A DNA stretch of 64,000 nucleotides from Microterricola gilva (GTDB lineage Bacteria; Actinomycetota; Actinomycetes; Actinomycetales; Microbacteriaceae): positions 1,054,001-1,118,000 of the forward strand of contig NZ_SHLC01000001.1 in assembly GCF_004217495.1 (NCBI RefSeq), written 5' to 3'. Positions 1-64,000 of the stretch are shown piece after piece. The position numbers and the translations under genes were made by a program. The notes under the pieces were generated by a model that did no database searches, was not told the DNA's origin, and saw nothing but the letters and a program-made list of their open reading frames with translations. Each line of letters starts with the position of its first letter. Positions within the stretch are counted from its first letter, which is position 1.

Positions 1-39
1 ATCCGCATCGACGACGGCCGTGTGAGCGTGCTGCGATGA
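1..39 (+). CDS. C-terminal end of an upstream gene, probably ABC transporter ATPase (partial)
   Basis: Only the last 12 codons (ending IRIDDGRVSVLR) of a reading frame entering from the left are visible. Its TGA stop overlaps the ATG of the next gene (ATGA), so the two are translationally coupled. The next gene is an FtsX/MacB-type permease, whose usual partner is a LolD/MacB-type ATPase, and those ATPases often end in a short D-G-R-V tail. The identity is therefore inferred from context only. Confidence 0.5.
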   Translation: MRIDDGRVSVLR

Positions 40-1340
40 CCGCCGGCTGGATCCGCGGCCGACTGGCATCCGTCTCAGAACGGTTCCGCCGCCGCGAGGG
101 GGCACCGAACCCGGTCAAACGCGCGGACCGCTTCACCGCCCAAGACCTGCTCGTCGAGGTGAGCCACGGCATCGGTGGGCACACGGGTCGGCTCGTGATG
201 ACGACGATGGGAACCGTGCTCGGCATCGCATCGCTCGTCGTGACGATCGGTTTCGCGCAGACGGCGGCCGGGCAGATCGCCAGGCAGTTCGACTCCGTGG
301 CCGCGACCCAGGTTCTGGTCACGCCGGGCACGACCGGCGCGATGTTCGGCAATTCCAAGCCGAAGACCGCGTTGCCGTGGGACGCCCCAGAGCGCGTCGA
401 GCGCCTCGTCGGTGTCGAACAGGCCGGCCTCGTCGGCGCCGTCGACGTTGCAGGGCAACGGATCACCTCGGTCCCGGTGAACGATCCGTCCGCGGCCCAG
501 ACAAGCGGGCCGGCTGTGCTCGCGGCATCGCCGGGTCTGCTCGATGCCGTGCGCGGCCGCATCGTCACCGGGCGGTTCTTCGACGCCGGCCACGATGAGC
601 GGGCCGACCGCGTCGTCGTGCTCGGCACGCGGGCGGCCGAGGAACTCGGTGTGAACCGCATCGACAGGCAACCGGCAATCTTCATCGGCGATCGCTCGTA
701 CACGGTGATCGGCATCGTCGACAAGATGCAGCGCCGCACCGACATGCTCGACGCCGTGATCATTCCCGCTGGCACGGCCCAGGCCGATTTCGGGTTGCGC
801 GCGGCCGAGGAACTGCACGTCCGAATCGCGGTCGGTGCCGGTGGCGTCGTCGGCAAGCAGGCGCCGATCGCCCTCGACCCGAACACTCCGGACAACTTCG
901 AGGTCGTCGCCCCGCAGACGGGATCCGAGCTGCAGGAGAGCGTGCAGGCCGACGTCAATGTCGTGTTCCTGATTCTCGGCCTGATCGCTCTCCTGGCCGG
1001 TGGTCTCGGCATCGCGAACGTCACGTTGCTCTCGGTGTCAGAACGTGTCGGCGAGATTGGCCTGCGCCGCGCTCTCGGTGCCACCCGGCGTGAGATCCGG
1101 GCCCAGTTCATGCTGGAATCGGTGGTGATCGGCCTGCTCGGCGGTCTGATCGGCGCGGCCCTCGGAGTCTTCGCGGTCGTCGGCGTCTCGCTCGTGCAGC
1201 AGTGGACGCCCATCATCGACCTGCCGATGGTCCTCGGCTGTGCGGTGCTCGGGGCCCTCGTCGGGCTGGCCGCCGGTGCGTACCCGGCGGCGAAGGCGAG
1301 CAGGATCGAGCCGATCTCGGCGCTGCGCCACGGCGTGTAG
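36..1340 (+). CDS. ABC transporter permease, MacB/FtsX type
   Basis: Membrane subunit of a MacB/FtsX-type ABC system, a family that exports peptides, antibiotics or lipids or works by mechanotransmission. It has 434 residues. A basic cytoplasmic N-terminus is followed by TM1 at about residues 52-73, a large extracytoplasmic MacB-core-like region (about 75-300), and then TM2 (about 308-330), TM3 and TM4. After TM2 comes the FtsX-family signature with SERVGEIGLRRALGATRREI, the coupling segment that contacts the ATPase. The ATG overlaps the stop of the preceding partial gene. A GC-rich hairpin with a short T run follows about 50 bp downstream. The substrate cannot be told from sequence. Confidence 0.9.
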   Translation: MTAGWIRGRLASVSERFRRREGAPNPVKRADRFTAQDLLVEVSHGIGGHTGRLVMTTMGTVLGIASLVVTIGFAQTAAGQIARQFDSVAATQVLVTPGTTGAMFGNSKPKTALPWDAPERVERLVGVEQAGLVGAVDVAGQRITSVPVNDPSAAQTSGPAVLAASPGLLDAVRGRIVTGRFFDAGHDERADRVVVLGTRAAEELGVNRIDRQPAIFIGDRSYTVIGIVDKMQRRTDMLDAVIIPAGTAQADFGLRAAEELHVRIAVGAGGVVGKQAPIALDPNTPDNFEVVAPQTGSELQESVQADVNVVFLILGLIALLAGGLGIANVTLLSVSERVGEIGLRRALGATRREIRAQFMLESVVIGLLGGLIGAALGVFAVVGVSLVQQWTPIIDLPMVLGCAVLGALVGLAAGAYPAAKASRIEPISALRHGV

Positions 1341-1389
1341 CTGCCCGACGGTGCCGAGGAGCACCCGTGCAGTCTGGCCCGCATTAACC

Positions 1390-1426
1390 GCGCGGGCCCG
1401 GTGAATACTCCGGGCCCGTGCAGTTT
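1390..1426 (+). terminator. Intrinsic terminator after the ABC permease
   Basis: A perfect 9-bp stem (CGGGCCCGG at 1393-1401 with CCGGGCCCG at 1410-1418) has an 8-nt loop, can be extended by three more pairs including one G-U, and is followed by AGTTTT. It lies between the + strand permease and the 3' end of the convergent mutY. Confidence 0.7.
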
Positions 1427-1471
1427 TCGCGGGCCCACGCCAGCCAGGCCGATTCCGTGGATGCGTGCTGG

Positions 1472-2365
1472 TTACTCGTGCGGCAGCGTGTAGCCGCCCT
1501 CGGCGGATGCCACGGCGAGCCCGTCGGCAATAAGGCCGCGCAGCGCACGCTCGCGCTGGGCGGCATCCGGCCACACCGTGTCGATCTCGGCTGCCGTCAC
1601 CGGCTTGTGCGCCGCGCGCAGCTCCTTCATGATGAGCCCGCGCACCTGGCGGTCCGAGCCCTCGAACTTCTTCTGCACGCTCTTGCGCGGGCCGAGGTAG
1701 GCGGGGGATCCTGCCGCGATCCAGGCGCACTGCTCGCGGATCGGGCAGTCGCCGCAGCGGGGCGTCCTGGCGACGCAGACCAGCGCGCCGAGTTCCATGA
1801 TTCCGGCGTTGAAGTCGCGCGCGTCGACGAGCCCCTCCGGCAGCAGCTCCTCCATCGCGGCGAGGTCGCGGGCCCGGCTGGGCGGTGCCGGCTCGGCCTG
1901 ACCCTGCACGGCACGCGCGATCACGCGCCTGGTGTTCGTGTCGACGACGGGATGCCGCAGGCCGTAGGCGAAGGCCGCAACCGCCCTCGCCGTGTAGTCG
2001 CCGACGCCGCTGAGGGCGAGCAGCTGGTCGACGTCGCTCGGCACCACGCCGCCGTGGCGCTCGGTGATCTCGACGGCCGCGGCGTGCAGCCAGAGTGCGC
2101 GGCGCGGGTAGCCGAGGCTGGACCAGGCGCGCAGAGCCTCGGCCGGGGGAGCGGCTGCCAGATCCGCCGGCGTCGGCCAGCGCTCCAGCCAGGCGTTCAG
2201 GTGCGGGATCACCCGGTTGACCGGGGTCTGCTGCAGCATGAACTCGCTCACCAGGGTGCCCCAGGCGCTGAAACCGGGCTCGCGCCACGGCAGGGTACGG
2301 CCGTTCTCGTGGAACCAGGCGACGATCGTCTCCGGTATGGCGGTTGCGGCGGCGGTGGTAGTCAT
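1472..2365 (-). CDS. mutY: A/G-specific adenine DNA glycosylase
   Basis: Base-excision repair enzyme that removes adenine mispaired with 8-oxoguanine. The 297 residues show the HhH-GPD fold: the catalytic glutamate lies in SEFMLQQTPV, the helix-hairpin-helix in LSGVGDYTARA and the catalytic aspartate in VVDTNTRRV. The [4Fe-4S] loop has the family spacing C-x6-C-x2-C-x5-C (CVARTPRCGDCPIREQC). The C-terminal Nudix-like 8-oxoG recognition domain of E. coli MutY is missing, as is usual for shorter actinobacterial forms. The ATG is fixed by a TACGCT -10 box exactly 7 nt upstream, implying a leaderless mRNA. The gene is divergent from the next one. Confidence 0.95.
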   Translation of the reverse strand: MTTTAAATAIPETIVAWFHENGRTLPWREPGFSAWGTLVSEFMLQQTPVNRVIPHLNAWLERWPTPADLAAAPPAEALRAWSSLGYPRRALWLHAAAVEITERHGGVVPSDVDQLLALSGVGDYTARAVAAFAYGLRHPVVDTNTRRVIARAVQGQAEPAPPSRARDLAAMEELLPEGLVDARDFNAGIMELGALVCVARTPRCGDCPIREQCAWIAAGSPAYLGPRKSVQKKFEGSDRQVRGLIMKELRAAHKPVTAAEIDTVWPDAAQRERALRGLIADGLAVASAEGGYTLPHE

Positions 2366-2436
2366 CCCTTCCAGCGTAGACGGGAGCGGCGGAGCCGGCA
2401 GGGCCGCCTGGTGTGCGCCCGGCGTAGGCTCGAGGC
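2366..2436. promoter_or_regulatory. Divergent leaderless promoters for mutY and the uridine-kinase-like gene
   Basis: On the minus strand TACGCT (2378-2373) lies 7 nt before the mutY ATG. On the plus strand TAGGCT (2425-2430) lies 6 nt before the ATG at 2437. This leaves no room for a Shine-Dalgarno leader, so both transcripts should start at or next to the start codon. No convincing -35 hexamers are visible. Confidence 0.65.
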
Positions 2437-3051
2437 ATGGAACTCGTCCTCACCCCCCGTGTTCGCTTCCTCCGCGGCCTCGCCGATGAGATCATGCACA
2501 ACTACGGCCGCGGGCGCACGATCGTCGCGATCGACGGCGCGCTGCAGAGCGGCAAGACGGCGTTCGGCGACGACCTCGCCGCGGTGCTGGAGGAGCGCAA
2601 ACACCCGGTGTTCCGGGCGAGCCTGGAATGGTTCCACCGCTCTCGCGATGAGCAGGCGAAGTTCGGCGAGGAAACCGCTGAGCGCTATTACCGCTACGGC
2701 TTCGACTACTCACTGCTGCGCCGGGTGTTGATCGAACCGTTTCGGATGGGCGGCAGCACCGGCTTCGTGACGAAGGCGTTCGACCCCAGGCGCGGCATCC
2801 AGGTGCTGCCGAAGTGGGAGACGGGCCCGATCGACGCGACGCTGATCATCGACGGCCGTTTCATCAACCGACCGGAGCTGCGCGGCCTCTGGAACTACAG
2901 CGTCTTCCTCGACAGCGCACCGGTCGATGGGCCGGACGGGGATGCCGACAGGCTCTACTTCGCCGAGGCCTCCCCGCGCACGCAGGCAACGGCGATCATC
3001 GACAACTCCGAGCCGGCGCTGCCCCGCCGCATCTTCGCCGACAGCTGCTGA
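2437..3051 (+). CDS. Uridine-kinase-like P-loop NTPase
   Basis: Predicted cytoplasmic P-loop nucleotide kinase of 204 residues. A Walker A motif GALQSGKT lies at about residues 32-39 after the strand TIVAIDG, and a second hydrophobic strand ATLIIDGRFINRP resembles the Walker B/substrate region of Udk-like proteins. The substrate is not established. Annotated relatives are called uridine kinase, but the protein lacks enough visible signature to be sure it phosphorylates uridine. It stands alone between mutY and a convergent reductase gene. The start is supported by a leaderless -10 box 6 nt upstream. Confidence 0.75.
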   Translation: MELVLTPRVRFLRGLADEIMHNYGRGRTIVAIDGALQSGKTAFGDDLAAVLEERKHPVFRASLEWFHRSRDEQAKFGEETAERYYRYGFDYSLLRRVLIEPFRMGGSTGFVTKAFDPRRGIQVLPKWETGPIDATLIIDGRFINRPELRGLWNYSVFLDSAPVDGPDGDADRLYFAEASPRTQATAIIDNSEPALPRRIFADSC

Positions 3052-3078
3052 GCACCACGGGCCAGCGGGCGCTGAGAC

Positions 3079-4116
3079 TCAGCCGAAGGCGTTGATGCGA
3101 CCGATGGCGTGCGCGGCGGAGAGGAACTCGCCGCTCTGCTCGACCTCGTGCACGAGCGCGGTGATCGCGGCGTTCACAGGTGTTGCGACCCCGGCGACCA
3201 GGCCGGCCCGCTCGACGGCACCGTTCAGGTAGTCGATCTCGGTGCGCTGCCCACGGCGGAGGCTTTGCTGGGTCGACCCAAGGTTCGGCACGTTGCCCAT
3301 CCGCCGCTTCATCGACAGCGGCAGCAGCTGGCCGAGCCACAGCGGCATGTGCGCGAACAGGCGGAGCCGCGCGTCGCTGAGCCGTTGCAGCGAACCGAAG
3401 CGCACGCCGCTGGCGATGCCGACCTGCACGGCCTCGCGCATGCTGCGGGTCAGCGCAATCCGGAGCCCGCGGTGGGCGACGACCTCCTGCACGGTGAGGC
3501 CCGTGATTGCCGGAAGGCCGTTGAGCATGTTGACGATGAGCTTGGTCCACTGCGCCCCGACGAAGTTGCTCTGGGCGATGACGGGCGCGGCCTCGGCGAG
3601 CACGCCCCGCCAGCGGAGCGTCTCGGCGTCGGCCGGCCCCGTTCCGCGCCCGAGGTAGCTCGGCGCCGCCGTCGTGACGCGCACCTCGCCCGGCGTCGTG
3701 TAGTTGGCCGCGATGATCACGAGCAGGCCGAAGCACTCCGAGTTCGGCAAGACGCGCTCTGCGGTCTGCACGCCGTCGAGGCCGTTCTGCACAACGATCA
3801 CCGGCACGCCGTCGAGCCCGCCGCCGCCGTCGAGCGCCGCGGCACCCTCAAGAGCTGCGGCGTTCTGCACCAGCGCCTCTTCGGCATCCTGCGCCTTCGT
3901 GCAGAGCAGCACCAGATCGGGGCGTGCGCTGAGGGTCTCGGATGCCGCGACGCGCGCGTTGGCCACGCCGAAGCCTCCGCTCAGGCGGATCCCGCGCTCC
4001 CGGATCGCGCTGAGCTGCGCCCCGCGCGCGGTCACCTCGACCTCGTGGCCGGCTCGGCTGAGCAGCGCGGCAAAGGTGCCGCCGAGGGCACCGGCCCCGA
4101 TCACCGCAATTCTCAT
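3079..4116 (-). CDS. panE: 2-dehydropantoate 2-reductase family protein
   Basis: NADPH-dependent ketopantoate reductase family (345 residues), which in its canonical role makes pantoate for pantothenate and CoA. The N-terminus MRIAVIGAGALGGTFAALLSRAG is the Rossmann dinucleotide-binding motif. The segment VQNGLDG and a helical C-terminal domain containing WTKLIVNMLNGL match the ApbA/PanE family, including the conserved Lys and Asn. The reading frame stays open far upstream, but the ATG at 4116 is chosen because the Rossmann motif starts there and a TACGCT -10 box lies 6 nt upstream. Several paralogues of this family are not PanE, so the exact substrate is uncertain. Confidence 0.85.
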   Translation of the reverse strand: MRIAVIGAGALGGTFAALLSRAGHEVEVTARGAQLSAIRERGIRLSGGFGVANARVAASETLSARPDLVLLCTKAQDAEEALVQNAAALEGAAALDGGGGLDGVPVIVVQNGLDGVQTAERVLPNSECFGLLVIIAANYTTPGEVRVTTAAPSYLGRGTGPADAETLRWRGVLAEAAPVIAQSNFVGAQWTKLIVNMLNGLPAITGLTVQEVVAHRGLRIALTRSMREAVQVGIASGVRFGSLQRLSDARLRLFAHMPLWLGQLLPLSMKRRMGNVPNLGSTQQSLRRGQRTEIDYLNGAVERAGLVAGVATPVNAAITALVHEVEQSGEFLSAAHAIGRINAFG

Positions 4117-4182
4117 GATTCGAGCGTAGAGGGTCGGCCGGCCGGGCACGGGGCCACACGAGCGCGATGTTAGCCTTGAGTC
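4117..4182. promoter_or_regulatory. Divergent leaderless promoters for the panE-like gene and truB
   Basis: Minus strand: TACGCT (4128-4123), 6 nt, ATG 4116. Plus strand: TAGCCT (4171-4176), 6 nt, GTG 4183. Both spacings leave the start codon at the expected transcription start, so both mRNAs are predicted leaderless. Confidence 0.65.
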
Positions 4183-5121
4183 GTGAGCAGCAGCGGCATC
4201 CTCCTTCTCGACAAGCCGCAGGGCTGGACCAGTCACGACGCCGTGGCCAGGACAAGGCGTCTCGCGGGAACCCGCAAGGTCGGCCACGCCGGCACCCTCG
4301 ATCCGATGGCCACCGGCCTGCTCGTCCTCGGGGTCGAGAGCTCGACCCGCCTGCTCACCTACGTCGTCGGACTCGACAAGGAATACCTGGCCACCATCCG
4401 CCTCGGTGCCGCGAGCACGACCGATGACGCAGAGGGCGAACTGATCGGCGCGGTGCCCGCGGCCCGCGCGGCCGACATCGACGAGGCGGCGATCGCGGCC
4501 GGCATCGAACGCCTCAGCGGCGACATCGAACAGGTGCCGAGCTCGATCAGCGCCATCAAGGTCGACGGCAAGCGCGCGTACGCGCTCGTGCGGGCAGGCG
4601 AAGAGGTGCAGCTGAAATCGCGCGCCGTCACCGTCTCCGAGTTCGAACTCCTCGGCAGCACCGTCGTCGACGGCTACCTCGACCTCGAGGTGCGGGTCGT
4701 CTGTTCCTCCGGCACCTACATCCGCGCCCTCGCCCGCGACCTCGGCGATGACCTCGGCGTCGGCGGCCACCTGACGGCACTCCGACGCACCCGGATCGGA
4801 CCGTTCTCCGTCGCGGATGCCGGCGAGCTCGACTCGATCGACGTAGCCACCGCCCTGATCCCACCCGCCGACGCCGCGGCCCGACTGTTCGAGCGGCTCG
4901 AGCTCAGCGAGCAGCAGGCCATCGACCTCGGCCACGGCAAGCGCATCGAGGTGGACGCGGCCCAGCGCGGCAGCACCCAGCCGATCACGACGCCGGGCGC
5001 GTTGCGCGCGGCGATCGCGCCGGACGGCCGCCTCGTCGGCCTCCTCGAGCTGCGCGGAGCCGACGGCAGCATCGGCAAGTCCGTCGTCAACTTCCCGAGC
5101 GATGTGGTGGCCGGCGCATGA
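4183..5121 (+). CDS. truB: tRNA pseudouridine(55) synthase
   Basis: Converts U55 of the T-psi-C loop of tRNA to pseudouridine. The 312 residues begin SSGILLLDKPQGWTSHDAV, and the catalytic motif VGHAGTLDPMATG carries the active-site Asp at residue 40. The conserved segments DKEYLATIRLG, SAIKVDGKRAYALVRAGE and VVCSSGTYIRALARDLG follow, with a small PUA-like C-terminal extension. The GTG start is set by the leaderless promoter just upstream. The stop overlaps the next gene by 4 nt (ATGA). truB, two membrane proteins and ribF run in one direction here, echoing the common truB-ribF pairing in bacteria. Confidence 0.97.
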   Translation: MSSSGILLLDKPQGWTSHDAVARTRRLAGTRKVGHAGTLDPMATGLLVLGVESSTRLLTYVVGLDKEYLATIRLGAASTTDDAEGELIGAVPAARAADIDEAAIAAGIERLSGDIEQVPSSISAIKVDGKRAYALVRAGEEVQLKSRAVTVSEFELLGSTVVDGYLDLEVRVVCSSGTYIRALARDLGDDLGVGGHLTALRRTRIGPFSVADAGELDSIDVATALIPPADAAARLFERLELSEQQAIDLGHGKRIEVDAAQRGSTQPITTPGALRAAIAPDGRLVGLLELRGADGSIGKSVVNFPSDVVAGA

Positions 5122-5486
5122 TCGAGTGGTTCACCTATCTGCAGATCGCCGTCGCCGTGATCGCCGGGCTGATCGCCATCGTGCGCGGCCTCGCAGGCAA
5201 GCCCCCGAGCGACCTCGTGCTCGGCGCGCTCGGCGTCGTCGAGCTCCTGCTCATCGTGCAGCTGGTGATCGCGATCGTCGCACCGCTGACCGGCAACGAG
5301 GCGTCTGGCAGCGTGCTCGAGTTCTACGTCTACCTGATCTCGGCGATGCTGCTGCCGATCGCGGCCGGCTTCTGGGCGCTGATCGAACGGAGTCGCTGGA
5401 GCACCGTCATCCTCGGTGTCGCCGCCCTCTCCGTTGCCGTGATGCTCTACCGGATGCTGCAGATCTGGACCGTGCAGGGTGTGTGA
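5118..5486 (+). CDS. Small membrane protein of unknown function
   Basis: 122 residues with about four hydrophobic segments (residues 5-22, 32-54, 66-87 and 97-117). There are no catalytic motifs. Translation is coupled to truB by an ATGA overlap. A conserved place between truB and ribF suggests only co-expression; no function is recognised. Confidence 0.75.
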   Translation: MIEWFTYLQIAVAVIAGLIAIVRGLAGKPPSDLVLGALGVVELLLIVQLVIAIVAPLTGNEASGSVLEFYVYLISAMLLPIAAGFWALIERSRWSTVILGVAALSVAVMLYRMLQIWTVQGV

Positions 5487-5502
5487 CGCGGGGCGCTCCC
5501 AC

Positions 5503-5525
5503 TCCTGCGATAATTGACGACTGTG
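5503..5525 (+). promoter_or_regulatory. Extended -10 promoter, leaderless start of the gene at 5523
   Basis: TGC-GATAAT at 5506-5514 is an extended -10 element. The GTG at 5523 lies 8 nt downstream, with no ribosome-binding site between. This favours 5523 over the in-frame TTG at 5514, which would overlap the -10 hexamer. It gives the ribF region its own promoter inside the truB transcript. Confidence 0.6.
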
Positions 5526-5969
5526 ACTGTTCAGCCCTCCTCCCGTCCCCGAGTCGGCCGCTCAAGCGGAGTCGGTCGACTTCTGATCACGGTCTACGCC
5601 ATTCTGGCGCTGGGCGCGACGGGGCGCTCGGTCGTGCAGATCATCGAACGCTTCGACACCGCGCCTCTGGCGTTCACCCTCTCGGCGATCGCGGCTCTGG
5701 TCTACATCGTCGCGACGATCGCCCTCATCGCGCCCGGCCCGGTGTGGAACAGGGTGGCGTGGATCGCGATCGGCTTCGAGGCCGTCGGAGTGATCGTCGT
5801 CGGCGCGCTGAGCATCGCGATGCCGGAGCTCTTCCCCGAGGCGACCGTGTGGTCGGTCTTCGGCATGGGCTACCTCTTCATTCCCCTTGTGCTGCCATGG
5901 CTCGGCCTGTGGTGGCTCGCCAGTGTGCGCGCGTCGGAACGCGCGGCCGCGACATCCGGGGCCGCATGA
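5523..5969 (+). CDS. Small integral membrane protein of unknown function
   Basis: 148 residues: a short polar N-terminus rich in Ser and Arg, then four predicted membrane helices (about 19-40, 50-72, 80-100 and 112-135). No recognised domain motif. The start is chosen as the GTG at 5523 because of the extended -10 promoter 8 nt upstream. An in-frame TTG at 5514 is the alternative. The stop overlaps the ribF start (ATGA), so it is probably co-translated with ribF; no functional link is evident. Confidence 0.7.
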   Translation: MTVQPSSRPRVGRSSGVGRLLITVYAILALGATGRSVVQIIERFDTAPLAFTLSAIAALVYIVATIALIAPGPVWNRVAWIAIGFEAVGVIVVGALSIAMPELFPEATVWSVFGMGYLFIPLVLPWLGLWWLASVRASERAAATSGAA

Positions 5970-6904
5970 TGCGGATCTTCTCCGGCGTCGAGCAGGTGCC
6001 AGCCGACTGGGCGCGCTCGGCGGTGAGCATCGGCAAGTTCGACGGTGTGCACGCCGGCCACCGCGCGTTGATCGACGCCATGCTGCGGGCGGCGGATGCC
6101 GAAACGCTCGCCTCGGTCGTCGTCACCTTCGACCGCAACCCGCTCGCCCTGCTCGCGCCGGACGACTGCCCGACGGCGCTCGTCAGCATCAGGCAGAAGC
6201 TCGACCTGCTGGCGGGGACAGGCGTCGACGCAACCCTCATGCTCAGCTTCGATGCGGCACTGGCCGCGCTGCCGGCCGAGGATTTCGTGCGCCTGATCCT
6301 CGTCGACACGCTGCACGCCGCACGCGTGCTCGTCGGCCATGACTTCCGCTTCGGGGCGCGGGGTGCAGGCAACGTCGAGCTGCTGCGCAGCATGGGCGCC
6401 GAGCTCGGCTTCGCCGTCGACGTCATCGACGATGTGCACCCGGACGGCGATCGGCGCATCTCCTCCACCTGGATCCGCGAGCTGCTCGACAGCGGCGACG
6501 TCGCCGGTGCCTCCCGCCTGCTCGGACACATCCCGACCGTGCGCGGCGAGGTCGTGCACGGGGCGGCACGCGGTCGCGAGCTCGGCTATCCGACCGCCAA
6601 CCTCGCTGCCGAGTCCGAGGGCCTCGTTCCCGCTGACGGCGTCTACGCCGGGTGGCTCGTCGACGACGGCGTGCGTTTCCCCGCCGCCATCTCCGTCGGC
6701 AACAACCCGACATTCGAGGGCGTTCCGCACAAGCAGGTCGAGGCCTACGTGATCGACGAAGACCTCGATCTCTACGGGCACTGCGTCGAGGTCGAGTTCG
6801 CTGAGCGCATCCGCGGCATGGTCGCGTTCACCGGCATCGAGCCGCTGATCGAGCAGATCGGCGACGACGTCGAGAAGGCGCGCGCACTCCTCGCCACCGC
6901 CTGA
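5966..6904 (+). CDS. ribF: Bifunctional riboflavin kinase / FAD synthetase
   Basis: Makes FMN from riboflavin and then FAD from FMN. The 312 residues have an N-terminal nucleotidyltransferase domain with SIGKFDGVHAGHRALI (the HxGH-type ATP site), HDFRFG and the ISSTWIRELL motif. The C-terminal riboflavin kinase domain contains RGRELGYPTANLA and the NNPTFEG segment. The reading frame is open far upstream through truB, but the true start is the ATGATG at 5966, overlapping the stop of the preceding membrane protein. Either of the two adjacent ATGs could be used. Confidence 0.96.
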   Translation: MMRIFSGVEQVPADWARSAVSIGKFDGVHAGHRALIDAMLRAADAETLASVVVTFDRNPLALLAPDDCPTALVSIRQKLDLLAGTGVDATLMLSFDAALAALPAEDFVRLILVDTLHAARVLVGHDFRFGARGAGNVELLRSMGAELGFAVDVIDDVHPDGDRRISSTWIRELLDSGDVAGASRLLGHIPTVRGEVVHGAARGRELGYPTANLAAESEGLVPADGVYAGWLVDDGVRFPAAISVGNNPTFEGVPHKQVEAYVIDEDLDLYGHCVEVEFAERIRGMVAFTGIEPLIEQIGDDVEKARALLATA

Positions 6905-6965
6905 GCCGCGGCCGGGCCGCGCGCCGCTCCGCCGTCGCCACCGCGCCATTCGGCCGCCCTGTTGT

Positions 6966-7049
6966 GTCAGTAACTCAGGCAGTCCGACAGCTCGCCCGCC
7001 AGACGGGGCGAATCCGGTCGCTGGGCCCCATCCTGCCTGAGTTACGGAC
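6966..7049. repeat. 84-bp element with 17-bp inverted ends
   Basis: GTCAGTAACTCAGGCAG at 6966-6982 is the inverse of CTGCCTGAGTTACGGAC at 7033-7049, with a single mismatch, around a 50-bp centre. It lies between the convergent 3' ends of ribF and the gene at 7092. It could be a tiny MITE-like element or a long-stem terminator. The rest of the 6905-7091 gap is GC-rich with nothing recognisable. Confidence 0.55.
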
Positions 7050-7091
7050 GCGATGTGCGCGGCCGTCCGCGCGCTCGGCCGGCCTGCGCGC

Positions 7092-7739
7092 TCAGGCGCC
7101 GGGGACGCTGTGCGCGCGCCCGAACAGGAACAGCAGGATCGACTCTGCGTCCGACTCCAGCGCCGGCCCGAAGCCGACGCTCCACTCGGCGTCGACGGCG
7201 CGCAAACGGTGGCCACGGGCCGCCGCCTTCACCGCGTACGGCGCGCGCTGAAGCTGGTAGAGCGCGACGGAGCCGGAGGCGATCGGGCTGAGCCCGAGCG
7301 CGATGCCCTGCGGGCTCGCGATGTCGAGCGCTGCGCAGACGGATGCCGCCAGCTCGGCGACGCGGGCGTGGCCGGGCGCCGCAGCCAGGGCACGCAGCTC
7401 GGCGACGGCTGTCTCGGGGGAGCGGGCAGGACTCGCCCGCACGCGGAGCTCCAGGGCGCGCGCTGCCCGCAGCGGCGTGCGCAGCAGCTGGCGGCGGAGG
7501 GCGGCGCGGCGGACGCCGGGCGGGGTCTGCAGGCGCCAGAGCAGCACAGTGGCCGTCTCGGCCATCGAGCAGCCGGGGCGGGCGCTCTGCGCGTGCCAGT
7601 CGGCGGCCGGCATCCGTTCGATGATGTCGGCCAGACGGGTGAGCACCGCGCTCAGCTCCGCGGAGCGATCGGCGCTGAGCTGGGACTCGTCGCCGCGCTC
7701 GCGCTGGCTCAGCGGAAGGTGCTTGGCGAGATCGCTCAT
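7092..7739 (-). CDS. Hypothetical helical protein, weakly MDMPI/DinB-like
   Basis: 215 residues, strongly helical and Ala/Arg-rich. The segment DWHAQSARPGCSMAETATVLLWRL vaguely resembles the W-x-pxC-x-W-H-L region of mycothiol-dependent maleylpyruvate isomerase/DinB-fold proteins, but the metal-binding histidines are not evident. The function is unknown. The start at 7739 (MSDLAKHL) is preferred over 7760 because TAGGCT lies 7 nt upstream, giving a leaderless mRNA. The longer start would lie upstream of the transcription start. It is divergent from the MFS gene. Confidence 0.6.
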   Translation of the reverse strand: MSDLAKHLPLSQRERGDESQLSADRSAELSAVLTRLADIIERMPAADWHAQSARPGCSMAETATVLLWRLQTPPGVRRAALRRQLLRTPLRAARALELRVRASPARSPETAVAELRALAAAPGHARVAELAASVCAALDIASPQGIALGLSPIASGSVALYQLQRAPYAVKAAARGHRLRAVDAEWSVGFGPALESDAESILLFLFGRAHSVPGA

Positions 7740-7762
7740 GCCAGCAAGCCTAGACTTCATAG
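7740..7762. promoter_or_regulatory. Overlapping divergent leaderless promoters
   Basis: The -10 boxes of two divergent genes share two base pairs. TAGGCT on the minus strand occupies 7752-7747 (7 nt before ATG 7739), and TAGACT on the plus strand occupies 7751-7756 (6 nt before GTG 7763). The start codons are only 23 bp apart, so RNA polymerase cannot occupy both promoters at once. Confidence 0.6.
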
Positions 7763-8977
7763 GTGACCGATCAAGCCGCCCGACCTCTCTGGGCGGGGCG
7801 AACCCTCGCGCTGCTCGGCATCCTGCTCGTCGCCCTGAATCTGCGCACGGCCGTCGCGGCCCTCTCGCCGATCGCCGCCGAGATCACACAGGACATCCCG
7901 CTCTCGCCGATCGCCCTCGGCGTCCTCGGCATGCTCCCGCCTGTGTGCTTCGCGCTGTTCGGCATCCTCTCGCCCGTATTCACTCGGCGCTTCGGTCTCG
8001 AGCCGGTGCTCATCGCCGCGCTCGTCGCGATCGTCGTCGGCCACACGCTGCGCGGCCTCTCCGTGTCGCTGCCGATGCTGCTGCTCGGCAGCGCGATCAC
8101 CTTCGCCGGCCTCGGAGTCGGCAATGTGCTGCTGCCGCCGCTGGTCAAGAAGTACTTCCCCGATCGCGTCGGCCTGATGACGACGCTCTACGCCACCGCG
8201 CTCTCCGTCGGCACTTTCATCCCGCCGCTCTTCGCCGTTCCCGTCGCGGAGGCCGCTGGCTGGCAGTTCTCGCTCGGCATGTGGGCCGTCTTCGGCATGC
8301 TCGCGCTGCTGCCGTGGGTGACGCTGATGATCGGACACCGCACGCGCGGCGCAGAACTCCCGGAGGAGGCGCGGCCGGAGCTCCTGGTGCGCGTCTGGCG
8401 GTCATCGCTCGGCTGGTCGCTCGCCGTCGTCTTCGCGACGTCCTCCCTCAACGCCTACGCGATGTTCGCCTGGCTGCCGGCGCTGCTCGTCGACACCGCG
8501 GGGCAGACGCCGGCAGAGGCGGGGGCGATGCTCTCGCTCTACGCCGCGATGGGGCTTCCGGCCGCACTCGTGATTCCCGTGCTCGCGGCGAGGCTCCGCC
8601 ACATCGGGGTGCTCGTCTACCTCGGGGTCGCGTTCTTCATCGTCGGCTACCTGGGACTGCTGCTCGTTCCGGCAGAGCTCACCTGGCTGTGGGTGGCGTT
8701 GGCCGGGCTCGGGCCGCTGATCTTCCCGCTCTCGCTCGTGCTGATCAATCTGCGCACGCGCACGCACGAGGGTTCCGTCGCGCTCAGCGGTTTCATCCAG
8801 GGCGTCGGGTACACGATCGGCGCGCTCGGCCCGCTGTTGGTCGGCGTGTTCCACGAGCTGAGCTCGGGCTGGAGCCTGCCGCTGCTCTTCCTCATGGCGA
8901 CGGCCGTGGTCTGCGCATTCGCCGGATCGGTGGTCGCGCGCCCGCACATGCTGGAGGACGGCCCGGCCCACCGCTGA
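7763..8977 (+). CDS. MFS transporter, CynX/NimT family
   Basis: 404-residue 12-helix major facilitator. The TM1 region LLVALNLRTAVAALSPIAAEI is the hallmark of the CynX/NimT (cyanate, 2-nitroimidazole) subfamily. Later the segment GFIQGVGYTIGALGPLLVGVFHE matches the conserved TM10-11 region of these proteins. Members import cyanate or export nitroimidazoles or other small molecules, and the substrate here is unknown since no cyanase gene is nearby. The GTG start directly follows a leaderless promoter. It converges on the ROK kinase gene. Confidence 0.88.
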   Translation: MTDQAARPLWAGRTLALLGILLVALNLRTAVAALSPIAAEITQDIPLSPIALGVLGMLPPVCFALFGILSPVFTRRFGLEPVLIAALVAIVVGHTLRGLSVSLPMLLLGSAITFAGLGVGNVLLPPLVKKYFPDRVGLMTTLYATALSVGTFIPPLFAVPVAEAAGWQFSLGMWAVFGMLALLPWVTLMIGHRTRGAELPEEARPELLVRVWRSSLGWSLAVVFATSSLNAYAMFAWLPALLVDTAGQTPAEAGAMLSLYAAMGLPAALVIPVLAARLRHIGVLVYLGVAFFIVGYLGLLLVPAELTWLWVALAGLGPLIFPLSLVLINLRTRTHEGSVALSGFIQGVGYTIGALGPLLVGVFHELSSGWSLPLLFLMATAVVCAFAGSVVARPHMLEDGPAHR

Positions 8978-8994
8978 GCCGCGCGCCGCAGCCG

Positions 8995-9012
8995 CAGCCG
9001 TCGCGGCGGCTG
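8995..9012. terminator. Short GC hairpin between convergent genes
   Basis: CAGCCG (8995-9000) pairs with CGGCTG (9007-9012) around a 6-nt loop in the 38-bp gap between the MFS and ROK 3' ends. It has no T-tract, so it is only a weak terminator candidate. Confidence 0.35.
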
Positions 9013-9015
9013 TTG

Positions 9016-9978
9016 CTAGGCGACGAGGGCGGCGCGGTGGATCAGCGCGGCGGCGCCGATGAGGGGGCCGTCACCGGAGAGCCCGGACGGCACGATCAGC
9101 ACCCGCGTGACGTAGCCGAACTCGACGCGCTCGGCCACTGCGGCCCTGGCGTGCTCGAACAGCAGCGGGCTCACATGTGAGAATCCGCCGCCGATCGCGA
9201 CAACGTCGAGGTCGACGAGGCTCGCGGCCGAGGCGATCGCGCGCCCGACGGCTCGGCCGGCCCGTTCGACGGCGCGCACGGCGATCGGGTCACCGGCCAG
9301 GACGGCCGCGGCGAGCTCCTCGCCCGTGCTGCCGCTCCAGCCCTGGGCGTTGGCCCACTCGACCGTGCGGGGGCCGGACGCGACGGCCTCCAGGCAGCCG
9401 AGGCCGCCGCAATGGCAGGGGTCGTCGTGCCCGCCGATCTCGACGTGGCCGATGTGGCCGGCGTTACCGCTCGGGCCAGGCACGGTGTGGCCGCCGAGCA
9501 CGAGGCCGCCCCCGACACCGGTCGAGACGATCATGCCCATGACGTTGTCGTAGCCCTGGGCCGCCCCGACCCAGTGTTCGGCGAGCGTGATGCAGAGGCC
9601 GTCCATGCGCAGGGTCACCGGGATGCCAGGCAGCACGGGGTGCACGGTGTCGGCGACGAGCTCGCGCAGCGGATAGTCACGCCACACGGGCAGATTCAGC
9701 GGAGACACCCGCCCGGCGCCGAGGTTGATCGGGCCGGCCGCACCGATGCCGACGCCGCGCACCAGGCCCGCGTCAAATGCGGCATCCGGCCCGCTCAGCA
9801 TGGCGAGAACACCGCGGATCGCGGAGCGCACGCTCTCGGCGAGCTCCTCCGCGCTCTGCCCGCGCCCGGTGGGGAAGCGGTGGCGGCTCGACGGAAGGAC
9901 GGCGCCGTGCTCATCGACGAGCGCGGCTTCGACCTTGGTGCCGCCGATGTCAAGGGCGATGGCGAGGGATGCAGGCAT
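9016..9978 (-). CDS. ROK family sugar kinase (glucokinase-like)
   Basis: 320-residue ROK protein without the N-terminal winged-helix of ROK repressors, so a kinase rather than a regulator. The ATP-binding motif ALDIGGTKVEAALV is at the N-terminus. The segment GHIGHVEIGGHDDPCHCGGLGCLEAVASG has the ROK zinc motif with the His and three Cys. The sugar-binding region contains IVSTGVGGGLVLGG. It phosphorylates a hexose or N-acyl hexosamine; which one is not determinable. The ATG at 9978 is chosen (not the upstream one at 10023) because TATGCT lies 6 nt upstream. A palindromic operator lies just beyond, so it may share control with the divergent SorC-type regulator. Confidence 0.85.
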   Translation of the reverse strand: MPASLAIALDIGGTKVEAALVDEHGAVLPSSRHRFPTGRGQSAEELAESVRSAIRGVLAMLSGPDAAFDAGLVRGVGIGAAGPINLGAGRVSPLNLPVWRDYPLRELVADTVHPVLPGIPVTLRMDGLCITLAEHWVGAAQGYDNVMGMIVSTGVGGGLVLGGHTVPGPSGNAGHIGHVEIGGHDDPCHCGGLGCLEAVASGPRTVEWANAQGWSGSTGEELAAAVLAGDPIAVRAVERAGRAVGRAIASAASLVDLDVVAIGGGFSHVSPLLFEHARAAVAERVEFGYVTRVLIVPSGLSGDGPLIGAAALIHRAALVA

Positions 9979-9990
9979 GCATCGAGCATA
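9979..9990 (-). promoter_or_regulatory. Leaderless promoter of the ROK kinase
   Basis: TATGCT (9990-9985) lies exactly 6 nt before the ATG at 9978. The element fixes the start codon and excludes the upstream in-frame ATG. Confidence 0.6.
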
Positions 9991-10015
9991 GGGGTGCGCG
10001 GCGGGGGCATCCGTC

Positions 10016-10031
10016 CTGCTCATATGAGCAG
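10016..10031. promoter_or_regulatory. Perfect 16-bp palindrome, candidate operator
   Basis: CTGCTCATATGAGCAG is a perfect dyad in the intergenic space between the ROK kinase and the SorC-type regulator. It lies 25-45 bp upstream of each predicted transcription start (-10 boxes at 9985-9990 and 10071-10076). This is the position expected for autoregulation by the regulator at 10098. Which protein binds it is inference. Confidence 0.5.
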
Positions 10032-10097
10032 AGACGGCTACGAGTGTTGCGATGCGCGCCGCGTCCGGCCTACTCTGGAAGAGAGGAAAGGCGAGTG

Positions 10098-11042
10098 ATG
10101 GTCGAGAGCGACGAACTGTTGTCGATCCGTGCTGCGGAGCTGTACTACGAAGAGAACAAGACGCAGGACGAGATCGGTTCGATACTGCGTTTGACGCGCT
10201 GGAAGGTGGGGCGTCTGCTCGCCCAGGCCAAAGCCAACGGCTTCATCCGCATCGAGATCGTGCACCCCCGGGCACGCCGGCTTCCCGTCGAGCGGAAGCT
10301 CCGGGAGAAGCTCGGCCTGAAGGATGCCGTCGTGGTCTCCTCCGCCGGCGTTGCCGACGACGACGAGCTGCAGTCGCGCACGGCGCAGGCCGCCGCCGAC
10401 TACCTCACCTCGCTCCGCCCGATCCCGCGCACACTCGGCCTCAGCTGGGGTCGCACGCTGCACGACGTCTCCATCCACCTCAAGCAGGGCTGGGCGCCTG
10501 GCGTCAACGTCGTGCAGATCAACGGCGGCGTCAGCCTGAACCGGCGTGCAGGCACCGCCGCGACCACGGCCGTCACGATCGCCAGCAAGGCCAGCGGCCA
10601 GGCGACTCTGCTGCCGAGCCCGGCCATCCTCGAGCGCATCGAGACCAAGCGGGCCATCGAGGCCGACCGTTCCGTCGCCGCCGTGCTCGAAATGGCGGGA
10701 ACGGCCAACGCCTACCTGTTCAGCGCGGGAGCGGCCGATCAGAACTCCGTACACGTCGACAGCGGCTACATAACGGCGGAGAATGTCAGCGAGCTCGTGC
10801 GCAAGGGCGCGGTCGGTGACGTCATCGGTCGCTACATCGACAGCAACGGCAACATCGTCGACCCCGCGCTCGATGACCGCACCGTCGGGCTCCGGCTCGA
10901 CGATCTGCGCAACGCCGCGTTGACCATCGCGGTCATATCCGGAGCGGCCAAACACGCCGTGGCCGGGGCCGTCGTGAGCAGCGGGCTCTGCAAGGTCCTC
11001 GTGACCGACGAAGACACGGCCAACGCCCTCCTCGGCCAGTAG
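10098..11042 (+). CDS. SorC/DeoR-type sugar-binding transcriptional regulator
   Basis: 314-residue cytoplasmic regulator. An N-terminal helix-turn-helix (about residues 10-55, with AAELYYEENKTQDEIGSILRLTRWKVGRLLAQAK) is followed by the SorC-type effector domain, related to phosphosugar isomerase folds (GLSWGRTLHDVS, INGGV, GSGL-type loops). In this family the effectors are phosphorylated sugars such as deoxyribose-5-phosphate. deoC follows 56 bp downstream, so control of deoxyribose/deoxynucleoside breakdown is the natural inference. It has an RBS-like GAGAGGAAAGG before the ATG and a TACTCT -10 box at 10071. Confidence 0.85.
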   Translation: MVESDELLSIRAAELYYEENKTQDEIGSILRLTRWKVGRLLAQAKANGFIRIEIVHPRARRLPVERKLREKLGLKDAVVVSSAGVADDDELQSRTAQAAADYLTSLRPIPRTLGLSWGRTLHDVSIHLKQGWAPGVNVVQINGGVSLNRRAGTAATTAVTIASKASGQATLLPSPAILERIETKRAIEADRSVAAVLEMAGTANAYLFSAGAADQNSVHVDSGYITAENVSELVRKGAVGDVIGRYIDSNGNIVDPALDDRTVGLRLDDLRNAALTIAVISGAAKHAVAGAVVSSGLCKVLVTDEDTANALLGQ

Positions 11043-11098
11043 GCCAGAGCAGCACCCCTCAACACTCAACACAACCGCCCAAACAGTGAGGACACCTC

Positions 11099-12103
11099 GT
11101 GACAGGCACCCAGATCATTCCCACCGAACGCGCGCTCGCGCTCATCGGCGGTGAACCAAGCGACGCGAATCTGCGCCGCTACCTCCACGGCATCGCCGGA
11201 GTCGACGCCGTCGGCCTCGAGCAGCGCGCTGCGGCACTCGGCACGCGCTCCATCAAGACCACGTCCAAGGCGTGGGCGCTCGACACCATCATCAAGCTCA
11301 TCGACCTGACGACCCTCGAGGGTGCTGACACCCCAGGCAAGGTGCGCTCGCTCGTCGCCAAGGCGATGACACCGGATGCCGGAGACCCCAGCTGCCCGCG
11401 CGTCGCGGCCGTCTGCGTCTACGGCGACATGGTCCCGTACGCCGTCGAGGCGCTCGGCGCTGCCCACGGCGACCCTGACAACGGCGGCATCAGTGTCGCC
11501 GCCGTCGCGACGGCGTTCCCGAGCGGCCGGGCCTCGCGCTCGATCAAGCTCGAGGACACGGCCGACGCCGTGCGCGCCGGAGCGGACGAGATCGACATGG
11601 TCATCGACCGCGGCGCGTTCCTTTCCGGTCGCTACGGGCTCGTCTACGACGAGATCGTCGCGGTCAAGGAGGCGTGCAAGCGCCCGGACGGCAGCTACGC
11701 CCACCTTAAGGTGATCCTGGAGACCGGCGAGCTCAACACCTACGACAACGTCCGCAGGGCCTCCTGGCTGGCGATCCTTGCCGGAGCCGACTTCATCAAG
11801 ACCTCAACGGGCAAGGTGGCCCCCGCCGCCACCCTCCCCGTCACCCTGCTGATGCTCGAGGTCGTGCGCGACTGGTACCGCCTCACGGGCGAGAAGGTCG
11901 GCGTCAAGCCGGCCGGCGGCATCCGCTCGTCCAAGGACGCCATCAAGTATGTGGTGACCGTTGCCGAGACGGTCGGCGAGGAGTGGCTCACGCCGCACCT
12001 GTTCCGCTTCGGAGCCTCCAGCCTGCTGAACGACGTGCTGATGCAGCGACAGAAGATGGCGAGCGGGCACTACTCCGGCGCCGACTACGTGACGATCGAC
12101 TAA
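11099..12103 (+). CDS. deoC: Deoxyribose-phosphate aldolase
   Basis: Splits 2-deoxyribose-5-phosphate into glyceraldehyde-3-phosphate and acetaldehyde. With 334 residues it is of the long DeoC type with about 70 extra N-terminal residues. The Schiff-base motif GADFIKTSTGKVAPAATLP lies near residue 233, and the second conserved lysine is in VGVKPAGGIR. KLIDLTTL and CVYGDMVP match the family start and substrate loops. The GTG start is preceded by GTGAGGAC. The acetaldehyde product explains the aldehyde dehydrogenase genes that follow, 12 bp and then -4 bp away, so this is a regulator-deoC-aldH-aldH-like operon. Confidence 0.95.
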   Translation: MTGTQIIPTERALALIGGEPSDANLRRYLHGIAGVDAVGLEQRAAALGTRSIKTTSKAWALDTIIKLIDLTTLEGADTPGKVRSLVAKAMTPDAGDPSCPRVAAVCVYGDMVPYAVEALGAAHGDPDNGGISVAAVATAFPSGRASRSIKLEDTADAVRAGADEIDMVIDRGAFLSGRYGLVYDEIVAVKEACKRPDGSYAHLKVILETGELNTYDNVRRASWLAILAGADFIKTSTGKVAPAATLPVTLLMLEVVRDWYRLTGEKVGVKPAGGIRSSKDAIKYVVTVAETVGEEWLTPHLFRFGASSLLNDVLMQRQKMASGHYSGADYVTID

Positions 12104-12115
12104 GGACCAGACACA

Positions 12116-13660
12116 ATGAGTTTCCTCGAATACGCACCTGCTCCAGAGTCGCAGGCGATCCTGCACCTGAAGAGCGACTACGGACTGTTCATCGACGGCG
12201 AGTTCGTCGAGGGGCGCGGCACTCCGTTCCAGACCATCTCCCCGGCCACCGAGAAGCACATCGCGACCATCGCGCACGCCTCCGATGCGGATGTCGACCT
12301 GGCCGTCGCGGCCGCCCGTCGTGCATACGACACGACGTGGTCGCGCATGTCGGGCAGCGACAGGGGCAAGTACCTCTTCCGCATCGCCCGTCTCGTGCAG
12401 GAGCGCGCCCGTGAGCTCGCCGTGGCCGAGACCCTCGACAACGGCAAGCCGATCAAGGAGAGCCGCGACGTCGACGTGCCCCTCGTCGCCGCCTGGTTCT
12501 TCTACTACGCCGGCTGGGCAGACAAGCTCGACCACGCCGGACTCGGCGCCAACCCGGCATCCCTCGGCGTCGCGGCCCAGGTGATCCCGTGGAACTTCCC
12601 GCTGCTGATGCTCGCGTGGAAGATCGCCCCTGCGCTTGCCGCTGGCAACACCGTCGTGATCAAGCCGGCGGAGACCACCTCGCTGTCCGCAATGATCTTC
12701 GCCGAGATCCTGCAGCAGGCAGACCTCCCGCCCGGCGTCGTCAACATCATCACCGGGGCCGGCGACACCGGCTCGGCGCTGGTGAACCACGGCGACGTCA
12801 ACAAGGTAGCGTTCACCGGCTCGACCGCGGTCGGCCGCATGATCGCCCGCTCGACGGCAGGTACAGACAAGAAGCTCACGCTCGAGCTCGGCGGCAAGGC
12901 CGCGAACATCGTCTTCGACGACGCTCCGATCGACCAGGCCATCGAGGGCATCGTCAACGGCATCTTCTTCAACCAGGGGCACGTCTGCTGCGCCGGCAGC
13001 CGCCTCCTCGTGCAGGAGAACATCCACGACGAGGTCGTCGATCGCTTGAAGGCGCGACTCTCGACGCTGCGCCTCGGCGACCCGCTCGACAAGAACACCG
13101 ACATCGGCGCCATCAACAGCCGCGAGCAGCTGGAGCGCATCCGCGAGCTCAGCGACATCGGTGAGTCGGAGGGCGCAGAGCGCTGGACCGCCGATTGCGC
13201 CATCCCGGAGAACGGCTTCTGGTTCGCCCCGACGATCTTCACCAACGTCGCGACGAGCAACCGCATCGCCCGCGACGAGGTGTTCGGCCCTGTGCTCTCC
13301 GTGTTGACGTTCCGCACGCCGGCCGAGGCGATCGCCAAGGCCAACAACACGCCGTACGGCCTCTCCGCCGGCATCTGGACCGACAAGGGCAGCCGCATCC
13401 TGGCCGTGGCCGACAAGCTGCGCGCCGGCGTCATCTGGGCGAACACCTTCAACCGCTTCGACCCGTCCAGCCCGTTCGGCGGCTACAAGGAGTCCGGCTA
13501 CGGCCGCGAGGGCGGCCGTCACGGCCTCGCCGCGTACCTGAAGCCGGCCTCCAGTAGCACCGCGGCGGCGGCCAAGGCCGCCAATGCCTTAACCACCAGT
13601 GCAGCCTCAACCAGTGCCGTTACCCCGAAGGCCAAGACCGCAAAGAAGGCCAGCAAATGA
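12116..13660 (+). CDS. Aldehyde dehydrogenase family protein (deoC-linked), with Ala/Lys-rich tail
   Basis: NAD(P)-dependent aldehyde dehydrogenase of 514 residues. It is complete: [29 protein letters not shown] carries the conserved Asn and Lys, FTGSTAVGR is the cofactor loop, LELGGKAAN has the general-base Glu, and GHVCCAGSRLLVQ near residue 289 has the catalytic Cys. The natural substrate is probably acetaldehyde from DeoC, though this is inference. The last ~35 residues (SSSTAAAAKAANALTTSA and onward, ending in Lys-rich KAKTAKKASK) form an unusual low-complexity tail after the normal end of the fold. The stop overlaps the next gene by 4 nt. Confidence 0.93.
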   Translation: MSFLEYAPAPESQAILHLKSDYGLFIDGEFVEGRGTPFQTISPATEKHIATIAHASDADVDLAVAAARRAYDTTWSRMSGSDRGKYLFRIARLVQERARELAVAETLDNGKPIKESRDVDVPLVAAWFFYYAGWADKLDHAGLGANPASLGVAAQVIPWNFPLLMLAWKIAPALAAGNTVVIKPAETTSLSAMIFAEILQQADLPPGVVNIITGAGDTGSALVNHGDVNKVAFTGSTAVGRMIARSTAGTDKKLTLELGGKAANIVFDDAPIDQAIEGIVNGIFFNQGHVCCAGSRLLVQENIHDEVVDRLKARLSTLRLGDPLDKNTDIGAINSREQLERIRELSDIGESEGAERWTADCAIPENGFWFAPTIFTNVATSNRIARDEVFGPVLSVLTFRTPAEAIAKANNTPYGLSAGIWTDKGSRILAVADKLRAGVIWANTFNRFDPSSPFGGYKESGYGREGGRHGLAAYLKPASSSTAAAAKAANALTTSAASTSAVTPKAKTAKKASK

Positions 13661-14517
13661 CCCGTCTCGCCGTTCCCAAGACCTACAAGCTCTACATCGG
13701 CGGCAAGTTCCCGCGCAGCGAGTCCGGCCGCACCTACGAGGTGCTCTCTGCCAACGGTGAGTTCCTCGCCAACGCGGCGCTCGCCAGCCGCAAGGACGCC
13801 CGCGACGCCGTCGTGGCCGCCCGCTCGGCCGTCGGAGGCTGGGCAGGCGCGACCGGTTACAACCGCGGGCAGGTGCTGTACCGCATCGCCGAGCTGCTCG
13901 AGGGGCGCCGTGCGCAGTTCGTCGCCGAGATCCGCGATGCGGAGGGCGTCACCGCTGCTGCGGCATCCGCCCAGGTCGACGAGGCGATCGACCGGTGGGT
14001 CTGGTACGCCGGCTGGGCCGACAAGTACGTGCAGGTCGCGGGCAACGCCAACGCGGTCTCCGGCCCGTACTTCAACATCTCGGTGCCGGAGCCGACCGGC
14101 GTCGTTGCGATCATCGCGCCGCAGGATAGCTCGCTGCTCGGCCTCGTCTCGGCCGTCGCTCCCGCCCTCGTCGCTGGCAACAGCGTCGTCGTCGTGGCCA
14201 GCGAGAAGCTGCCGCTCGCCGCGATCAGCCTGAGCGAGGTGCTGGCGACGAGCGACGTCCCCGGCGGCGTCGTGAACATCCTCACCGGTTCGCCTGCCGA
14301 GATCGCGCCCTGGCTGGCCAGCCACGCCGACGTCAACGCCATCGACCTGGTCGGCGGGGGAGACCTCGACTGGATCTCGCTGCAGGTGGCCGCGGCCGAC
14401 ACGCTCAAGCGCGTGTTCACGCCGGAGAACGGCGCGGATGCCGCGGCACCGACGCTCGGCCGCATCACCGGTTTCACCGAGACCAAGACCGTCTGGCACA
14501 CCAAGGGTCTGATCTAG
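13657..14517 (+). CDS. Short aldehyde-dehydrogenase-like protein lacking the catalytic domain
   Basis: 286 residues align with the N-terminal cofactor domain of aldehyde dehydrogenases (YIGGKFPRSESGRTYEV and onward) and then with the extreme C-terminal end (GFTETKTVWHTKGLI). The catalytic domain with the nucleophilic Cys and the LELGG glutamate is absent. Cofactor residues are also altered: PWNFP reads PQDSS, the GN-VV-KPAE lysine position reads VVVASE, and the FTGS loop is gone. It is therefore probably a pseudo-enzyme or a regulatory/structural partner of the full-length protein. The two genes overlap (ATGA), so they are made in a coupled way. An in-frame deletion derivative is the alternative reading, but the frame is open and the codon use normal. 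Confidence 0.85.
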   Translation: MTRLAVPKTYKLYIGGKFPRSESGRTYEVLSANGEFLANAALASRKDARDAVVAARSAVGGWAGATGYNRGQVLYRIAELLEGRRAQFVAEIRDAEGVTAAAASAQVDEAIDRWVWYAGWADKYVQVAGNANAVSGPYFNISVPEPTGVVAIIAPQDSSLLGLVSAVAPALVAGNSVVVVASEKLPLAAISLSEVLATSDVPGGVVNILTGSPAEIAPWLASHADVNAIDLVGGGDLDWISLQVAAADTLKRVFTPENGADAAAPTLGRITGFTETKTVWHTKGLI

Positions 14518-14566
14518 GCGCCGGATCGTCGACGCCCGCGAACGCCGCTGAGCGCTGGCCGCTGGG

Positions 14567-14610
14567 AGAGCCGCCGCCACCCGATCTGGGGTGGCGGCGG
14601 CTCTATTCTT
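14567..14610 (+). terminator. Strong intrinsic terminator of the deoC operon
   Basis: A perfect 16-bp GC-rich stem (14567-14582 with 14589-14604) encloses a 6-nt loop and is followed by ATTCTTTG. It closes the regulator-deoC-aldH operon. Confidence 0.85.
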
Positions 14611-14694
14611 TGAGTAACGAAAAGATAACGGCTGCGCTAGTGTTTCGACTATCAGACCGCGCGATGGGGCGCGGAACGGTCGAAAGGTCACCAC

Positions 14695-15567
14695 GTGAAA
14701 GCTCGGGTTGCAGCGATCCTCGCCACGGCTACGTCGCTCGCCCTGCTCAACACCCTGGTCCTCACGCCCGGCGCCCCCGAGGTGTTCGCCTCCGATGTCT
14801 TCGGCTCGCTCCGGCTGCCGGGGGACGCGGCGTTCATCGCCGGTCACCGCGGCGACCGCTCGGTCGCACCCGAGAACACGATCGCGGCATTCACGGCGGC
14901 CTTCGAGAACCCGTCGATGCAGTTCGTCGAGACAGACGTGCAGCTCAGCCGAGACGGCGTTCCGATGATCTTCCACGACACGACGCTCAAGCGCGTGACA
15001 GGCTCGCCCAAACGCGTCGCCGATCTGAACGTTGCCGAGCTGAAGCGCCTTGATGTCGGTGCCTTCTACGGCGAGGACTTCGTCGACACACGGATGCCGA
15101 GCCTCGACGAGTTCCTGGAGCTGGCAGGCGGCTACGACAAGCGGCTCCTCGTCGAGCTGAAGGCCGACTGGACGCCGCAGCAGTTGGCGATCGTCGTGGC
15201 GGCGATCGAACGCTCCGGCGTCGGATCGCGCGTGCTGCTGCAGAGCTTCAGCATCGAGACGCTGCAGAATCTGCAGAGTGCGGCGCCGAAGCAGCCCAGG
15301 ATGCTGCTGATCCGGGAACTGCCTGCCGATCCCGTGCCGATGGCGCTGCGCCTCGGCGTTCTCGCGCTCGGCACGACGGCGCAGTCGGTGACGGCAGCAC
15401 CGCAGGCGCTGCAACGTCTGCACGAGGTCGGGATCGGTGTCGTCTGCTACACGCTGAACTCGGAGCGGAGCTGGGCGGAGGTGCAGGCGCTCGGCGTCGA
15501 CGGCATCATCACGGACACCCCGAGCGACCTCGACGGCTGGCTCGCCGACAACGCCCCCGGCACATAG
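14695..15567 (+). CDS. Secreted glycerophosphodiester phosphodiesterase
   Basis: Hydrolyses glycerophosphodiesters to glycerol-3-phosphate and an alcohol. The 290 residues begin with a short signal-like segment (about residues 1-32, hydrophobic core from VAAILATATSLALLNTLVL). The GDPD fold then shows AGHRGDRSVAPENTIAAF (catalytic His at about 51, metal-binding Glu at 60), FVETDVQLSRDGVPMIFHDTTLKR (metal and second catalytic His), LLVELKADW, and the C-terminal VDGIITDTPSDL. It probably acts outside the membrane. The GTG start is preceded by GAAAGG. A TAGTGT element at 14638 may be its -10 box. Confidence 0.9.
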   Translation: MKARVAAILATATSLALLNTLVLTPGAPEVFASDVFGSLRLPGDAAFIAGHRGDRSVAPENTIAAFTAAFENPSMQFVETDVQLSRDGVPMIFHDTTLKRVTGSPKRVADLNVAELKRLDVGAFYGEDFVDTRMPSLDEFLELAGGYDKRLLVELKADWTPQQLAIVVAAIERSGVGSRVLLQSFSIETLQNLQSAAPKQPRMLLIRELPADPVPMALRLGVLALGTTAQSVTAAPQALQRLHEVGIGVVCYTLNSERSWAEVQALGVDGIITDTPSDLDGWLADNAPGT

Positions 15568-15572
15568 GTCAC

Positions 15573-15985
15573 GGGCAACCGTTTTCGCATACGCGCTCGG
15601 GGCTTCGCAGGCGCGCCTCCTCGTTCCTCGTCGACGCGCTTGCTCAAGCCAGCGTGCGGAGAAGAGGTTCACAGTGCGGACACTCGGGCTGGCTCGCGGA
15701 GACCCACGCTGGTTCGCGGAGACTCACGCTGGCTTGAGGGAGCAGCCGAGGGACGAGGCCGCGACCGAAGCCGAGTGCGCTGCGTGACCGGCCGGATGCC
15801 GGGCAACCGTTTTCGCGTACGCGCTCGGGGCTTCGCAGGCGCGCCTCCTCGTTCCTCGTCGACGCGCTTGCTCAAGCCAGCGTGCGGAGAGAGGTTCACA
15901 GTGCGGAAACTCACGCTGGCTCGCGGAGACCCACGCTGGCTTGAGGGAGCAGCCGAGGCACGAGGCCGCGACCGAAGCCAAGTGC
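15573..15985. repeat. Direct repeat of a ~180-200 bp intergenic repeat, with internal 20-bp subrepeats
   Basis: Two copies start at 15573 and 15801 with GGGCAACCGTTTTCGC and continue through almost identical sequence to about 15773 and 15979. The first copy contains one extra 20-bp subunit (GCTGGNTCGCGGAGACNCAC type). Within each copy CTCAAGCCAGCGTG is repeated in inverted orientation (CACGCTGGCTTGAG), so each copy can fold as a long imperfect hairpin. This fills most of the 495-bp gap between the GDPD and SGNH genes. A 126-codon open frame across it (15640-16020) looks like translated repeat, not a gene. Confidence 0.8.
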
Positions 15986-16062
15986 CTGCCGAATCTGTGC
16001 TTGTGCTTCGCATCATCTAGCCAATCTCCAGCCTTCGGGGTGATGATGGTCAAGGGAGGGCC

Positions 16063-16653
16063 ATGATGACCGGATCACTGACGTTTGTCGGCGACAGCCT
16101 GACCGCGGGCGGACGCTGGGACGAGTGGTTCCCGGAGTTCAACGTTCACAACCACGGCACGGGCGGCGCGACGACGGCCGATGTGCTGGCCGGAATCGAC
16201 ATGCTCCTGGCCGAGGAGCCCGATGCGATCGCACTGCTCATCGGCACCAATGACCTCGCCTGGCGCAAGTCCGTTGAGCACGTCGTGCGCAACATCGAGA
16301 GCATCCTCGTGACCGCGCACAAGCGTCTGCCGCAGACCCGCCTGCTCGTGCAGTCTGTGCTGCCTCGTGAGCCGGAGTTCGCGCCGGCCATCCGCGACAT
16401 CAACAGACACCTGCGCCAGTTCTCGGCGACGGTGCGGGCGCAATACCTCGACCTCTGGCCGGTGTTCGCCGACGACCGGGGCGCGCTGGGCCCACTGCAC
16501 AGCGAGGACGGGCTGCACCTCACCGGCCCCGGCTACGAGAGCTGGCTGAACGAGCTGCGTCCCGCCATCGAACGGCTCTTCGCCGTGCCGATCGTGACGA
16601 CACCGATCGACACGATCGCCGTCGATGCCAGCGGCGCCACGGTCGGTCGCTGA
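16063..16653 (+). CDS. SGNH/GDSL hydrolase family protein
   Basis: 196-residue esterase/lipase-like hydrolase of the SGNH fold. Block I is TFVGDSLTAGG with the nucleophilic Ser at residue 12. The oxyanion Gly is in the GTGGATTADV block, the block III Asn is in LLIGTNDLAW, and the catalytic Asp/His lie in SEDGLHLTGPGY. No signal peptide is visible, so it is probably cytoplasmic. The substrate could be an acetylated sugar or a lipid ester; sequence does not decide. The ATGATG start has a good RBS (AAGGGAGGG). Its stop is only 2 bp from the stop of the convergent peptidase gene. Confidence 0.9.
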   Translation: MMTGSLTFVGDSLTAGGRWDEWFPEFNVHNHGTGGATTADVLAGIDMLLAEEPDAIALLIGTNDLAWRKSVEHVVRNIESILVTAHKRLPQTRLLVQSVLPREPEFAPAIRDINRHLRQFSATVRAQYLDLWPVFADDRGALGPLHSEDGLHLTGPGYESWLNELRPAIERLFAVPIVTTPIDTIAVDASGATVGR

Positions 16654-16655
16654 CC

Positions 16656-18017
16656 TCAGCGCGCGGCGATGAGGTGGCGGTAGAAGCCGATTCCGCGCAC
16701 CCAGGTGTCCACGTGCATGTGCTCGTTCGCGGCGTGCAGCGTCGCGCGCTGCTCCGCCGTCATCTCGAACGGCGTGAAACGGTAGACGGCATCGCAGATC
16801 GCCGTGAAGCGACGGCTGTCGCTCGCACCGGTCTGCACATAGGGGGTGGCGAGCACCTCGGAATCGATGGCGGCGATCGCATCGACGATCGACTGCCATT
16901 CCGCACCGGACATCGGCGAGACCGGTGATGGCTCGCTGGCGTCCTGAACGTCGATCTGCACGAGGGGATCGTGGATGGCGCGGCGCACGTGCCGCACCAT
17001 CTCCGCGACGCTCGACCCGACGGCGACCCGCACGTTCACGGTGGCGACAGCGCGCTCGGCGAGCGCGTTGTGTGCCATGCTCCCGCTCAGTTGGGTGACG
17101 GCGGCGGTTGTGCGCACGAGGGCATTCGTCTCGTCGCTCATGCGCCCGAGCGCGGCGAGCAGCAGCGGACGGAACAGCCGCGGGTGCCGGAACACGGCGG
17201 AGAGCGCCCCGGAGGAATTCGCGCCGACGGTGCGGAGCATCTCGGCGATGGCCGGGTTGATGCTGCCGCGGAAGGGGCGCGCGTGCATGCGGGTGATCGC
17301 GCGGGCCAGCCGCAGCGTCGCCGTCATTCGCGGGGGAGTCGACGCGTGGCCGCCCTGCTGCTCGACGCTCAGCGTGAGGTGGGTGATGCCCTTCTCGCTG
17401 ACGCCGATCATCGCACTCGGTCGCGTGAGGCCAGGCAGCACGCCGCGCACGATGGCGCCGCCCTCATCGAGCACGAGGCCGGGCCGGATGCCGCGGGCCC
17501 GCAACGTCTCCACGGTGGCGACCGCGCCACTGCCGCCGGTCTCCTCGTCGTGGCCGAAGCTCAGGTAAATGTCGTTGGCAGGGCTGAATCCGGCGTCGAT
17601 CTGGGCTTCGACCGCCTCCATGATGGCGACGAGCGCGCCCTTGTCATCGAGGGTCCCTCTGCCCCAGATCATCCGGTCTGGGCCGTCACCGACGGTCACG
17701 GCGTCGAATGGCGGATGGGTCCAGCCCTCCGCGGTCGCGGCGACGACGTCGTAATGCGCCATCAGCACCATCGGGGCGGCATCCGAGGCCCCGCGCCACC
17801 GGAACAGCATGGAGTGCCCGGCGATCAGCTCGAGTTCGAGAGTGGCATGGGTGAGCGGGTAGAGCTCGGCGAGCAGCGCGCGGAACCGGTCGAAGGCCGC
17901 CCAATCCGTGTCGGCCGGGTCGGAGCGCGACATGGTGGGAATGCGAATCAGCTGTTGCAGGCGCGCCACCGAGGTGGAGGCGTCGAGCAGCTGACGTTCG
18001 CTCTGCGCCTCAACCAC
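16656..18017 (-). CDS. M20 family metallopeptidase
   Basis: Zinc-dependent exopeptidase/deacylase of 453 residues. Metal ligands appear as MAHYDVV (His), GRGTLDDKGAL (bridging Asp) and FGHDEETGG (Glu pair), followed by the lid/dimerisation domain and a terminal His region. The long form with a WTHPPF segment resembles carboxypeptidase-S/PM20D1-like enzymes. The actual substrate is unknown. The start is GTG at 18017, lying inside the 3' end of the upstream metal-sensor gene (8-nt overlap), so the two are translationally coupled. No signal peptide is visible. Confidence 0.88.
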   Translation of the reverse strand: MVEAQSERQLLDASTSVARLQQLIRIPTMSRSDPADTDWAAFDRFRALLAELYPLTHATLELELIAGHSMLFRWRGASDAAPMVLMAHYDVVAATAEGWTHPPFDAVTVGDGPDRMIWGRGTLDDKGALVAIMEAVEAQIDAGFSPANDIYLSFGHDEETGGSGAVATVETLRARGIRPGLVLDEGGAIVRGVLPGLTRPSAMIGVSEKGITHLTLSVEQQGGHASTPPRMTATLRLARAITRMHARPFRGSINPAIAEMLRTVGANSSGALSAVFRHPRLFRPLLLAALGRMSDETNALVRTTAAVTQLSGSMAHNALAERAVATVNVRVAVGSSVAEMVRHVRRAIHDPLVQIDVQDASEPSPVSPMSGAEWQSIVDAIAAIDSEVLATPYVQTGASDSRRFTAICDAVYRFTPFEMTAEQRATLHAANEHMHVDTWVRGIGFYRHLIAAR

Positions 18018-18288
18018 GGTTGTTGCTGAGCTCGAACACCTTCAGCAGCTCGGTCACGGCGGCGTCACGTTCCTCGCCGCCGGCCTCGAACTGATGCGTC
18101 ACGTGGGTGCGCAGGTGGTTCTCGACGAGCAGCTTGTTCAACGAGCCGAGCGACTTCTGGATGGCGAGCGAGAGCGTGATGATGTCAACGCAGTAGTCCT
18201 CGTTCTCGATCATTTTCTCGAGCCCGCGCATCTGTCCTTCGAGAATGCGGGTGCGGTGCAGTGCGCGCTTCTTGATGTCTTCGATCAC
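18010..18288 (-). CDS. CsoR/RcnR-family metal-sensing repressor
   Basis: 92-residue all-helical DNA-binding protein of the CsoR/RcnR/FrmR family (DUF156). The family core RILEGQMRGLEKMIENEDYCVDII and LLVENHLRTHV is clear. Ligand positions are Cys33, His58 and His62, with the CsoR spacing of 25 and 4, but the third position is His rather than the Cys of copper-sensing CsoR. A Cys-His-His set is typical of Ni/Co sensors such as RcnR. The N-terminal fourth ligand is not obvious. No metal transporter lies beside it; it shares an overlapping operon with the M20 peptidase. The GTG start follows a leaderless promoter. Confidence 0.9.
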   Translation of the reverse strand: MIEDIKKRALHRTRILEGQMRGLEKMIENEDYCVDIITLSLAIQKSLGSLNKLLVENHLRTHVTHQFEAGGEERDAAVTELLKVFELSNNRG

Positions 18289-18351
18289 CCTGCAAGACTA
18301 CCGCCGGATTCGATACCGGGGGCGGGTACGCGGCACCGCTACTGTTGGGGC
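18289..18351. promoter_or_regulatory. Divergent leaderless promoters (metal sensor / DUF2207 gene)
   Basis: Minus strand: TAGTCT (18300-18295), 6 nt, GTG 18288. Plus strand: TACTGT (18340-18345), 6 nt, ATG 18352. The 63-bp interval is all that separates the two start codons. Confidence 0.6.
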
Positions 18352-20256
18352 ATGAGGCGTCTCGTCATTCAGCTCGGCAGCGCCATGATCATGACCGCGC
18401 TGTTCCTCGCAACGGCGGTCGGGCCTGCACTCATCACCCAGCCGGCCACAGCATCAGACGAGCACGCCGTGGCCGCGCTTGGTCCGAAGCTGGGAGTCGA
18501 TGACTTCCGTTTCGCCTCGCTCGATGCCGAGTACCTGCTCGGCCGCGACAGCGACGGCCGTTCGACCCTGGCCGTGACGGAGACACTGGTCGCCGTCTTC
18601 CCCGAGATCGATCAGAACCGCGGCATCCGTCGCGCCATCCCGCTCCGCTACGACGGCCACCCCACCGATGTCCGGGTGCTGAGCGTCACTGACGAGAACG
18701 GCGTCGCGCGCGGCTTCGAGCAGGAGAACGACGAGGACGACGAATTCCTGCTGGTGACGATCGCCGCTGACGGCTACGTGCACGGCGCGCAGAGCTACGT
18801 CATCCGCTACACCCAGAACAACGTCACCCTCGATCCGGACGACAGCGACGTCCAGGAGTTCTACTGGGACGTCAACGGCACCGGCTGGGCCCAGCCGTTC
18901 GACCGGGTGAACGCGGTCGTGACGATGGATGACGCACTCGGCGATGCGTTCACCGGCGACGTTGCCTGCTACCGCGGCCCGGAGGGGTCGACGACGCGGT
19001 GCGAACAGCTGGTGGTGGGCGAGAGTCTGCCGCCGGTGATCATGGTGGGCGCCGCCGATCTCGGGGCCTTCGAGAATCTCAGCGTGGCCATGGCGTTCGA
19101 TCCGGGCACCTTTGTGCCGAGAGACGCGTCTCTCGCGGCATCGACACCTGGACTCATCGGGCTCGGCGCCGGAATCGTCAGCGTCGCCGGGCTGATCGCC
19201 GCGATCGTGGCCAGGCGCACCCGATGGCGCAGCGCGGCCGGGCGCGGGCTGGTCATCGCCGAGTACGAGTCGCCGCCCGGCGTCGACCCCCTGCTCGCCG
19301 CCGAGCTGCTCGGGGCCGAGACCAAGGGGGTCACGGCGACGATCCTCGACCTCGCCGTCAACGGCGCCGTGCGCATCATCGAGACCAAGAAGAAGCGTTT
19401 CGAGTTGGAGCTGCACGATCCCGCGCTCGTCACGGCTGAGGGCGCCCCCGTGCTCGCGGCGCTCTTCGGCGACAACGCGGCACCGGGCGCCAGGCGCAAG
19501 CTCGGCTCCAGTGACAGCGCGCTGGCCAGCGCGCTCGTCTCTGTCGGTCGCAGCACGCGTGCACGGTCGACGGCAGCGGGGTTCCGACGCCCGGTCGGTG
19601 TCGGCGGGCGCATCGCGCTCGCGGCGGTCGTGCTGATCACCGCGGTGGTCGCCGTCATCGGCAGCATCATCGCCCTGGACACGGACCGCGGCGGCGTGTG
19701 GCCCGTGTTCGTCATGCTCGCCTCGATCGTTGCGGCCGTCTTTGTGCTGATCCTGCTCATCGACGTCCGCCCCCTGACCAGGCAGGGCGCGATCGCCAAG
19801 GAACAGCTGCGCGGCCTCGAACTGTTCATCCGGCTCGCGGAGGCAGATCGACTGCGGATGCTGCAGAGCCCGAGCGGGGCGCTCCGCGACCCCGTGGCGA
19901 GCGGAGTGGCGACGGCCGGCGTGGCGCTGGCGGATGCCGGATCGCCCGGCCCGGTCTCGCCGGACCAGGTGCTCCGGCTGCACGAGAAGCTGCTGCCGTA
20001 CTCGGTGCTGTTCGGGCAGGAGAAGGAATGGTCGGCGGAGCTCGCATCGCTCTACGAACGCGCTGGCACCGACCCGAGCTGGTACAGCGGGCGCAGCGGA
20101 TTCAACGTCGCGGCGTTCTCGGCGGGCGTCGGCAGCTTCGCGACCGCGTCGAGCACGTCATGGTCCAGCTCCGGCTCGAGCTCTTCCAGCGGCGGCTCAG
20201 GGGGAGGCGGCTCCAGCGGCGGCGGTGGCGGCGGTGGCGGTGGAGGGGGCGTGTAG
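18352..20256 (+). CDS. DUF2207 membrane protein with glycine-rich tail
   Basis: 634 residues. An N-terminal signal segment (about 1-35) leads into an extracytoplasmic DUF2207 beta domain (about 45-250, with FYWDVNGTGWAQPF typical of the family). A membrane helix follows at about 265-290, then a cytoplasmic region starting YESPPGVDPLLAAELLGAETKGVTATILDLAVNGAVRI, two further helices (about 425-480) and a second cytoplasmic segment. The extreme C-terminus is a Ser/Gly run ending in poly-Gly, as is usual for DUF2207 proteins. Function is unknown. The frame is open upstream to 18094, but the ATG at 18352 is fixed by the signal peptide and a leaderless -10 box. Confidence 0.88.
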   Translation: MRRLVIQLGSAMIMTALFLATAVGPALITQPATASDEHAVAALGPKLGVDDFRFASLDAEYLLGRDSDGRSTLAVTETLVAVFPEIDQNRGIRRAIPLRYDGHPTDVRVLSVTDENGVARGFEQENDEDDEFLLVTIAADGYVHGAQSYVIRYTQNNVTLDPDDSDVQEFYWDVNGTGWAQPFDRVNAVVTMDDALGDAFTGDVACYRGPEGSTTRCEQLVVGESLPPVIMVGAADLGAFENLSVAMAFDPGTFVPRDASLAASTPGLIGLGAGIVSVAGLIAAIVARRTRWRSAAGRGLVIAEYESPPGVDPLLAAELLGAETKGVTATILDLAVNGAVRIIETKKKRFELELHDPALVTAEGAPVLAALFGDNAAPGARRKLGSSDSALASALVSVGRSTRARSTAAGFRRPVGVGGRIALAAVVLITAVVAVIGSIIALDTDRGGVWPVFVMLASIVAAVFVLILLIDVRPLTRQGAIAKEQLRGLELFIRLAEADRLRMLQSPSGALRDPVASGVATAGVALADAGSPGPVSPDQVLRLHEKLLPYSVLFGQEKEWSAELASLYERAGTDPSWYSGRSGFNVAAFSAGVGSFATASSTSWSSSGSSSSSGGSGGGGSSGGGGGGGGGGGV

Positions 20257-20366
20257 CTACTGCTCCGATCAGGCGAGTCGGTCGAAACAGCACACGCATC
20301 GGTGGCGATCGCTGAGCGTGCCTGATTGATGGCTGCCGCCTTTCATGACGCTGTGCGTCTTGCGTC

Positions 20367-20378
20367 TACGCTGGGGGG
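20367..20378 (+). promoter_or_regulatory. Leaderless promoter of the gene at 20379
   Basis: TACGCT (20367-20372) is followed by six G residues and then the ATG. The G run touches the start codon, too close to act as a Shine-Dalgarno site. Confidence 0.6.
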
Positions 20379-20738
20379 ATGTCGAATCGCCCCGTCGCCC
20401 GCAAGGGGAACACCCCGGCCGCTCCCGAGTTCACCCGGCCGGCTCTCGCCCCCGGTCTCCTCGGTGCGATCGCCCTCATGGTCGGACTTGCCCTGCTCGA
20501 CGTCGACGCCTTCACGATCGTGCGCTTCGTCGTCAGCATCCTCGCCCTGATCATCTGCGTCTTCGCGGTGCAGGGCAAGGCGTGGTGGTGGCTCATCGGC
20601 CTGGCACCGATCGCCGTGCTGTGGAACCCGATCATCGTCATCGAACTACACGGTCAGGGCTGGGTTTCGCTGCAGTTCGTCGCCGCACTCATCTTCATCG
20701 CAAGCGGAATTTTCATCAAGGTTCCGACTAAGGCGTGA
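20379..20738 (+). CDS. Small membrane protein of unknown function (possibly DUF6804-like)
   Basis: 119 residues with a polar N-terminus and four closely packed hydrophobic segments (about 27-43, 48-67, 70-90 and 95-112). The pattern GKAWWWLIGLAPIAVLWNPIIVIELHGQGW recalls small actinobacterial DUF6804 proteins, but this rests on memory of the pattern only. The start is supported by the leaderless promoter. No functional link to its neighbours is evident. Confidence 0.7.
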   Translation: MSNRPVARKGNTPAAPEFTRPALAPGLLGAIALMVGLALLDVDAFTIVRFVVSILALIICVFAVQGKAWWWLIGLAPIAVLWNPIIVIELHGQGWVSLQFVAALIFIASGIFIKVPTKA

Positions 20739-20755
20739 AAATCCGCGCGGCGCAG

Positions 20756-20901
20756 TACACTGATACCGCGTCGGCAGACCCTGTCACCGCCTCGACCGTG
20801 CACGGCACGCTGCTTGGGGATGGGTTCGGCGCGTAGTTCGCGGGCATCACCGGGCAGCGACCGGTCGAGGGCGAACGCAGGCATCCGAGAGTTGGAGAAC
20901 A
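20756..20901 (+). promoter_or_regulatory. Promoter and structured 5' leader of the SNF2 gene
   Basis: TACACT at 20756-20761 is a good -10 candidate, giving a leader of about 135 nt before the ATG at 20902. The leader contains a long-range complement, CTCGACCG (20791-20798) with CGGTCGAG (20862-20869), which would close a large stem enclosing GC-rich sequence. An SD-like TTGGAG precedes the ATG. This is unusual in a region where most genes are leaderless. Confidence 0.4.
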
Positions 20902-23028
20902 ATGCCCGAACAGCGACGCTCACGTCAGCGCACCCGCAGTCGTGACGACGAGGCGCCCATCATCCCGATCCTCGCCCGCAAGGTGCGCGAGGTCGAGGCC
21001 AAGGCGCAGGGCGGCAAGGTCGGGCCGACCAACCGCACCAAGTTCCAGGTGATCGCACTGCTGATGCGCGAGGAGCGCGCGCGTGTGAAGACCGACCCGG
21101 AGATCAGCGACGCCACCAGGGCCGAGCTGCTCAAGCGCCTCGACGGCATTGCGCAGATCCTGGCGAAGACCGCCGCCCGCGACACCAGCCTGATCACCCT
21201 GCTCGAGCCGGACGCCTCCGTCGGCGCGGTCGCGCAGCGGTTCCGTCGGGACTGGCTGCTCGAGTCCGGTGCGGAACTCACCCCGGATGAGCTCATCATC
21301 ACGCGCGAGCCGGAAGCAGCGCCCGTGGTCCCCGAGAACCAGGTCATCCCGCAGTCGGTGAAGTCCCGCCAGCTCGCCAACCCGTTCCTCGCCCCCGACT
21401 TCTCGCGCGCTGCCGCCCCCGTTGTTCCGGTGCGCCGCCTCGCAAACTGGGAGCTGCTCAGCCCGCTGTTCAAGTCCTTCGAGTACGGATCCGGCGGGCA
21501 GGCGGCCACGATGGAGCTGCCGGAGGCGCCGAAGATCGACAGGCTCTCGCCCAAGGGCATGGAGCTGATGAAGCACCAGGCGCGCTTCGTCGAGAGCGTC
21601 CGCCAGGGGCACCGCACCTTCCTCCTGGCCGATGAGCCGGGACTCGGCAAGACGGCGCAGAGCGTGCTCGCGGCATCCGTCGCCGACGCCTACCCCCTGC
21701 TCGCCGTCGTGCCCAACGTCGTGAAGATGAACTGGGCCCGCGAGGTCGAGCGCTGGACGCCGCACCGCCGCGCAACGGTGATCCACGGTGACGGCGACAC
21801 CCTCGACGCCTTCGCCGATGTCGTCATCGTCAACTACGACGTGCTCGACCGCCACCGCAGCTGGCTCGGCACCCTCGGCTTCCGCGGCATGGTCGTCGAC
21901 GAGGCGCACTTCATCAAAAACCTGCAGTCGCAGCGCTCGAAGCACGTGCTCGCGCTCTCCGAACGCATCCGCCAAACCACGCCGGGCGGCAACCCCCTGC
22001 TGATGGCGCTCACCGGAACGCCGCTGATCAACGACGTCGACGACTTCCGCGCCATCTGGCAGTACCTCGGCTGGATCAACGGCGACAAGCCGGCTCCGGC
22101 GCTGCTGGCCAAGCTCGAGGAGTCCGGCCTGACACCGGCCGACATGGGCTTCTACGCCGAGGCGCGCGCCGCCGTCATCGACATGGGAATCGTGCGCCGC
22201 CGCAAGGTCGACGTCGCGACCGATCTGCCGGCCAAGCGCATCGCCGATCTGCCCGTCGAGCTCGACGACGACCTGGGCCGCTCCATCCGCCAGGCCGAGC
22301 GCGAGCTCGGCTACCGGCTGCGCGACCGTTTCCTGGCCCTCGTCTCCTCACGGGGTCTCAGCCTCGGCCAGCTCGACGAAGACCAGTTCGATGGCTTCGT
22401 GCGGGCCGTCGCCCACGCCGAGCTCGAGGAGTCGAAGGCCGCGAAGTCCGGCGACAACGTCTTCACGATGGTGCGCAAGATCGGCCAGGCCAAGGCGGCA
22501 CTCGCCGCCGACTACGCGGCCCAGCTGGCCCGCTCCGTCGGCAAGGTCGTGTTCTTCGCCAAGCACATCGACGTCATGGATGCCGCGGAGGAGACCTTCG
22601 CCAAGCGTGAGCTGAAGAGCGTCTCGCTGCGCGGTGACCAGAGCGCCGTGGCCAGGCAGGCCGCGATCGACGCGTTCAACAACGATCCGGATGTCTCCGT
22701 CGCCGTGTGCTCGCTCACGGCCGCCGGCGTCGGCGTCAACCTGCAGGCAGCGTCCAACGTCGTGCTCGCCGAGCTCAGCTGGACGGCCGCGGAGCAGACG
22801 CAGGCCATCGACCGGGTGCACCGCATCGGCCAGGAGGAGCCCGTCACGGCGTGGCGCATCATCGCGGCGCACACCATCGACGCGAAGATCGCCGAGCTCA
22901 TCGACAGCAAGCAGGGGCTCGCCGCGCGTGCCCTCGACGGCTCGGACGAGGAGGCCGTCGCGGCAGACTCGGTGCAGCAGAATGCGCTCGCGCACCTGCT
23001 GCGGCAGGCCATCGACGGTTCGTTGTAG
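20902..23028 (+). CDS. SNF2-family DEAD/DEAH helicase
   Basis: 708-residue ATP-dependent DNA translocase. Motif I is ADEPGLGKTAQS (near residue 243; Pro replaces the usual Met of DEMGLGKT), motif II is VVDEAH, motif III is ALTGTPLINDV, and motif VI is QAIDRVHRIGQ. The N-terminal ~200 residues are charged and match no domain I recognise. No nuclease, methylase or zinc domain is fused, and no restriction genes are adjacent, so it looks like a stand-alone chromosomal SNF2 protein. RecG/HepA-like transcription or repair roles are possible but unproven. Its stop codon overlaps the likely -10 box of pfkA. Confidence 0.92.
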   Translation: MPEQRRSRQRTRSRDDEAPIIPILARKVREVEAKAQGGKVGPTNRTKFQVIALLMREERARVKTDPEISDATRAELLKRLDGIAQILAKTAARDTSLITLLEPDASVGAVAQRFRRDWLLESGAELTPDELIITREPEAAPVVPENQVIPQSVKSRQLANPFLAPDFSRAAAPVVPVRRLANWELLSPLFKSFEYGSGGQAATMELPEAPKIDRLSPKGMELMKHQARFVESVRQGHRTFLLADEPGLGKTAQSVLAASVADAYPLLAVVPNVVKMNWAREVERWTPHRRATVIHGDGDTLDAFADVVIVNYDVLDRHRSWLGTLGFRGMVVDEAHFIKNLQSQRSKHVLALSERIRQTTPGGNPLLMALTGTPLINDVDDFRAIWQYLGWINGDKPAPALLAKLEESGLTPADMGFYAEARAAVIDMGIVRRRKVDVATDLPAKRIADLPVELDDDLGRSIRQAERELGYRLRDRFLALVSSRGLSLGQLDEDQFDGFVRAVAHAELEESKAAKSGDNVFTMVRKIGQAKAALAADYAAQLARSVGKVVFFAKHIDVMDAAEETFAKRELKSVSLRGDQSAVARQAAIDAFNNDPDVSVAVCSLTAAGVGVNLQAASNVVLAELSWTAAEQTQAIDRVHRIGQEEPVTAWRIIAAHTIDAKIAELIDSKQGLAARALDGSDEEAVAADSVQQNALAHLLRQAIDGSL

Positions 23029-23090
23029 ACTCGCGAAACCGAGCGAAACGCCCCGATGATGCGGCGACGCGGCAGAGCCCTGCCGCGGAG
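23026..23090 (+). promoter_or_regulatory. pfkA promoter overlapping the SNF2 stop, with leader hairpin
   Basis: TAGACT at 23026-23031 includes the SNF2 stop codon and is a -10 candidate. About 40 nt into the predicted leader an 8-bp perfect stem (CGCGGCAG 23068-23075 with CTGCCGCG 23080-23087) has a 4-nt loop. It could slow readthrough from upstream or protect the pfkA 5' end. No T-tract follows. Confidence 0.4.
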
Positions 23091-23136
23091 CGAGTCGGAA
23101 TCACAGCATGAGAAGCACAGAGGAGTCGTAGGGCGC

Positions 23137-24168
23137 ATGAAGATCGGAATCTTGACGAGCGGTGGCGACTGCCCCGGATTGAACGCCGTGATCCGCGGAG
23201 CCGTGCTCAAGGGAGTCATCTCGCACGACACCGAGTTCGTCGGCTTCCGCTCCGGCTGGCGCGGCGTCGTCGAGGCCGACATCATGCCGATCACGCGCCA
23301 TGACGTGCGCGGCCTCGCCAAGCAGGGTGGAACCATCCTCGGCTCCAGCCGCACCAACCCCTTCGAGGGCGAGGGCGGCGGGCCGGAGAACATCCAGCGC
23401 ATGCTCGATGAGAACGGCATCGACGCCATCATCGCGATCGGCGGCGAGGGCACCCTCACCGCCGCACGCCGCCTGCACGACGAGGGCGGCATCAACGTCG
23501 TCGGCGTTCCCAAGACGATCGACAACGACCTGACCGCCACCGACTACTCCTTCGGCTTCGACACCGCCGTGGAGATCGCCACGGAGGCCATCGACCGCCT
23601 GCGCACCACCGCCGACTCGCACGGCCGCTGCATGGTGCTCGAGGTCATGGGCCGCCACGTCGGCTGGATCGCCCTGCACTCCGGCATGGCCGGCGGCGCG
23701 CACGCAATCCTCATCCCGGAGCAGCCGCAGTCCATCGATCAGATCTGCGAGTGGGTGGAGTCCGTGCGCGAGCGCGGCCGTGCCCCGCTCGTCGTCGTCG
23801 CCGAGGGCTTCACCCTCGAGGGCATGACCGAGGCGCACTCGCACAAGGGCCTGGACGCCTTCAACCGCCCGCGCCTCGGCGGCATCGCCGAGCTGCTCGC
23901 CCCGATGATCGAGGAGCGCACCGGCATCGAGTCCCGCGCGACCGTTCTCGGCCACATTCAGCGCGGCGGCGCCCCGAGCGCCTACGACCGGGTGCTGGCA
24001 ACCCGTCTCGGCATGGCGGCCGTCGAGGCCGTCTACGAGCGCCAGTGGGGCTCCATGGTGTCCCTCCGGGGAACCGAGATCAAGACGGTCAGCATCGCCG
24101 AGGCAACGGGCGGGCTCAACACCGTGCCGCAGGACCGCTTCGACGAGGCCCGCATCCTCTTCGGCTAG
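23137..24168 (+). CDS. pfkA: 6-phosphofructokinase, group III, predicted ATP-dependent
   Basis: Phosphorylates fructose-6-phosphate in glycolysis. The 343 residues begin MKIGILTSGGDCPGLNAVIRG. The phosphate-donor signature reads IIAIGGEGTLTAA and PKTIDNDLTATDYSFGFDTA. In this family Gly at the fourth position of GG(D/E)G goes with ATP use and Asp there with pyrophosphate use, while the Lys in PKTIDND marks group III. ATP is therefore the predicted donor. MEVMGRHVGW-type sequence (VLEVMGRHVGWIALHSG) and HIQRGGAPSAYDR complete the active site. The frame is open upstream, but the ATG at 23137, with AGGAG 11 nt before it, precedes the first conserved strand. Confidence 0.96.
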   Translation: MKIGILTSGGDCPGLNAVIRGAVLKGVISHDTEFVGFRSGWRGVVEADIMPITRHDVRGLAKQGGTILGSSRTNPFEGEGGGPENIQRMLDENGIDAIIAIGGEGTLTAARRLHDEGGINVVGVPKTIDNDLTATDYSFGFDTAVEIATEAIDRLRTTADSHGRCMVLEVMGRHVGWIALHSGMAGGAHAILIPEQPQSIDQICEWVESVRERGRAPLVVVAEGFTLEGMTEAHSHKGLDAFNRPRLGGIAELLAPMIEERTGIESRATVLGHIQRGGAPSAYDRVLATRLGMAAVEAVYERQWGSMVSLRGTEIKTVSIAEATGGLNTVPQDRFDEARILFG

Positions 24169-24178
24169 GAACCCGGCC

Positions 24179-24688
24179 GTGTCGTCTGCTCCCGCCCTGC
24201 CAGAGGTCTGCGTCGTCTACCTGCTGCGCACCGACGAGCGCGGCGTCAGGCAGGTACTGCTCGGGCGCAAGAAGTTCGGCCTCGGCCAGGGCAACTTCGT
24301 CGGCCTCGGCGGCAAACTCGAGCCGGGGGAGACGCCGACGGATGCCGCGGTGCGCGAGGTCGCCGAGGAATCCGGCGTCGTCGTGCGGCCGGAGGATCTG
24401 CAAGCCCGCGGCAGGCTCAGCTACCACTTCCCGCACCGGGAATCGTGGAGCCAGGCGTCGCACGTGTTCGTGTGCGAACGGTGGGAGCGTCATCCAAGCG
24501 AATCGGATGAATTGAATCCTGAGTGGTTCGATCTGGACGCCGTTCCGTACGCGGAAATGTGGGATGACGCCCGCTTTTGGTTGCCGGCGGTGCTGCTGGG
24601 CGGAGGGGTCGACCGCAGCTTCACCTTCGGTGAAGACCTCGCAAGCGTCGTGGATGCGACACTCTCCGCCACTCCGCAATCTGACTGA
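24179..24688 (+). CDS. Nudix hydrolase, MTH1/8-oxo-dGTPase-like
   Basis: 169-residue Nudix protein. The box GGKLEPGETPTDAAVREVAEESGV fits G-x5-E-x7-R-E-x2-E-E-x-G. The preceding segment GLGQGNFVGLGG and the later DELNPEWFDLDAVPYAEMWDDARFWLP resemble MTH1-type oxidised purine nucleotide hydrolases (conserved W-F near the base pocket). It probably sanitises oxidised nucleotides, but broad dinucleotide substrates are possible. The GTG start lies 10 bp after pfkA, so it is likely co-transcribed. Confidence 0.88.
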   Translation: MSSAPALPEVCVVYLLRTDERGVRQVLLGRKKFGLGQGNFVGLGGKLEPGETPTDAAVREVAEESGVVVRPEDLQARGRLSYHFPHRESWSQASHVFVCERWERHPSESDELNPEWFDLDAVPYAEMWDDARFWLPAVLLGGGVDRSFTFGEDLASVVDATLSATPQSD

Positions 24689-24700
24689 CCCAGACTCAGG

Positions 24701-24828
24701 TTGACCTCTGTCGATTCGGGTGTAAGTATCGACGTGGTGTTCCGCAGTTCTTCGATTTCGGCAAGCCATTCCTCGTGAATTTCCGGTGAACTCTCACCGA
24801 CCTCCTCTTCCCCTAAAGAAAGACGCCG
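24701..24828 (+). promoter_or_regulatory. Promoter and leader of the PiT phosphate transporter
   Basis: TTGACC (24701-24706) is followed after 17 bp by AAGTAT (24724-24729), or after 16 bp by TAAGTA, one of the best -35/-10 pairs in the window. The predicted leader is about 95 nt, with AAAGAAAG before the GTG. No PhoB/PhoP-type direct repeats were recognised. Confidence 0.5.
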
Positions 24829-26007
24829 GTGGATATCACCCTGATCGTCGTGCTCGTCATCGCGCTTGCACTGTTTTTCGATTTCACTAACGGTTTTCAT
24901 GACACCGCCAACGCGATGGCAACCCCCATCGCGACCGGTGCGATGAAGCCGAAGGTCGCGGTCACCGTCGCGGCCCTGTTGAACCTGGTCGGCGCATTCC
25001 TCTCCACCGAGGTCGCCCAGACGATTTCCGGCGGCATCATCAAAGAGGGTGATGACGGTGTCCTCATCACACCAGAGCTCATCTTCGCCGGCCTCATCGG
25101 CGCGATCGTGTGGAACATGTTCACGTGGCTGCTCGGCCTTCCGTCGAGCTCCAGCCACGCACTCTTCGGTGGCCTGATCGGCGCTGCCCTCGTCGGCTTC
25201 GGGACCGGAGCGATCGACTTCGCGGTCCTCACCTCGAAGGTGATCCTGCCCGCGCTGCTCGCCCCGCTGACGGCGGGCCTCATCGCCTATCTGGCGACCA
25301 AGATCGCCTACGCCGTGACGCGACGCTACGACGGCAAGCCCGACGGGCGCGACGGCTTCCGCTACGCGCAGATCTTCTCCTCCTCGCTCGTCGCGCTCGC
25401 CCACGGCACCAACGACGCCCAGAAGACGATGGGTGTCATCACGCTGACCCTCGTCGCAGCAGGCACGCAGCCCGCCGGCTCCGATGTGCAGTGGTGGGTC
25501 ATCGTGACCTGTGCCATCGCGATCGCGCTCGGCACCTACATGGGCGGATGGCGCATCATCAAGACCCTGGGAACCGGCCTGACCGAGGTCAAGCCCGCGC
25601 AGGGCTTCGCGGCCGAGACGGCAACGGCCGCGACGATCCTCGCGTCCAGCCACGTCGGCTTCGCCCTCTCGACCACGCAGGTCGCCTCCGGCTCCGTGAT
25701 CGGCTCCGGCCTCGGACGCCGCGGCTCGACCGTTCGCTGGGGCACGGCCGGGCGCATCGGCGTCGGCTGGCTCTTGACCCTGCCGGCCGCCGCCGCGGTC
25801 GGTGCGGTCGCTGCGTTTGTCGCGCTGCTCGGCCCGATCGGCATCATCATCGACACCGTCGTCGGTGTCGCTGTCATCCTGGGCATTTTCCTCCGCTCGC
25901 GCCGGAATGAGATCTCGCACCACAACGTCGTCAGCGAGGTGGCAGACTCCGGCCTCGCCGTCCAGATCAGCACGAACCCCGAGCCGAAGAAGAAGGTCAA
26001 GCCGTGA
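24829..26007 (+). CDS. pit: Inorganic phosphate transporter, PiT family
   Basis: 392-residue low-affinity phosphate (metal-phosphate/H+) symporter. The duplicated family signatures are present: FDFTNGFHDTANAMATPIATG near the N-terminus and VALAHGTNDAQKTMGVITL in the second half, surrounded by about 10 membrane helices. It ends with a basic tail (PEPKKKVKP). The GTG start is followed directly by MDITLIVVLVIALALFFDF as TM1. A small membrane protein gene overlaps its stop (GTGA). Confidence 0.95.
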   Translation: MDITLIVVLVIALALFFDFTNGFHDTANAMATPIATGAMKPKVAVTVAALLNLVGAFLSTEVAQTISGGIIKEGDDGVLITPELIFAGLIGAIVWNMFTWLLGLPSSSSHALFGGLIGAALVGFGTGAIDFAVLTSKVILPALLAPLTAGLIAYLATKIAYAVTRRYDGKPDGRDGFRYAQIFSSSLVALAHGTNDAQKTMGVITLTLVAAGTQPAGSDVQWWVIVTCAIAIALGTYMGGWRIIKTLGTGLTEVKPAQGFAAETATAATILASSHVGFALSTTQVASGSVIGSGLGRRGSTVRWGTAGRIGVGWLLTLPAAAAVGAVAAFVALLGPIGIIIDTVVGVAVILGIFLRSRRNEISHHNVVSEVADSGLAVQISTNPEPKKKVKP

Positions 26008-26339
26008 TCGATTGGTCGGCCTTCGGCCTCGTCCTCATCTCCGCCCTCGTCGGCACCTGCATCGTCGTCGCGGCGTTCTCACTCGGCATTCGCCTGCTGA
26101 CGGTGTCAGGGCGCACGCCCATCGTCACACCGGCCGAATTCACCGACGCCATCACCGTCATCACGCCGGCTGAGCTCCGCCACGCGGAGAAGCGCGCGGC
26201 CAAGGCGGCACGCAAGAGCCCGCTGAGCGCCGGCCAGAAGCGGGCCGCTCTGTACGGTGCGTGGGTCTGCTTCGGCATCAGCGGCATCGCCGTGCTCGTC
26301 GGCATCTACCTCATCATCGGCGAGCACCTGCTGGGCTGA
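26004..26339 (+). CDS. Small membrane protein coupled to the PiT transporter
   Basis: 111 residues: TM1 at about 7-30, a basic/acidic helical linker (TPAELRHAEKRAAKAARKS) and TM2 at about 80-105. No enzymatic motif. It overlaps pit by 4 nt, which argues for stoichiometric synthesis and perhaps an accessory subunit or regulator of the transporter; that is inference from position only. Confidence 0.75.
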   Translation: MIDWSAFGLVLISALVGTCIVVAAFSLGIRLLTVSGRTPIVTPAEFTDAITVITPAELRHAEKRAAKAARKSPLSAGQKRAALYGAWVCFGISGIAVLVGIYLIIGEHLLG

Positions 26340-26354
26340 ACCCCGTAGCGCCGT

Positions 26355-26404
26355 AGATACGACAGAACCGCCGTAGACATGTCTACGGCGGTTCTGTCGT
26401 ATCT
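26355..26404. terminator. Perfect 50-bp palindrome between convergent genes
   Basis: Each 25-nt half (26355-26379 and 26380-26404) is the exact complement of the other with no loop; the centre is GTAGACATGTCTAC. After a 2-nt bulge the stem continues with GCGCC/GGCGC. It lies midway between the pit operon and the UraA-type permease and probably ends transcription from both sides, but it lacks a T-tract and its perfection is unusual. Confidence 0.6.
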
Positions 26405-26427
26405 GGCGCGGGTGCGCCCGGCTCCGG

Positions 26428-27702
26428 CTAGTCGGTGCCGCGCAGACGCGAGACGGCGTTCATCACGTGGTAGATCACGATGGCGGCGATCGTGCCGAGC
26501 GCGATGCCGTTGAAGGTGAACGAACCCAGGTTGATCGTGTAGTCGGCGATGCCGACGATCAGGGCCGTCGCGGCCGTGAACTGGTTGATCGGCTTGTTGA
26601 AGTCGACCTTGTTGTCGAGCCAGATCTTCACACCGATGATGCCGATGAGGCCGTAGAGCGCGGTCGTCACGCCGCCGAGCACGCCGGCAGGGATCGTGTT
26701 GATGACGGCGCCGACCTTGGGGGAGAGGCCGAGCAGGATCGCGAAGATGCCGGCCACCCAGTAGGCGGCGGTGGAGTAGACACGGGTTGCCGCCATCACG
26801 CCGATGTTCTCGCCGTACGTGGTCGTACCTGAGCCGCCGAAACTTCCGGCGAGCATCGTCGCCAGGCCGTCCGCGAACAGTGCGCGGCCGGTGAGCTTGT
26901 TCACGCTCGGATCGGTGAGCTGGGCGACACCGCGGATGTGGCCGACGTTCTCCGCGATCAGCACGAGCACAACCGGGATGAACGCTGGCAGGGTCGCCAG
27001 CACGGCCGAATCGGTGAACGGGTTCCCGGGGAAGGCGAACGTCGGCCAGCCGAACCAGGGGGCCGCGGCGACGGCGTCGAAGTTGACCTCGCCGAAGAGC
27101 ACGGCGGCCAGGTAGCCGACGACGACACCGATGAAGATCGAGAGCCGACCGAGGATGCCGCGGAACAGCACGGCGCTGAGGATGACGGCGCTGAGCGTGA
27201 TGAGCGCCGTCAGCGGGGCCTTGGCGAAGTTGGCGCCGGCGGCCGGGGCGAGGTTGAAACCGATCAGGGCCACGATGGCACCGGCGACGACCGGTGGCAT
27301 CAGACCGTCGATCCAGCCGGTTCCCGTGACCTGCACGATCAGGCCGACGGCCGCGAGCATCGCTCCGACGACGACGATGCCGAACAGCGCGTTGCTGTGG
27401 TCGGTGCCGACGCTTGCCGCGGTGATCGGGGCGATGAAGGCGAAGGATGAACCGAGGTAGCTCGGCAGGCGGTTGCCCGTGATGAGCAGGAACAGGATCG
27501 TTCCGATACCGGAGAACAGCAGCGTCGTGCTCGGCGGGAATCCGGTGAGGATCGGAACGAGGAACGTTGCACCGAACATGGCGACGACGTGCTGGGTGCC
27601 GAGCCCGATCGTGCGCGGCCAGCTGAGCCGTTCCGCGGGGAGCACGACCGCGCTCGCCTCCACGTTCTTTCCATCGCCGTGAAGCGTCCAGGGCAGGTGC
27701 AT
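26428..27702 (-). CDS. Uracil/nucleobase permease, NCS2 (UraA) family
   Basis: 424-residue proton symporter for uracil or a related nucleobase. NCS2 features include TIGLGTQHVVAMFGATFLVPILTGFPPSTTLLFSGIGT at TM1-2, the helical-hairpin region SSFAFIAP, VLIAENVGHIRGV with the substrate-contacting Glu, and FGGSGTTTYGENIGVMA with the second conserved Glu. The frame is open further upstream, but the ATG at 27702 (MHLPWTLHGDG) gives the normal short N-terminus. It is divergent from the second nucleobase permease, so the pair forms a purine/pyrimidine uptake locus. Confidence 0.92.
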   Translation of the reverse strand: MHLPWTLHGDGKNVEASAVVLPAERLSWPRTIGLGTQHVVAMFGATFLVPILTGFPPSTTLLFSGIGTILFLLITGNRLPSYLGSSFAFIAPITAASVGTDHSNALFGIVVVGAMLAAVGLIVQVTGTGWIDGLMPPVVAGAIVALIGFNLAPAAGANFAKAPLTALITLSAVILSAVLFRGILGRLSIFIGVVVGYLAAVLFGEVNFDAVAAAPWFGWPTFAFPGNPFTDSAVLATLPAFIPVVLVLIAENVGHIRGVAQLTDPSVNKLTGRALFADGLATMLAGSFGGSGTTTYGENIGVMAATRVYSTAAYWVAGIFAILLGLSPKVGAVINTIPAGVLGGVTTALYGLIGIIGVKIWLDNKVDFNKPINQFTAATALIVGIADYTINLGSFTFNGIALGTIAAIVIYHVMNAVSRLRGTD

Positions 27703-27752
27703 GCTGCAGATTCCGATCTGTGAGGGGGGTTGACGGCGAATGGCCTCAGACG

Positions 27753-27842
27753 ATCGTAGGGAGTGTTGGCGGCGATTTCGTGCGTTTGATGGCAAAACCC
27801 TTAGAATTGGCCGGGGAATTCACACCTTTTCAGCGCAAGGAG
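27753..27842. promoter_or_regulatory. Divergent promoter region of the two nucleobase permeases, with SD of the AzgA gene
   Basis: On the plus strand TAGAAT (27802-27807) is a strong -10 candidate, placing the transcription start near 27814, and AAGGAG (27837-27842) is a textbook Shine-Dalgarno site. On the minus strand TACGAT (27758-27753) may be the -10 box of the UraA-type gene. The SD site is 6 nt from an ATC codon and not near any ATG, GTG or TTG. Confidence 0.5.
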
Positions 27843-27848
27843 CTAGCC

Positions 27849-29318
27849 ATCTCGCAGTCAACGGCCACTGAGACGCCAACCACACCACCGACAGGGTTGA
27901 AGTCTCGACTCGACAGCTACTTTGAAATCACCCGACGCGGCTCCACCTTCGGCACCGAAATGCGCGGCGGCATCGTCACCTTCGTGACGATGGCGTACAT
28001 CGTGATCCTCAACCCGATCATCCTGAGCGGCCACCCCGACGTGAACGGCGACATGCTCGCGTTCCCGCAGGTCGCCGCCGTCACCGCCCTCACGGCCGGT
28101 GTGATGACGATCCTGTTCGGCCTCATCGCCCGTCTGCCGTTCGGCTTCGCCGCCGGTCTCGGCATCAATTCCTTCCTCGCGGTGAGCGTCGTCGGTCAGG
28201 TCACCTGGCCGGAGGCCATGGGCCTCGTCGTCGTGAACGGCCTGATCATCGTGCTGTTGGCCGCCACCGGCCTGCGCCGCCTGATCTTCGAGGCCGTCCC
28301 GATCCAGCTGAAGCTCGCGATCACCGTCGGAATCGGTCTGTTCATCGCGTTCATCGGACTCGTCAACGCCGGCTTCGTCACCTCCACCGGTGCCGCTTCG
28401 CCGCCCGTCGGCCTGGGCGTCGAGGGCTCGGTCGCCACCGTTCCGACGCTCGTCTTCATCGTGACCCTGCTGATCACCGGCGTGCTCGTTGCCCGCAAGG
28501 TGAAGGGCGCACTGCTCATCGGTCTCGTCGGCAGCACCGTCATCGCCGTGATCGTCGAAGCGGTCATGAAGCTCGGCCCGTCCTTCGTCGACGGCAAGCC
28601 CAACCCCGGCGGCTGGAGCCTCTCCGTCCCCGAACTCCCTGCGCAGTGGGTCAGCCTTCCCGACCTCAGCCTGGTCGGCGACGTCAGCTTCGGCAGTTTC
28701 GAGCGCATCGGCGCCCTGGCCGCCCTCATGCTCGTCTTCACCCTCGTGTTCACCAACTTCTTCGACGCGATGGGCACCATGACCGGCCTCTCCAACGAGG
28801 CGAAGCTGGCCGACGCCAACGGCGACTTCCCCCGCCTGAAGAGCGCGCTTGTCGTCGAGGGCATCGGCGCGGTCGCCGGTGGCTTCAGCTCGAGCTCCTC
28901 GAACACCGTGTTCATCGAATCCGGCGCAGGCATCGGTGAGGGCGCCCGCACCGGTTTCGCGAACATCGTGACCGGTCTGCTCTTCCTGATCGCCATGTTC
29001 TTCACCCCGCTCACCTCGATCGTGCCCTCCGAGGTGGCCAGCGCCGCCCTCGTGATCGTCGGTGCCCTGATGATGACCCAGATCAAGGACATCGACTTCA
29101 GCGAGTTCTCCGTGCTGCTGCCGGTGTTCCTCACGATCATCGTGATGCCGCTCACCTACTCGATCGCCAACGGCATCGGCGCGGGCTTCGTCGCGTGGGT
29201 GCTCATCCGCTCGCTCTCCGGCAAGGGCAAGGGCATCAGCCCGCTGCTCTGGATCGTCGCGGCCGGCTTCCTGCTCTACTTCGTGCGCGGCCCGATCGAG
29301 GCCATGCTCGGCGCGTAG
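27849..29318 (+). CDS. Adenine/guanine/hypoxanthine permease, AzgA type, probable ATC start
   Basis: Nucleobase:H+ symporter of the AzgA branch of NCS2. The conserved start of the fold is YFEITRRGSTFGTEMRGGIVTFVTMAYIVILNP; GFAAGLGINSFLAVSV, TNFFDAMGTMTGLSNEA and GAVAGGFSSSSSNTVFIESGAGIGEGARTGFA follow. The frame is open from 27720. An ATG at 27789 lies upstream of the predicted transcription start. The only good SD (AAGGAG at 27837-27842) has ideal 6-nt spacing to an ATC at 27849, giving (M)SQSTATETPTTPPTG, a typical tail. A TTG at 27897 is the fallback. From 27849 the length is 489 residues. Confidence 0.93.
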   Translation: MSQSTATETPTTPPTGLKSRLDSYFEITRRGSTFGTEMRGGIVTFVTMAYIVILNPIILSGHPDVNGDMLAFPQVAAVTALTAGVMTILFGLIARLPFGFAAGLGINSFLAVSVVGQVTWPEAMGLVVVNGLIIVLLAATGLRRLIFEAVPIQLKLAITVGIGLFIAFIGLVNAGFVTSTGAASPPVGLGVEGSVATVPTLVFIVTLLITGVLVARKVKGALLIGLVGSTVIAVIVEAVMKLGPSFVDGKPNPGGWSLSVPELPAQWVSLPDLSLVGDVSFGSFERIGALAALMLVFTLVFTNFFDAMGTMTGLSNEAKLADANGDFPRLKSALVVEGIGAVAGGFSSSSSNTVFIESGAGIGEGARTGFANIVTGLLFLIAMFFTPLTSIVPSEVASAALVIVGALMMTQIKDIDFSEFSVLLPVFLTIIVMPLTYSIANGIGAGFVAWVLIRSLSGKGKGISPLLWIVAAGFLLYFVRGPIEAMLGA

Positions 29319-29330
29319 TCGAGACGCATA

Positions 29331-29363
29331 GAAGGGTCGGATGCCGCTGGCACCCGACCCTTC
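29331..29363. terminator. Bidirectional terminator hairpin
   Basis: GAAGGGTCGG (29331-29340) pairs with CCGACCCTTC (29354-29363), with an inner TGCC/GGCA stem and a GCT loop; GTCGTTTC follows. It sits between the convergent AzgA permease and FadR-type regulator. Confidence 0.7.
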
Positions 29364-29381
29364 GTCGTTTCTGGCGTTGTG

Positions 29382-30143
29382 CTAGCCGAGGAAGCCGCGC
29401 AGCAGGGCTTCCGAGCCGGCGATGTGCTCGCTCATGGCCTCGGCCGCTGCATCCGGATTGCCGCGCAGGATGGCACGCACGATCGCCTCGTGCTGCTCGT
29501 TCGAGTGCGCGATGTTGGGGGCAAGCAGCGGGATGTCGTCGAGCAGCTCGTTCACACGCATGCGCACATCGGCCACGAGCGGAACCAGGCTGGGGGAGCC
29601 GACGAGTTCGGCGATCAGAAGGTGCAGCCTGGAGTCGTGCCTGCGGTAGTCGCTCGGGGCGGCGTCCCGACAGTCCTCGAGGGCTTGCCAGAGCCGCTCC
29701 CTGTCGACGCCGCTGAGCTCGCACATGGCCGCCTGCCTGGCCGCACCGCACTCGAGGATGCTGCGGAGCACGATCGTGTCCTCGATCTCGGCGACCGGAA
29801 CCTCCCGGCGCTCGCGCAGCTCGCCGTTCGCGCCGACCGTCGGCGTGCCTCGCGGCACGGGGTCGACGACGAAGGTCCCGCCGTACCGGCCGCGCCGGGA
29901 GAGCACGTAGCCGGCCTCCGTGAGCGCGGCGATCGCCTCGCGCAGGGTGTCGCGGCTCACCGAGAGCATTGCGGCGAGTTCGCGCTCGGCCGGGAGCTTC
30001 TCGCCCGGCGCGATCAGCCCGAGCCGGATCGTCTGCAGCAGACGCTGTACCGTCTCCTCGAAGGCGTTCGCCGTCTTCCCAGGGCGCAGCAACAGCTCGG
30101 CGCTCAGAAGGCCGTGCTGTGCTGCGTCCGGTGAATCAACCAT
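29382..30143 (-). CDS. FadR-subfamily GntR transcriptional regulator of the amino-alcohol cassette
   Basis: 253 residues. The N-terminal winged helix contains IRLGLIAPGEKLPAERELAAMLSVSRDTLREAIAALTEAGYVLSRRGRYGGTFV, and the C-terminal FCD domain carries the metal/effector residues in the pattern D-x3-H (RRHDSRLHLLIAELVGS) and the NEQHEAIVRAILRGNP helix. It lies at the end of the gamma-glutamylation cassette in the same orientation but with its own promoter. Of two tandem ATGs, the second (30143) is 6 nt from TAAGCT and is taken as the start; the first lies only 3 nt from the box. Likely controls the cassette; the effector is unknown. Confidence 0.88.
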   Translation of the reverse strand: MVDSPDAAQHGLLSAELLLRPGKTANAFEETVQRLLQTIRLGLIAPGEKLPAERELAAMLSVSRDTLREAIAALTEAGYVLSRRGRYGGTFVVDPVPRGTPTVGANGELRERREVPVAEIEDTIVLRSILECGAARQAAMCELSGVDRERLWQALEDCRDAAPSDYRRHDSRLHLLIAELVGSPSLVPLVADVRMRVNELLDDIPLLAPNIAHSNEQHEAIVRAILRGNPDAAAEAMSEHIAGSEALLRGFLG

Positions 30144-30155
30144 CATTCCAGCTTA
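30144..30155 (-). promoter_or_regulatory. Leaderless promoter of the FadR-type regulator
   Basis: TAAGCT (30155-30150) is 6 nt from the second of two adjacent ATG codons. This decides the start codon in favour of 30143. Confidence 0.55.
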
Positions 30156-30185
30156 GGGTCGCTTGCCAATGGGCGGTGCTCGGTT

Positions 30186-30197
30186 GGGGGGGGGGGG
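30186..30197. repeat. Run of twelve G residues
   Basis: An uninterrupted G12 tract lies in the 69-bp gap between the SDR stop and the regulator start. Such tracts slip in replication and in sequencing. It is downstream of the cassette genes and upstream (about -50) of the regulator start. It could be a phase-variable promoter element or a read-length artefact. Confidence 0.9.
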
Positions 30198-30212
30198 GGT
30201 GAGGGCTACTGC

Positions 30213-31004
30213 TCAGACCGGGGTGACGTAGGCCGAGCTGATGCCGCCGTCGACGAGGAACGTCGAGCCGGTGATGAACGACGAGTCGTCGCTGGCGAGG
30301 AACGCGACGGCTGCCGCGAGTTCCTCCGGTTCCGCGAAGCGACCGACCGGGATGTGCACGAGGCGGCGCTGGGCCCGCTCCTGGTCCTTGGCGAAGAGTT
30401 CCTGCAGCAGCGGGGTGTTGACGGGGCCGGGGCAGAGGGCGTTGACCCTGATGCCCTGACGGGCGAACTGCACCCCGAGCTCCCGACTCATCGCGAGCAC
30501 ACCACCCTTGGACGCGGTGTACGAGATCTGCGAGGTCGCCGAGCCCATCACGGCCACGAACGACGCCGTGTTGATGATCGAGCCCTTGCCTTGCTTGACC
30601 ATGTGCCGCAGCGCCGCCCTGGAGCAGAGGTAGACCGACTTGAGGTTGACGTCCTGCACCTTCTCCCACGCCGGCAGCTCCGTCGTCTCGATGGAGTCGT
30701 CATCGGGTGGCGAGATGCCGGCGTTGTTGAAGGCGATGTCGACCGAGCCGTAGCTGGCTGCCGCCGTGTCGAAGAGGTTGTTGACCTGCTCCTCGTCGGT
30801 GACGTTGACCTTGACGAACAGGCCGCCGACGAGTTCGGCCGCCGCGGCGCCCGTCGTCTCGTCCATGTCGCCGATCACGACGCGGGCGCCCTCGGCGGCG
30901 AAGCGCTTCGCCGTGGCGAGGCCGATGCCGCTGGCGCCGCCGGTGATGACGGCGACCTTGCCGGCGAGACGCTGGGTCAGGTCGATGGGAGCGATTGCGT
31001 TCAT
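30213..31004 (-). CDS. SDR oxidoreductase of the amino-alcohol cassette
   Basis: 263-residue classical short-chain dehydrogenase. It has the NAD(P)-binding motif TGGASGIGLA, NNAGISPP, the catalytic Ser in NTASFVA and the Tyr-Lys pair in YTASKGGVL. GDMDE at the end of beta-2 favours NAD(H). As the last gene of the GS-amidase-ALDH-SDR run it is a candidate for oxidising the hydroxyl of a gamma-glutamylated amino alcohol to the aldehyde. That role would replace the amine oxidase PuuB, which is absent. A 3-oxoacyl-reductase-like role elsewhere cannot be excluded. Confidence 0.88.
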   Translation of the reverse strand: MNAIAPIDLTQRLAGKVAVITGGASGIGLATAKRFAAEGARVVIGDMDETTGAAAAELVGGLFVKVNVTDEEQVNNLFDTAAASYGSVDIAFNNAGISPPDDDSIETTELPAWEKVQDVNLKSVYLCSRAALRHMVKQGKGSIINTASFVAVMGSATSQISYTASKGGVLAMSRELGVQFARQGIRVNALCPGPVNTPLLQELFAKDQERAQRRLVHIPVGRFAEPEELAAAVAFLASDDSSFITGSTFLVDGGISSAYVTPV

Positions 31005-31030
31005 GGTTCTCTCTTTCGTACGTCAGGTGT

Positions 31031-32386
31031 TCAGTCGACCGCGAGGAAGACGTTCTTGGTTTCGGTGAAGGCCAGCGGCGCGTCCGGGCCGAGCTCGCGG
31101 CCGAGCCCCGACTGCTTGAATCCGCCGAACGGGGTGCTGTAGCGCACGGAGGAGTGCGAGTTGACGGACAGGTTGCCTGACTCGACCCCGCGGGCCACGC
31201 GGATGGCGCGGCCGACGTCGCGGGTCCAGATGGAGCCGGACAGGCCGTAGTCGCTGTCGTTGGCCAGCTGGAGGGCGTCGGCCTCGTCGTCGAAGGGAAG
31301 GACCGTGACGACGGGACCGAAGATCTCCTCGCGGGCGCTGCGGTCTCCGCGCTCCGGCGTGAGCACGGTCGGCGCGAACCAGTAGCCCGCACCCTCCGGC
31401 GCGCTGCCGCGGAAGGCGATCGGTGCGTCATCCGGAACGAAGGAGCTCACCGAGTCGAAGTGGGCGCGGGAGACCAGCGGCCCCATCTCGGTGCTCTCCA
31501 GCGCGGGGTCGCCGACGACGACGCCCTGCACTGCGGGCTCCAGCAGCTCCATGAAGCGGTCGTAGACGCTCCGCTGCACGAGGATGCGGCTGCGGGCGCA
31601 GCAGTCCTGGCCGGCATTCTCGAAGACGCCGTACGGTGCGGTCGCCGCTGCCTTCTCGAGATCGGAGTCGGCGAAGACGATGTTCGCGCTCTTGCCGCCG
31701 AGTTCGAGGGTGACGCGCTTGACCTGCCCTGCGCATCCGGCCATGATCCGCTTGCCGACCGCCGTCGAACCCGTGAAGACGATCTTGCGCACCGTCTGGT
31801 TCGTCACGAAGCGTTCTCCGACGACGGATCCGGGGCCGGGCAGCACCTGGAACAGGCCGTCGGGCAAGCCGGATTCGAGGGCGAGCTCCGCCAGACGGAT
31901 GCTCGTGAGCGGCGTCCACTCCGCCGGCTTCAGCACGACGGCGTTCCCGGCGGCCAGCGCGGGGGCGAAACCCCACGCCGCGATCGTCATGGGGAAGTTC
32001 CACGGCGTGATCACACCGACGACGCCGAGCGGCTCGTTGAAGGTGACGTCGAGACCGCCGGAGACGGGGATCTGCTTGCCGAAGAGCCGCTCTGGCGAGG
32101 CGGAGTAGTAGTCGAGCACGTCGCGCACGTGGCCGGCCTCCCAGCGCGCCTGCGCGATGGGGTGGCCGGAGTTGCGCATCTCGGTCTGCGCGAGGTTCTC
32201 GATGTCGGCGTCTACGGCGGCGGCAAAGCGGCGGAGGGCGCGGGCCTTGTCTGCTGGAGCGACGGGCGCCCAGGCCCGCTGAGCGAGCGCCGCGCGGGCG
32301 ATGGCGGCATCCGTCGCCTCGAGATCGAGGTGCTCGACGCTCGCCACGACGCTCTCGTCGGCCGGGTTGATGATCGTGTAGCTCAC
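31031..32386 (-). CDS. Aldehyde dehydrogenase of the amino-alcohol cassette (PuuC-like role)
   Basis: 451-residue NAD(P)-dependent aldehyde dehydrogenase. [47 protein letters not shown] and [13 protein letters not shown] (catalytic Cys) are all intact. The frame is open upstream, but the start is the GTG at 32386. It has AAGGAG 5-10 nt before it and overlaps the stop of the amidase gene by 4 nt. It probably oxidises a gamma-glutamyl-aminoaldehyde to the corresponding acid, inferred from its position. Confidence 0.92.
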
Positions 32387-33141
32387 TGCTGCTCCTTCTG
32401 GCTCGCGTGTTCTCTGGCGGCGGCGACGAGGCCGGCGAAGAGTCGTCGGTCCGCCTCGTTCTCCTCCGGATGCCACTGCACGGCCACCCCGAATGGAACG
32501 CTCGGCAGTTCGACCGCCTCGATCACGCCATCGGCCGTCCGCGCGCTGACGAGGAGTCCGTCGGCGACCCGGTCGAGCGCCTGGTGGTGGTAGACGTGCA
32601 CGTCGAGGCCATCGCCGAGCAGGGTCGAGAGGGCGGTGCCGGCCGCAATGCTCACGGACTCGCTGCCGAATTCGGCCGGTGCCGGCTGGTACTTCTCGCT
32701 GCCGACGACGTCGGGCAGGTGCTGGTGCAGGGTGCCGCCGAGTGCGACGTTGAGCATCTGGGCGCCCCGACAGATGCCGAGGAACGGCAGCTCGGCGTCG
32801 ATGGCCGCCGTCAACAGCGCGTCCTCCCAGTCGTCGCGGTCGGTGCGGGGTGCGCCGGTCTTGGCGTGCGGCTGCTGGCCGTAGCGGGCCGGGTCGACAT
32901 CGGCTCCACCCGAGACGATGAGCCCGTCGAGCGAATCGAGAAGGCGGCGGACCGCTGCTGGGTTCACCGGCTGCGGAGGCAGGAGCACGGCCGTGCCGCC
33001 GGCATCCGTCACCGCGTCGATGTAGACCTTGGGCAGGAACGACGCCCGCACATCCCAGACGCCGGTCTGCGCCTGCTCCAGATAGGTGGTGATGCCGATC
33101 ACCGGGGCGGCGGTTGGTCTCTCAGAGTCGCTCGAAGCCAC
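32383..33141 (-). CDS. Gamma-glutamyl hydrolase (class I GATase-like), PuuD family
   Basis: 252-residue peptidase C26 family amidase that frees the carboxylated product from the gamma-glutamyl carrier. The nucleophile elbow is [23 protein letters not shown] (Cys), the start is [26 protein letters not shown] is family-typical, and the His-Glu pair is in AVQWHPEE. The start is set at GTG 33141 (MASSDSERP), giving a 20-nt overlap with the upstream ligase gene and a GGGAGCG upstream. Longer starts would run deep into that gene. E. coli PuuD is the closest named relative. Confidence 0.9.
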
Positions 33142-34489
33142 GGATGCGCTCCCAGTCTGTGACGGCCGCGTCGTAGGCGGCGAGCTCGACGGCGGCGTTG
33201 TTGAGGTAGTGCTCGACGACCTCGTCGCCGAACGCCTCCCTGGCGATCGCCGACTCAGCGAAGAGGGCGGCTGCCTCGCGCAGACTGCTCGGCACGCGCT
33301 CAGCGCCGCCGGTGTACGCATTGCCGACGAAGACGTCCTCCAGCTCAAGCTCGTTCTCGATGCCGTGCAGCCCGGCGGCGATCAGGGCGGCGACGGCCAG
33401 GTACTGGTTGACGTCGCCGCCTGGCACGCGGTTCTCGACGCGCATTCCGTGGCCGCGTCCGACGACGCGGAGCGAGCAGGTGCGGTTGTCGATGCCCCAG
33501 GCCACGGCGGTCGGGGCGAAGCTGCCGTCGACGAAGCGCTTGTACGAGTTGATGTTGGGGGCGAAGAACAGGGTGAGCTCGCGCATCGCGGCGAGCTGGC
33601 CGGCCATGAAGTGACGGAACATCTTCGACATCCCGTGCTCATCCGTTGCGTCGGCGAAGACCGCTTCGCCGTCCGCGCCGCGCAGTGAGATGTGGATGTG
33701 GCAACTGTTGCCCTCGCGCTCGTTGAACTTCGCCATGAAGGTCAGGCTCTTGCCGTGTGCGTCGGCGATCTCCTTCGCACCGTTCTTGTAGATCGAGTGG
33801 TTGTCGCAGGTGGCCAGGGCGTGGGCGTAGCGGAAGGCGATCTCCTGCTGGCCGAGGTTGCACTCGCCCTTCACGCCCTCCGAGTACATGCCTGCTGCGT
33901 CCATCGAGTTGCGGATGTCGCGCAGCAGCGGTTCCATCCTGGTCGAGGCGAGCAGCGCGTAGTCGATGTTGTAGTCGGATGCCGGGGTCAGCTCGCGGTA
34001 GCCCTTTGCCCAGGCCTGGCGGTAACTGTCGTCGAAAACGATGAACTCGAGCTCCGTGCCGACGAAGGGCACGAGACCCCGTTCGCTGAGGCGCTCGAGC
34101 TGGGCCTTCAGGATCTGGCGGGGCGATGCGACGACGGGGCTGTGGTCGAGCCACTGCAGATCGGCGGTGACCATCGCGGTCGTCGGCAGCCACGGCACCA
34201 CGCGCAAGGTGTCGAAGTCGGGGATCATCGCCATGTCGCCGTAGCCGCGCTCCCAGCCGGACATGGCGTAGCCGTCGACCGTGTTCATCTCGACGTCGAC
34301 GGCGAGGAGGTAGTTGCAGCACTCGACGCCGTGCTCCGCGGCATCCTCGACGAAGAGCCTGGCTGAGACGCGCTTGCCGACCAGGCGACCCTGCATGTCG
34401 GTGAACGCCACGATGACCGTGTCGATCTCCCCGATCCTGACCAGAGCGGTGAGCTCTTCGAGTGAGAGGTTTCCGGAGCGGGGGGTCAT
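33122..34489 (-). CDS. Glutamine-synthetase-family gamma-glutamyl-amine ligase (GlnA4/PuuA-like)
   Basis: 455-residue GS-fold ligase. The N-terminal beta-grasp contains DTVIVAFTDMQGRLVGKRVSA. The catalytic domain has GTELEFIVF (metal Glu), GECNLGQQEIAFRY (metal Glu), GNSCHIHISL (metal His) and NRTCSLRVVGRGHGMRVENRVPGGDVNQYL. Loops used for ammonium binding in true GlnA are divergent, as in PuuA and the Streptomyces polyamine/ethanolamine ligases GlnA3/GlnA4. It is predicted to attach glutamate to an amine at ATP expense. The start at 34489 is chosen because GAGGAG lies 6 nt upstream; the earlier ATG abuts the RBS. An ethanolamine-type permease gene is divergent from it. Confidence 0.88.
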   Translation of the reverse strand: MTPRSGNLSLEELTALVRIGEIDTVIVAFTDMQGRLVGKRVSARLFVEDAAEHGVECCNYLLAVDVEMNTVDGYAMSGWERGYGDMAMIPDFDTLRVVPWLPTTAMVTADLQWLDHSPVVASPRQILKAQLERLSERGLVPFVGTELEFIVFDDSYRQAWAKGYRELTPASDYNIDYALLASTRMEPLLRDIRNSMDAAGMYSEGVKGECNLGQQEIAFRYAHALATCDNHSIYKNGAKEIADAHGKSLTFMAKFNEREGNSCHIHISLRGADGEAVFADATDEHGMSKMFRHFMAGQLAAMRELTLFFAPNINSYKRFVDGSFAPTAVAWGIDNRTCSLRVVGRGHGMRVENRVPGGDVNQYLAVAALIAAGLHGIENELELEDVFVGNAYTGGAERVPSSLREAAALFAESAIAREAFGDEVVEHYLNNAAVELAAYDAAVTDWERIRGFERL

Positions 34490-34553
34490 ACGCATCTCCT
34501 CAGTGAGATCTGACAGCAACGAGAGTGAACAGAACCAGGTGGGCGGAACCGAG

Positions 34554-34672
34554 AATGGTTTGCTTGGCGACCATTACATCACAGGACTGTGTCGCGTGCC
34601 GGGTGAATATTGCCGATGCTGCGACGGAATGGCCAAAAATCTTTCCGCTAAAGGTATGTACGTCGAACCATT
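34554..34672. promoter_or_regulatory. Candidate FadR-type operators between ligase and permease genes
   Basis: AATGGT (34554-34559) and ACCATT (34570-34575) form a dyad with a 10-bp spacer, and AACCATT recurs at 34666-34672. The TGGT/ACCA half-sites match those of FadR-subfamily GntR proteins, and such a regulator closes the cassette. TATAGT at 34681-34686 is the likely -10 of the permease gene, so a bound repressor at 34666 would overlap the promoter. The 272-bp gap holds no gene. Confidence 0.4.
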
Positions 34673-34761
34673 GCAGGCCCTATAGTCATGCCAGCAAGTC
34701 ACCTGCCCAGTCGCCGGCCCCGTTTCTGCAGGGGTCGCACCCAGAGCGCGAAGGAACGTGA

Positions 34762-36345
34762 ATGTCCAAAGACACCTTGAATGTGTCGGGAGTCACCTAT
34801 ACGACTGCCGAAGCCGGCTATTTCGAGAAGCGCAAGCTCAGGCGCTCCGCTGGCGTCTGGGGCCTCTGGGGTCTCGCCGTCGCCGCGGTCATCTCCGGCG
34901 ATTTCTCCGGCTGGAACTTCGGCATCGACTTCGCCGGATTCGGCGGAATGCTGATCGCCTTCGCTGTGCTCGTTGTCATGTACTACGGCCTCATCTTCTC
35001 CATCGGTGAGATGTCCTCCGCCATGCCGCACACCGGCGGCGCCTACTCCTTCTCCCGCGCGGCGATGGGTCCGTGGGGCGGCTTCGTCACCGGCCTGGCC
35101 GAGACGATCGAGTACGTCGCGACGACGGCCGTGATCGTGTACTTCTCGGCCGCGTACGCCAATAGCATCACCACGGAGCTGCTCGGCTTCTCGATGCCGG
35201 CCTGGGTGTGGTGGGCCGTCCTCTATGTCGCGTTCATCCTGCTGAACTCGGCGGGCGCGGCGATCTCCTTCCGCTTCGCCATCGTGGTCTCGATCATCTC
35301 GATCGGCATCCTCCTGGTGTTCGCGGTGATGGCGATCGGCTCCGGCCTGTTCAGCTGGGACAAACTGTTCGACATCGCCCCGGATGCCGGCCAGACCGAG
35401 TTCCTCCCGCACGGCGTGCTGCCGATCCTGTTCGCGCTGCCGTTCGCCATGTGGTTCTTCCTCGGCATCGAAGAGCTGCCGCTCGCGGCCGAGGAGGCGC
35501 ACAACCCGGTGCGCGACATCCCGCGTGCCGGTCTCTGGGCTCGCGGAACACTCATCGTGACCGGCCTCCTGGTGCTGTTCCTCAACACCGGAATCCTGGG
35601 TGCCGAAGTGACCGGCAAGGCGGGGGAGCCACTGCTCGACGGTTTCCGGGCCATCGTCGGCGACGGTGTCGCCGCCGTGCTCGCACTCTTCGCGCTCGTC
35701 GGCCTGCTGGCATCCCTGCAGGGCATCATGTTCGCCTACGGCCGCAACATGTACTCGCTCTCGCGCGCCGGCTACTACCCCAAGTTCCTCTCGCTCACCG
35801 GCAAGCGGCAGACGCCGTGGGTGGCTCTGCTGGTCGGCGGCATCATCGGCTTCATCGCACTGGTCGTCGTCGACTCGGCCGGAGGGTCGACTGGTGTCGC
35901 CGGTCAGATCGTGCTCAACATCGCGGTCTGGGGCGCGGTGCTGGCGTACCTGCTGCAGATGACGGCTTTCGTGATCCTGCGCAGGAAGTTCCCGGACGCC
36001 AAGCGGCCGTACATCAGCCCGTGGGGCGTTCCCGGTGCGATCATCGCGGCGATCATCGCGGCGCTCATCTTCGTCGGCTTCCTGTTGAACCCGACCTTCG
36101 GGCCGGCGATCGTCGCGATCGTCGTCGTCTACGCCGTCATGCTGGTCATCTTCGCGGTGTGGGGGCGCAAGCGCCTCGTGCTCTCGCCGGAGGAGGAGTA
36201 CGCCGTCTCCGGCGGGCTGCACGGCGACCCGGAGACGGAGGGCTACGGGGGAGCGGTCGAGGAGGAGCTGCTCGCCAGCGACGGAATCGACGAGGCCGGA
36301 ATCGACGGGGCGGGCCGCGACGAGGTCGCGGAGCCTCGCGCCTAG
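34762..36345 (+). CDS. Amino acid/ethanolamine permease (APC family, ethanolamine permease type)
   Basis: 527-residue APC-superfamily transporter with about 12 helices. The start YFEKRKLRRSAGVWGLWGLAVAAVISGDFSGWNFGIDFAGFGG is the pattern I associate with ethanolamine permeases. MSSAMPHTGGAYSFSRAAMGPWGGFVTGLAETIEYV and FFLGIEELPLAAEEAHNP are also characteristic of this subgroup. It has a ~75-residue acidic hydrophilic tail. Divergence from the gamma-glutamyl ligase cassette supports uptake of the amine that the cassette degrades. The ATG has GAAGGA 7 nt upstream. A plain amino-acid substrate is the alternative. Confidence 0.85.
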   Translation: MSKDTLNVSGVTYTTAEAGYFEKRKLRRSAGVWGLWGLAVAAVISGDFSGWNFGIDFAGFGGMLIAFAVLVVMYYGLIFSIGEMSSAMPHTGGAYSFSRAAMGPWGGFVTGLAETIEYVATTAVIVYFSAAYANSITTELLGFSMPAWVWWAVLYVAFILLNSAGAAISFRFAIVVSIISIGILLVFAVMAIGSGLFSWDKLFDIAPDAGQTEFLPHGVLPILFALPFAMWFFLGIEELPLAAEEAHNPVRDIPRAGLWARGTLIVTGLLVLFLNTGILGAEVTGKAGEPLLDGFRAIVGDGVAAVLALFALVGLLASLQGIMFAYGRNMYSLSRAGYYPKFLSLTGKRQTPWVALLVGGIIGFIALVVVDSAGGSTGVAGQIVLNIAVWGAVLAYLLQMTAFVILRRKFPDAKRPYISPWGVPGAIIAAIIAALIFVGFLLNPTFGPAIVAIVVVYAVMLVIFAVWGRKRLVLSPEEEYAVSGGLHGDPETEGYGGAVEEELLASDGIDEAGIDGAGRDEVAEPRA

Positions 36346-36368
36346 CGCCGAACGGCAATCATCACGGA

Positions 36369-36404
36369 CCGGTGGGGTCTTCGCTACGGCGGAGGCCCCA
36401 CCGG
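36369..36404 (+). terminator. Terminator-like hairpin after the permease
   Basis: CCGGTGGGGTCT (36369-36380) pairs with AGGCCCCACCGG (36393-36404), with one U-G pair, around a 12-nt loop. It lacks a T-tract. Confidence 0.5.
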
Positions 36405-36505
36405 CCATTCCGGGGGATATCCCCATAGTTGGCTGTGCGGAAGCTCCGTAACGTTATTGATGTGCTCGAAACGGGCACACACACCGCATACGAAGGAGAC
36501 CACTC

Positions 36506-36898
36506 ATGTCCGCCACCATCCCCGTTGTTCCGTCGGCTCCCGCCGAGCCTGCGCCCACCGCGCCGGCAGCCGAAGGCACGAACAGCGGCCAGCCATTCGC
36601 GGCTCCCGCTCCGGCATCCGCGCCAGCATCGGCGGCTGAGAAGCAGTGGATGAGCATCTCGAGCCTCGTGCTCGGCGTCGTCTCGATCGTCGCAGGCTGG
36701 ACCTTCTTCCTGCCCGTCGCCGGCCTTGTCTTCGGCATCCTCGCGCTCAAGCGCGAACCGAGCAGCCGCACCATGGCCATCTGGGGCGTCGTGCTGAACG
36801 GTGCTCTCCTCGCCGGCTCCGTGCTCATCGGCCTGGGCGCCCTGCTCTTCGGTCTCGTGATGATTCCGTTCGCGTTCCTGCCATTCGGCAGCTTCTAA
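36506..36898 (+). CDS. DUF4190 domain membrane protein
   Basis: 130 residues. The first ~45 are a Pro/Ala-rich disordered cytoplasmic tail. The DUF4190 core follows with two membrane helices: MSISSLVLGVVSIVAGWTFFLPVAGLVFGILALKRE, then MAIWGVVLNGALLAGSVLIGLGALLFG. The function of the family is unknown. The ATG is preceded by AAGGAG. A region with TTGGCT at 36429 and TAACGT/GTTATT about 15-20 bp further may be its promoter. Confidence 0.85.
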   Translation: MSATIPVVPSAPAEPAPTAPAAEGTNSGQPFAAPAPASAPASAAEKQWMSISSLVLGVVSIVAGWTFFLPVAGLVFGILALKREPSSRTMAIWGVVLNGALLAGSVLIGLGALLFGLVMIPFAFLPFGSF

Positions 36899-37085
36899 CG
36901 GCTCGGCGGCAACGCCGCCGAGAACCGACCGCCGTGTGGCGCAACATGCACAGTGTTGCGCCATACGGCGTTTCTGCGCCGTTTTCTGCGGCCGGGTGCC
37001 CGGAATCGTGCACGGCTCTCGCGATAGGCTTGATGGGTAACTGAGAGCCGCAGGCTCGCACAACCTCGAGGCAATGGAGCCGTTC

Positions 37086-38627
<1,542 letters not shown>

Positions 38628-38640
38628 CGCCAGAGCATCG

Positions 38641-38683
38641 AAAAAGGCTCGGCCCGCGGGAGACCGCGGGCCGAGCCTTTCTC
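38641..38683 (+). terminator. Strong intrinsic terminator of aspA
   Basis: A perfect 16-bp stem (38644-38659 with 38664-38679) has a GAGA loop, A residues before it and TTTCTC after, the best hairpin terminator in the window. Confidence 0.9.
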
Positions 38684-38743
38684 GTTCGCGCGAGCCGTGG
38701 TCTCGACGCGGCCGTGGACGGCCTTCTCCTGTTGAGATCAGCC

Positions 38744-39619
38744 TCAGATGACTCGGCAGTGCGTGGTCAGGTAGCCGATGCCGCCGATCGAGACGGTGAC
38801 GGTTGATCCGTCGCGGAGGAAGACCGGGGGCTTGCGCGAGTAGCCGGCGCCGCCCGGGCTGCCGGTCGAGATCAGCGTACCGGCCGGAATCGTGGCCGAG
38901 CGCGAGAGGTAGGCGATGATCTCGGCGACGGTGCGTACCATCTCGCCGCTGGAGGCGTCCTGCAGGATGTGGCCGTCGACGTTCGTGGTCAGCCAGAGGT
39001 CCTGGGGGTCCGGCACCTCATCGGCCGTGACGACGACGGGTCCGGTGGGCGTGAAGCCGTCGAAGGACTTGCACCTGGACCACTGCGCCTCGCTGAACTG
39101 GATGTCGCGGGCGGTGATGTCGTTGACGACCGTGTAGCCCCAGACGTAGTCGAGGGCGTCGCGCACCGACACGTTCTTGGCCGGCTTGCCGATGATCACG
39201 CCGAGCTCTGCCTCGTAGTCGACCTGCTGGGAGATCTCGCCCGGCCAGGTGGTTGTCGCCTCGTGCGCGGTGAGCGAGTTGGGCCAGAGCGCGAACACCG
39301 TCATGGCGCTCTCGCTGCGCAGCTTCAGCTCGCTGGCGTGGGCGGCGTAGTTCGCGCCGACGGCGAGGATGTGCGGGGGACGGAGCACGGCCGAAGCGTG
39401 GCGGAGCTCGTCGACCGGGGTGAGCGACACGCGCTGCGCGACGGCCTGGTCGACGACGGCCCGCACATGGGCCAGGCCAGGCTCACCGCGCTCGATCAGC
39501 TGCTGCAGATCGGCGGGGGCCTCGTCCATCACCTCGTCGAGGAAGAGAGCGCCGCCGCCGATGGTGACCGCAAGACGCGGGGTGGACTGGCCTTCGACTC
39601 TGAGATGCGCAAACTTCAC
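38744..39619 (-). CDS. Fumarylacetoacetate hydrolase family protein (first of two in the fucose region)
   Basis: 291-residue FAH-fold protein. The metal-binding E-x-E-type segment is DYEAELGVIIGKPAKNVS; ANYAAHASE, GYTVVNDITARDIQ and KSFDGFTPTGPVVV are family-typical. It acts on 2-keto or 2,4-diketo acids. In this neighbourhood it is a candidate L-2,4-diketo-3-deoxyfuconate (or rhamnonate) hydrolase, the job for which a second FAH gene lies 1 kb away, so one of the two may have another role. GTG at 39619 follows a leaderless promoter (TAGCGT 39631-39626), so it can be expressed separately from the upstream SDR. Confidence 0.85.
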   Translation of the reverse strand: MKFAHLRVEGQSTPRLAVTIGGGALFLDEVMDEAPADLQQLIERGEPGLAHVRAVVDQAVAQRVSLTPVDELRHASAVLRPPHILAVGANYAAHASELKLRSESAMTVFALWPNSLTAHEATTTWPGEISQQVDYEAELGVIIGKPAKNVSVRDALDYVWGYTVVNDITARDIQFSEAQWSRCKSFDGFTPTGPVVVTADEVPDPQDLWLTTNVDGHILQDASSGEMVRTVAEIIAYLSRSATIPAGTLISTGSPGGAGYSRKPPVFLRDGSTVTVSIGGIGYLTTHCRVI

Positions 39620-39631
39620 TTCTCTACGCTA
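39620..39631 (-). promoter_or_regulatory. Leaderless promoter of the FAH gene at 39619
   Basis: TAGCGT (39631-39626) lies 6 nt before the GTG start. It gives an internal promoter behind the SDR-FAH operon. Confidence 0.55.
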
Positions 39632-39722
39632 TCGGCCAGCGGCAGATTTATCTTGTATCTATTCACCAGCAGATCCGAGAATGCGTTGACTGATAGCCAC
39701 AGATAATCCGCGCAGGATACGC

Positions 39723-39764
39723 CGGAGCGTCGGGGTCGACGTGAATCGTGGCCCCGACGCTCCG
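39723..39764. terminator. Hairpin after the fucose-region SDR
   Basis: CGGAGCGTCGGGG (39723-39735) pairs perfectly with CCCCGACGCTCCG (39752-39764) around a 16-nt loop. It lies 80 bp past the 3' end of the SDR gene on the minus strand and separates it from the downstream FAH promoter. The rest of the 225-bp gap shows nothing else. Confidence 0.6.
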
Positions 39765-39844
39765 ATGGCCGCACCTGCAGCGGTGACGGTTCCGCAGGCT
39801 TCCTTGGAACGGGCTGCCGCCTTTCGCGACGCTGCGCGTCGCGC

Positions 39845-40615
39845 TTACGCGATGGGGCGGAGCCGGAGGCCCTGCATGCCGCCGTCGACGGCGATCGAGG
39901 TGCCCGTCGTCGAGCCGGCGAGCGGGCTCGCGAGGTACGCGACGGCCGCGGCGACCTCGTCGGCCGAGACGAGTCGGCCGTGCGGCTGGCGCGCCTCGAG
40001 GGCCGCACGCTCGGCCGCCGGGTCGGCTGCCGAGCCGAGCAGGCGCTGCACCCATGGGGTGTCGGCCGTGCCGGGGTTCACGGTGTTCACGCGGATGCCC
40101 TCACGCAAGTGGTCTGCGGCCATGGCCTGGCTGAGCGAGAGCACAGCGCCCTTGGTCGCGCTGTAGAGCGCTCGCTCCGGCAGCCCGGCGGTCGCGGCGA
40201 TGGAGCAGGTGTTGACGATCGCGGCGGCCGGCGACTGGCGGAGCCACGGCAGCGCGGCGCGCGAGACGCGCACGAGCCCGAGCACGTTGATGTCGTAGAC
40301 GCGGTGCCACTCCTCGTCGCCGTTGGCCTCGATCGTGCCCTGCGCGCCGATGCCGGCGTTGTTGATCACGATGTCGATGCGACCGAAGCGCTCGGCGACG
40401 GCGGCGACGCCGGCGCGCACACTGGCGTCGTCGGAGACGTCGACGGGCACGGCGAAGTGCTTGGGGTCTGCGGCATCCGGGTTCAGGTCGAAGACGGCGA
40501 CCTGGGCGCCCTTGCTGGCGAGGCGCTCTGCGATGGCCGCGCCGATTCCGGAGGCGCCGCCCGTGACGATGGCGACGAGGTCGGCGAGTTCTGGCTGGGT
40601 GGTGTCAGATGTCAT
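39845..40615 (-). CDS. SDR oxidoreductase, probable 2-keto-3-deoxy-L-fuconate dehydrogenase
   Basis: 256-residue classical SDR with TGGASGIGAA, NNAGIGAQG, catalytic Ser in NTCSIAA and YSATKGAVLSLSQ. VFDLNPD after beta-2 favours NAD(H). In the non-phosphorylative L-fucose/L-rhamnose route an SDR oxidises 2-keto-3-deoxy-fuconate at C4. This gene sits directly downstream of a FAH-type hydrolase (26-bp gap) and close to the fuconate dehydratase, so that role is inferred. AAAGGA precedes the ATG. Confidence 0.85.
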   Translation of the reverse strand: MTSDTTQPELADLVAIVTGGASGIGAAIAERLASKGAQVAVFDLNPDAADPKHFAVPVDVSDDASVRAGVAAVAERFGRIDIVINNAGIGAQGTIEANGDEEWHRVYDINVLGLVRVSRAALPWLRQSPAAAIVNTCSIAATAGLPERALYSATKGAVLSLSQAMAADHLREGIRVNTVNPGTADTPWVQRLLGSAADPAAERAALEARQPHGRLVSADEVAAAVAYLASPLAGSTTGTSIAVDGGMQGLRLRPIA

Positions 40616-40641
40616 GTCGGTGATTCCTTTCGGTGCGGCGC

Positions 40642-41487
40642 TCAGGCCTGCACGAATTCCTGTCGCTGGCGGCCGAGTCCATCGATCTCGACCTCGACGA
40701 CGTCGCCGGCGCCGAGGTAGGGGAAGCGGCCGGAGAGCGCGACGCCCTCCGGGGTTCCCGTGAGCACGAGATCACCGGGCTCGAGGGCGAGGAACTGGCT
40801 GAGGTGCCAGACGATGTAGTCGACGTCGAAGATGAGGTCGGCGGTCGAAGAGTCCTGCCGCGGCTCGCCGTTGACCCAGCTGCGCAGACGCAGATTGGCG
40901 TAGTCGACCTCGTCGGGGGTGACGACGACGGGGCCGGTCGGGTTGAAGCCGGGGGAACACTTGCCCTTGCTCCACTGGCCGCCGGAGACCGCCATCTGGA
41001 AGTCGCGCTCCGACAGGTCGTTCGCGACGACGAATCCGGCGATGTGCTTGATGCTGTCCTCCGGGGAATCGAGGTAGCTCGCGCGCTCTCCGATGACGAT
41101 GCCGAGCTCGACCTCCCAGTCGGTCTTGGTGCTGCCGCGGGGGATCGAGACGGTGTCGAACGGGCCGGCGACGGTGTTCGGCGTCTTGAGGAACATGACC
41201 AGGTTCTCCGGCGGCGCGGAGCCGGACTCCGCGGCGTGGGCGGCGTAGTTCATGCCGACGCAGATGACGGCGCTGGGGCGGGCGATCGCCGCACCGACGC
41301 GGACGCCGTCCGCCTCGAACACGGGAAGCTCGCCGGCGGCCAGGGCGGCGGCGGCGCGGGCCGGCCCGTCCGACTCGAAGAATTCGCCGTCGATGTCGCG
41401 CGTGACGCCGCTGAGGTCGTAGTTGACCTCACCGTCGACAAGGACGGGCGTCTCGCGACCGACGGCTCCCAGGCGGGCAAATCTCAT
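40642..41487 (-). CDS. Fumarylacetoacetate hydrolase family protein, probable 2,4-diketo-3-deoxy-L-fuconate hydrolase
   Basis: 281-residue FAH-fold enzyme (MRFARLGAVGRETPVLVDG start). CVGMNYAAHAAESG, DWEVELGIVIG (metal ligands), GFVVANDLSERDFQ, PGFNPTGPVVVTPDEV and LTGTPEGVALS are all typical. It would split the diketo acid into pyruvate and L-lactate, the last step of oxidative L-fucose breakdown. The start at 41487 is chosen over 41523 because the fold begins there and GGAAG precedes it. It is divergent from the dehydratase and in one operon with the SDR. Confidence 0.85.
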   Translation of the reverse strand: MRFARLGAVGRETPVLVDGEVNYDLSGVTRDIDGEFFESDGPARAAAALAAGELPVFEADGVRVGAAIARPSAVICVGMNYAAHAAESGSAPPENLVMFLKTPNTVAGPFDTVSIPRGSTKTDWEVELGIVIGERASYLDSPEDSIKHIAGFVVANDLSERDFQMAVSGGQWSKGKCSPGFNPTGPVVVTPDEVDYANLRLRSWVNGEPRQDSSTADLIFDVDYIVWHLSQFLALEPGDLVLTGTPEGVALSGRFPYLGAGDVVEVEIDGLGRQRQEFVQA

Positions 41488-41564
41488 TGAACTACTTCCA
41501 ATCATCGGAACTCTTGCACGCACTCACGGCGCTGATTTCCCCATTGTTTCCGAAAGGCTCTCGA

Positions 41565-41594
41565 TTGACAAGCCAAAGATCGGATGTTTATAGT
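41565..41594 (+). promoter_or_regulatory. Consensus-like promoter of the fuconate dehydratase operon
   Basis: TTGACA (41565-41570) and TATAGT (41589-41594) are separated by 18 bp, the closest match to a housekeeping promoter in the window. A short dyad TTCC-N7-GGAA (41496-41510) between the divergent starts is a possible operator. Confidence 0.65.
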
Positions 41595-41619
41595 CACTTG
41601 ACCCCAAGGGAAGGTTTTC

Positions 41620-42927
41620 ATGAGCATCATCACCAGTGTCGACACCAGCGACGTCCGTTTTCCGACGTCTCTTCAGCTGGATGGCTCCGATGCCATGAAC
41701 CCAGACCCCGACTACTCGGCGGCCTACCTCGTCATCCGCACGGACGCGGAGGACGGTCTCGAAGGGCATGGCTTCGTCTTCACGATCGGCCGTGGCAACG
41801 ACGTCGAGGTCGCCGCGATCGAGACTCTCGCCGGCCACCTGCTCGGCCGCAACGTCGAGGAGCTCCTCGGCGACATGGGTGCGACCTCCCGGCTCTTCAT
41901 GCACGACTCGCAGCTGCGCTGGCTCGGCCCGGAGAAGGGCGTCATGCACATGGCCATCGGTGCCGTGATCAACGCACTCTGGGATCTTCGCGCCAAGCGC
42001 GAGGGCAAGCCGCTGTGGCAGCTGCTCGCGTCGCTCAGCCCGGAGGAGATCGTCTCGCTCGTCGACTTCCGCTACCTCAGCGACGCGCTGACACCGGAGG
42101 AGGCGCTCGAGATCCTGCGGGCGGCAGAACCGGGCAGGGCGGAGCGCGAAGCGCAGCTGCTCGCCGAGGGCTACCCCGGATACACGACGAGCCCCGGTTG
42201 GCTCGGCTACTCCGATGAGAAGCTCGCGCACCTCTGCCGCGAGGCCATCGCCGACGGCTTCACCCAGATCAAGCTGAAGGTCGGTGCCGACCTCGACGAC
42301 GACATCCGTCGCCTGCGGATCGCCCGCGAGACCTGCGGAGAGGGATTCCCGATCGCGATCGACGCCAACCAGCGCTGGGACGTCGCGGACGCCATCGCCT
42401 GGGTCAAGGCGCTCGAGCAGTTCGACATCACATGGGTCGAAGAGCCCACCAGCCCCGACGACGTGCTCGGCCACGCGGCGATCGCCCGCGGCATCGCCCC
42501 GATCCCGGTCGCCACCGGTGAGCACGCCCAGAACCGCATCATCTTCAAGCAGCTGCTGCAGGCGGATGCCATCGGCTTCATGCAGATCGACGCGGCGCGC
42601 GTCGGCGGCGTGAACGAGAACATCGCGAACCTGCTGCTCGCCGCGAAGTTCGGTGTCCCCGTCTGCCCGCACGCGGGCGGCGTCGGCCTCTGCGAGGCCG
42701 TTCAGCACCTCAGCATGTTCGACTTCATCGCCGTCTCCGGCAGCAAGGACGGCCGGGTGATCGAGTTCGTCGACCACCTGCACGAGCACTTCGTCACGCC
42801 CGTCGTGATGGACAATGGCAACTACCGCGCTCCGCTGGCCCCCGGCGCCGGAGCAGAGATGCACGCGTCGTCGATCGCCGAGTTCAGCTGGACCGGCGCG
42901 CACCGCGGGCAGGAGGTCAGCGCGTGA
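41620..42927 (+). CDS. fucD: L-fuconate dehydratase (enolase superfamily)
   Basis: 435-residue enolase-superfamily acid-sugar dehydratase, making 2-keto-3-deoxy-L-fuconate. The N-terminal cap is [28 protein letters not shown]. The barrel has [13 protein letters not shown] (catalytic Lys), DANQRW and VEEPTSPDD and ATGEH (metal ligands), and [20 protein letters not shown] (His). [20 protein letters not shown] and the [19 protein letters not shown] loop are what I recognise from L-fuconate dehydratase/ENOSF1. AAGGGAAGG precedes the ATG. Its stop overlaps the aldo/keto reductase gene by 4 nt. Confidence 0.92.
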
Positions 42928-43865
42928 GCGAACTCGATTTCGGTCCGATCGGTTTCGGAGCCGCCTCGATCGGCAACCTGTACCGGAGCGTCGATGACGC
43001 CACGGCGCAGGAAACGCTGCAGGCGGCGTGGGATGGCGGCATCCGCTACTTCGACACCGCTCCGCACTATGGCCTCGGGCTCTCGGAGCGCCGTCTCGGC
43101 GCCTTCCTCCGCGAGAAGCCGCGCGATGAGTTCATCGTCTCGACCAAGGTGGGGCGCCTGCTCGTGCCGAACCCGGACTTCTCCGGTGGCACAGACCACG
43201 AGAACGCCTTCGAGGTTCCCAACGACCTCATGCGGGTCTACGACCCCAGCGAGGCGGGGGTTCGCCGCAGCCTCGAGGACTCGCTCGAGCGCATGGGCCT
43301 GGACTTCATCGACATCCTGTACCTGCACGATCCCGACGTCTACGACCTGGAGCGGGGGCTCGCTGAGGCACTGCCCGCCCTCGCCCGCCTGCGCGAGGAG
43401 GGTCTCGTGCGCGCGATCGGCATCGGTGTCAACGATGCGGCCGTCGCCACCCGCGCGGTGCGCGAGGCGGACATCGACCTCGTCATGATCGCCGGTCGCT
43501 ACACCCTGCTCGAGCAGCCCGCCGCCGAGGAGCTCCTGCCCGCGTGCCTGGAGAACGGCGTGCGCGTCGTCGACGCCGCCGTGTTCAACTCGGGCCTGCT
43601 CGCCACGAACACGCCGGCCGCCGACGCCAGCTACAACTACGGCGCTGTGCCGGCCGCGGTGCTCGAGCGCGCCAGGAAGCTCGCCGCCGTCTGCGCCGAG
43701 TTCGGCGTCGACCTGCCGGCCGCCGCGCTGCAGTTCCCCGCACGGCACCCGGCGGTCGCCACCGTCGTCGTCGGCACCTCGCGCGCCGAGGCGGTTCGCG
43801 AGAACCTGCTCAGGGCGTCCGCACCGATTCCCGAGGAGCTCTGGGCCGCCCTCGAGGCGGTCTGA
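42924..43865 (+). CDS. Aldo/keto reductase, probable L-fucose (aldose 1-) dehydrogenase
   Basis: 313-residue AKR with the catalytic tetrad visible: Asp and Tyr in [17 protein letters not shown], Lys in [12 protein letters not shown] and His in [13 protein letters not shown]. The length and D-P-D loop match D-threo-aldose/L-fucose 1-dehydrogenases, which oxidise the sugar to its lactone. Coupling to the fuconate dehydratase gene (GTGA overlap) strongly supports the sugar-oxidising role. It is the first enzymatic step of the cluster. Confidence 0.9.
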
Positions 43866-43881
43866 GCGTGTTGGAGCCGGG

Positions 43882-43911
43882 GGCATCCGCCACCAATGTG
43901 GTGCGGATGCC
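43882..43911 (+). terminator. Hairpin after the aldo/keto reductase
   Basis: GGCATCCGC-C-ACCA pairs with TGGT-GCGGATGCC (43882-43911) around a 3-nt loop with a single bulged C. No T-tract follows directly. Confidence 0.5.
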
Positions 43912-43992
43912 ACCGGCGCCGTTTCACAGAAAAATGCGATAAAATCTCAGAAAATACTGGATTTCCTCGTATCATTCTTCTAGAAATGACCC

Positions 43993-45462
43993 ATGCAAAG
44001 AAGCATGGAAGCCCCGGTCGGTTGGTATTTTGATGATCCCGGCGCTCCCGAGTTCGATGCTCCTGATTGTGATGCCGCTGACTTCGTTCTCCCTGTCGAG
44101 TCTTCGCCCCTCGCTGTGACCGCGGCGGAGGCCGTCGGCTTCTCCATTGCCGAGGCGGCGAACGCCCAGCACGCGGCGAACCGGGCCATGGCCGCCCAGC
44201 TCGCCGCTTTGGCCGCGGCGGTGCAGACCAGCCGCCGCAACCTCTCCGTGTATCTGTGGCCGGGCGCCCTGCAGGAGCCGGACGCCAGGGAGCTGGCCGA
44301 GCGTGCCGCCGCGACCGACGCCGGCATGCAGCTCCAGCTCTCCACAAGCGTTGCTCGCACCCGCGCCTACGAGGGTCGGGCGTTGATCGACTCCCTGCCG
44401 AAACTGTGGGAACTCTTCCAGGCCGGACTGACCAGTTACGCTCACGCCTCCGCCGCGGTGCAGCATCTGGCCGGACTCGGCGACCCGGCCGCGCTCGCCC
44501 GCTATGACGCTCTGCTGGCCGGCGCAGCCGCGACCATGACACCGGAAGCGTTCCGACAGAAAGCGCGCACCCTGCAGGAGCGCCTCCTGGCCGAACCGGC
44601 CGAGGCGCGCCACGGCCGGGCAATGGCCGAGAGGCGCGTGAAGCTGGAGCCCGCCGAGGACGGCATGGCCTGGCTGCATCTCTACCTCTCCGCGCCCGAC
44701 GCCATCCGGATCAGCCAGCGCCTCTCACAGACGGCCCGCACCATCCACCGTTCAGAAACCGACCGCGCCACCGGCGCTGGCGCCGGTCCTGGTCCCGCTT
44801 TCGGTGTGCAGCGGCGCACTCAGATGCAGATCCGCGCCGACCTGGCCGCGGCCTGGCTGGCCGGGGACGGCACCCCGACCGCCGCGAAGGTGCGACCGAT
44901 CCTGCTCGTGCCGATCCTCAGCCTCCTGGGCCTGAACGACAATGGCCTGAACAACAATGGCCTGAACAACAACCGACTGGACGATCAGGACCGGGGCGGC
45001 CAGTCGGCCATCCTGCACGGTTACGGCCCCATCGACCCGGTCACCGCCGCGAAGCTCTTCCACGACGCCCCCGCGTTCCGCCGGGCCGGCACGGACCCCA
45101 TCAGCGGCGAACTCCTCAACCTGGAGCGCGACAAGTATCGGCCCACGAAGGCCCAACGGGATTGGTTGACCATCAAGTACGGGTCTTGCGCCCGGCCCGG
45201 CTGCGACTGTTCCTCGGCGATGGCCGATATCGACCACGTGCGGGAATGGGCTCGCGACCACGGCCCGTCCAACATCGACAACCTGATCCCGCTCTGCACC
45301 CCCGACCACCGGCTCAAAACACTGAGCAAGATCAGAATCAGCAAGACTCAGACGCCCGCCGGGGACGATCTTGTCACTGTGCAGACCCCGACCGGGTTCA
45401 CCGCCACCCGGCTCGCGCGGGCCAGGCCAAGCTGGTGGGACGGCGACGAAGCACCCTTCTAG
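43993..45462 (+). CDS. DUF222 / HNH endonuclease domain protein
   Basis: 489 residues. The N-terminal two thirds are a helical DUF222 (13E12-type) region (about 45-330), rich in AAQLAALAAAV-type sequence. The C-terminus carries an HNH nuclease motif, CARPGCDCSSAMADIDHVREWARDHGPSNIDNLIPLCTPDHRLKT. These genes are abundant, multi-copy and mobile-looking in Actinomycetota; their role is unknown. An in-frame run GLNDN-GLNNN-GLNNN-RLDDQ lies at about 313-332. The gene splits the fucose cluster and has an AT-rich promoter zone (43920-43992) unlike its surroundings. Start: ATG 43993 (TAGAAA 6 nt before) or the ATG 12 nt later. Confidence 0.9.
   Translation: MQRSMEAPVGWYFDDPGAPEFDAPDCDAADFVLPVESSPLAVTAAEAVGFSIAEAANAQHAANRAMAAQLAALAAAVQTSRRNLSVYLWPGALQEPDARELAERAAATDAGMQLQLSTSVARTRAYEGRALIDSLPKLWELFQAGLTSYAHASAAVQHLAGLGDPAALARYDALLAGAAATMTPEAFRQKARTLQERLLAEPAEARHGRAMAERRVKLEPAEDGMAWLHLYLSAPDAIRISQRLSQTARTIHRSETDRATGAGAGPGPAFGVQRRTQMQIRADLAAAWLAGDGTPTAAKVRPILLVPILSLLGLNDNGLNNNGLNNNRLDDQDRGGQSAILHGYGPIDPVTAAKLFHDAPAFRRAGTDPISGELLNLERDKYRPTKAQRDWLTIKYGSCARPGCDCSSAMADIDHVREWARDHGPSNIDNLIPLCTPDHRLKTLSKIRISKTQTPAGDDLVTVQTPTGFTATRLARARPSWWDGDEAPF
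44929..44973 (+). repeat. 15-bp in-frame tandem repeat (3 units)
   Basis: Units GGCCTGAACGACAAT, GGCCTGAACAACAAT and GGCCTGAACAACAAC are consecutive and in frame inside the DUF222-HNH gene, encoding GLN(D/N)N three times. A degenerate fourth unit follows. Copy number is likely to vary between strains without breaking the frame. Confidence 0.9.
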
Positions 45463-45495
45463 CCCGGAAGACCGTATTTAGCCCGGAAGACCGTA
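45460..45495. repeat. 17-bp tandem direct repeat at the HNH-lactonase junction
   Basis: TAGCCCGGAAGACCGTA occurs at 45460-45476 and again at 45479-45495, separated by TT. The first copy supplies the TAG stop of the HNH gene; the second is the last five codons and stop region of the lactonase gene on the other strand. Part of the lactonase 3' end is thus duplicated onto the end of the HNH gene. Confidence 0.9.
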
Positions 45496-46329
45496 GAACG
45501 ACTGCGCGCTCGTGCCCTCGATGGCGGTGCGCTCGGCCGCCGAGGCGCCGGTGGCCTCGTGAACCCGTGCGATCCAGGCCTCGAGTGTTCCGCCCGTCCC
45601 GAGCTTCGCGCTCACGGGCCAGTCGCTGCCGATCATGGCCCGGTCCGCGCCGAAGCTCTCGACGGTGTGTCGGATGAACGCGCCGGCATTGCGGTCGAGG
45701 GCCGCGGCATCCTGCGTCTCAGCCGTGAGCCCGGAGACCTTGACCGTGACGGCGTCGAGCGCGGCGAGCTGGCCGATTGCCTCCGCCCACGCGATGCCGG
45801 CGTCGCTGTCGATTCCCTCATCGATCGGCGGCTTGCCGAGGTGGTCGAGCACGACCCTGAGCGTCGGCAGCCCGCGCAGCAGCGTGACGAGCCGTGGCAG
45901 CTGATCGTGCCGCACGCAGGCGTCAAAGCTCAGTCCACGTTCCGCGAGCATGCCGAGGCTGTTCCGCACCGCCGCGCTCTCGAACACGGAATCCGGTTCC
46001 CCCTGCAACAGGTGGCGGATGCCGACGACGCCCGGAATCTCGGCCAGCGCGTCGAGGTGGCCGGGCAGGGCAGACTCGTCGTGCAGATTCGCCGCCGCAA
46101 CGATGCCGACGAGCTCCGGCCACTCCGCTCCGCTGACCCATCTGGCCTCGTCGAGCGAGCTCTCCGCCGCGCAATCGGCCTGGACGAAGACCATCCCGCT
46201 GACACGCCCGCCCGCGCGGTCGACGTCGCCAGGCAGCATCGGTGCATTCAGCGCGGGGATCCCGGACAGCCACGGGTAGTCGAAGCGCGCTGTGTCCCAG
46301 ACGTGGACGTGCGCGTCGATGACACCCAT
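45478..46329 (-). CDS. Amidohydrolase-family sugar lactonase (L-fucono-1,5/L-rhamnono-lactonase type)
   Basis: 283-residue amidohydrolase-2 protein. The metal motif VIDAHVHVWDTARFDYPWL opens the protein, HDQLP and LRVVLDHLGKPPID follow, and GSDWPVS is near the C-terminus. This pattern is shared with L-fuconolactone and L-rhamnonolactone hydrolases, which open the lactone made by the aldo/keto reductase. The start at 46329 (MGVIDAH) is chosen over the longer frame because it overlaps the mutarotase stop by 1 nt (TGATG) and the fold begins there. Confidence 0.88.
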   Translation of the reverse strand: MGVIDAHVHVWDTARFDYPWLSGIPALNAPMLPGDVDRAGGRVSGMVFVQADCAAESSLDEARWVSGAEWPELVGIVAAANLHDESALPGHLDALAEIPGVVGIRHLLQGEPDSVFESAAVRNSLGMLAERGLSFDACVRHDQLPRLVTLLRGLPTLRVVLDHLGKPPIDEGIDSDAGIAWAEAIGQLAALDAVTVKVSGLTAETQDAAALDRNAGAFIRHTVESFGADRAMIGSDWPVSAKLGTGGTLEAWIARVHEATGASAAERTAIEGTSAQSFYGLPG

Positions 46330-46676
46330 CAGGCGCTGGGGTTCTGGGTGGCGGCCTTCTGGGCGCTGAGGGCCCACACCTGCTCGAGCGGGCTGAAGCC
46401 CTCCTCGCCGTCCGCGCCGCGGAACAACTCGACGTAACGCCCGATGTCGAGCTGCCAGCGCGCGTTCGCCGGGTCATCGTCGAGAGCCGCGAGCGCGGCG
46501 TCGAAGTCGTCGCAATCGACCAGGTGGAACAGCCGGTGGCCGGAACGCCAGATCGTCCAGTCGTGGATGCCGAAGCGGTCGAAGCTCGCCACGAGTTCTT
46601 CCGGAATGGTGAGGTGGGCAGCGCGGTAGCCGTCGACGGCCCCGGCCCGGATCTCAGAGTGCAGTGCGACGATCAT
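46329..46676 (-). CDS. L-rhamnose/L-fucose mutarotase family protein (RhaM-like)
   Basis: 115-residue ferredoxin-like barrel protein. HSEIRAGAVDGYRAAHLTIPEELVASFDRFGIHDWTIWRSGHRLFHLVDCDDFDAAL contains the conserved His and Trp-Arg residues of the RhaM family. It interconverts sugar anomers so that the dehydrogenase receives the right form. It is the first gene of the mutarotase-lactonase pair. The ATG has GGAGCC about 10 nt upstream. Whether rhamnose or fucose is the true substrate is not decided by sequence. Confidence 0.85.
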   Translation of the reverse strand: MIVALHSEIRAGAVDGYRAAHLTIPEELVASFDRFGIHDWTIWRSGHRLFHLVDCDDFDAALAALDDDPANARWQLDIGRYVELFRGADGEEGFSPLEQVWALSAQKAATQNPSA

Positions 46677-46775
46677 GTGTTCCGGGCTCCATTCATCCGA
46701 TGTACTGAGACAAGGATGCCAGAAATGCGCGTGATGTGAAGGGCAACGCCTTCAAGCGTCCGATGTCTGCGGCGA

Positions 46776-47447
46776 TCAGAGCGCTTCGCGCAGCCAGTGC
46801 TCGATCCCGCTGATGTGCACGACCGTGAGCGCGCTGGCGAGCTTGGCGTCGCCCTGGGCGAGCGCGGCGACGATGGCCGCATGCTCGTGGAGCGTGCGCT
46901 CGACGGCGTTCTCCTGCGTGATGCCGCGCCAGATGCGGGCGCGCACGGTGTGGCTGGACAGCGAGTCGATCAGGCTGGAGAGGTAGCTGTTGCCCGCGGA
47001 GGCCACGATGCGGCGGTGGAACTCCAGGTCGTGTTCGACGAGCCCCTCGACCGAGGTCGAGCCGTCGACCTCGGCGATGAGCGCCGCGAGCTCCGCGATC
47101 GTGTCGTCGTCGATCTGGTCGGCCGCCAGCGCCGTCGCGGCCGGCTCGAGGATCCGCCGCACGGCAAAGATCTCGAGGATGGACGTGTCGCCGTGCAGAT
47201 CGACGACGAATGACATCGCCTCAAGCAGCAGCGCCGGTTCCAGGCTCGTGACGTAGGTGCCATCGCCGCGGCGCACGTCGAGCACCCGGATGACCTCGAG
47301 CGCCTTGACCGCCTCGCGCAGCGAGCTGCGGGAGAGACCGAGCTCCTCGCTGAGCTCCTTCTCAGGTGGCAGGCGATCGCCGGGGTGGAGTTTGCCCGAG
47401 ACGATCATGTCCTTGATCTTGAGAATCGCTTCGTCGGTCACAGCCAT
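46776..47447 (-). CDS. FadR-subfamily GntR regulator of the fucose region
   Basis: 223 residues. The winged helix GKLHPGDRLPPEKELSEELGLSRSSLREAVKALEVIRVLDVRRGDGTYV is followed by an FCD effector domain with the metal residues in HDLEFHRRIVASAGN and EHAAIVAALAQGD. Its place directly upstream of the mutarotase-lactonase pair suggests it controls the sugar cluster. The ATG is 6 nt from TAGTAT (47459-47454), so the mRNA is leaderless. Effector unknown. Confidence 0.9.
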   Translation of the reverse strand: MAVTDEAILKIKDMIVSGKLHPGDRLPPEKELSEELGLSRSSLREAVKALEVIRVLDVRRGDGTYVTSLEPALLLEAMSFVVDLHGDTSILEIFAVRRILEPAATALAADQIDDDTIAELAALIAEVDGSTSVEGLVEHDLEFHRRIVASAGNSYLSSLIDSLSSHTVRARIWRGITQENAVERTLHEHAAIVAALAQGDAKLASALTVVHISGIEHWLREAL

Positions 47448-47459
47448 GGGGCCATACTA
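47448..47459 (-). promoter_or_regulatory. Leaderless promoter of the fucose-region regulator
   Basis: TAGTAT (47459-47454), then GGCCCC, then ATG at 47447. Confidence 0.6.
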
Positions 47460-47491
47460 GCGGCGGCCCCGAGGCCGAAGCGGTGCAGTCC

Positions 47492-49000
47492 TCAGCCGGC
47501 GAGCGCCCTCCACAGGTGCATGCCGGCGTAGCTGCGCCACGGCGCCCACCCCGCGCCGTGCGCGGCGAGCGCCTTCGCATCGCCTGGCAGCCCCAGCCGG
47601 CCAGCGCCCTGCCGGATCGCGAGATCGCTCGTCAGCAGCACATCGGGGCTGCCGAGCACGCGCATCGCGACGTAGCCGGCCGTCCACGGGCCGATGCCAG
47701 GCAGCGCGGTGAGCCGTGCGGTGAGCTCCTCCGTGCTCTCGCCGACATCGAGGTGCAGTTCTCCGGATGCCAGGGCCTCGGCCACTCGCATGATCGTGTC
47801 GATGCGCGCCGCCGGGCCGCGCAGCACGGCGCGCCCGCCCGCCGCGATCTGCTCGGCCGTCGGGAACAGCAGCCAGCCGCCCCGCGCATCTGGCAGCCGG
47901 TCGCCGAGGGCAGCGGCCAGTCGGCCGAGCGTCGTGCGGGCGGCGGCGACCGAGATCTGCTGGCCGATGAGTGCCCGGAACAGCGTCTCCTCCGGGCTCA
48001 TACTGCCAGGGACGCGGATTCCGGGGACGGCCGCGACGGCGGGGGCGAGCGCGGGGTCGGCGGCGAGCGCCGAGTCGATCGCATCGGCATCCGCGTCGAG
48101 GTCGAGCAGGCGGCGCACCCTGGTGACGAGCGGCGCCAGGTCGCTGAGCTCGTCGAGCGTCGCATCGCAGGCGACGACGGGCGCGGACGGCGTGCCGTCG
48201 ACGCGCAGGCTGATCGTCGCGACGCCGGACGGCAGCCGCACGGCACGGCGGTAGACGCCGTCGGCGAAGCTCTCGACGCCGGTGACGGCGCGCACGCCCA
48301 GGAAGCCGAGCACCCCTGCGCCGTCGAACGGAGCACGGGCCGGCAGCCGCAGCGTGACGGCCGTGCCCTGCTCGGCCGCGGCAGGAGGGGCGACGGCGTG
48401 CCGCGCCCGTCTGGCGGCACCGCGCTGCCTGAGCGCACTCGGGGTCTGCTGGTACACGGCGGAGACCGTCTCGTTGAACTGGCGCACGCTGCCGAATCCG
48501 GCGGCGAAGGCGATGTCGCTGATCGGCAGCTCGGTGTTCACGAGCAGCTCACGGGCCGTCTGCGCGCGTTGCGCCCTGGCGAGCGCCAGCGGACCTGCGC
48601 CGAGTTCGGCCTGCAGCACGCGAGTCAGGTGCCTGGGGGTGTAGCCGAGGCGGGCGGAGAGCCCGGGAACACCCGTGCGTTCCACCTCACCGTCGACGAT
48701 GAGCCGCATCGCCCTGGCGGCCAGGTCGTCGCGCACGTTCCATTCCGGCGAGCCCGGCACGGCGTCGGGCAGGCAGCGCTTGCATGCGCGCAGCCCGGCC
48801 TCGTGAGCGGCGGCGGCGGTCAGGTAGAACGAGACATTGCCCGGCTTCGGCGTCGTGGCCGGGCAGCTCGGCCGGCAGTAGATGCCCGTCGAGTGCACAC
48901 CGGTGATGAACTGGCCGTCGAAGCGGGCGTCCCGCGAGCTCATGGCACGGTATCGCTCCGCGAAGAGTGCGGTGGCTGCGGCATCCGTTCGTTCGGTCAT
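47492..49000 (-). CDS. Ada-like N-domain / AraC / AlkA fusion, DNA-3-methyladenine glycosylase
   Basis: 502-residue multidomain DNA-alkylation repair protein. Residues about 15-90 form an Ada-type zinc domain with GIYCRPSCP and CKRC cysteines (methyl-phosphotriester sensing). About 95-190 is an AraC helix-turn-helix pair (RLGYTPRHLTRVLQAELG and ISDIAFAAGFGSVRQFNETVSAVY). The rest is AlkA: an N-terminal beta domain and HhH-GPD with LTALPGIGPWTAGYVAMRVLGSPDVLLTSDLAIRQG (catalytic Asp). It both senses methylation and excises damaged bases, as in actinobacterial AdaA-AlkA proteins. CAGTCT lies 6 nt upstream of the ATG, a variant of the leaderless box. Confidence 0.93.
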   Translation of the reverse strand: MTERTDAAATALFAERYRAMSSRDARFDGQFITGVHSTGIYCRPSCPATTPKPGNVSFYLTAAAAHEAGLRACKRCLPDAVPGSPEWNVRDDLAARAMRLIVDGEVERTGVPGLSARLGYTPRHLTRVLQAELGAGPLALARAQRAQTARELLVNTELPISDIAFAAGFGSVRQFNETVSAVYQQTPSALRQRGAARRARHAVAPPAAAEQGTAVTLRLPARAPFDGAGVLGFLGVRAVTGVESFADGVYRRAVRLPSGVATISLRVDGTPSAPVVACDATLDELSDLAPLVTRVRRLLDLDADADAIDSALAADPALAPAVAAVPGIRVPGSMSPEETLFRALIGQQISVAAARTTLGRLAAALGDRLPDARGGWLLFPTAEQIAAGGRAVLRGPAARIDTIMRVAEALASGELHLDVGESTEELTARLTALPGIGPWTAGYVAMRVLGSPDVLLTSDLAIRQGAGRLGLPGDAKALAAHGAGWAPWRSYAGMHLWRALAG

Positions 49001-49061
49001 GCCTCAAGACTGACACGCGCACGCGCGCCTCGGTAGCGGAAATCAGACATCAGCGTGCCCG

Positions 49062-50513
49062 CTATTCGACCGCCTCGAAACGCACGCTGCCGCTGGCGAT
49101 GTCGGCGGCGAGCAGCAACACGCTCACGCGCGATCCCGGCGACGGATGCCGCGACGCATGGCACTCGGCCGTCACAGCCGGCTCGGCGAGCTGCACCCGC
49201 GCGGAGTCGCCGCGGAGCGACAGGACCGTGGCCTCGAACCGCCGGCCGACGTCGTCGCTGAGCAGCGCGGCCTCGACGCGGTTGATCGACGTGGCGTCGA
49301 GATCGGCTGCGCGTCTGGCGCTCGCCGCCATGATGGACGGCAGTTCAGTGAGCGAGTGCCGTGCCCACTCCGGAACGGTGTCGCCGGCGCAGAGCGCCGC
49401 ACAGATGACGAGGCTCCAGCGGTCGACGAGACGGCGCAGCGGCGCGGTCGCGTGCGCGTAGGGCGCCGCGATCGCCGACTGCACGGTGTCGCGCGGAGCC
49501 GGCAGGCCAGCCGACGTGTCGAACGCGACATAGCCGGCCCCGCGGAACAGGCTGGTGGCCGCCTGCAGCACGGCCAGCGCCGCCGGGTTCTGCCGATCGA
49601 GGGCGCGCAGGTAGTCGCCGTAGCGTTGGGAATCCGGCCACGGCAGGCCGAGGGCGACGGTCTGCCGGCGGAAGCTCGCGAACTCCTCCTCGCTCGGCGC
49701 CGGCATCGTGCGCAGGATCCCGACTCCGCCGTCGATCATGATGGAGGCGGCCGCCATGCCGGTCATCAGCGAGAGCTGGGCGTTCCAGTCCTCGACGGGC
49801 AGCGGTTCGCGGCGCCGCAGCGTGTAGCCGTCGGGGCCGAGCACGATCTCCTCGTCCGGGGAGTTCAGGCTGGCGCCGCCCCGCCGCCGCTCCAGCTCGA
49901 TCCGCGCGAGACCGACGGGCTGCAGCAGCGCCAGCGTCCCGGTCGCCGTGCCGGCGTCGATCGCACGCTGCACCTCGGCGTAGCTCAGCCTGGCTCGGGA
50001 ACGGATCCGCGCACGCCGCACGGTCGCGCGCTGCACCTCGGCGTCGGCGTCGAGGGTGAAATCCCAGACGTAGGCGCTGCGCGGCGCGCCAGGCAGCAGC
50101 GATCCCGCGCCGTCGCCGATGGCGGGCGGATGCAGCGGGATGCGGCCGTCGGCGGCGTAGATCGTCTGGCCGCGCAGCCTGGCCTCCCGGTCGACTGCAC
50201 CGCCGGGGGAGACGAGCGCTGGAACGTCGGCGATCGCGTAGCGCACCCGGAAACCGCCGGCCGGCCCCGGCAGCGCCTCGATGTGCATGGCCTGGTCCAG
50301 GTCGGTCGCGTTCGCAGGGTCGATCGTCACGAACTCGACGGCGGTGAGGTCGTGCCGCGGCAGCTCGAGGTGCGTGGCCACCCAGACGGCCTCGGCCACG
50401 GCATCCGCCGGGAACTCGTCGGGAAGCTCGAGCGAGATCCGCAGCTCGGCCAGCGCCGCGGCCAGCTCCGTCTGCGCCGCTGAGGCGGTGACGTGCGGGC
50501 GGCGGGTCGGCAT
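49062..50513 (-). CDS. RNB-domain ribonuclease (RNase II/R family, short form)
   Basis: 483-residue 3'-5' exoribonuclease candidate. The RNB catalytic signature is TIDPANATDLDQAMHIE, with the Asp cluster, followed by VRYAIADVPALVSPGGAVDREARLRGQTIYAADGRIPLHPPAIGDG; APYAHATAPLRRLVDR matches the conserved RNB tail. It lacks the clear N-terminal cold-shock domains and the long S1 region of RNase R, keeping only a short C-terminal beta segment. This short form is common in Actinomycetota. ATG 50513 follows a leaderless promoter and is divergent from proS. Confidence 0.92.
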   Translation of the reverse strand: MPTRRPHVTASAAQTELAAALAELRISLELPDEFPADAVAEAVWVATHLELPRHDLTAVEFVTIDPANATDLDQAMHIEALPGPAGGFRVRYAIADVPALVSPGGAVDREARLRGQTIYAADGRIPLHPPAIGDGAGSLLPGAPRSAYVWDFTLDADAEVQRATVRRARIRSRARLSYAEVQRAIDAGTATGTLALLQPVGLARIELERRRGGASLNSPDEEIVLGPDGYTLRRREPLPVEDWNAQLSLMTGMAAASIMIDGGVGILRTMPAPSEEEFASFRRQTVALGLPWPDSQRYGDYLRALDRQNPAALAVLQAATSLFRGAGYVAFDTSAGLPAPRDTVQSAIAAPYAHATAPLRRLVDRWSLVICAALCAGDTVPEWARHSLTELPSIMAASARRAADLDATSINRVEAALLSDDVGRRFEATVLSLRGDSARVQLAEPAVTAECHASRHPSPGSRVSVLLLAADIASGSVRFEAVE

Positions 50514-50550
50514 GCGCTCAGCCTAGGGGCGCGCCAGTAAAGTAGGGAGG
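50514..50550. promoter_or_regulatory. Divergent leaderless promoters of the RNB nuclease and proS
   Basis: Minus strand: TAGGCT (50525-50520), 6 nt, ATG 50513. Plus strand: TAAAGT (50538-50543), 7 nt (AGGGAGG), GTG 50551. The purine-rich AGGGAGG abuts the GTG, too close for normal SD use. Only 37 bp separate the start codons. Confidence 0.6.
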
Positions 50551-52356
50551 GTGATTACACGCCTGTCGAACTACTTCCTCCGAACGTTGCGCGAAGACCC
50601 CTCCGATGCCGAGGTCACCAGCCACCGCCTGCTCGTGCGGGCCGGCTACATTCGCCGCCAAGCCCCAGGCGTGTTCGCGTGGCTGCCGCTCGGCCTGCGC
50701 GTCAAGGAGAAGATCGAGCGCATCGTGCGCGAGGAGATGCACAACGCCGGCGCGCACGAGGTGCACTTCCCCGCGCTGCTGCCGCGTGAACCGTATGAGA
50801 TCACCGGCCGCTGGGAGGAGTACGGCGAGGGCCTGTTCCGCCTGAAGGACCGCAAGGGCTCCGACTACCTGCTCGCCCCCACGCACGAAGAGGTCTTCAC
50901 GCTCCTCGTGAAGGATCTCTACAACTCCTACAAGGACCTGCCGCTGTCGATCTACCAGATCCAGGACAAGTACCGCGACGAGGCGCGCCCCCGTGCCGGC
51001 CTGCTGCGCGGCCGCGAGTTCACCATGAAGGACGCATACTCCTTCGACTACACGGATGCCGGCCTCGACGCCAGCTACCAGGCCCAGCGTGACGCCTACG
51101 AGCGCATCTTCACGCGCCTCGGCCTGGAGTACGTCATCGTCAAGGCGGATGCCGGCGCGATGGGTGGTTCCAAGAGCGAGGAGTTCCTGCACCCGACGCC
51201 GATCGGCGAGGACACCTTCGTGCGATCGGCCGGCGGCTACGCGGCCAACGTCGAGGCGTTCACCACCGTGGTTCCCGAGGCGATCCCCTTCGACGGGCTC
51301 GCTCCCGCCGAGGTGCTCCCGACGCCGGACACCGCCACGATCCAGACGCTCGTCGACGCCGCGAACGCGAACCACCCGCGCCCCGACGGCCGGCCGTGGA
51401 CCGCCGCAGACACGCTGAAAAACGTCGTGCTGGCGCTCCGCTACCCCGACGGCCGCCGCGAGCTCGTCGTCGTCGGCCTGCCGGGCGACCGCGAGGTCGA
51501 CCAGAAGCGCGCGGAGGCCGCATTCTCCCCGGCCGAGGTCGAGCCGGCCAACGAGGACGACTTCAAGGCCAACGAACCAGGTCTCTTTGACGGGATCGCA
51601 GGAGTGTACTTGACGAAGGGGTACATCGGCCCCTGGCACCCGCAGCATGGACAGTTCCTTGGTGAGCAGGCCTTCCCTGACCGTCAGAACATCCGCTACC
51701 TGCTCGACCCCCGCGTCGTCCCCGGCACCGGCTGGATCACGGGCGCCAACGAGCACGGCCACCACGTCTTCGGCCTCGTCGCCGGCCGTGACTTCACGGC
51801 GGACGGCTTCGTCGAGGTCGCGGAAGTCCGGGACGGCGACCCCGCGCCCAACGGCTCCGGCCCGGTGGAGCTGGCCCGTGGCATGGAGATCGGTCACGTC
51901 TTCCAGCTCGGACGCAAGTACGCCGAGGCGCTCGGCCTCAAGGTGCTCGATGAGAACGGCAAGCTCGTCACCGTGACGATGGGCTCGTACGGCATCGGCG
52001 TCACCCGCATCCTCGCGATCATCGCCGAGCTCAACAACGACGCGAACGGCCTGATCTGGCCGCCGTCCGTCGCGCCGTTCGACGTGCACGTCGTGGCCAC
52101 TGGCCGTGACGCCGCCGTGTTCGAGGCGGCGGAGACCGTTGCCGCGGCCCTCGAGGCCGCGGGCAAGGACGTGCTCTTCGACGACCGGCCGAAGGTCTCG
52201 CCCGGAGTCAAGTTCGGTGACGCTGAGCTCATCGGCGTTCCGACGATCGTGATCGCCGGCCGCGGTGTCGCGGACGGTGTCGTCGAGATCTGGGACCGCC
52301 GCACGGGAGTGCGCACCCCCGTCGCCATCAGCGAGGTGGCGGAGGCACTCGCCTAG
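50551..52356 (+). CDS. proS: Prolyl-tRNA synthetase, bacterial type
   Basis: Charges tRNA-Pro. The 601 residues begin [48 protein letters not shown]. Class II motif 2 is [26 protein letters not shown] and motif 3 lies near [16 protein letters not shown]. The insertion (editing) domain of bacterial-type ProRS is present at about 230-400, and the anticodon-binding domain ends the protein. The GTG start is fixed by the leaderless promoter. A terminator hairpin follows the stop. Confidence 0.97.
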
Positions 52357-52375
52357 AACGCACGGCAACCCACGG

Positions 52376-52413
52376 AAACGGCCAGAGAGCTCAGCGCACT
52401 CTGGCCGTTTTCG
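52376..52413. terminator. Bidirectional terminator carrying the stop codon of the convergent gene
   Basis: AAACGGCCAGAG (52376-52387) pairs with CTCTGGCCGTTT (52399-52410), followed by TT. The stop codon of the minus-strand gene (52391-52393) lies in the 11-nt loop, and its last codons form one arm of the stem. One hairpin therefore serves proS and the convergent gene. Confidence 0.8.
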
Positions 52414-53887
52414 CATCCTCGCTGCGAGCCTCGGCCTCCAGCACGATGCGGTTCGCCATGCCGGCGAAGATGATGCCGTGGAATGGCACGAGCACGTACC
52501 AGTAGAGCCTGCCGGCCAGCCCGTGCGGAAAGTAGATCGCGCGCTGCCGGTAGACGCGCCGATCACCGACGTCGCGCGTCTCCAGCTCGAGCCAGGCGCG
52601 ACCGGGAACGCGCATCTCGGCACGCAGGCGCAGCCTGGCTCCCGGCTCCACCCGCTCCACTCGCCAGAAGTCGAGAGCGTCACCCGTGTGCAGCGTGGCG
52701 GTGTGCCTCCGCCCCCGGTTCAGACCGACGCCGCCGACCAGTTTGTCGAACCAGCCGCGCACCGCCCACGCCAGGGGGAATGAGTACCAGCCGTTCTCAC
52801 CGCCGATTCCCTCGATCACGGCCCAGAGCTCCGCACTCGCCGCCGGCGTCGAACGCTCCCTCTCATCCACGAAAACGGTGTGCCCGGCCCAGTCGGGATC
52901 GCTGGGGAGCGAATCGGCCGGGGCGTCATGCAGGCTCGCGCCGTGCCAGGACGTCTCGACCGTGCCATCCTTCATTCGCGCCAGCGCGAGGCGCACGGCC
53001 TTCCGGTACCCGGTGAGACCGTCATCCGGGGGCGGGATCAGCGCGTCGATGTCGTGTTCGCGCACCACGCAGTCGTACTGCAGCGATTCGATGATCGGAA
53101 CGGCGAGCCTGCGGGGGATCGGTGTCACCAGGTTGACCCACTGGGAGGCCAGCCAGGGTGTCAGCACGGGCAGCGGTGCGATCGGTCGTTGCGGCAAGCC
53201 CGCCTCGACGGCGTAGCCGTTCATCATCTGGCCGTAGCGCAGGATGTCCGGGCCGCCGAGGTCGAACGTTCTGTTGACGTCGTCATGCACGCTCACCGCT
53301 CCGAGCAGGTAGTGCAGCACGTCACGCACCGCGATGGGCTGCACGCGATTGCGCACCCATCGCGGCGCCGGCATGTACGGCAGGACCTCGGTGAGGTGCC
53401 GGATCATCTCGAACGAGGAGGAACCCGAACCGATCACGATGCCGGCCTGCAGTGCGACCGTCGGCACCCCGGAGCCCAGGAAGAGCTCACCGACCGCCGC
53501 CCGTGAGCGCAGGTGGCGGCTGAGTTCCGCCGAGTCCGGGTGGAGGCCACCCAGGTAGACGATGCGGCGCACGCCGGCGGCGAGCGCCGCATCCGCGAGG
53601 TGTCGCGCCGTCTGCAGCTCGGTCTCCTCGAAGGAGCCGCTGGCCGAGAGCGAGTGGACGAGGTAGACGACGACCTCACAGCCCTCGCACGCCGACGCGA
53701 CGTCCGCGGGGTTGAGCAAATCGCCTTCCATCACCTCGACGCGGTTGCGCCATGGCACATCCCGCAGCTTGTCCGCGGAGCGGGCGAGCACGCGCACGCG
53801 GTGGCCGGCATCGAGGAGCCTCGGCACCAACCGCCCGCCGATGTACCCGGTCGCGCCCGTCACCAGCACGGATCGGTGTTCCTGCAT
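52391..53887 (-). CDS. NAD(P)-binding epimerase-like protein with C-terminal DUF2867 domain
   Basis: 498 residues. The N-terminal atypical SDR domain starts SVLVTGATGYIGGRLVPRLLDAGHRVRVLARS and contains the family segment VVYLVHSLSASGSFEETELQTARHLADAALAAGVRRIVYLGGL. From about residue 340 a second domain has the DUF2867 pattern with GENGWYSFPLAWAVRGWFDKLVGGVGLNRGRR and ends in LYWYVLVPFHGIIFAGMANRI. The fusion is common in actinobacteria; no substrate is known. The start at 53887 has GGAGGG just upstream and directly precedes the Rossmann motif. Confidence 0.88.
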   Translation of the reverse strand: MQEHRSVLVTGATGYIGGRLVPRLLDAGHRVRVLARSADKLRDVPWRNRVEVMEGDLLNPADVASACEGCEVVVYLVHSLSASGSFEETELQTARHLADAALAAGVRRIVYLGGLHPDSAELSRHLRSRAAVGELFLGSGVPTVALQAGIVIGSGSSSFEMIRHLTEVLPYMPAPRWVRNRVQPIAVRDVLHYLLGAVSVHDDVNRTFDLGGPDILRYGQMMNGYAVEAGLPQRPIAPLPVLTPWLASQWVNLVTPIPRRLAVPIIESLQYDCVVREHDIDALIPPPDDGLTGYRKAVRLALARMKDGTVETSWHGASLHDAPADSLPSDPDWAGHTVFVDERERSTPAASAELWAVIEGIGGENGWYSFPLAWAVRGWFDKLVGGVGLNRGRRHTATLHTGDALDFWRVERVEPGARLRLRAEMRVPGRAWLELETRDVGDRRVYRQRAIYFPHGLAGRLYWYVLVPFHGIIFAGMANRIVLEAEARSEDAKTARVR

Positions 53888-53932
53888 CGCAGCCCTCCGC
53901 TCTGGGCCGGCACGCCCACAACACCATGTTAC

Positions 53933-53962
53933 GTTAATAACTAGCCTAGCTAGATAAATAAC
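53933..53962. promoter_or_regulatory. AT-rich dyad between the DUF2867 gene and ferrochelatase
   Basis: GTTAATAACTAG and CTAGATAAATAAC form an imperfect inverted repeat around CCTAG, the most AT-rich 30 bp in this part of the window. The core TAGCCTA equals the centre of the actinobacterial DtxR/IdeR iron box, but the flanks match poorly. Its place before ferrochelatase makes iron or haem control conceivable. It also contains the likely -10 region of the ferrochelatase gene. Confidence 0.35.
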
Positions 53963-53978
53963 GATTGATGGAGCAGCA

Positions 53979-55139
53979 ATGCACAACACGGATGACACGG
54001 CCCCGACGCACTACGACGCGATCCTGCTCGCCGGCTTCGGCGGGCCGGAGGGGCAGGACGACGTCATCCCCTTCCTGCGGAATGTGACGAGGGGGCGCGG
54101 CATCCCGGAGGAGCGACTCGAGGAGGTCGCAACGCACTACCGGCACTTCGGCGGGGTCAGCCCGATCAATGATCACAACCGCCAGCTCAAGGCCGCGCTG
54201 GAGGCCGAGCTCAAGCGCCGTGGCATCGACCTGCCGGTGCTCTGGGGCAACCGCAATTGGGCGCCCTATCTGAGTGAGGCGATTGAGGAGGCCGAGCGGC
54301 GCGGCTTCCGCTCGCTCATTGCCATCGCGACCAGCGCGTACTCCTCGTACTCCAGCTGTCGTCAGTACCGCGAAGACCTCTGGGGCGCCCTGGATTCCAG
54401 CGGAACGCATGGCACCATCACGATCGACAAGGTGCGGCAGTTCTTCGACCACCCCGGCTTCGTGACCCCGTTCATCGACGGCGTTGATGAGGCCATCGCC
54501 GCGTGCGAGGTCGACTTCGGCGCGGCCGGCCTCGCCGATGAGGTCGAGGTGCTGTTCGCCACGCACTCGATCCCAACGGCGGATGCCGAGCGCTCCGGCC
54601 CCAGGGACCTCGACTTCGGCCACGGCGGCGCATACGCCGCTCAGCACAACGCCGTCGCCGAGGTCGTCATGCTCGCCGTCGAGCAGCGCAGGGCCGAGCG
54701 CGCGAATGCGGAGCCGCTCGCTCCGGTGCCGTGGCAGCTGGTCTATCAGTCCCGTTCCGGAGCGCCGAGCACCCCGTGGCTGGAGCCGGACATCAACGAC
54801 GCGATCGCCGAGCTGCCTGCTGCCGGCCGCCGCCGCGTCATCGTTGTGCCGCTCGGCTTCGTCAGCGACCACATGGAGGTCATGTGGGATCTGGACAACG
54901 AGGCGCGTGAGACAGCGGAACAGAGTGGTCTGAGCATGATCAGGGTGGCAACACCCGGGACCAACAGGGACTACGTCTCCGGGCTTGTCGACCTCGTTCT
55001 CGAACGCCGAGACGGCGTGCCCGTCGCGGAGCGCCCGGCGATGACGACCCTCGGGCCATGGCCCGATGTGTGCAGACCGGCATGCTGCGAGAACGCCCGT
55101 CTGGGTTTCAAGCCGGCGCTCGCCGGCATCGCCCCGTGA
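53979..55139 (+). CDS. cpfC: Coproporphyrin ferrochelatase
   Basis: Inserts iron into coproporphyrin III in the actinobacterial coproporphyrin-dependent haem route (formerly hemH). The 386 residues begin DAILLAGFGGPEGQDDVIPFLRNVTRGRGIPEERLEEV. HFGGVSPIN, WGNRNWAPYL, ATSAYSSYSSCRQYRED and VVPLGFVSDHMEVMWDLD (catalytic His/metal region) follow. The C-terminus has DVCRPACCENARLG, which with the internal Cys in SSCRQ could hold the [2Fe-2S] cluster known from Mycobacterium ferrochelatase; that assignment is inference. GGAG lies 5 nt before the ATG. It stands alone, without hemE/hemY/hemQ neighbours. Confidence 0.94.
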   Translation: MHNTDDTAPTHYDAILLAGFGGPEGQDDVIPFLRNVTRGRGIPEERLEEVATHYRHFGGVSPINDHNRQLKAALEAELKRRGIDLPVLWGNRNWAPYLSEAIEEAERRGFRSLIAIATSAYSSYSSCRQYREDLWGALDSSGTHGTITIDKVRQFFDHPGFVTPFIDGVDEAIAACEVDFGAAGLADEVEVLFATHSIPTADAERSGPRDLDFGHGGAYAAQHNAVAEVVMLAVEQRRAERANAEPLAPVPWQLVYQSRSGAPSTPWLEPDINDAIAELPAAGRRRVIVVPLGFVSDHMEVMWDLDNEARETAEQSGLSMIRVATPGTNRDYVSGLVDLVLERRDGVPVAERPAMTTLGPWPDVCRPACCENARLGFKPALAGIAP

Positions 55140-55200
55140 CGACCGGGCCGGATGTGAGCTTCGAGCTGAGCTGAGCTGAGCAGCGGCCAGGCGAGCGGGC

Positions 55201-55758
55201 CTAGTCGAGCAGTCGCCCCAGCACGGCAAGCAGCCGGTCGATCTGGGCAGCGGATGCCGGCGAGCTCGGGTCGATGCTCGTGCCGGCGACCGGGCCGGCG
55301 AGTGCGGAGTTGTAGTACAGGCCGTCGCTGACCAGGAGGACCGCCTCGGCGATGTCCGGGTCGCCGACGGCCTCTTCGATGACGGCCAGCCACTGCACGC
55401 GGAGCGCGGCGAGCGCCTCATTGGCGGCCGGGTGCTTGCCCTGGGCCAGGCAGGCCGCGGCGATGATCGCACGGTCGAGCGGGGTGCCGGCGTTCACGGA
55501 GGTGCGGATCAGGTAGTCGACGGATCCGGCCGGCGCGGTTCTGATGTTCTCGACATCCGTCGTGCCGAGTGCGGTCATCCGGGCGAGCTGCCCCTCGACG
55601 AGCGCGTCCTTCGATGCGAAGTGGTAGAGCAGACCGCCCTTGGAGACCCCGGCGATGGCCGCGACGGCATCCAGCGTCGCCGCCTTTTCGCCGTCGTCGA
55701 TCAGCAGCGCCTCGAAGGCGTCGAGAATACGGTCGCGCGTTGGGTGTGCGGTGCTCAC
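55201..55758 (-). CDS. TetR-family repressor of the adjacent MFS exporter
   Basis: 185 residues: the TetR helix-turn-helix HPTRDRILDAFEALLIDDGEKAATLDAVAAIAGVSKGGLLYHFASKDAL and a C-terminal helical ligand domain with QWLAVIEEAVGDPDIAEAVLLVSDGLYY. The frame is open upstream, but GTG at 55758 is 6 nt from TACGCT (55770-55765), a leaderless promoter. It is divergent from the drug exporter, and a dyad in the exporter promoter fits its operator. Confidence 0.9.
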   Translation of the reverse strand: MSTAHPTRDRILDAFEALLIDDGEKAATLDAVAAIAGVSKGGLLYHFASKDALVEGQLARMTALGTTDVENIRTAPAGSVDYLIRTSVNAGTPLDRAIIAAACLAQGKHPAANEALAALRVQWLAVIEEAVGDPDIAEAVLLVSDGLYYNSALAGPVAGTSIDPSSPASAAQIDRLLAVLGRLLD

Positions 55759-55764
55759 ACGCCC

Positions 55765-55821
55765 AGCGTAGCGAGGAGGCTGTGCCGGCATTTGACTACT
55801 GTACCGGCTGGACGGTATTGT
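55765..55821. promoter_or_regulatory. TetR/MFS divergent control region with operator in the promoter spacer
   Basis: For the exporter, TTGACT (55792-55797) and TATTGT (55816-55821) are spaced by 18 bp. The spacer holds a dyad TACCG-N6-CGGTA (55802-55817), so a TetR dimer bound there would block RNA polymerase directly. The minus-strand leaderless TetR promoter (TACGCT 55770-55765) lies about 30 bp away and could be co-repressed. Confidence 0.6.
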
Positions 55822-55907
55822 TGTCGAGTCCAAGTTGCGCTCGGCGCAACCGCGCGCACAACAGAACGCGCGCAGTAGAACGCACAGAATTGAAAGAGCT
55901 GATAGTC

Positions 55908-57440
55908 GTGTCAACCCCCACCGTGAACACCACCGCGTCAACTGCCGTGCAGTCGACGCGCAGCAAACGGCAATGGGTCGCGCTCGCAGTGCTCATGCTG
56001 CCCGTGTTGCTGATCTCCATCGACAACACCGTCCTGAACTTCGCCCTGCCTGCCATCTCGGAGGCGCTCCAGCCGACGGGCACCCAGTTGCTCTGGATGA
56101 TCGACATCTACCCGCTCATGCTCGCCGGACTGCTGGTGTCGATGGGCAGCCTCGGCGACCGCATCGGACGCCGCAAGCTTCTGCTCATCGGTTCGGCCGG
56201 ATTCGGCATCGTCTCGGTGGCCGCCGCATTCGCCCCGAGCATCGAATGGCTCATCGCCGCGCGCGCCATGCTCGGCTTCTTCGGCGCCATGCTGATGCCG
56301 TCGACCCTGTCGCTGCTGCGCTCCGTGTTCACCGACCGGGATCAGCGTCGCCTCGCCGTCGCCATCTGGGCCAGCGGATTCGCGGCGGGAAGCGCCCTCG
56401 GACCGATCGTCGGTGGAATGCTGCTCGAGAACTTCTCGTGGGGCTCAGTGTTTCTCCTCGCGGTGCCGCTGCTCGTGCCGCTCATGATCCTGGTCCCGAT
56501 CCTCGTCCCCGAGTCGCGTGACCCGCACCCGGGCAAGATCGATGTTCCGAGCATTCTGCTCTCGCTCGTCACGATGCTGCCCATCGTCTTCGGAATCAAG
56601 CACATCGCCGAGAGTGGTTTCGACGTGCTCGGTGTCGTCGTCATCCTCATCGGTGTGACGGCGGGCGTGCTCTTCGTCCGCCGCCAGTACCGGCTCGAGA
56701 CGCCGATGCTCGATCCCGAGTTGTTCCGGCGTGGCGCGTTCAGCGGCGCGGTGCTGATCAACCTGCTCAGCGTCGTCGCCCTGGTCGGTGGGCTGTTCTT
56801 CGTCTCGCAGCACCTGCAGCTGGTGCTCGGACTCTCGCCCATGACCGCCGGCTTCGTGCTGGTGCCGGGGCTTGTGATCATGATCATCGCCGGCCTCGCC
56901 GTCGTGCCGGTTGCCAAGCGGGTGCGACCGTCGCGCCTCGTCCCGGCCGCGCTGCTGATCTCGGCCGGCGGCTACGCGGCGATCGCGCTGAGCGGCGGGC
57001 ACATCTCCGCCCTCGGCATCGCGATCACCTTCAGTGCGCTCGGCCTCGGAATCGGCGCGGCGGAGACCGTCTCGAACGAGCTCATCCTCACGAATGTGCC
57101 AGCCGACAAGGCCGGCGCCGCGTCGGCTGTCTCCGAGACCGCCTACGAGCTGGGCGCTGTGCTCGGAACCGCCATCCTCGGCACGATTCTCACGGCCTCC
57201 TACCGCGCGGCCGTCGAACTGCCGCAGGGTCTGAGCGATGTCCAGCAGGCTGCGGCCGGTGAGACGCTGGGTGGCGCCGTGGCCGTGGCCGCTCAGCTGC
57301 CTGCCGATGCGGCAGCGGCGCTGCTCGACTCGGCACGGCTCGCTTTCGACAGCGGTGTCGGCCTTGCCGCCTGGATCGGCACCGCCCTGGTGCTGGCCGC
57401 CGCGGTCATCGGCCTGACCACACTCCGTAACGCACGCTAG
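55908..57440 (+). CDS. MFS multidrug exporter, DHA2 (14-TM, SmvA/EmrB-like)
   Basis: 510-residue drug:H+ antiporter. TM1 carries [20 protein letters not shown] (family motif D1), motif A is [21 protein letters not shown], and motif C-like [16 protein letters not shown] lies in TM5. About 14 hydrophobic segments in total. The [11 protein letters not shown] and [21 protein letters not shown] blocks point to the SmvA/QacA branch, which exports cationic biocides or methyl viologen. The start GTG 55908 is preceded by GAAAGAG; a TTG at 55890 is possible. It is controlled by the divergent TetR. Confidence 0.92.
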
Positions 57441-57469
57441 AGGGGCGCGAACGGGGTGGGCCTCGGTAC

Positions 57470-57526
57470 TACGCTGGAGACAGTCGTGCCGCATGGCCCA
57501 CCCCCTCGCAATTCTCAAGGAGTGCA
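57470..57526 (+). promoter_or_regulatory. leuB promoter and short leader
   Basis: TACGCT at 57470-57475 is a -10 candidate, giving a leader of about 45 nt with a clear AAGGAG before the ATG at 57527. No leucine-codon leader peptide is visible. Confidence 0.45.
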
Positions 57527-58576
57527 ATGTCCCGTGTCGTGAAACTTGCTGTCATTCCCGGCGATGGGATCGGCCCAGAGGTCATTGCCGAGGCGCTCAA
57601 GGTTCTCGATGCCGCAACGGCGAGCAGCGACGTCACGATCGACACGACCCACTTCTCTCTGGGCGCGAACCGCTTCCTCGAGACCGGCGACGTCCTGACG
57701 GATGCCGACCTCGATGCCATCAAGGCGCACGACGCCATCCTGCTCGGCGCCGTCGGCGGCGTGCCTGGCGACCCGCGCCTCGTCGGCGCCAACATCGAGC
57801 GCGGACTGCTGCTCAAGCTGCGCTTCAGCCTCGACCACTACGTGAACCTGCGCCCGACCGTGCTGTTCCCCGGCGTCGCCAGCCCGCTGGCCAATCCGGG
57901 CGATGTCGACTTCGTCGTCGTTCGCGAGGGCACAGAGGGCCCGTACGTCGGCAACGGCGGCGCGATCCGCCAGGGCACGCCGCATGAGGTCGCCAACGAG
58001 GTCTCGGTCAACACCGCCTTCGGCGTGGAGCGCCTCGTGCGCCACGCCTTCGCCGTGGCATCCGCCCGCCCCCGCAAGAAGCTCACGCTGGTGCACAAGA
58101 CGAACGTCCTCGTGTTCTCTGGCGCGCTCTGGCAGCGCACCGTCACGGCGGTGGCCGCCGAGTTCCCCGACGTCACCGTGGACTACCTGCACATCGACGC
58201 GGCGACGATCTTCTTCGTGACCGACCCTGCTAGGTTTGACGTCATCGTCACGGACAACCTCTTCGGCGACATCCTCACCGATCTGGCTGCGGCAATCAGC
58301 GGCGGCATCGGCCTCGCGGCATCGGGCAACATCAACCCGAGCGGCCAGTTCCCCAGCATGTTCGAGCCCATCCACGGCTCGGCCCCCGACATCGCTGGCA
58401 AGCAGCTGGCCGACCCCACCGCGGCGATCCTCTCCGTCGCGCTGCTCCTGGCCCACCTCGGCCTGAGCGCGGAAGCCGACACCGTCAACACGGCCGTGAC
58501 CGCCGACATGGCGGCCCGCACCGGGGAAGCCCGGTCGACCGCCACCATCGGCGACGCCATCGCCGCCCGCATCTGA
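57527..58576 (+). CDS. leuB: 3-isopropylmalate dehydrogenase
   Basis: NAD-dependent oxidative decarboxylation step of leucine synthesis. The 349 residues show [21 protein letters not shown], the substrate loop [50 protein letters not shown], the catalytic Lys in LVHKTNVL, the metal Asps in [29 protein letters not shown], and [18 protein letters not shown] for NAD binding. AAGGAG precedes the ATG. ilvE follows after 27 bp, so the last two leucine steps form one operon. Confidence 0.97.
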
Positions 58577-58603
58577 CCCACTCCCGATCGACAAGGACGA
58601 ACG

Positions 58604-59704
58604 ATGACCAGCAGCCCAGCACCCCTCGAATTCGCCGTCACCCGCAACCTGGTTGGCGCCTCGGATGCCGCCCGCGCCGAGATTCTCGCGAACCCCGGCT
58701 TCGGCAACCACTTCACCGACCACACCGTCGACATCTGCTGGTCGGCCAAGGGCGGATGGCACCGGCCGCGCGTGCAGCCGTACGCCCCGATCCCGCTCGA
58801 CCCCGCCGCCGCGGTTCTGCACTACTCGCAGACGATCTTCGAGGGCATGAAGGCCTACCGGCACGAGGACGGCTCGATCTGGACCTTCCGCCCGGAGGCC
58901 AACGCGGAGCGCATGCAGCGCTCGGCGCGCCGCCTCGCCCTGCCTGAGCTGCCGACCGAGTACTTCATCGAGTCGCTCAAGCAGCTCATCGCGGTCGACG
59001 GCGCCTGGGTGCCGTCGGCACCGGACGAGAGCCTGTACCTGCGCCCATTCATGTTCGCCAAGGAGGCGTTCCTCGGTGTGCGTGCAGCGGAGAAGGTGGC
59101 CTACTACGTGATCGCCAGCCCCGCTGGCGCATACTTCCCCGGTGGCGTGAAGCCGATCTCGATCTGGCTCTCCACCGACTACGCCCGCGCGGGCCGCGGC
59201 GGAACCGGCGCAGCCAAGACCGGAGGCAACTACGCCTCCAGCCTCCTGCCGCAGGCAGAGGCGTACAAGCAGGGCTGCGCCCAGGTGCTTTTCCTCGACT
59301 CCTCTGAGGGCAAGTACCTCGAGGAGCTCGGCGGCATGAACGTCGTCCTCGTCTACAAGGACGGCCGCGTCGTCACGCCGGAGTCGCCCAGCATTCTCGA
59401 GGGCATCACCCTCGACTCGGTGCTGCAGCTGGCCCGCGACCGTGGCCTCACCGTCGAGCAGCGTCGCGTCACCCTCGCCGAATGGCAGGAGGGTGTCGCA
59501 TCCGGTGAGATCACCGAGGTGTTCGCCTGCGGCACCGCCGCCGTCATCACGCCGATCGCACAGCTGCGCAACAACGAGGTGACCATCGGCGATGCCGACG
59601 CCCCGGCCGGCGAGCTCACGATGTCGCTCCGCGAGGAGCTCACCGACATCCAGTACGGCCGCCGTCCAGACCGTCACGGCTGGCTGACCCGCCTCGACGC
59701 GTAG
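58604..59704 (+). CDS. ilvE: Branched-chain amino acid aminotransferase
   Basis: PLP enzyme (fold type IV) for the last step of valine, leucine and isoleucine synthesis. The 366 residues contain HYSQTIFEGMKAYRHEDG, FRPEANAERMQRSARRLALPELP, the PLP lysine in AAKTGGNYASSLLPQAEAY at about residue 205, GGMNVVLVYKDG, and EVFACGTAAVITPI. ACAAGGACG precedes the ATG. Its pairing with leuB supports the biosynthetic rather than catabolic direction. Confidence 0.97.
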   Translation: MTSSPAPLEFAVTRNLVGASDAARAEILANPGFGNHFTDHTVDICWSAKGGWHRPRVQPYAPIPLDPAAAVLHYSQTIFEGMKAYRHEDGSIWTFRPEANAERMQRSARRLALPELPTEYFIESLKQLIAVDGAWVPSAPDESLYLRPFMFAKEAFLGVRAAEKVAYYVIASPAGAYFPGGVKPISIWLSTDYARAGRGGTGAAKTGGNYASSLLPQAEAYKQGCAQVLFLDSSEGKYLEELGGMNVVLVYKDGRVVTPESPSILEGITLDSVLQLARDRGLTVEQRRVTLAEWQEGVASGEITEVFACGTAAVITPIAQLRNNEVTIGDADAPAGELTMSLREELTDIQYGRRPDRHGWLTRLDA

Positions 59705-59737
59705 TCGCCGCCCCACCGCCTCCGAAAGGTCCTTCCA

Positions 59738-60517
59738 GTGAAGATCGCACGCTTCAGCCACGACGCCCGCATCGCCTATGGCATCGTCGATGACGGCGAC
59801 CTCGTCGTGCTCGCCTCCGACCCCATGTTCGGCGGACTGGACACGACGGGGGAGCGGGTGCCGCTCGCGGATGCCGTGTTGCTCGCACCCGTCATCCCGC
59901 GTTCCAAGGTGATCGGCGTCGGCCGCGGCTACTACGCGAGCGAGGCCGAACGGGACGAGCAGGAGGCGGAGGGCGACCGCAGGCTCGAGCCGCAGTTCTT
60001 CATCAAGCCGAACACGACCGTCGTCGGGCCGGGCGACCGCGTCGTGCTGCCTGCGGCATCCGCCGAGGTCCACGGTGCTGCGGAGATCGCGATCGTGATC
60101 GGCAAGATCGCCAAGAACGTGTCGATCGAGGAGGCAGAGGACAAGATCTTCGGCTACACGATCGCCAACGACCTCACGGCGGTCGACCTGCTGAAGAGTG
60201 ACGACCACAGCGCGCGGGCGAAGAGCTTCGACGGCTTCTGCCCGCTCGGCCCGCTGATCGAGACCGAGTTCGACCTCGAGGGCATCGACGTCAGCGGCGG
60301 GGTGAACGGCGCGCAGGCGCAGAACGGCGACACCGCGCTGCTGCGGCACTCGGCAGCCGAGACGGTGTCGTTCCTCTCCAGCTGCTTCACGCTGCTGCCT
60401 GGCGACGTCATCCTCACCGGTGCGCCGGCCGGCTCATTCCCCGTGCAGGCTGGCGACGTCGCGACCGTGACCGTCGAGGGCATCGGCACGCTGAGCAACC
60501 CCATCGTCCGCCTCTAG
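59738..60517 (+). CDS. Fumarylacetoacetate hydrolase family protein upstream of the gltX region
   Basis: 259-residue FAH-fold protein with KVIGVGRGYYASEAERDEQE, EPQFFIKPNTTVVGPGDRVVLP, the metal segment AEVHGAAEIAIVIGKIAKNVS, FGYTIANDLTAVDL and KSFDGFCPLGPLIE. Such proteins hydrolyse or decarboxylate 2-keto acids (oxaloacetate decarboxylase/acylpyruvase activity is known in the family). It follows ilvE by 33 bp and may deal with keto-acid by-products; that link is a guess. GAAAGG precedes the GTG. Confidence 0.87.
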   Translation: MKIARFSHDARIAYGIVDDGDLVVLASDPMFGGLDTTGERVPLADAVLLAPVIPRSKVIGVGRGYYASEAERDEQEAEGDRRLEPQFFIKPNTTVVGPGDRVVLPAASAEVHGAAEIAIVIGKIAKNVSIEEAEDKIFGYTIANDLTAVDLLKSDDHSARAKSFDGFCPLGPLIETEFDLEGIDVSGGVNGAQAQNGDTALLRHSAAETVSFLSSCFTLLPGDVILTGAPAGSFPVQAGDVATVTVEGIGTLSNPIVRL

Positions 60518-60532
60518 CGCCACGGCTGCTCC

Positions 60533-60840
60533 CGTTGCTCGAGTAGGCCGCCGCTGCTGCTTCCGTTGGTCGAGTAGTCCGCTTGCTGTTGCTTACGTTG
60601 GTCGAGCAGGCCGCTTGCGGCCGTATCGAGACCCGGTTCGGGTTGAAACGGGTTTCTGCGGGTCTCGATACGCTCGTTCCTCGCTACTCGACCGGCGGAG
60701 GCGGGGCCGAGCTTGTTTACGTTGGTCGAGTAGGCCGCTTGCGGCCGTATCGAGACCCGGTTTCGGGTTGAAGCGGGTGTCTGCGTGGTCTCGATACGCT
60801 CGTTCCTCGTTCCTCGCTACTCGACCGGCGGAGGCGGGGC
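60533..60840. repeat. Intergenic palindromic repeats (two full, two partial units)
   Basis: Two ~120-bp units start at about 60593 and 60717 (TTACGTTGGTCGAG...). Both contain GTATCGAGACC and its complement GGTCTCGATAC, and both end with CTACTCGACCGGCGGAGG. Two shorter CGTTGGTCGAGTA-type fragments lie at about 60533-60590. GGTCGAGTAG near the start of a unit complements CTACTCGACC at its end, so each can fold into a long hairpin. This sequence type is familiar from many Microbacteriaceae intergenic regions. The right-hand unit runs into the GIY-YIG gene and supplies its stop. Confidence 0.85.
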
Positions 60841-61146
60841 GCTCTCGGTGCCGGAACGCGGAGTCTGGAACCGCTTCTTCGCGAGCGATGGCAGCACGGT
60901 GTCGCCGATGCCGTCGATCAGCGCCCGTCGCTTCGCACGTCCCCAGCCTTGAACCTGCTTCTCGCGTCCATGGGCCTCCGCGATCGACTCGTACTCCTCG
61001 AAGTACACCAGCCGAACGGGCCGTCGTCGTCGCGTGTATGCCGCCCCGCCATCGTGGTTGTGCTGCCACACGCGCTGCTCAACGTCCCACGTGCTGCCAA
61101 CGTAGAACGACTTGTCGGCGCACTCCACGATGTACATGTACGGCAT
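60817..61146 (-). CDS. GIY-YIG nuclease family protein (UPF0213-like)
   Basis: 109-residue single-domain GIY-YIG protein. MPYMYIVECADKSFYVGST has the two Tyr blocks (MYI... FYVGST), Arg is in WDVEQRVWQHN, GGAAYTRRRRPVRLVYFEEYESIAEAHGREKQVQGWGRAKRRALI contains the conserved Glu in GREKQ. It resembles small structure-specific nucleases (YhbQ/URI type). Its last seven codons (ending APPPPVE) and stop come from the adjoining palindromic repeat. AATACT lies 6 nt before the ATG, a variant leaderless box. Confidence 0.87.
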   Translation of the reverse strand: MPYMYIVECADKSFYVGSTWDVEQRVWQHNHDGGAAYTRRRRPVRLVYFEEYESIAEAHGREKQVQGWGRAKRRALIDGIGDTVLPSLAKKRFQTPRSGTESAPPPPVE

Positions 61147-61257
61147 TGATGCAGTATTTCGGATTGTCGCGCTCGCCCGCAGAAGTTATCCACAGCACGT
61201 CGCGAGACGCTTGCTACTCGCTACTCGCTACTCGGCCAGCGGAAGACCGCGAGAGCC

Positions 61258-62364
61258 TCAGCGGCCGAGGGCGCGGAGCGCGTCGCGCACGTCGTACTCG
61301 TCGTTCCAGAGGTGGAACGCGACCCGTGCGCAGCCGGCTCGGCCCGATGCGGTGATCCCGGACGCCGTCAGCTGCCCGAGCGCCGTACCATCGGCATCCG
61401 GCCAGCTCACGATCGCCTGACCGCGCGCCTCGATTCCGAGACCGTCGCAGAACGCATCGGCCAGCCCGACGGCGTGCGTGCGCACCGCCTCGAGGTCGAG
61501 GCTCCGGAACAGTTCGATCGCCGGCTCGGCGCCGACCCAGGCCTGCCAGGCCGGTGATGCGTCGAATCGGCGCGCGCTGGCCGCGAGCTGCATGCCAGGT
61601 CCGTAGCAGGCGGCGATGGGGTCCTCGCCGGCGTACCAACCGGTGTGCAGGGGGCGCAGCTCGTCCTGGAAGGCGCTCGAGACGGTGAAGAAGGCCACGC
61701 CGCGTGGGGCGCAGAGCCACTTGTAGCTGTGGCAGATCGTGGCGTCGAATGCCTCGGCATCGACGGGCATCCAGCCGGCGGCCTGGGTCGTGTCGCACAG
61801 TGTGCGCGCGCCGTGCCTGCGTGCGGCGGCGGTGATGCCTGCTGCATCCGCAACGGCGCCGGATGACGATTGCACCAACGAGAACACGACGAGGGCCGTG
61901 TCGGCCGTGATCGAGGACGCCAGCTCGGCCAGCGGAACGTGCCGCACGCGGACACCGCGGTGCTCCTGCCCGAGGAAGGGGAAGACCATCGAGCTGAAGT
62001 CGCCGTCGACGCAGAGCACCTCGGCACCGTCGGCAACGCTTGCAGCGACCATGCCGGTGAACACCGAGGCCTGGGCGCCGATGGCGACACGGTCGACCGT
62101 GGTGCCGACGAGGCCGGCGTAGCTCGCGCGCACCCGCTCGACGGTGGCGGCGTAGTCTGGCACGCTCGCCTCGCCGCGGGCCCAGCGTTCAGCGTCGCGC
62201 AGCGTTGCGGCGACCGTCTCCGTCGTCGGCAGCCCCATCGTGCATGCGCTGAGGTAGCCGCGGCCGCCACGGAAGAGGGTGGCGGCGTCGCTCAGCGATG
62301 TGCTGCCGGGCACCACGCGGTGCGCCGTCGTGCTGACGGGGCGGTGGCTCGTGGCGCTGTGCAT
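61258..62364 (-). CDS. Class V aminotransferase-fold PLP enzyme
   Basis: 368-residue fold-type I PLP enzyme of the class V/cysteine-desulfurase group. RGGRGYLSACTMGLPTTETV is a substrate-entry segment. IGAQASVFTGMVAASV binds the phosphate; LCDTTQAAGWMPVDAEAFDATICHSYKWLCAPRGVAFFTVS has the PLP Asp region and the Schiff-base Lys in HSYKWL. The active-site Cys loop of cysteine desulfurases is not evident, so a kynureninase- or epimerase-like activity is equally possible. The ATG has CAAGCT 6 nt upstream. It is divergent from a LysR regulator that probably controls it. Confidence 0.83.
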   Translation of the reverse strand: MHSATSHRPVSTTAHRVVPGSTSLSDAATLFRGGRGYLSACTMGLPTTETVAATLRDAERWARGEASVPDYAATVERVRASYAGLVGTTVDRVAIGAQASVFTGMVAASVADGAEVLCVDGDFSSMVFPFLGQEHRGVRVRHVPLAELASSITADTALVVFSLVQSSSGAVADAAGITAAARRHGARTLCDTTQAAGWMPVDAEAFDATICHSYKWLCAPRGVAFFTVSSAFQDELRPLHTGWYAGEDPIAACYGPGMQLAASARRFDASPAWQAWVGAEPAIELFRSLDLEAVRTHAVGLADAFCDGLGIEARGQAIVSWPDADGTALGQLTASGITASGRAGCARVAFHLWNDEYDVRDALRALGR

Positions 62365-62421
62365 GGTTCCAGCTTGAGTGCTCCGATTCCATTCGACAAG
62401 GGGAGTGATTCAATGTGATTG

Positions 62422-62439
62422 ATAAGCAACGGTTATGAT
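62422..62439. promoter_or_regulatory. LysR-type T-N11-A box overlapping the LysR promoter
   Basis: ATAA-N7-TTAT (62422-62436) is a classical LysR dyad. It overlaps TATGAT (62434-62439), which lies 6 nt before the LysR ATG at 62446. Binding would repress lysR itself and could activate the divergent PLP enzyme gene. Confidence 0.6.
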
Positions 62440-62445
62440 TGCGGA

Positions 62446-63396
62446 ATGAGCGCAGAACTCGATCTCGATTCCCACTCGCTGCGCGTTGTCGACGCCATCG
62501 CCGAGCACGGCTCGATCACGGCGGCGGCCGACGCGCTCGGCTACAGCCAGCCGGCCATCAGCCAGCACCTGAAGCGCCTCGACCAGCGCATCGGCATGCC
62601 CGTCGTCGAGCGCGTGGGCCGTGGCGTGCGCCTCACGGAGGCCGGGCTGGTGCTTGCCCGCCACGCCCGCCCCGTGATCAGGGCGCTCGATGCGGCGGCG
62701 GGCGAGTTGGCCGAACTCACCGGCTTGCGCTCAGGTCGGGTGCGGCTCGCCGCGTTCCCCTCCGCGTCGCCGACGATCGTCCCGCGGCTGCTCGCGGCGA
62801 TGGCCGCGCGGCACCCGGGCATCAACATCAGCTACATCGAGGCGGAGCCGCCGGAGGCCGTCTCGGCCGTGCGCGAGGGCAAGGCCGACCTCGCGCTCAC
62901 CTTCAGCTACCCGGGTGACCGGGTCGATCCGCACACCGAGAGCGCGCACGGCCTGCGCGCGGAGGCATTGAGCCGGGAGGAGATGATGCTCGTGCTGCCA
63001 GCCGGTCATGAGTATGCGTCATCCGAGACCGTCGACGTCGCCGCGCTCTCCGCTGAGGCCTGGATCGCCGGATGCCCGCGCTGCCGTGGCCACCTGCTCG
63101 AACTCTGCGATGCCGGCGGTTTCACCCCGCGCATCGGCTACGAGACCGACAACTTCCTGGCGGTCATGAGCATGGTGGCCGCCGGCCTCGGCGTCGCGAT
63201 GCTGCCGACCCTCGCGATCGAGTCGGTGGGAACGCCGGCCGGTGTCGTCGTGCGTCCGACGAGCAATCGCAATCACCGCACGATCCACGTCGTCACGACC
63301 CCGGGGGCCACGCACGTGCCCGCGATCGCGGCCACCCTGCGCGTGCTCGAAGAGCTCACCGCTTCTCCAGCAGACCATTCAGCCAGCGCCAACTAA
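62446..63396 (+). CDS. LysR-family transcriptional regulator
   Basis: 316 residues. The N-terminal winged HTH is [56 protein letters not shown], followed by a type 2 periplasmic-binding effector domain ([24 protein letters not shown]...). The frame is open to 62419, but the ATG at 62446 is 6 nt from the consensus-like -10 TATGAT. A LysR box lies at that promoter. Its likely target is the divergent PLP enzyme gene. Effector unknown, probably an amino acid or keto acid. Confidence 0.92.
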
Positions 63397-63407
63397 GATT
63401 GGTCACG
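63394..63407 (+). promoter_or_regulatory. gltX promoter overlapping the LysR stop codon
   Basis: TAAGAT (63394-63399) includes the TAA stop of the LysR gene and lies 8 nt before the gltX ATG. No SD fits in the gap, so the mRNA is probably leaderless. Confidence 0.5.
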
Positions 63408-64000
63408 ATGTCTGACGCAAATCACCCCTGGTCCACCGCCACCGGCAGCGACGTACGCGTGCGCTTCTGCCCCTCGCCCACCGGAACGCCGCACGTCGGC
63501 ATGGTGCGCACCGCCCTGTTCAACTGGGCATACGCGCGCCACACCGGTGGAAAGCTGATCTTCCGCATCGAAGACACGGATGCCGCCCGCGACAGCGAGG
63601 AGAGCTTCCACCAGCTCGTCGACGCGCTCAGCTGGCTGAAGCTCGACTGGGACGAGGGCGTGAACGTCGGCGGGCCGCACGAGCCGTACCGGCAGTCGCA
63701 GCGCACCGACATCTACCTCGGTGTGATCGAGAAGCTCGTTGCGTCAGGGCACGTCTACGAGTCGTACTCGAACGCCGAGGAGATCGACGCCCGCAATGAG
63801 GCGGCGGGCCGCCCCAAGCAGCACGGCTACGACAACTTCGACCGCGATCTGACCGAGGAGCAGCGCGCCGCCTTCCGCGCGGAGGGCCGCGAGCCCGCCC
63901 TGCGTCTGCGGGTTCCGGACACCGATCTCTCCTTCGACGACATGGTCCGCGGCGAGATCACCTTCCCGGCCGGTTCCTTCACCGACTTCGTCGTCGTGCG
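63408..64000 (+). CDS. gltX: Glutamyl-tRNA synthetase (N-terminal part, runs off the window)
   Basis: Charges tRNA-Glu. The visible 197 codons start [58 protein letters not shown], which holds the class I HIGH-like signature (GTPHVGM). The family segments [34 protein letters not shown] and [32 protein letters not shown] follow. The discriminating GlnRS features are absent. The frame is open at the right edge of the window. Confidence 0.95.

Follow-up and report, generated by a model that had tools for sequence, protein, structure and literature searches.

A subfamily of small GIY-YIG nucleases probably works together with short hairpin repeats, as a GIY-YIG counterpart of the RAYT/REP systems; we put the probability of this reading at roughly two in three. 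The enzymes known so far for repeats of the REP type are tyrosine transposases; the present system, seen in several phyla, links another nuclease fold with another hairpin signature. The window, i.e., the whole analysed stretch of 64,000 nucleotides (positions 1054001-1118000 of a 3.67-Mb single-contig genome, below called the home genome), carries one such nuclease gene together with its repeats (Table 1).

The nuclease gene and its repeats in the window

The earlier note on this DNA, made from the letters alone, had described a GIY-YIG gene near a repeat, and the Pfam profile search bore this out: PF01541, the only Pfam match, covers residues 1-72 of the product of the intact 109-aa frame with E 9e-17. 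The note had also held that the repeat encodes the stop and the last seven codons of this gene. This proved correct, the 24 nt at the gene end being a letter-for-letter copy of the same part of unit 1; the seven codons read APPPPVE, the stop codon occupies 60817-60819, and the right arm of unit 2 supplies the gene end, where GGTCGAGTAG corresponds to Val-Glu-stop. The two full and two partial repeat copies that had been reported were likewise found; both inverted units stand at the 3' end of the nuclease gene, and the two partial arms precede them.

Table 1 Features of the window (positions counted from its first letter)
Feature	Position	Strand	Basis
Intact nuclease gene (GIY-YIG, 109 aa) with the catalytic positions retained	60817-61146	minus	ORF, PF01541 search, alignment
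Stop and last seven codons of the nuclease gene, within the repeat; identical to 60684-60707	60817-60840	minus	sequence
REPIN-like inverted unit 1, with arms at 60600-60633 (left) and 60661-60693 (right)	60600-60693		sequence, repeat search, folding
REPIN-like inverted unit 2, with arms at 60724-60757 (left) and 60787-60826 (right)	60724-60826		sequence, repeat search, folding
Partial left arm	60533-60551	plus	repeat family D3
Partial left arm	60564-60582	plus	repeat family D3
Degenerate right arm, 5' of the gene, contains the GCTACTC triplet	61199-61243	plus	repeat family D2, G118 comparison
Degenerate single arm in another intergenic place; full inverted unit there in G118	38699-38728	plus	G118 comparison

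The term "palindromic repeat" used in that note holds as far as the inverted symmetry is concerned, but each copy is better read as an inverted pair of arms, each with an inner hairpin, than as a single palindrome. A single arm consists of GGTCTCGATACG, then a short variable hairpin and then CTACTCGACC, and the layout of the full unit is GGTCGAGYAG-hairpin-CGTATCGAGACC ... GGTCTCGATACG-hairpin-CTACTCGACC. Such inverted arm pairs resemble REPINs (PMC3116915). Folded as single-stranded DNA, units 1 and 2 gave z values of -2.9 to -3.9 on both strands, with none of 200 shuffles equally stable.

The strict arms all stand on the same side of the window gene; its other side has a degenerate arm, 80% similar to a full one. 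The GCTACTC triplet (61213-61234), which had been taken as a hint of repeat sequence on this side, is real and lies within the degenerate arm, but the arm folded alone was no more stable than shuffles (z 0.22). In the nearest relative, G118, where the nuclease gene and its neighbours are syntenic at ~90% DNA identity, a complete inverted unit stands at the place of this arm. The strict arm pattern occurs in 18 copies in the 3.67-Mb home genome (reversed control, 0), and none of 300 random places in the window between 800 and 58000 had a classed hairpin nearby. The co-location of the home repeat and the nuclease is beyond local chance.

Association of nuclease and repeat within Microbacteriaceae

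The family set comprised 149 genomes, at least 90% complete, from 78 genera, and the nuclease was called present at E <=1e-3. Under these settings, 36 of the 149 genomes carry the nuclease and 44 carry the relaxed arm pattern, in 1 to 652 copies, the reversed control being found in none of the 149. Of the 36 nuclease genomes, 27 had the arm, vs 17 of the 113 others, i.e., 27 genomes have both, 9 the nuclease alone, 17 the repeat alone and 96 neither (odds ratio 17, p 5e-11, kinship uncorrected). All four counts remained unchanged when the arms flanking the nuclease were removed, and with a threshold of 10 copies, again after this removal, 19 of 36 nuclease genomes were positive vs 8 of 113 others. 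Of the 30 nuclease loci examined for nearby arms, 25 came from repeat-bearing genomes, and in 14 of these 25 an exact arm was found <=500 bp from the nuclease, with 0.25 expected from repeat density. Among the 13 genera having both nuclease bearers and non-bearers, arms were restricted to the bearer in 4, present in both in 5, mixed in 1 and present in neither in 3, and the reverse case was not observed.

The genome-wide mapping and the comparison with nuclease-free genomes proposed in the earlier note therefore both gave a positive answer, and the repeats were not equally common far from the gene (14/25 vs 0.25) or in genomes lacking it (27/36 vs 17/113), which is what that note had said would speak against the pairing; the association persists with the flanking arms removed, and the genera with arms solely in the bearer number four against none reversed.

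The match is incomplete on both sides, which counts against the pairing. Nine of the 36 nuclease genomes are without the TAG arm, and the TAG arm occurs in 17 genomes that have no nuclease of the window kind, with up to 652 copies (in G041). An overlooked nuclease was considered for the latter and rejected: the PF01541 search in all 17 (and in three nuclease genomes) detected no nuclease of the window kind in the 17, the frames found there being of the UvrC type (~627-816 aa), together with a few others of 290-375 aa and one of 657 aa. Loss of the nuclease after repeat expansion would explain the repeat-only genomes. Four genomes with no detected nuclease of the window kind (G041, G063, G022 and G123) hold 107 to 652 arms or cores; either the gene was lost there after the expansion or the repeats are kept by something else.

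One hairpin fold in many lineages

The repeats flanking nuclease genes of different lineages are unlike in sequence and follow a common plan of stem, YGAG, loop or inner hairpin, CGAR and stem. When YGAG is opposed to CGAR, two adjacent G.A mismatches are enclosed on either side by a Watson-Crick pair; adjacent G.A pairs between pyrimidine and purine are stable in DNA.

The enrichment of repeats around the gene does not depend on this motif. In 80 named loci from many phyla, 12-mers occurring at least three times per locus cover 9.1% and 6.9% of the flanking 1 kb on the two sides, compared with 1.0-1.8% further out and 0.9% of the nuclease gene itself. With the motif at a stem of at least 5, the density <=600 bp from the gene was 12.7 times that found >1.5 kb away (90 hairpins near and 47 far; 31 of the 80 loci), the permuted-letter controls giving ratios of 0.2 to 2.6. 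Since the 80 named loci include the source loci of the motif, two fresh draws were made with the motif fixed, each from the 30 best-scoring loci less one already seen, i.e., 29. In Bacteroidota, where 116 of 296 genomes carry the nuclease, 24 of the 29 loci had the motif; 90 hairpins lay near the gene as against 3 far from it, and the permuted controls gave 0-2 of 29. The truncated locus L283, whose start had been placed ~460 bp off, was counted here as a miss. Five of the 12 loci from which the motif was derived are from Bacteroidota, so this draw tests new genomes and not a new phylum. The third draw came from the phylum of the L052 genome (titled Pseudomonadota), with the nuclease in 69 of 345 genomes; 12 of its 29 loci had the motif, with 24 hairpins near and 5 far (permuted controls, 0-2 of 29). 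Among clostridial loci, the stem-5 motif with some loop was found in 1 of 20. Note that some genes were counted twice under two identifiers (probably L022 with L103, and L035 with L106).

At the scale of whole genomes, TGAGCN{2,5}TCGAA exceeded its reversed control in the genomes of L022 (396:22), L052 (115:6), L062 (81:2) and L065 (37:1). The excess was weak, about twofold, in those of L063 (51:25), L064 (44:18), L097 (57:30) and L043 (62:32), and three clostridial genomes gave 8:4, 1:0 and 1:3.

The stems were analysed with cores taken without any stem requirement. In 152 distinct cores near the named genes, flanking positions 1-3 were complementary at frequencies of 0.80, 0.78 and 0.85, and in 64 cores near 16 Bacteroidota genes at 0.94, 0.86 and 0.84, vs 0.32, 0.26 and 0.37 in the 283 cores that lay far from the gene in the named loci; no far core was obtained from the Bacteroidota loci of this test. 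Within the home family, the pair beside the mismatch covaries, C standing with G in 132 cases, T with A in 27, and the positions being mismatched in 6 (counts over overlapping loci). A free stem around a fixed core is as expected of recognition by structure, and hairpin recognition by the nuclease is well supported.

Two side observations belong here. The Bacteroidota loci L265, L267, L270, L273, L274 and L280 have a TAG...GTAT inner core identical to that of the window in another phylum, which may reflect shared ancestry, transfer or convergence. In L043 (Dokdonia sinensis), the nuclease frame is interrupted and the flanks are long AT-rich palindromes unlike the other classes.

Position of the hairpins around nuclease genes

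Among the named non-clostridial loci, 31 of 60 had classed hairpins on either side of the gene. The same was found for 20 of 29 best copies from Microbacteriaceae and 16 of 27 Bacteroidota loci, as well as for 9 of 20 further Microbacteriaceae copies and 1 of 15 loci of a wide Actinomycetota draw. The suggestion in the earlier note that repeats flank the gene on both sides thus holds widely, as the Microbacteriaceae best copies illustrate. The main class was the same on both sides in 75 of 77 two-sided loci. Any classed hairpin was present in 43 of the 60 named non-clostridial loci, vs 10 of 206 control places located 2.6 and 4.2 kb off (both sides in 1 of 206). None was detected in the remaining 17 of the 60, in 13 of 15 loci of the small wide Actinomycetota draw, or around the clostridial short forms (0 of 20).

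These controls bear on the notion of an artefact of shared descent, with the gene standing by chance in repeat-rich intergenic stretches and the counts inflated by kinship. The counts are indeed uncorrected for kinship, and the nuclease tree and hairpin class disagree within Microbacteriaceae (see below); but control places in the same loci yielded only 10/206 against 43/60 at the nuclease, the same core stands beside nucleases of other phyla within different repeat sequences, and four genera have the arm only in the nuclease bearer and none the reverse, all of which makes this explanation hardly credible.

The arms closest to the gene were compared in 18 two-sided loci: they bracket it as inverted ends in 14, have the opposite orientation in 3 and the same direction in 1. 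The three oppositely oriented loci, including the two congeners of the window, are so arranged because whole REPINs stand on both sides. The gene thus often, and not always, occupies the place of the REPIN spacer. The arms themselves occur in family genomes singly, in tandem or in inverted pairs, in which a minus arm precedes a plus arm across a short spacer.

Hairpin classes, paralogues and the nuclease tree

The hairpins were sorted by the sequence between GAG and CGA into the classes TAG...GTAT, TG...TAT, GAGCG...GTCT, CYNGY, CGNAGY and GYNCT; the classes were defined after the sequences had been viewed, and each nuclease was assigned its class from the flanking hairpins. Paralogues within one genome can differ in class: in G118, copy 1 is of the TAG class and copy 3 of the CYNGY class, G019 has TAG and CYNGY, G116 has GAGCG and TG, and G033 has TAG, TG and GAGCG.

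Of the 11 genomes with a CYNGY-class nuclease, 8 had at least 10 CYNGY repeats, vs 10 of 138 others (p 1e-6, kinship uncorrected); among the 36 nuclease genomes, these 8 of 11 compare with 4 of 25 of the rest (p 0.002). For at least 10 TAG repeats, the corresponding values were 14 of 18 vs 15 of 131 (p 9e-9, kinship uncorrected) and 14 of 18 vs 7 of 18 (p 0.04). Cross-class comparisons of nuclease class with repeat class in the 149 genomes gave nothing. Because the class is read from the flanks, which makes the matching partly circular, it was recounted without the flanking hairpins: CYNGY remained at 8 of 11, and TAG gave 12 of 18 vs 15 of 131 (p 1e-6), which among the 36 nuclease genomes (12 of 18 vs 7 of 18, p 0.18) was not significant. 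At the same time, the home genome has 107 CYNGY repeats and no CYNGY-flanked nuclease, and G123 has 299 of them and no nuclease. Within the home family, Microbacteriaceae, class matching is weak, and this, too, counts against the proposed pairing.

On a tree of 103 nucleases, 99 of them classed (built from 96 protein columns and poorly resolved), class required 25 changes vs 50.8 when shuffled, with 0 of 200 shuffles as low. Fewer changes than in shuffles were also obtained within Bacteroidota (9 vs 14.1) and Actinobacteria (15 vs 24.5), with 0 of 300 shuffles as low in each. Within Microbacteriaceae, the 13 changes vs 14.8 shuffled were not significant (45 of 300 as low); either short-range class switching is common, or the nuclease tree is too weak. 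The relation of loop class to nuclease class would provide a testable code.

Additionally, a small second GIY-YIG gene is present in three congeners, at 3024728-3024994 of the home genome (L261), C3:759514-759777 of G118 (L242) and C1:1737665-1737901 of G058 (L244). These second copies gave no match in the search for the signature described below, and no classed hairpins were found around them, copy 2 of G118 having one unclassed stem-4 match.

The enzyme

The signature EK[QRK][VIL]QxW, around the presumed catalytic glutamate, was found in 94 of 103 hairpin-flanked rows, vs 17 of 49 rows that are neither flanked nor clostridial and none of the 20 clostridial ones; the 20 clostridial short forms thus differ from the window subfamily in lacking both the signature and the classed hairpins. 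In 16 aligned nuclease sequences, Y5, R25 and E62 are invariant and Y15 is nearly so, and we take these four residues to be the catalytic positions of the GIY-YIG superfamily, in which the window enzyme is placed by its PF01541 domain and these conserved positions. The structure model has a mean pLDDT of 76, with ~90 in the core and <50 in the tail at 87-107, which is partly encoded by the repeat. The nuclease of Leifsonia sp. Root4 shares 90% identity with that of the window over 96 residues. Among solved structures, the closest in both sequence and fold are 1ZG2 and 1YWL of UPF0213 (YazA/YhbQ-type), which share the same domain: Foldseek matched them at E 2e-5 and 2e-3, respectively, and sequence similarity to 1ZG2 (E 1e-11) makes the window nuclease a member of UPF0213. 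One stop codon within the matched frame was observed in 15 of 172 nuclease loci, so that decay of these genes seems to be fairly frequent.

The GIY-YIG fold is also that of homing endonucleases, whose genes adjoin their presumed target, as does the window gene. A free-standing endonuclease of the homing type could cut at the hairpins and land there, the repeats multiplying otherwise, and the persistence of repeats in 17 nuclease-free genomes and the non-syntenic nuclease locus of G058 are in line with this. We regard it as rather unlikely, however: the repeats are far commoner in genomes with the nuclease, the partners are many-copy hairpins, the gene stands between inverted arm ends in 14 of the 18 two-sided loci, and the group I intron endonuclease model TIGR01453 gave only E 0.19, with 11.7 bits being far below the cut-off of 56, which leaves the window enzyme outside that homing family.

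The next matches in Foldseek (E 0.02-0.06) were to Slx1 (6seh, 7cq2 and 4xm5), likewise a GIY-YIG nuclease and one that acts on branched DNA; we know of no link of Slx1 to dispersed repeats. Slx1 is a eukaryotic repair enzyme, inactive without SLX4, and Slx1-Slx4 acts on Holliday junctions and flaps (PMC8287910). A domesticated Slx1-like structure-selective nuclease with a house-keeping role might resolve or trim repeat cruciforms and so make the repeats tolerable, whence their accumulation nearby and in its genomes; the structured substrate, the single nuclease copy in many genomes and the fold neighbourhood of Slx1 would agree with such a role. It appears very unlikely all the same, as it explains neither the hairpins at the gene itself nor the paralogues with different classes, and the patchy presence of the nuclease (36/149) and the 15/172 copies with a stop do not suit a house-keeping gene.

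Proposed mode of action and comparison with known systems

The analysis shows co-location, a mismatch core that stays fixed while its stems covary, paralogues beside hairpins of different classes and the lack of a RAYT; for the preferred reading, a nuclease working with its hairpin repeats, we infer direct binding, cutting and spread by cut-and-repair. Most likely, the nuclease would bind the YGAG/CGAR hairpin, formed either in single-stranded DNA at the replication fork or by cruciform extrusion, and would nick or cut at the bound hairpin. Host repair against another copy, or template switching, would then copy the hairpin or REPIN into new intergenic places, and the bracketed nuclease gene would be carried along with the repeats. 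Arms of one and the same class commonly stand on either side of the gene, so that the gene thus bracketed would be the autonomous form, with the REPINs as its non-autonomous counterpart. To our knowledge, GIY-YIG enzymes hydrolyse DNA, and we know of no strand joining by them, which sets them apart from RAYTs and leaves the spreading step without direct precedent; a nuclease without known joining chemistry may thus drive dispersal.

In RAYT systems, a small nuclease gene is bracketed by inverted hairpin repeats, the repeats are dispersed as inverted doublets, and their abundance tracks the gene (PMC2817692, PMC3116915). The system described here, with an enzyme of unrelated fold, largely resembles RAYT/REP in these features, namely, the small nuclease gene bracketed by inverted short hairpin repeats, the dispersed inverted doublets and the repeat abundance that tracks gene presence (27/36 vs 17/113 and, for CYNGY, 8/11 vs 10/138; kinship uncorrected). 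The differences are that the window enzyme is GIY-YIG and not Y1/HUH, and that the hairpin core is YGAG...CGAR with adjacent G.A mismatches. The REP tag at the hairpin is GTAG or CGTC (PMC3733652); here, GTAG is found only in the TAG class, and the others read CCTGT, CGGAGT, GCTCT, etc., between GAG and CGA. Some REP families are reported to be without a dedicated transposase (PMC3733652).

The RAYT/REP-like pairing proposed in the earlier note is supported by co-location, correlated presence and bracketing; the enzyme itself is not a RAYT (no Y1). Given this difference in the enzyme, the system is an analogue of RAYT/REP, and its mode of action would be an analogue of a known kind. A search for PF01797 (Y1 transposase, the RAYT domain) detected none in the home genome and one among the 149 family genomes, in a genome with neither repeat nor nuclease, so that the system occurs in a family where Y1 transposases were hardly detected. 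On the basis of this search, RAYT was rejected as the mobiliser. It is extremely unlikely that a RAYT, past or present, mobilised the repeats with the GIY-YIG gene as a bystander: the REPIN-like layout would suit a RAYT, as would the GTAG next to the inner hairpin of TAG-class repeats, but GTAG is missing from the other classes, Y1_Tnp is confined to that single genome, and flanking in several phyla is not expected of a bystander.

Among the papers listed for the subject in an open-access library, which mostly lacks subscription journals and preprints, none described a pairing of GIY-YIG with REP repeats. PMC9465073, the one paper with both GIY-YIG and "repetitive extragenic", contains the terms in a gene table and a reference, and no mention of GIY-YIG was found in PMC3733652 and PMC12306157. 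The system is called new because its enzyme is not a RAYT and none of the listed papers pairs GIY-YIG with REP repeats. On balance, we lean towards a wider formulation, in which it constitutes a second, non-transposase enzymatic class of bacterial REP system: GIY-YIG nucleases in Actinomycetota, Bacteroidota and other phyla would recognise hairpins with a tandem G.A core, spread them via cutting and host repair, and be the source of common repeats like CCTGAGCCTGTCGAAGG. This would offer a likely origin for widespread repeats and a possible function for many small GIY-YIG proteins now named by domain alone.

Repeat turnover between relatives

For the detection of empty sites, 464 kb of the home genome was compared with 520 kb of G118. 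Of the 21 clusters of G118, 11 were absent at the corresponding place of the home genome, 3 were shared, 2 were of another class, 1 lay far apart and 4 were unmapped; conversely, the 10 clusters of the home genome gave 3 absent, 3 shared, 1 of another class, 1 odd and 2 unmapped. Most of these differences concern whole intergenic stretches, plain gains of a single hairpin in G118 numbering two (202230 and 164205). A gap of <60 was obtained at 164205, 294717, 161662 and 114795: at 294717 a hairpin pair replaces ~30 nt, at 161662 the alignment is unclear, and 114795 is the nuclease locus itself. No target-site duplication was seen at the few aligned site differences between G118 and the home genome. 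Empty sites were rejected as proof of movement. As to a possible insertion sequence with MITEs, inverted ends were seen around genes and units, without a target-site duplication at those few differences.

The repeats are labile between these close relatives while the nuclease locus is kept. Around the nuclease of G058, none of the five home neighbours occurs within ~60 kb, which fits movement of the gene and also a rearrangement. A longer further repeat, GGCTCGAGCGAGCGGCGCCGCGACGAAGGAGC..., is present in several copies in G118 contig 1 (~174800-175700), near an arm of the window repeat family, and parts of it also occur at other intergenic places.
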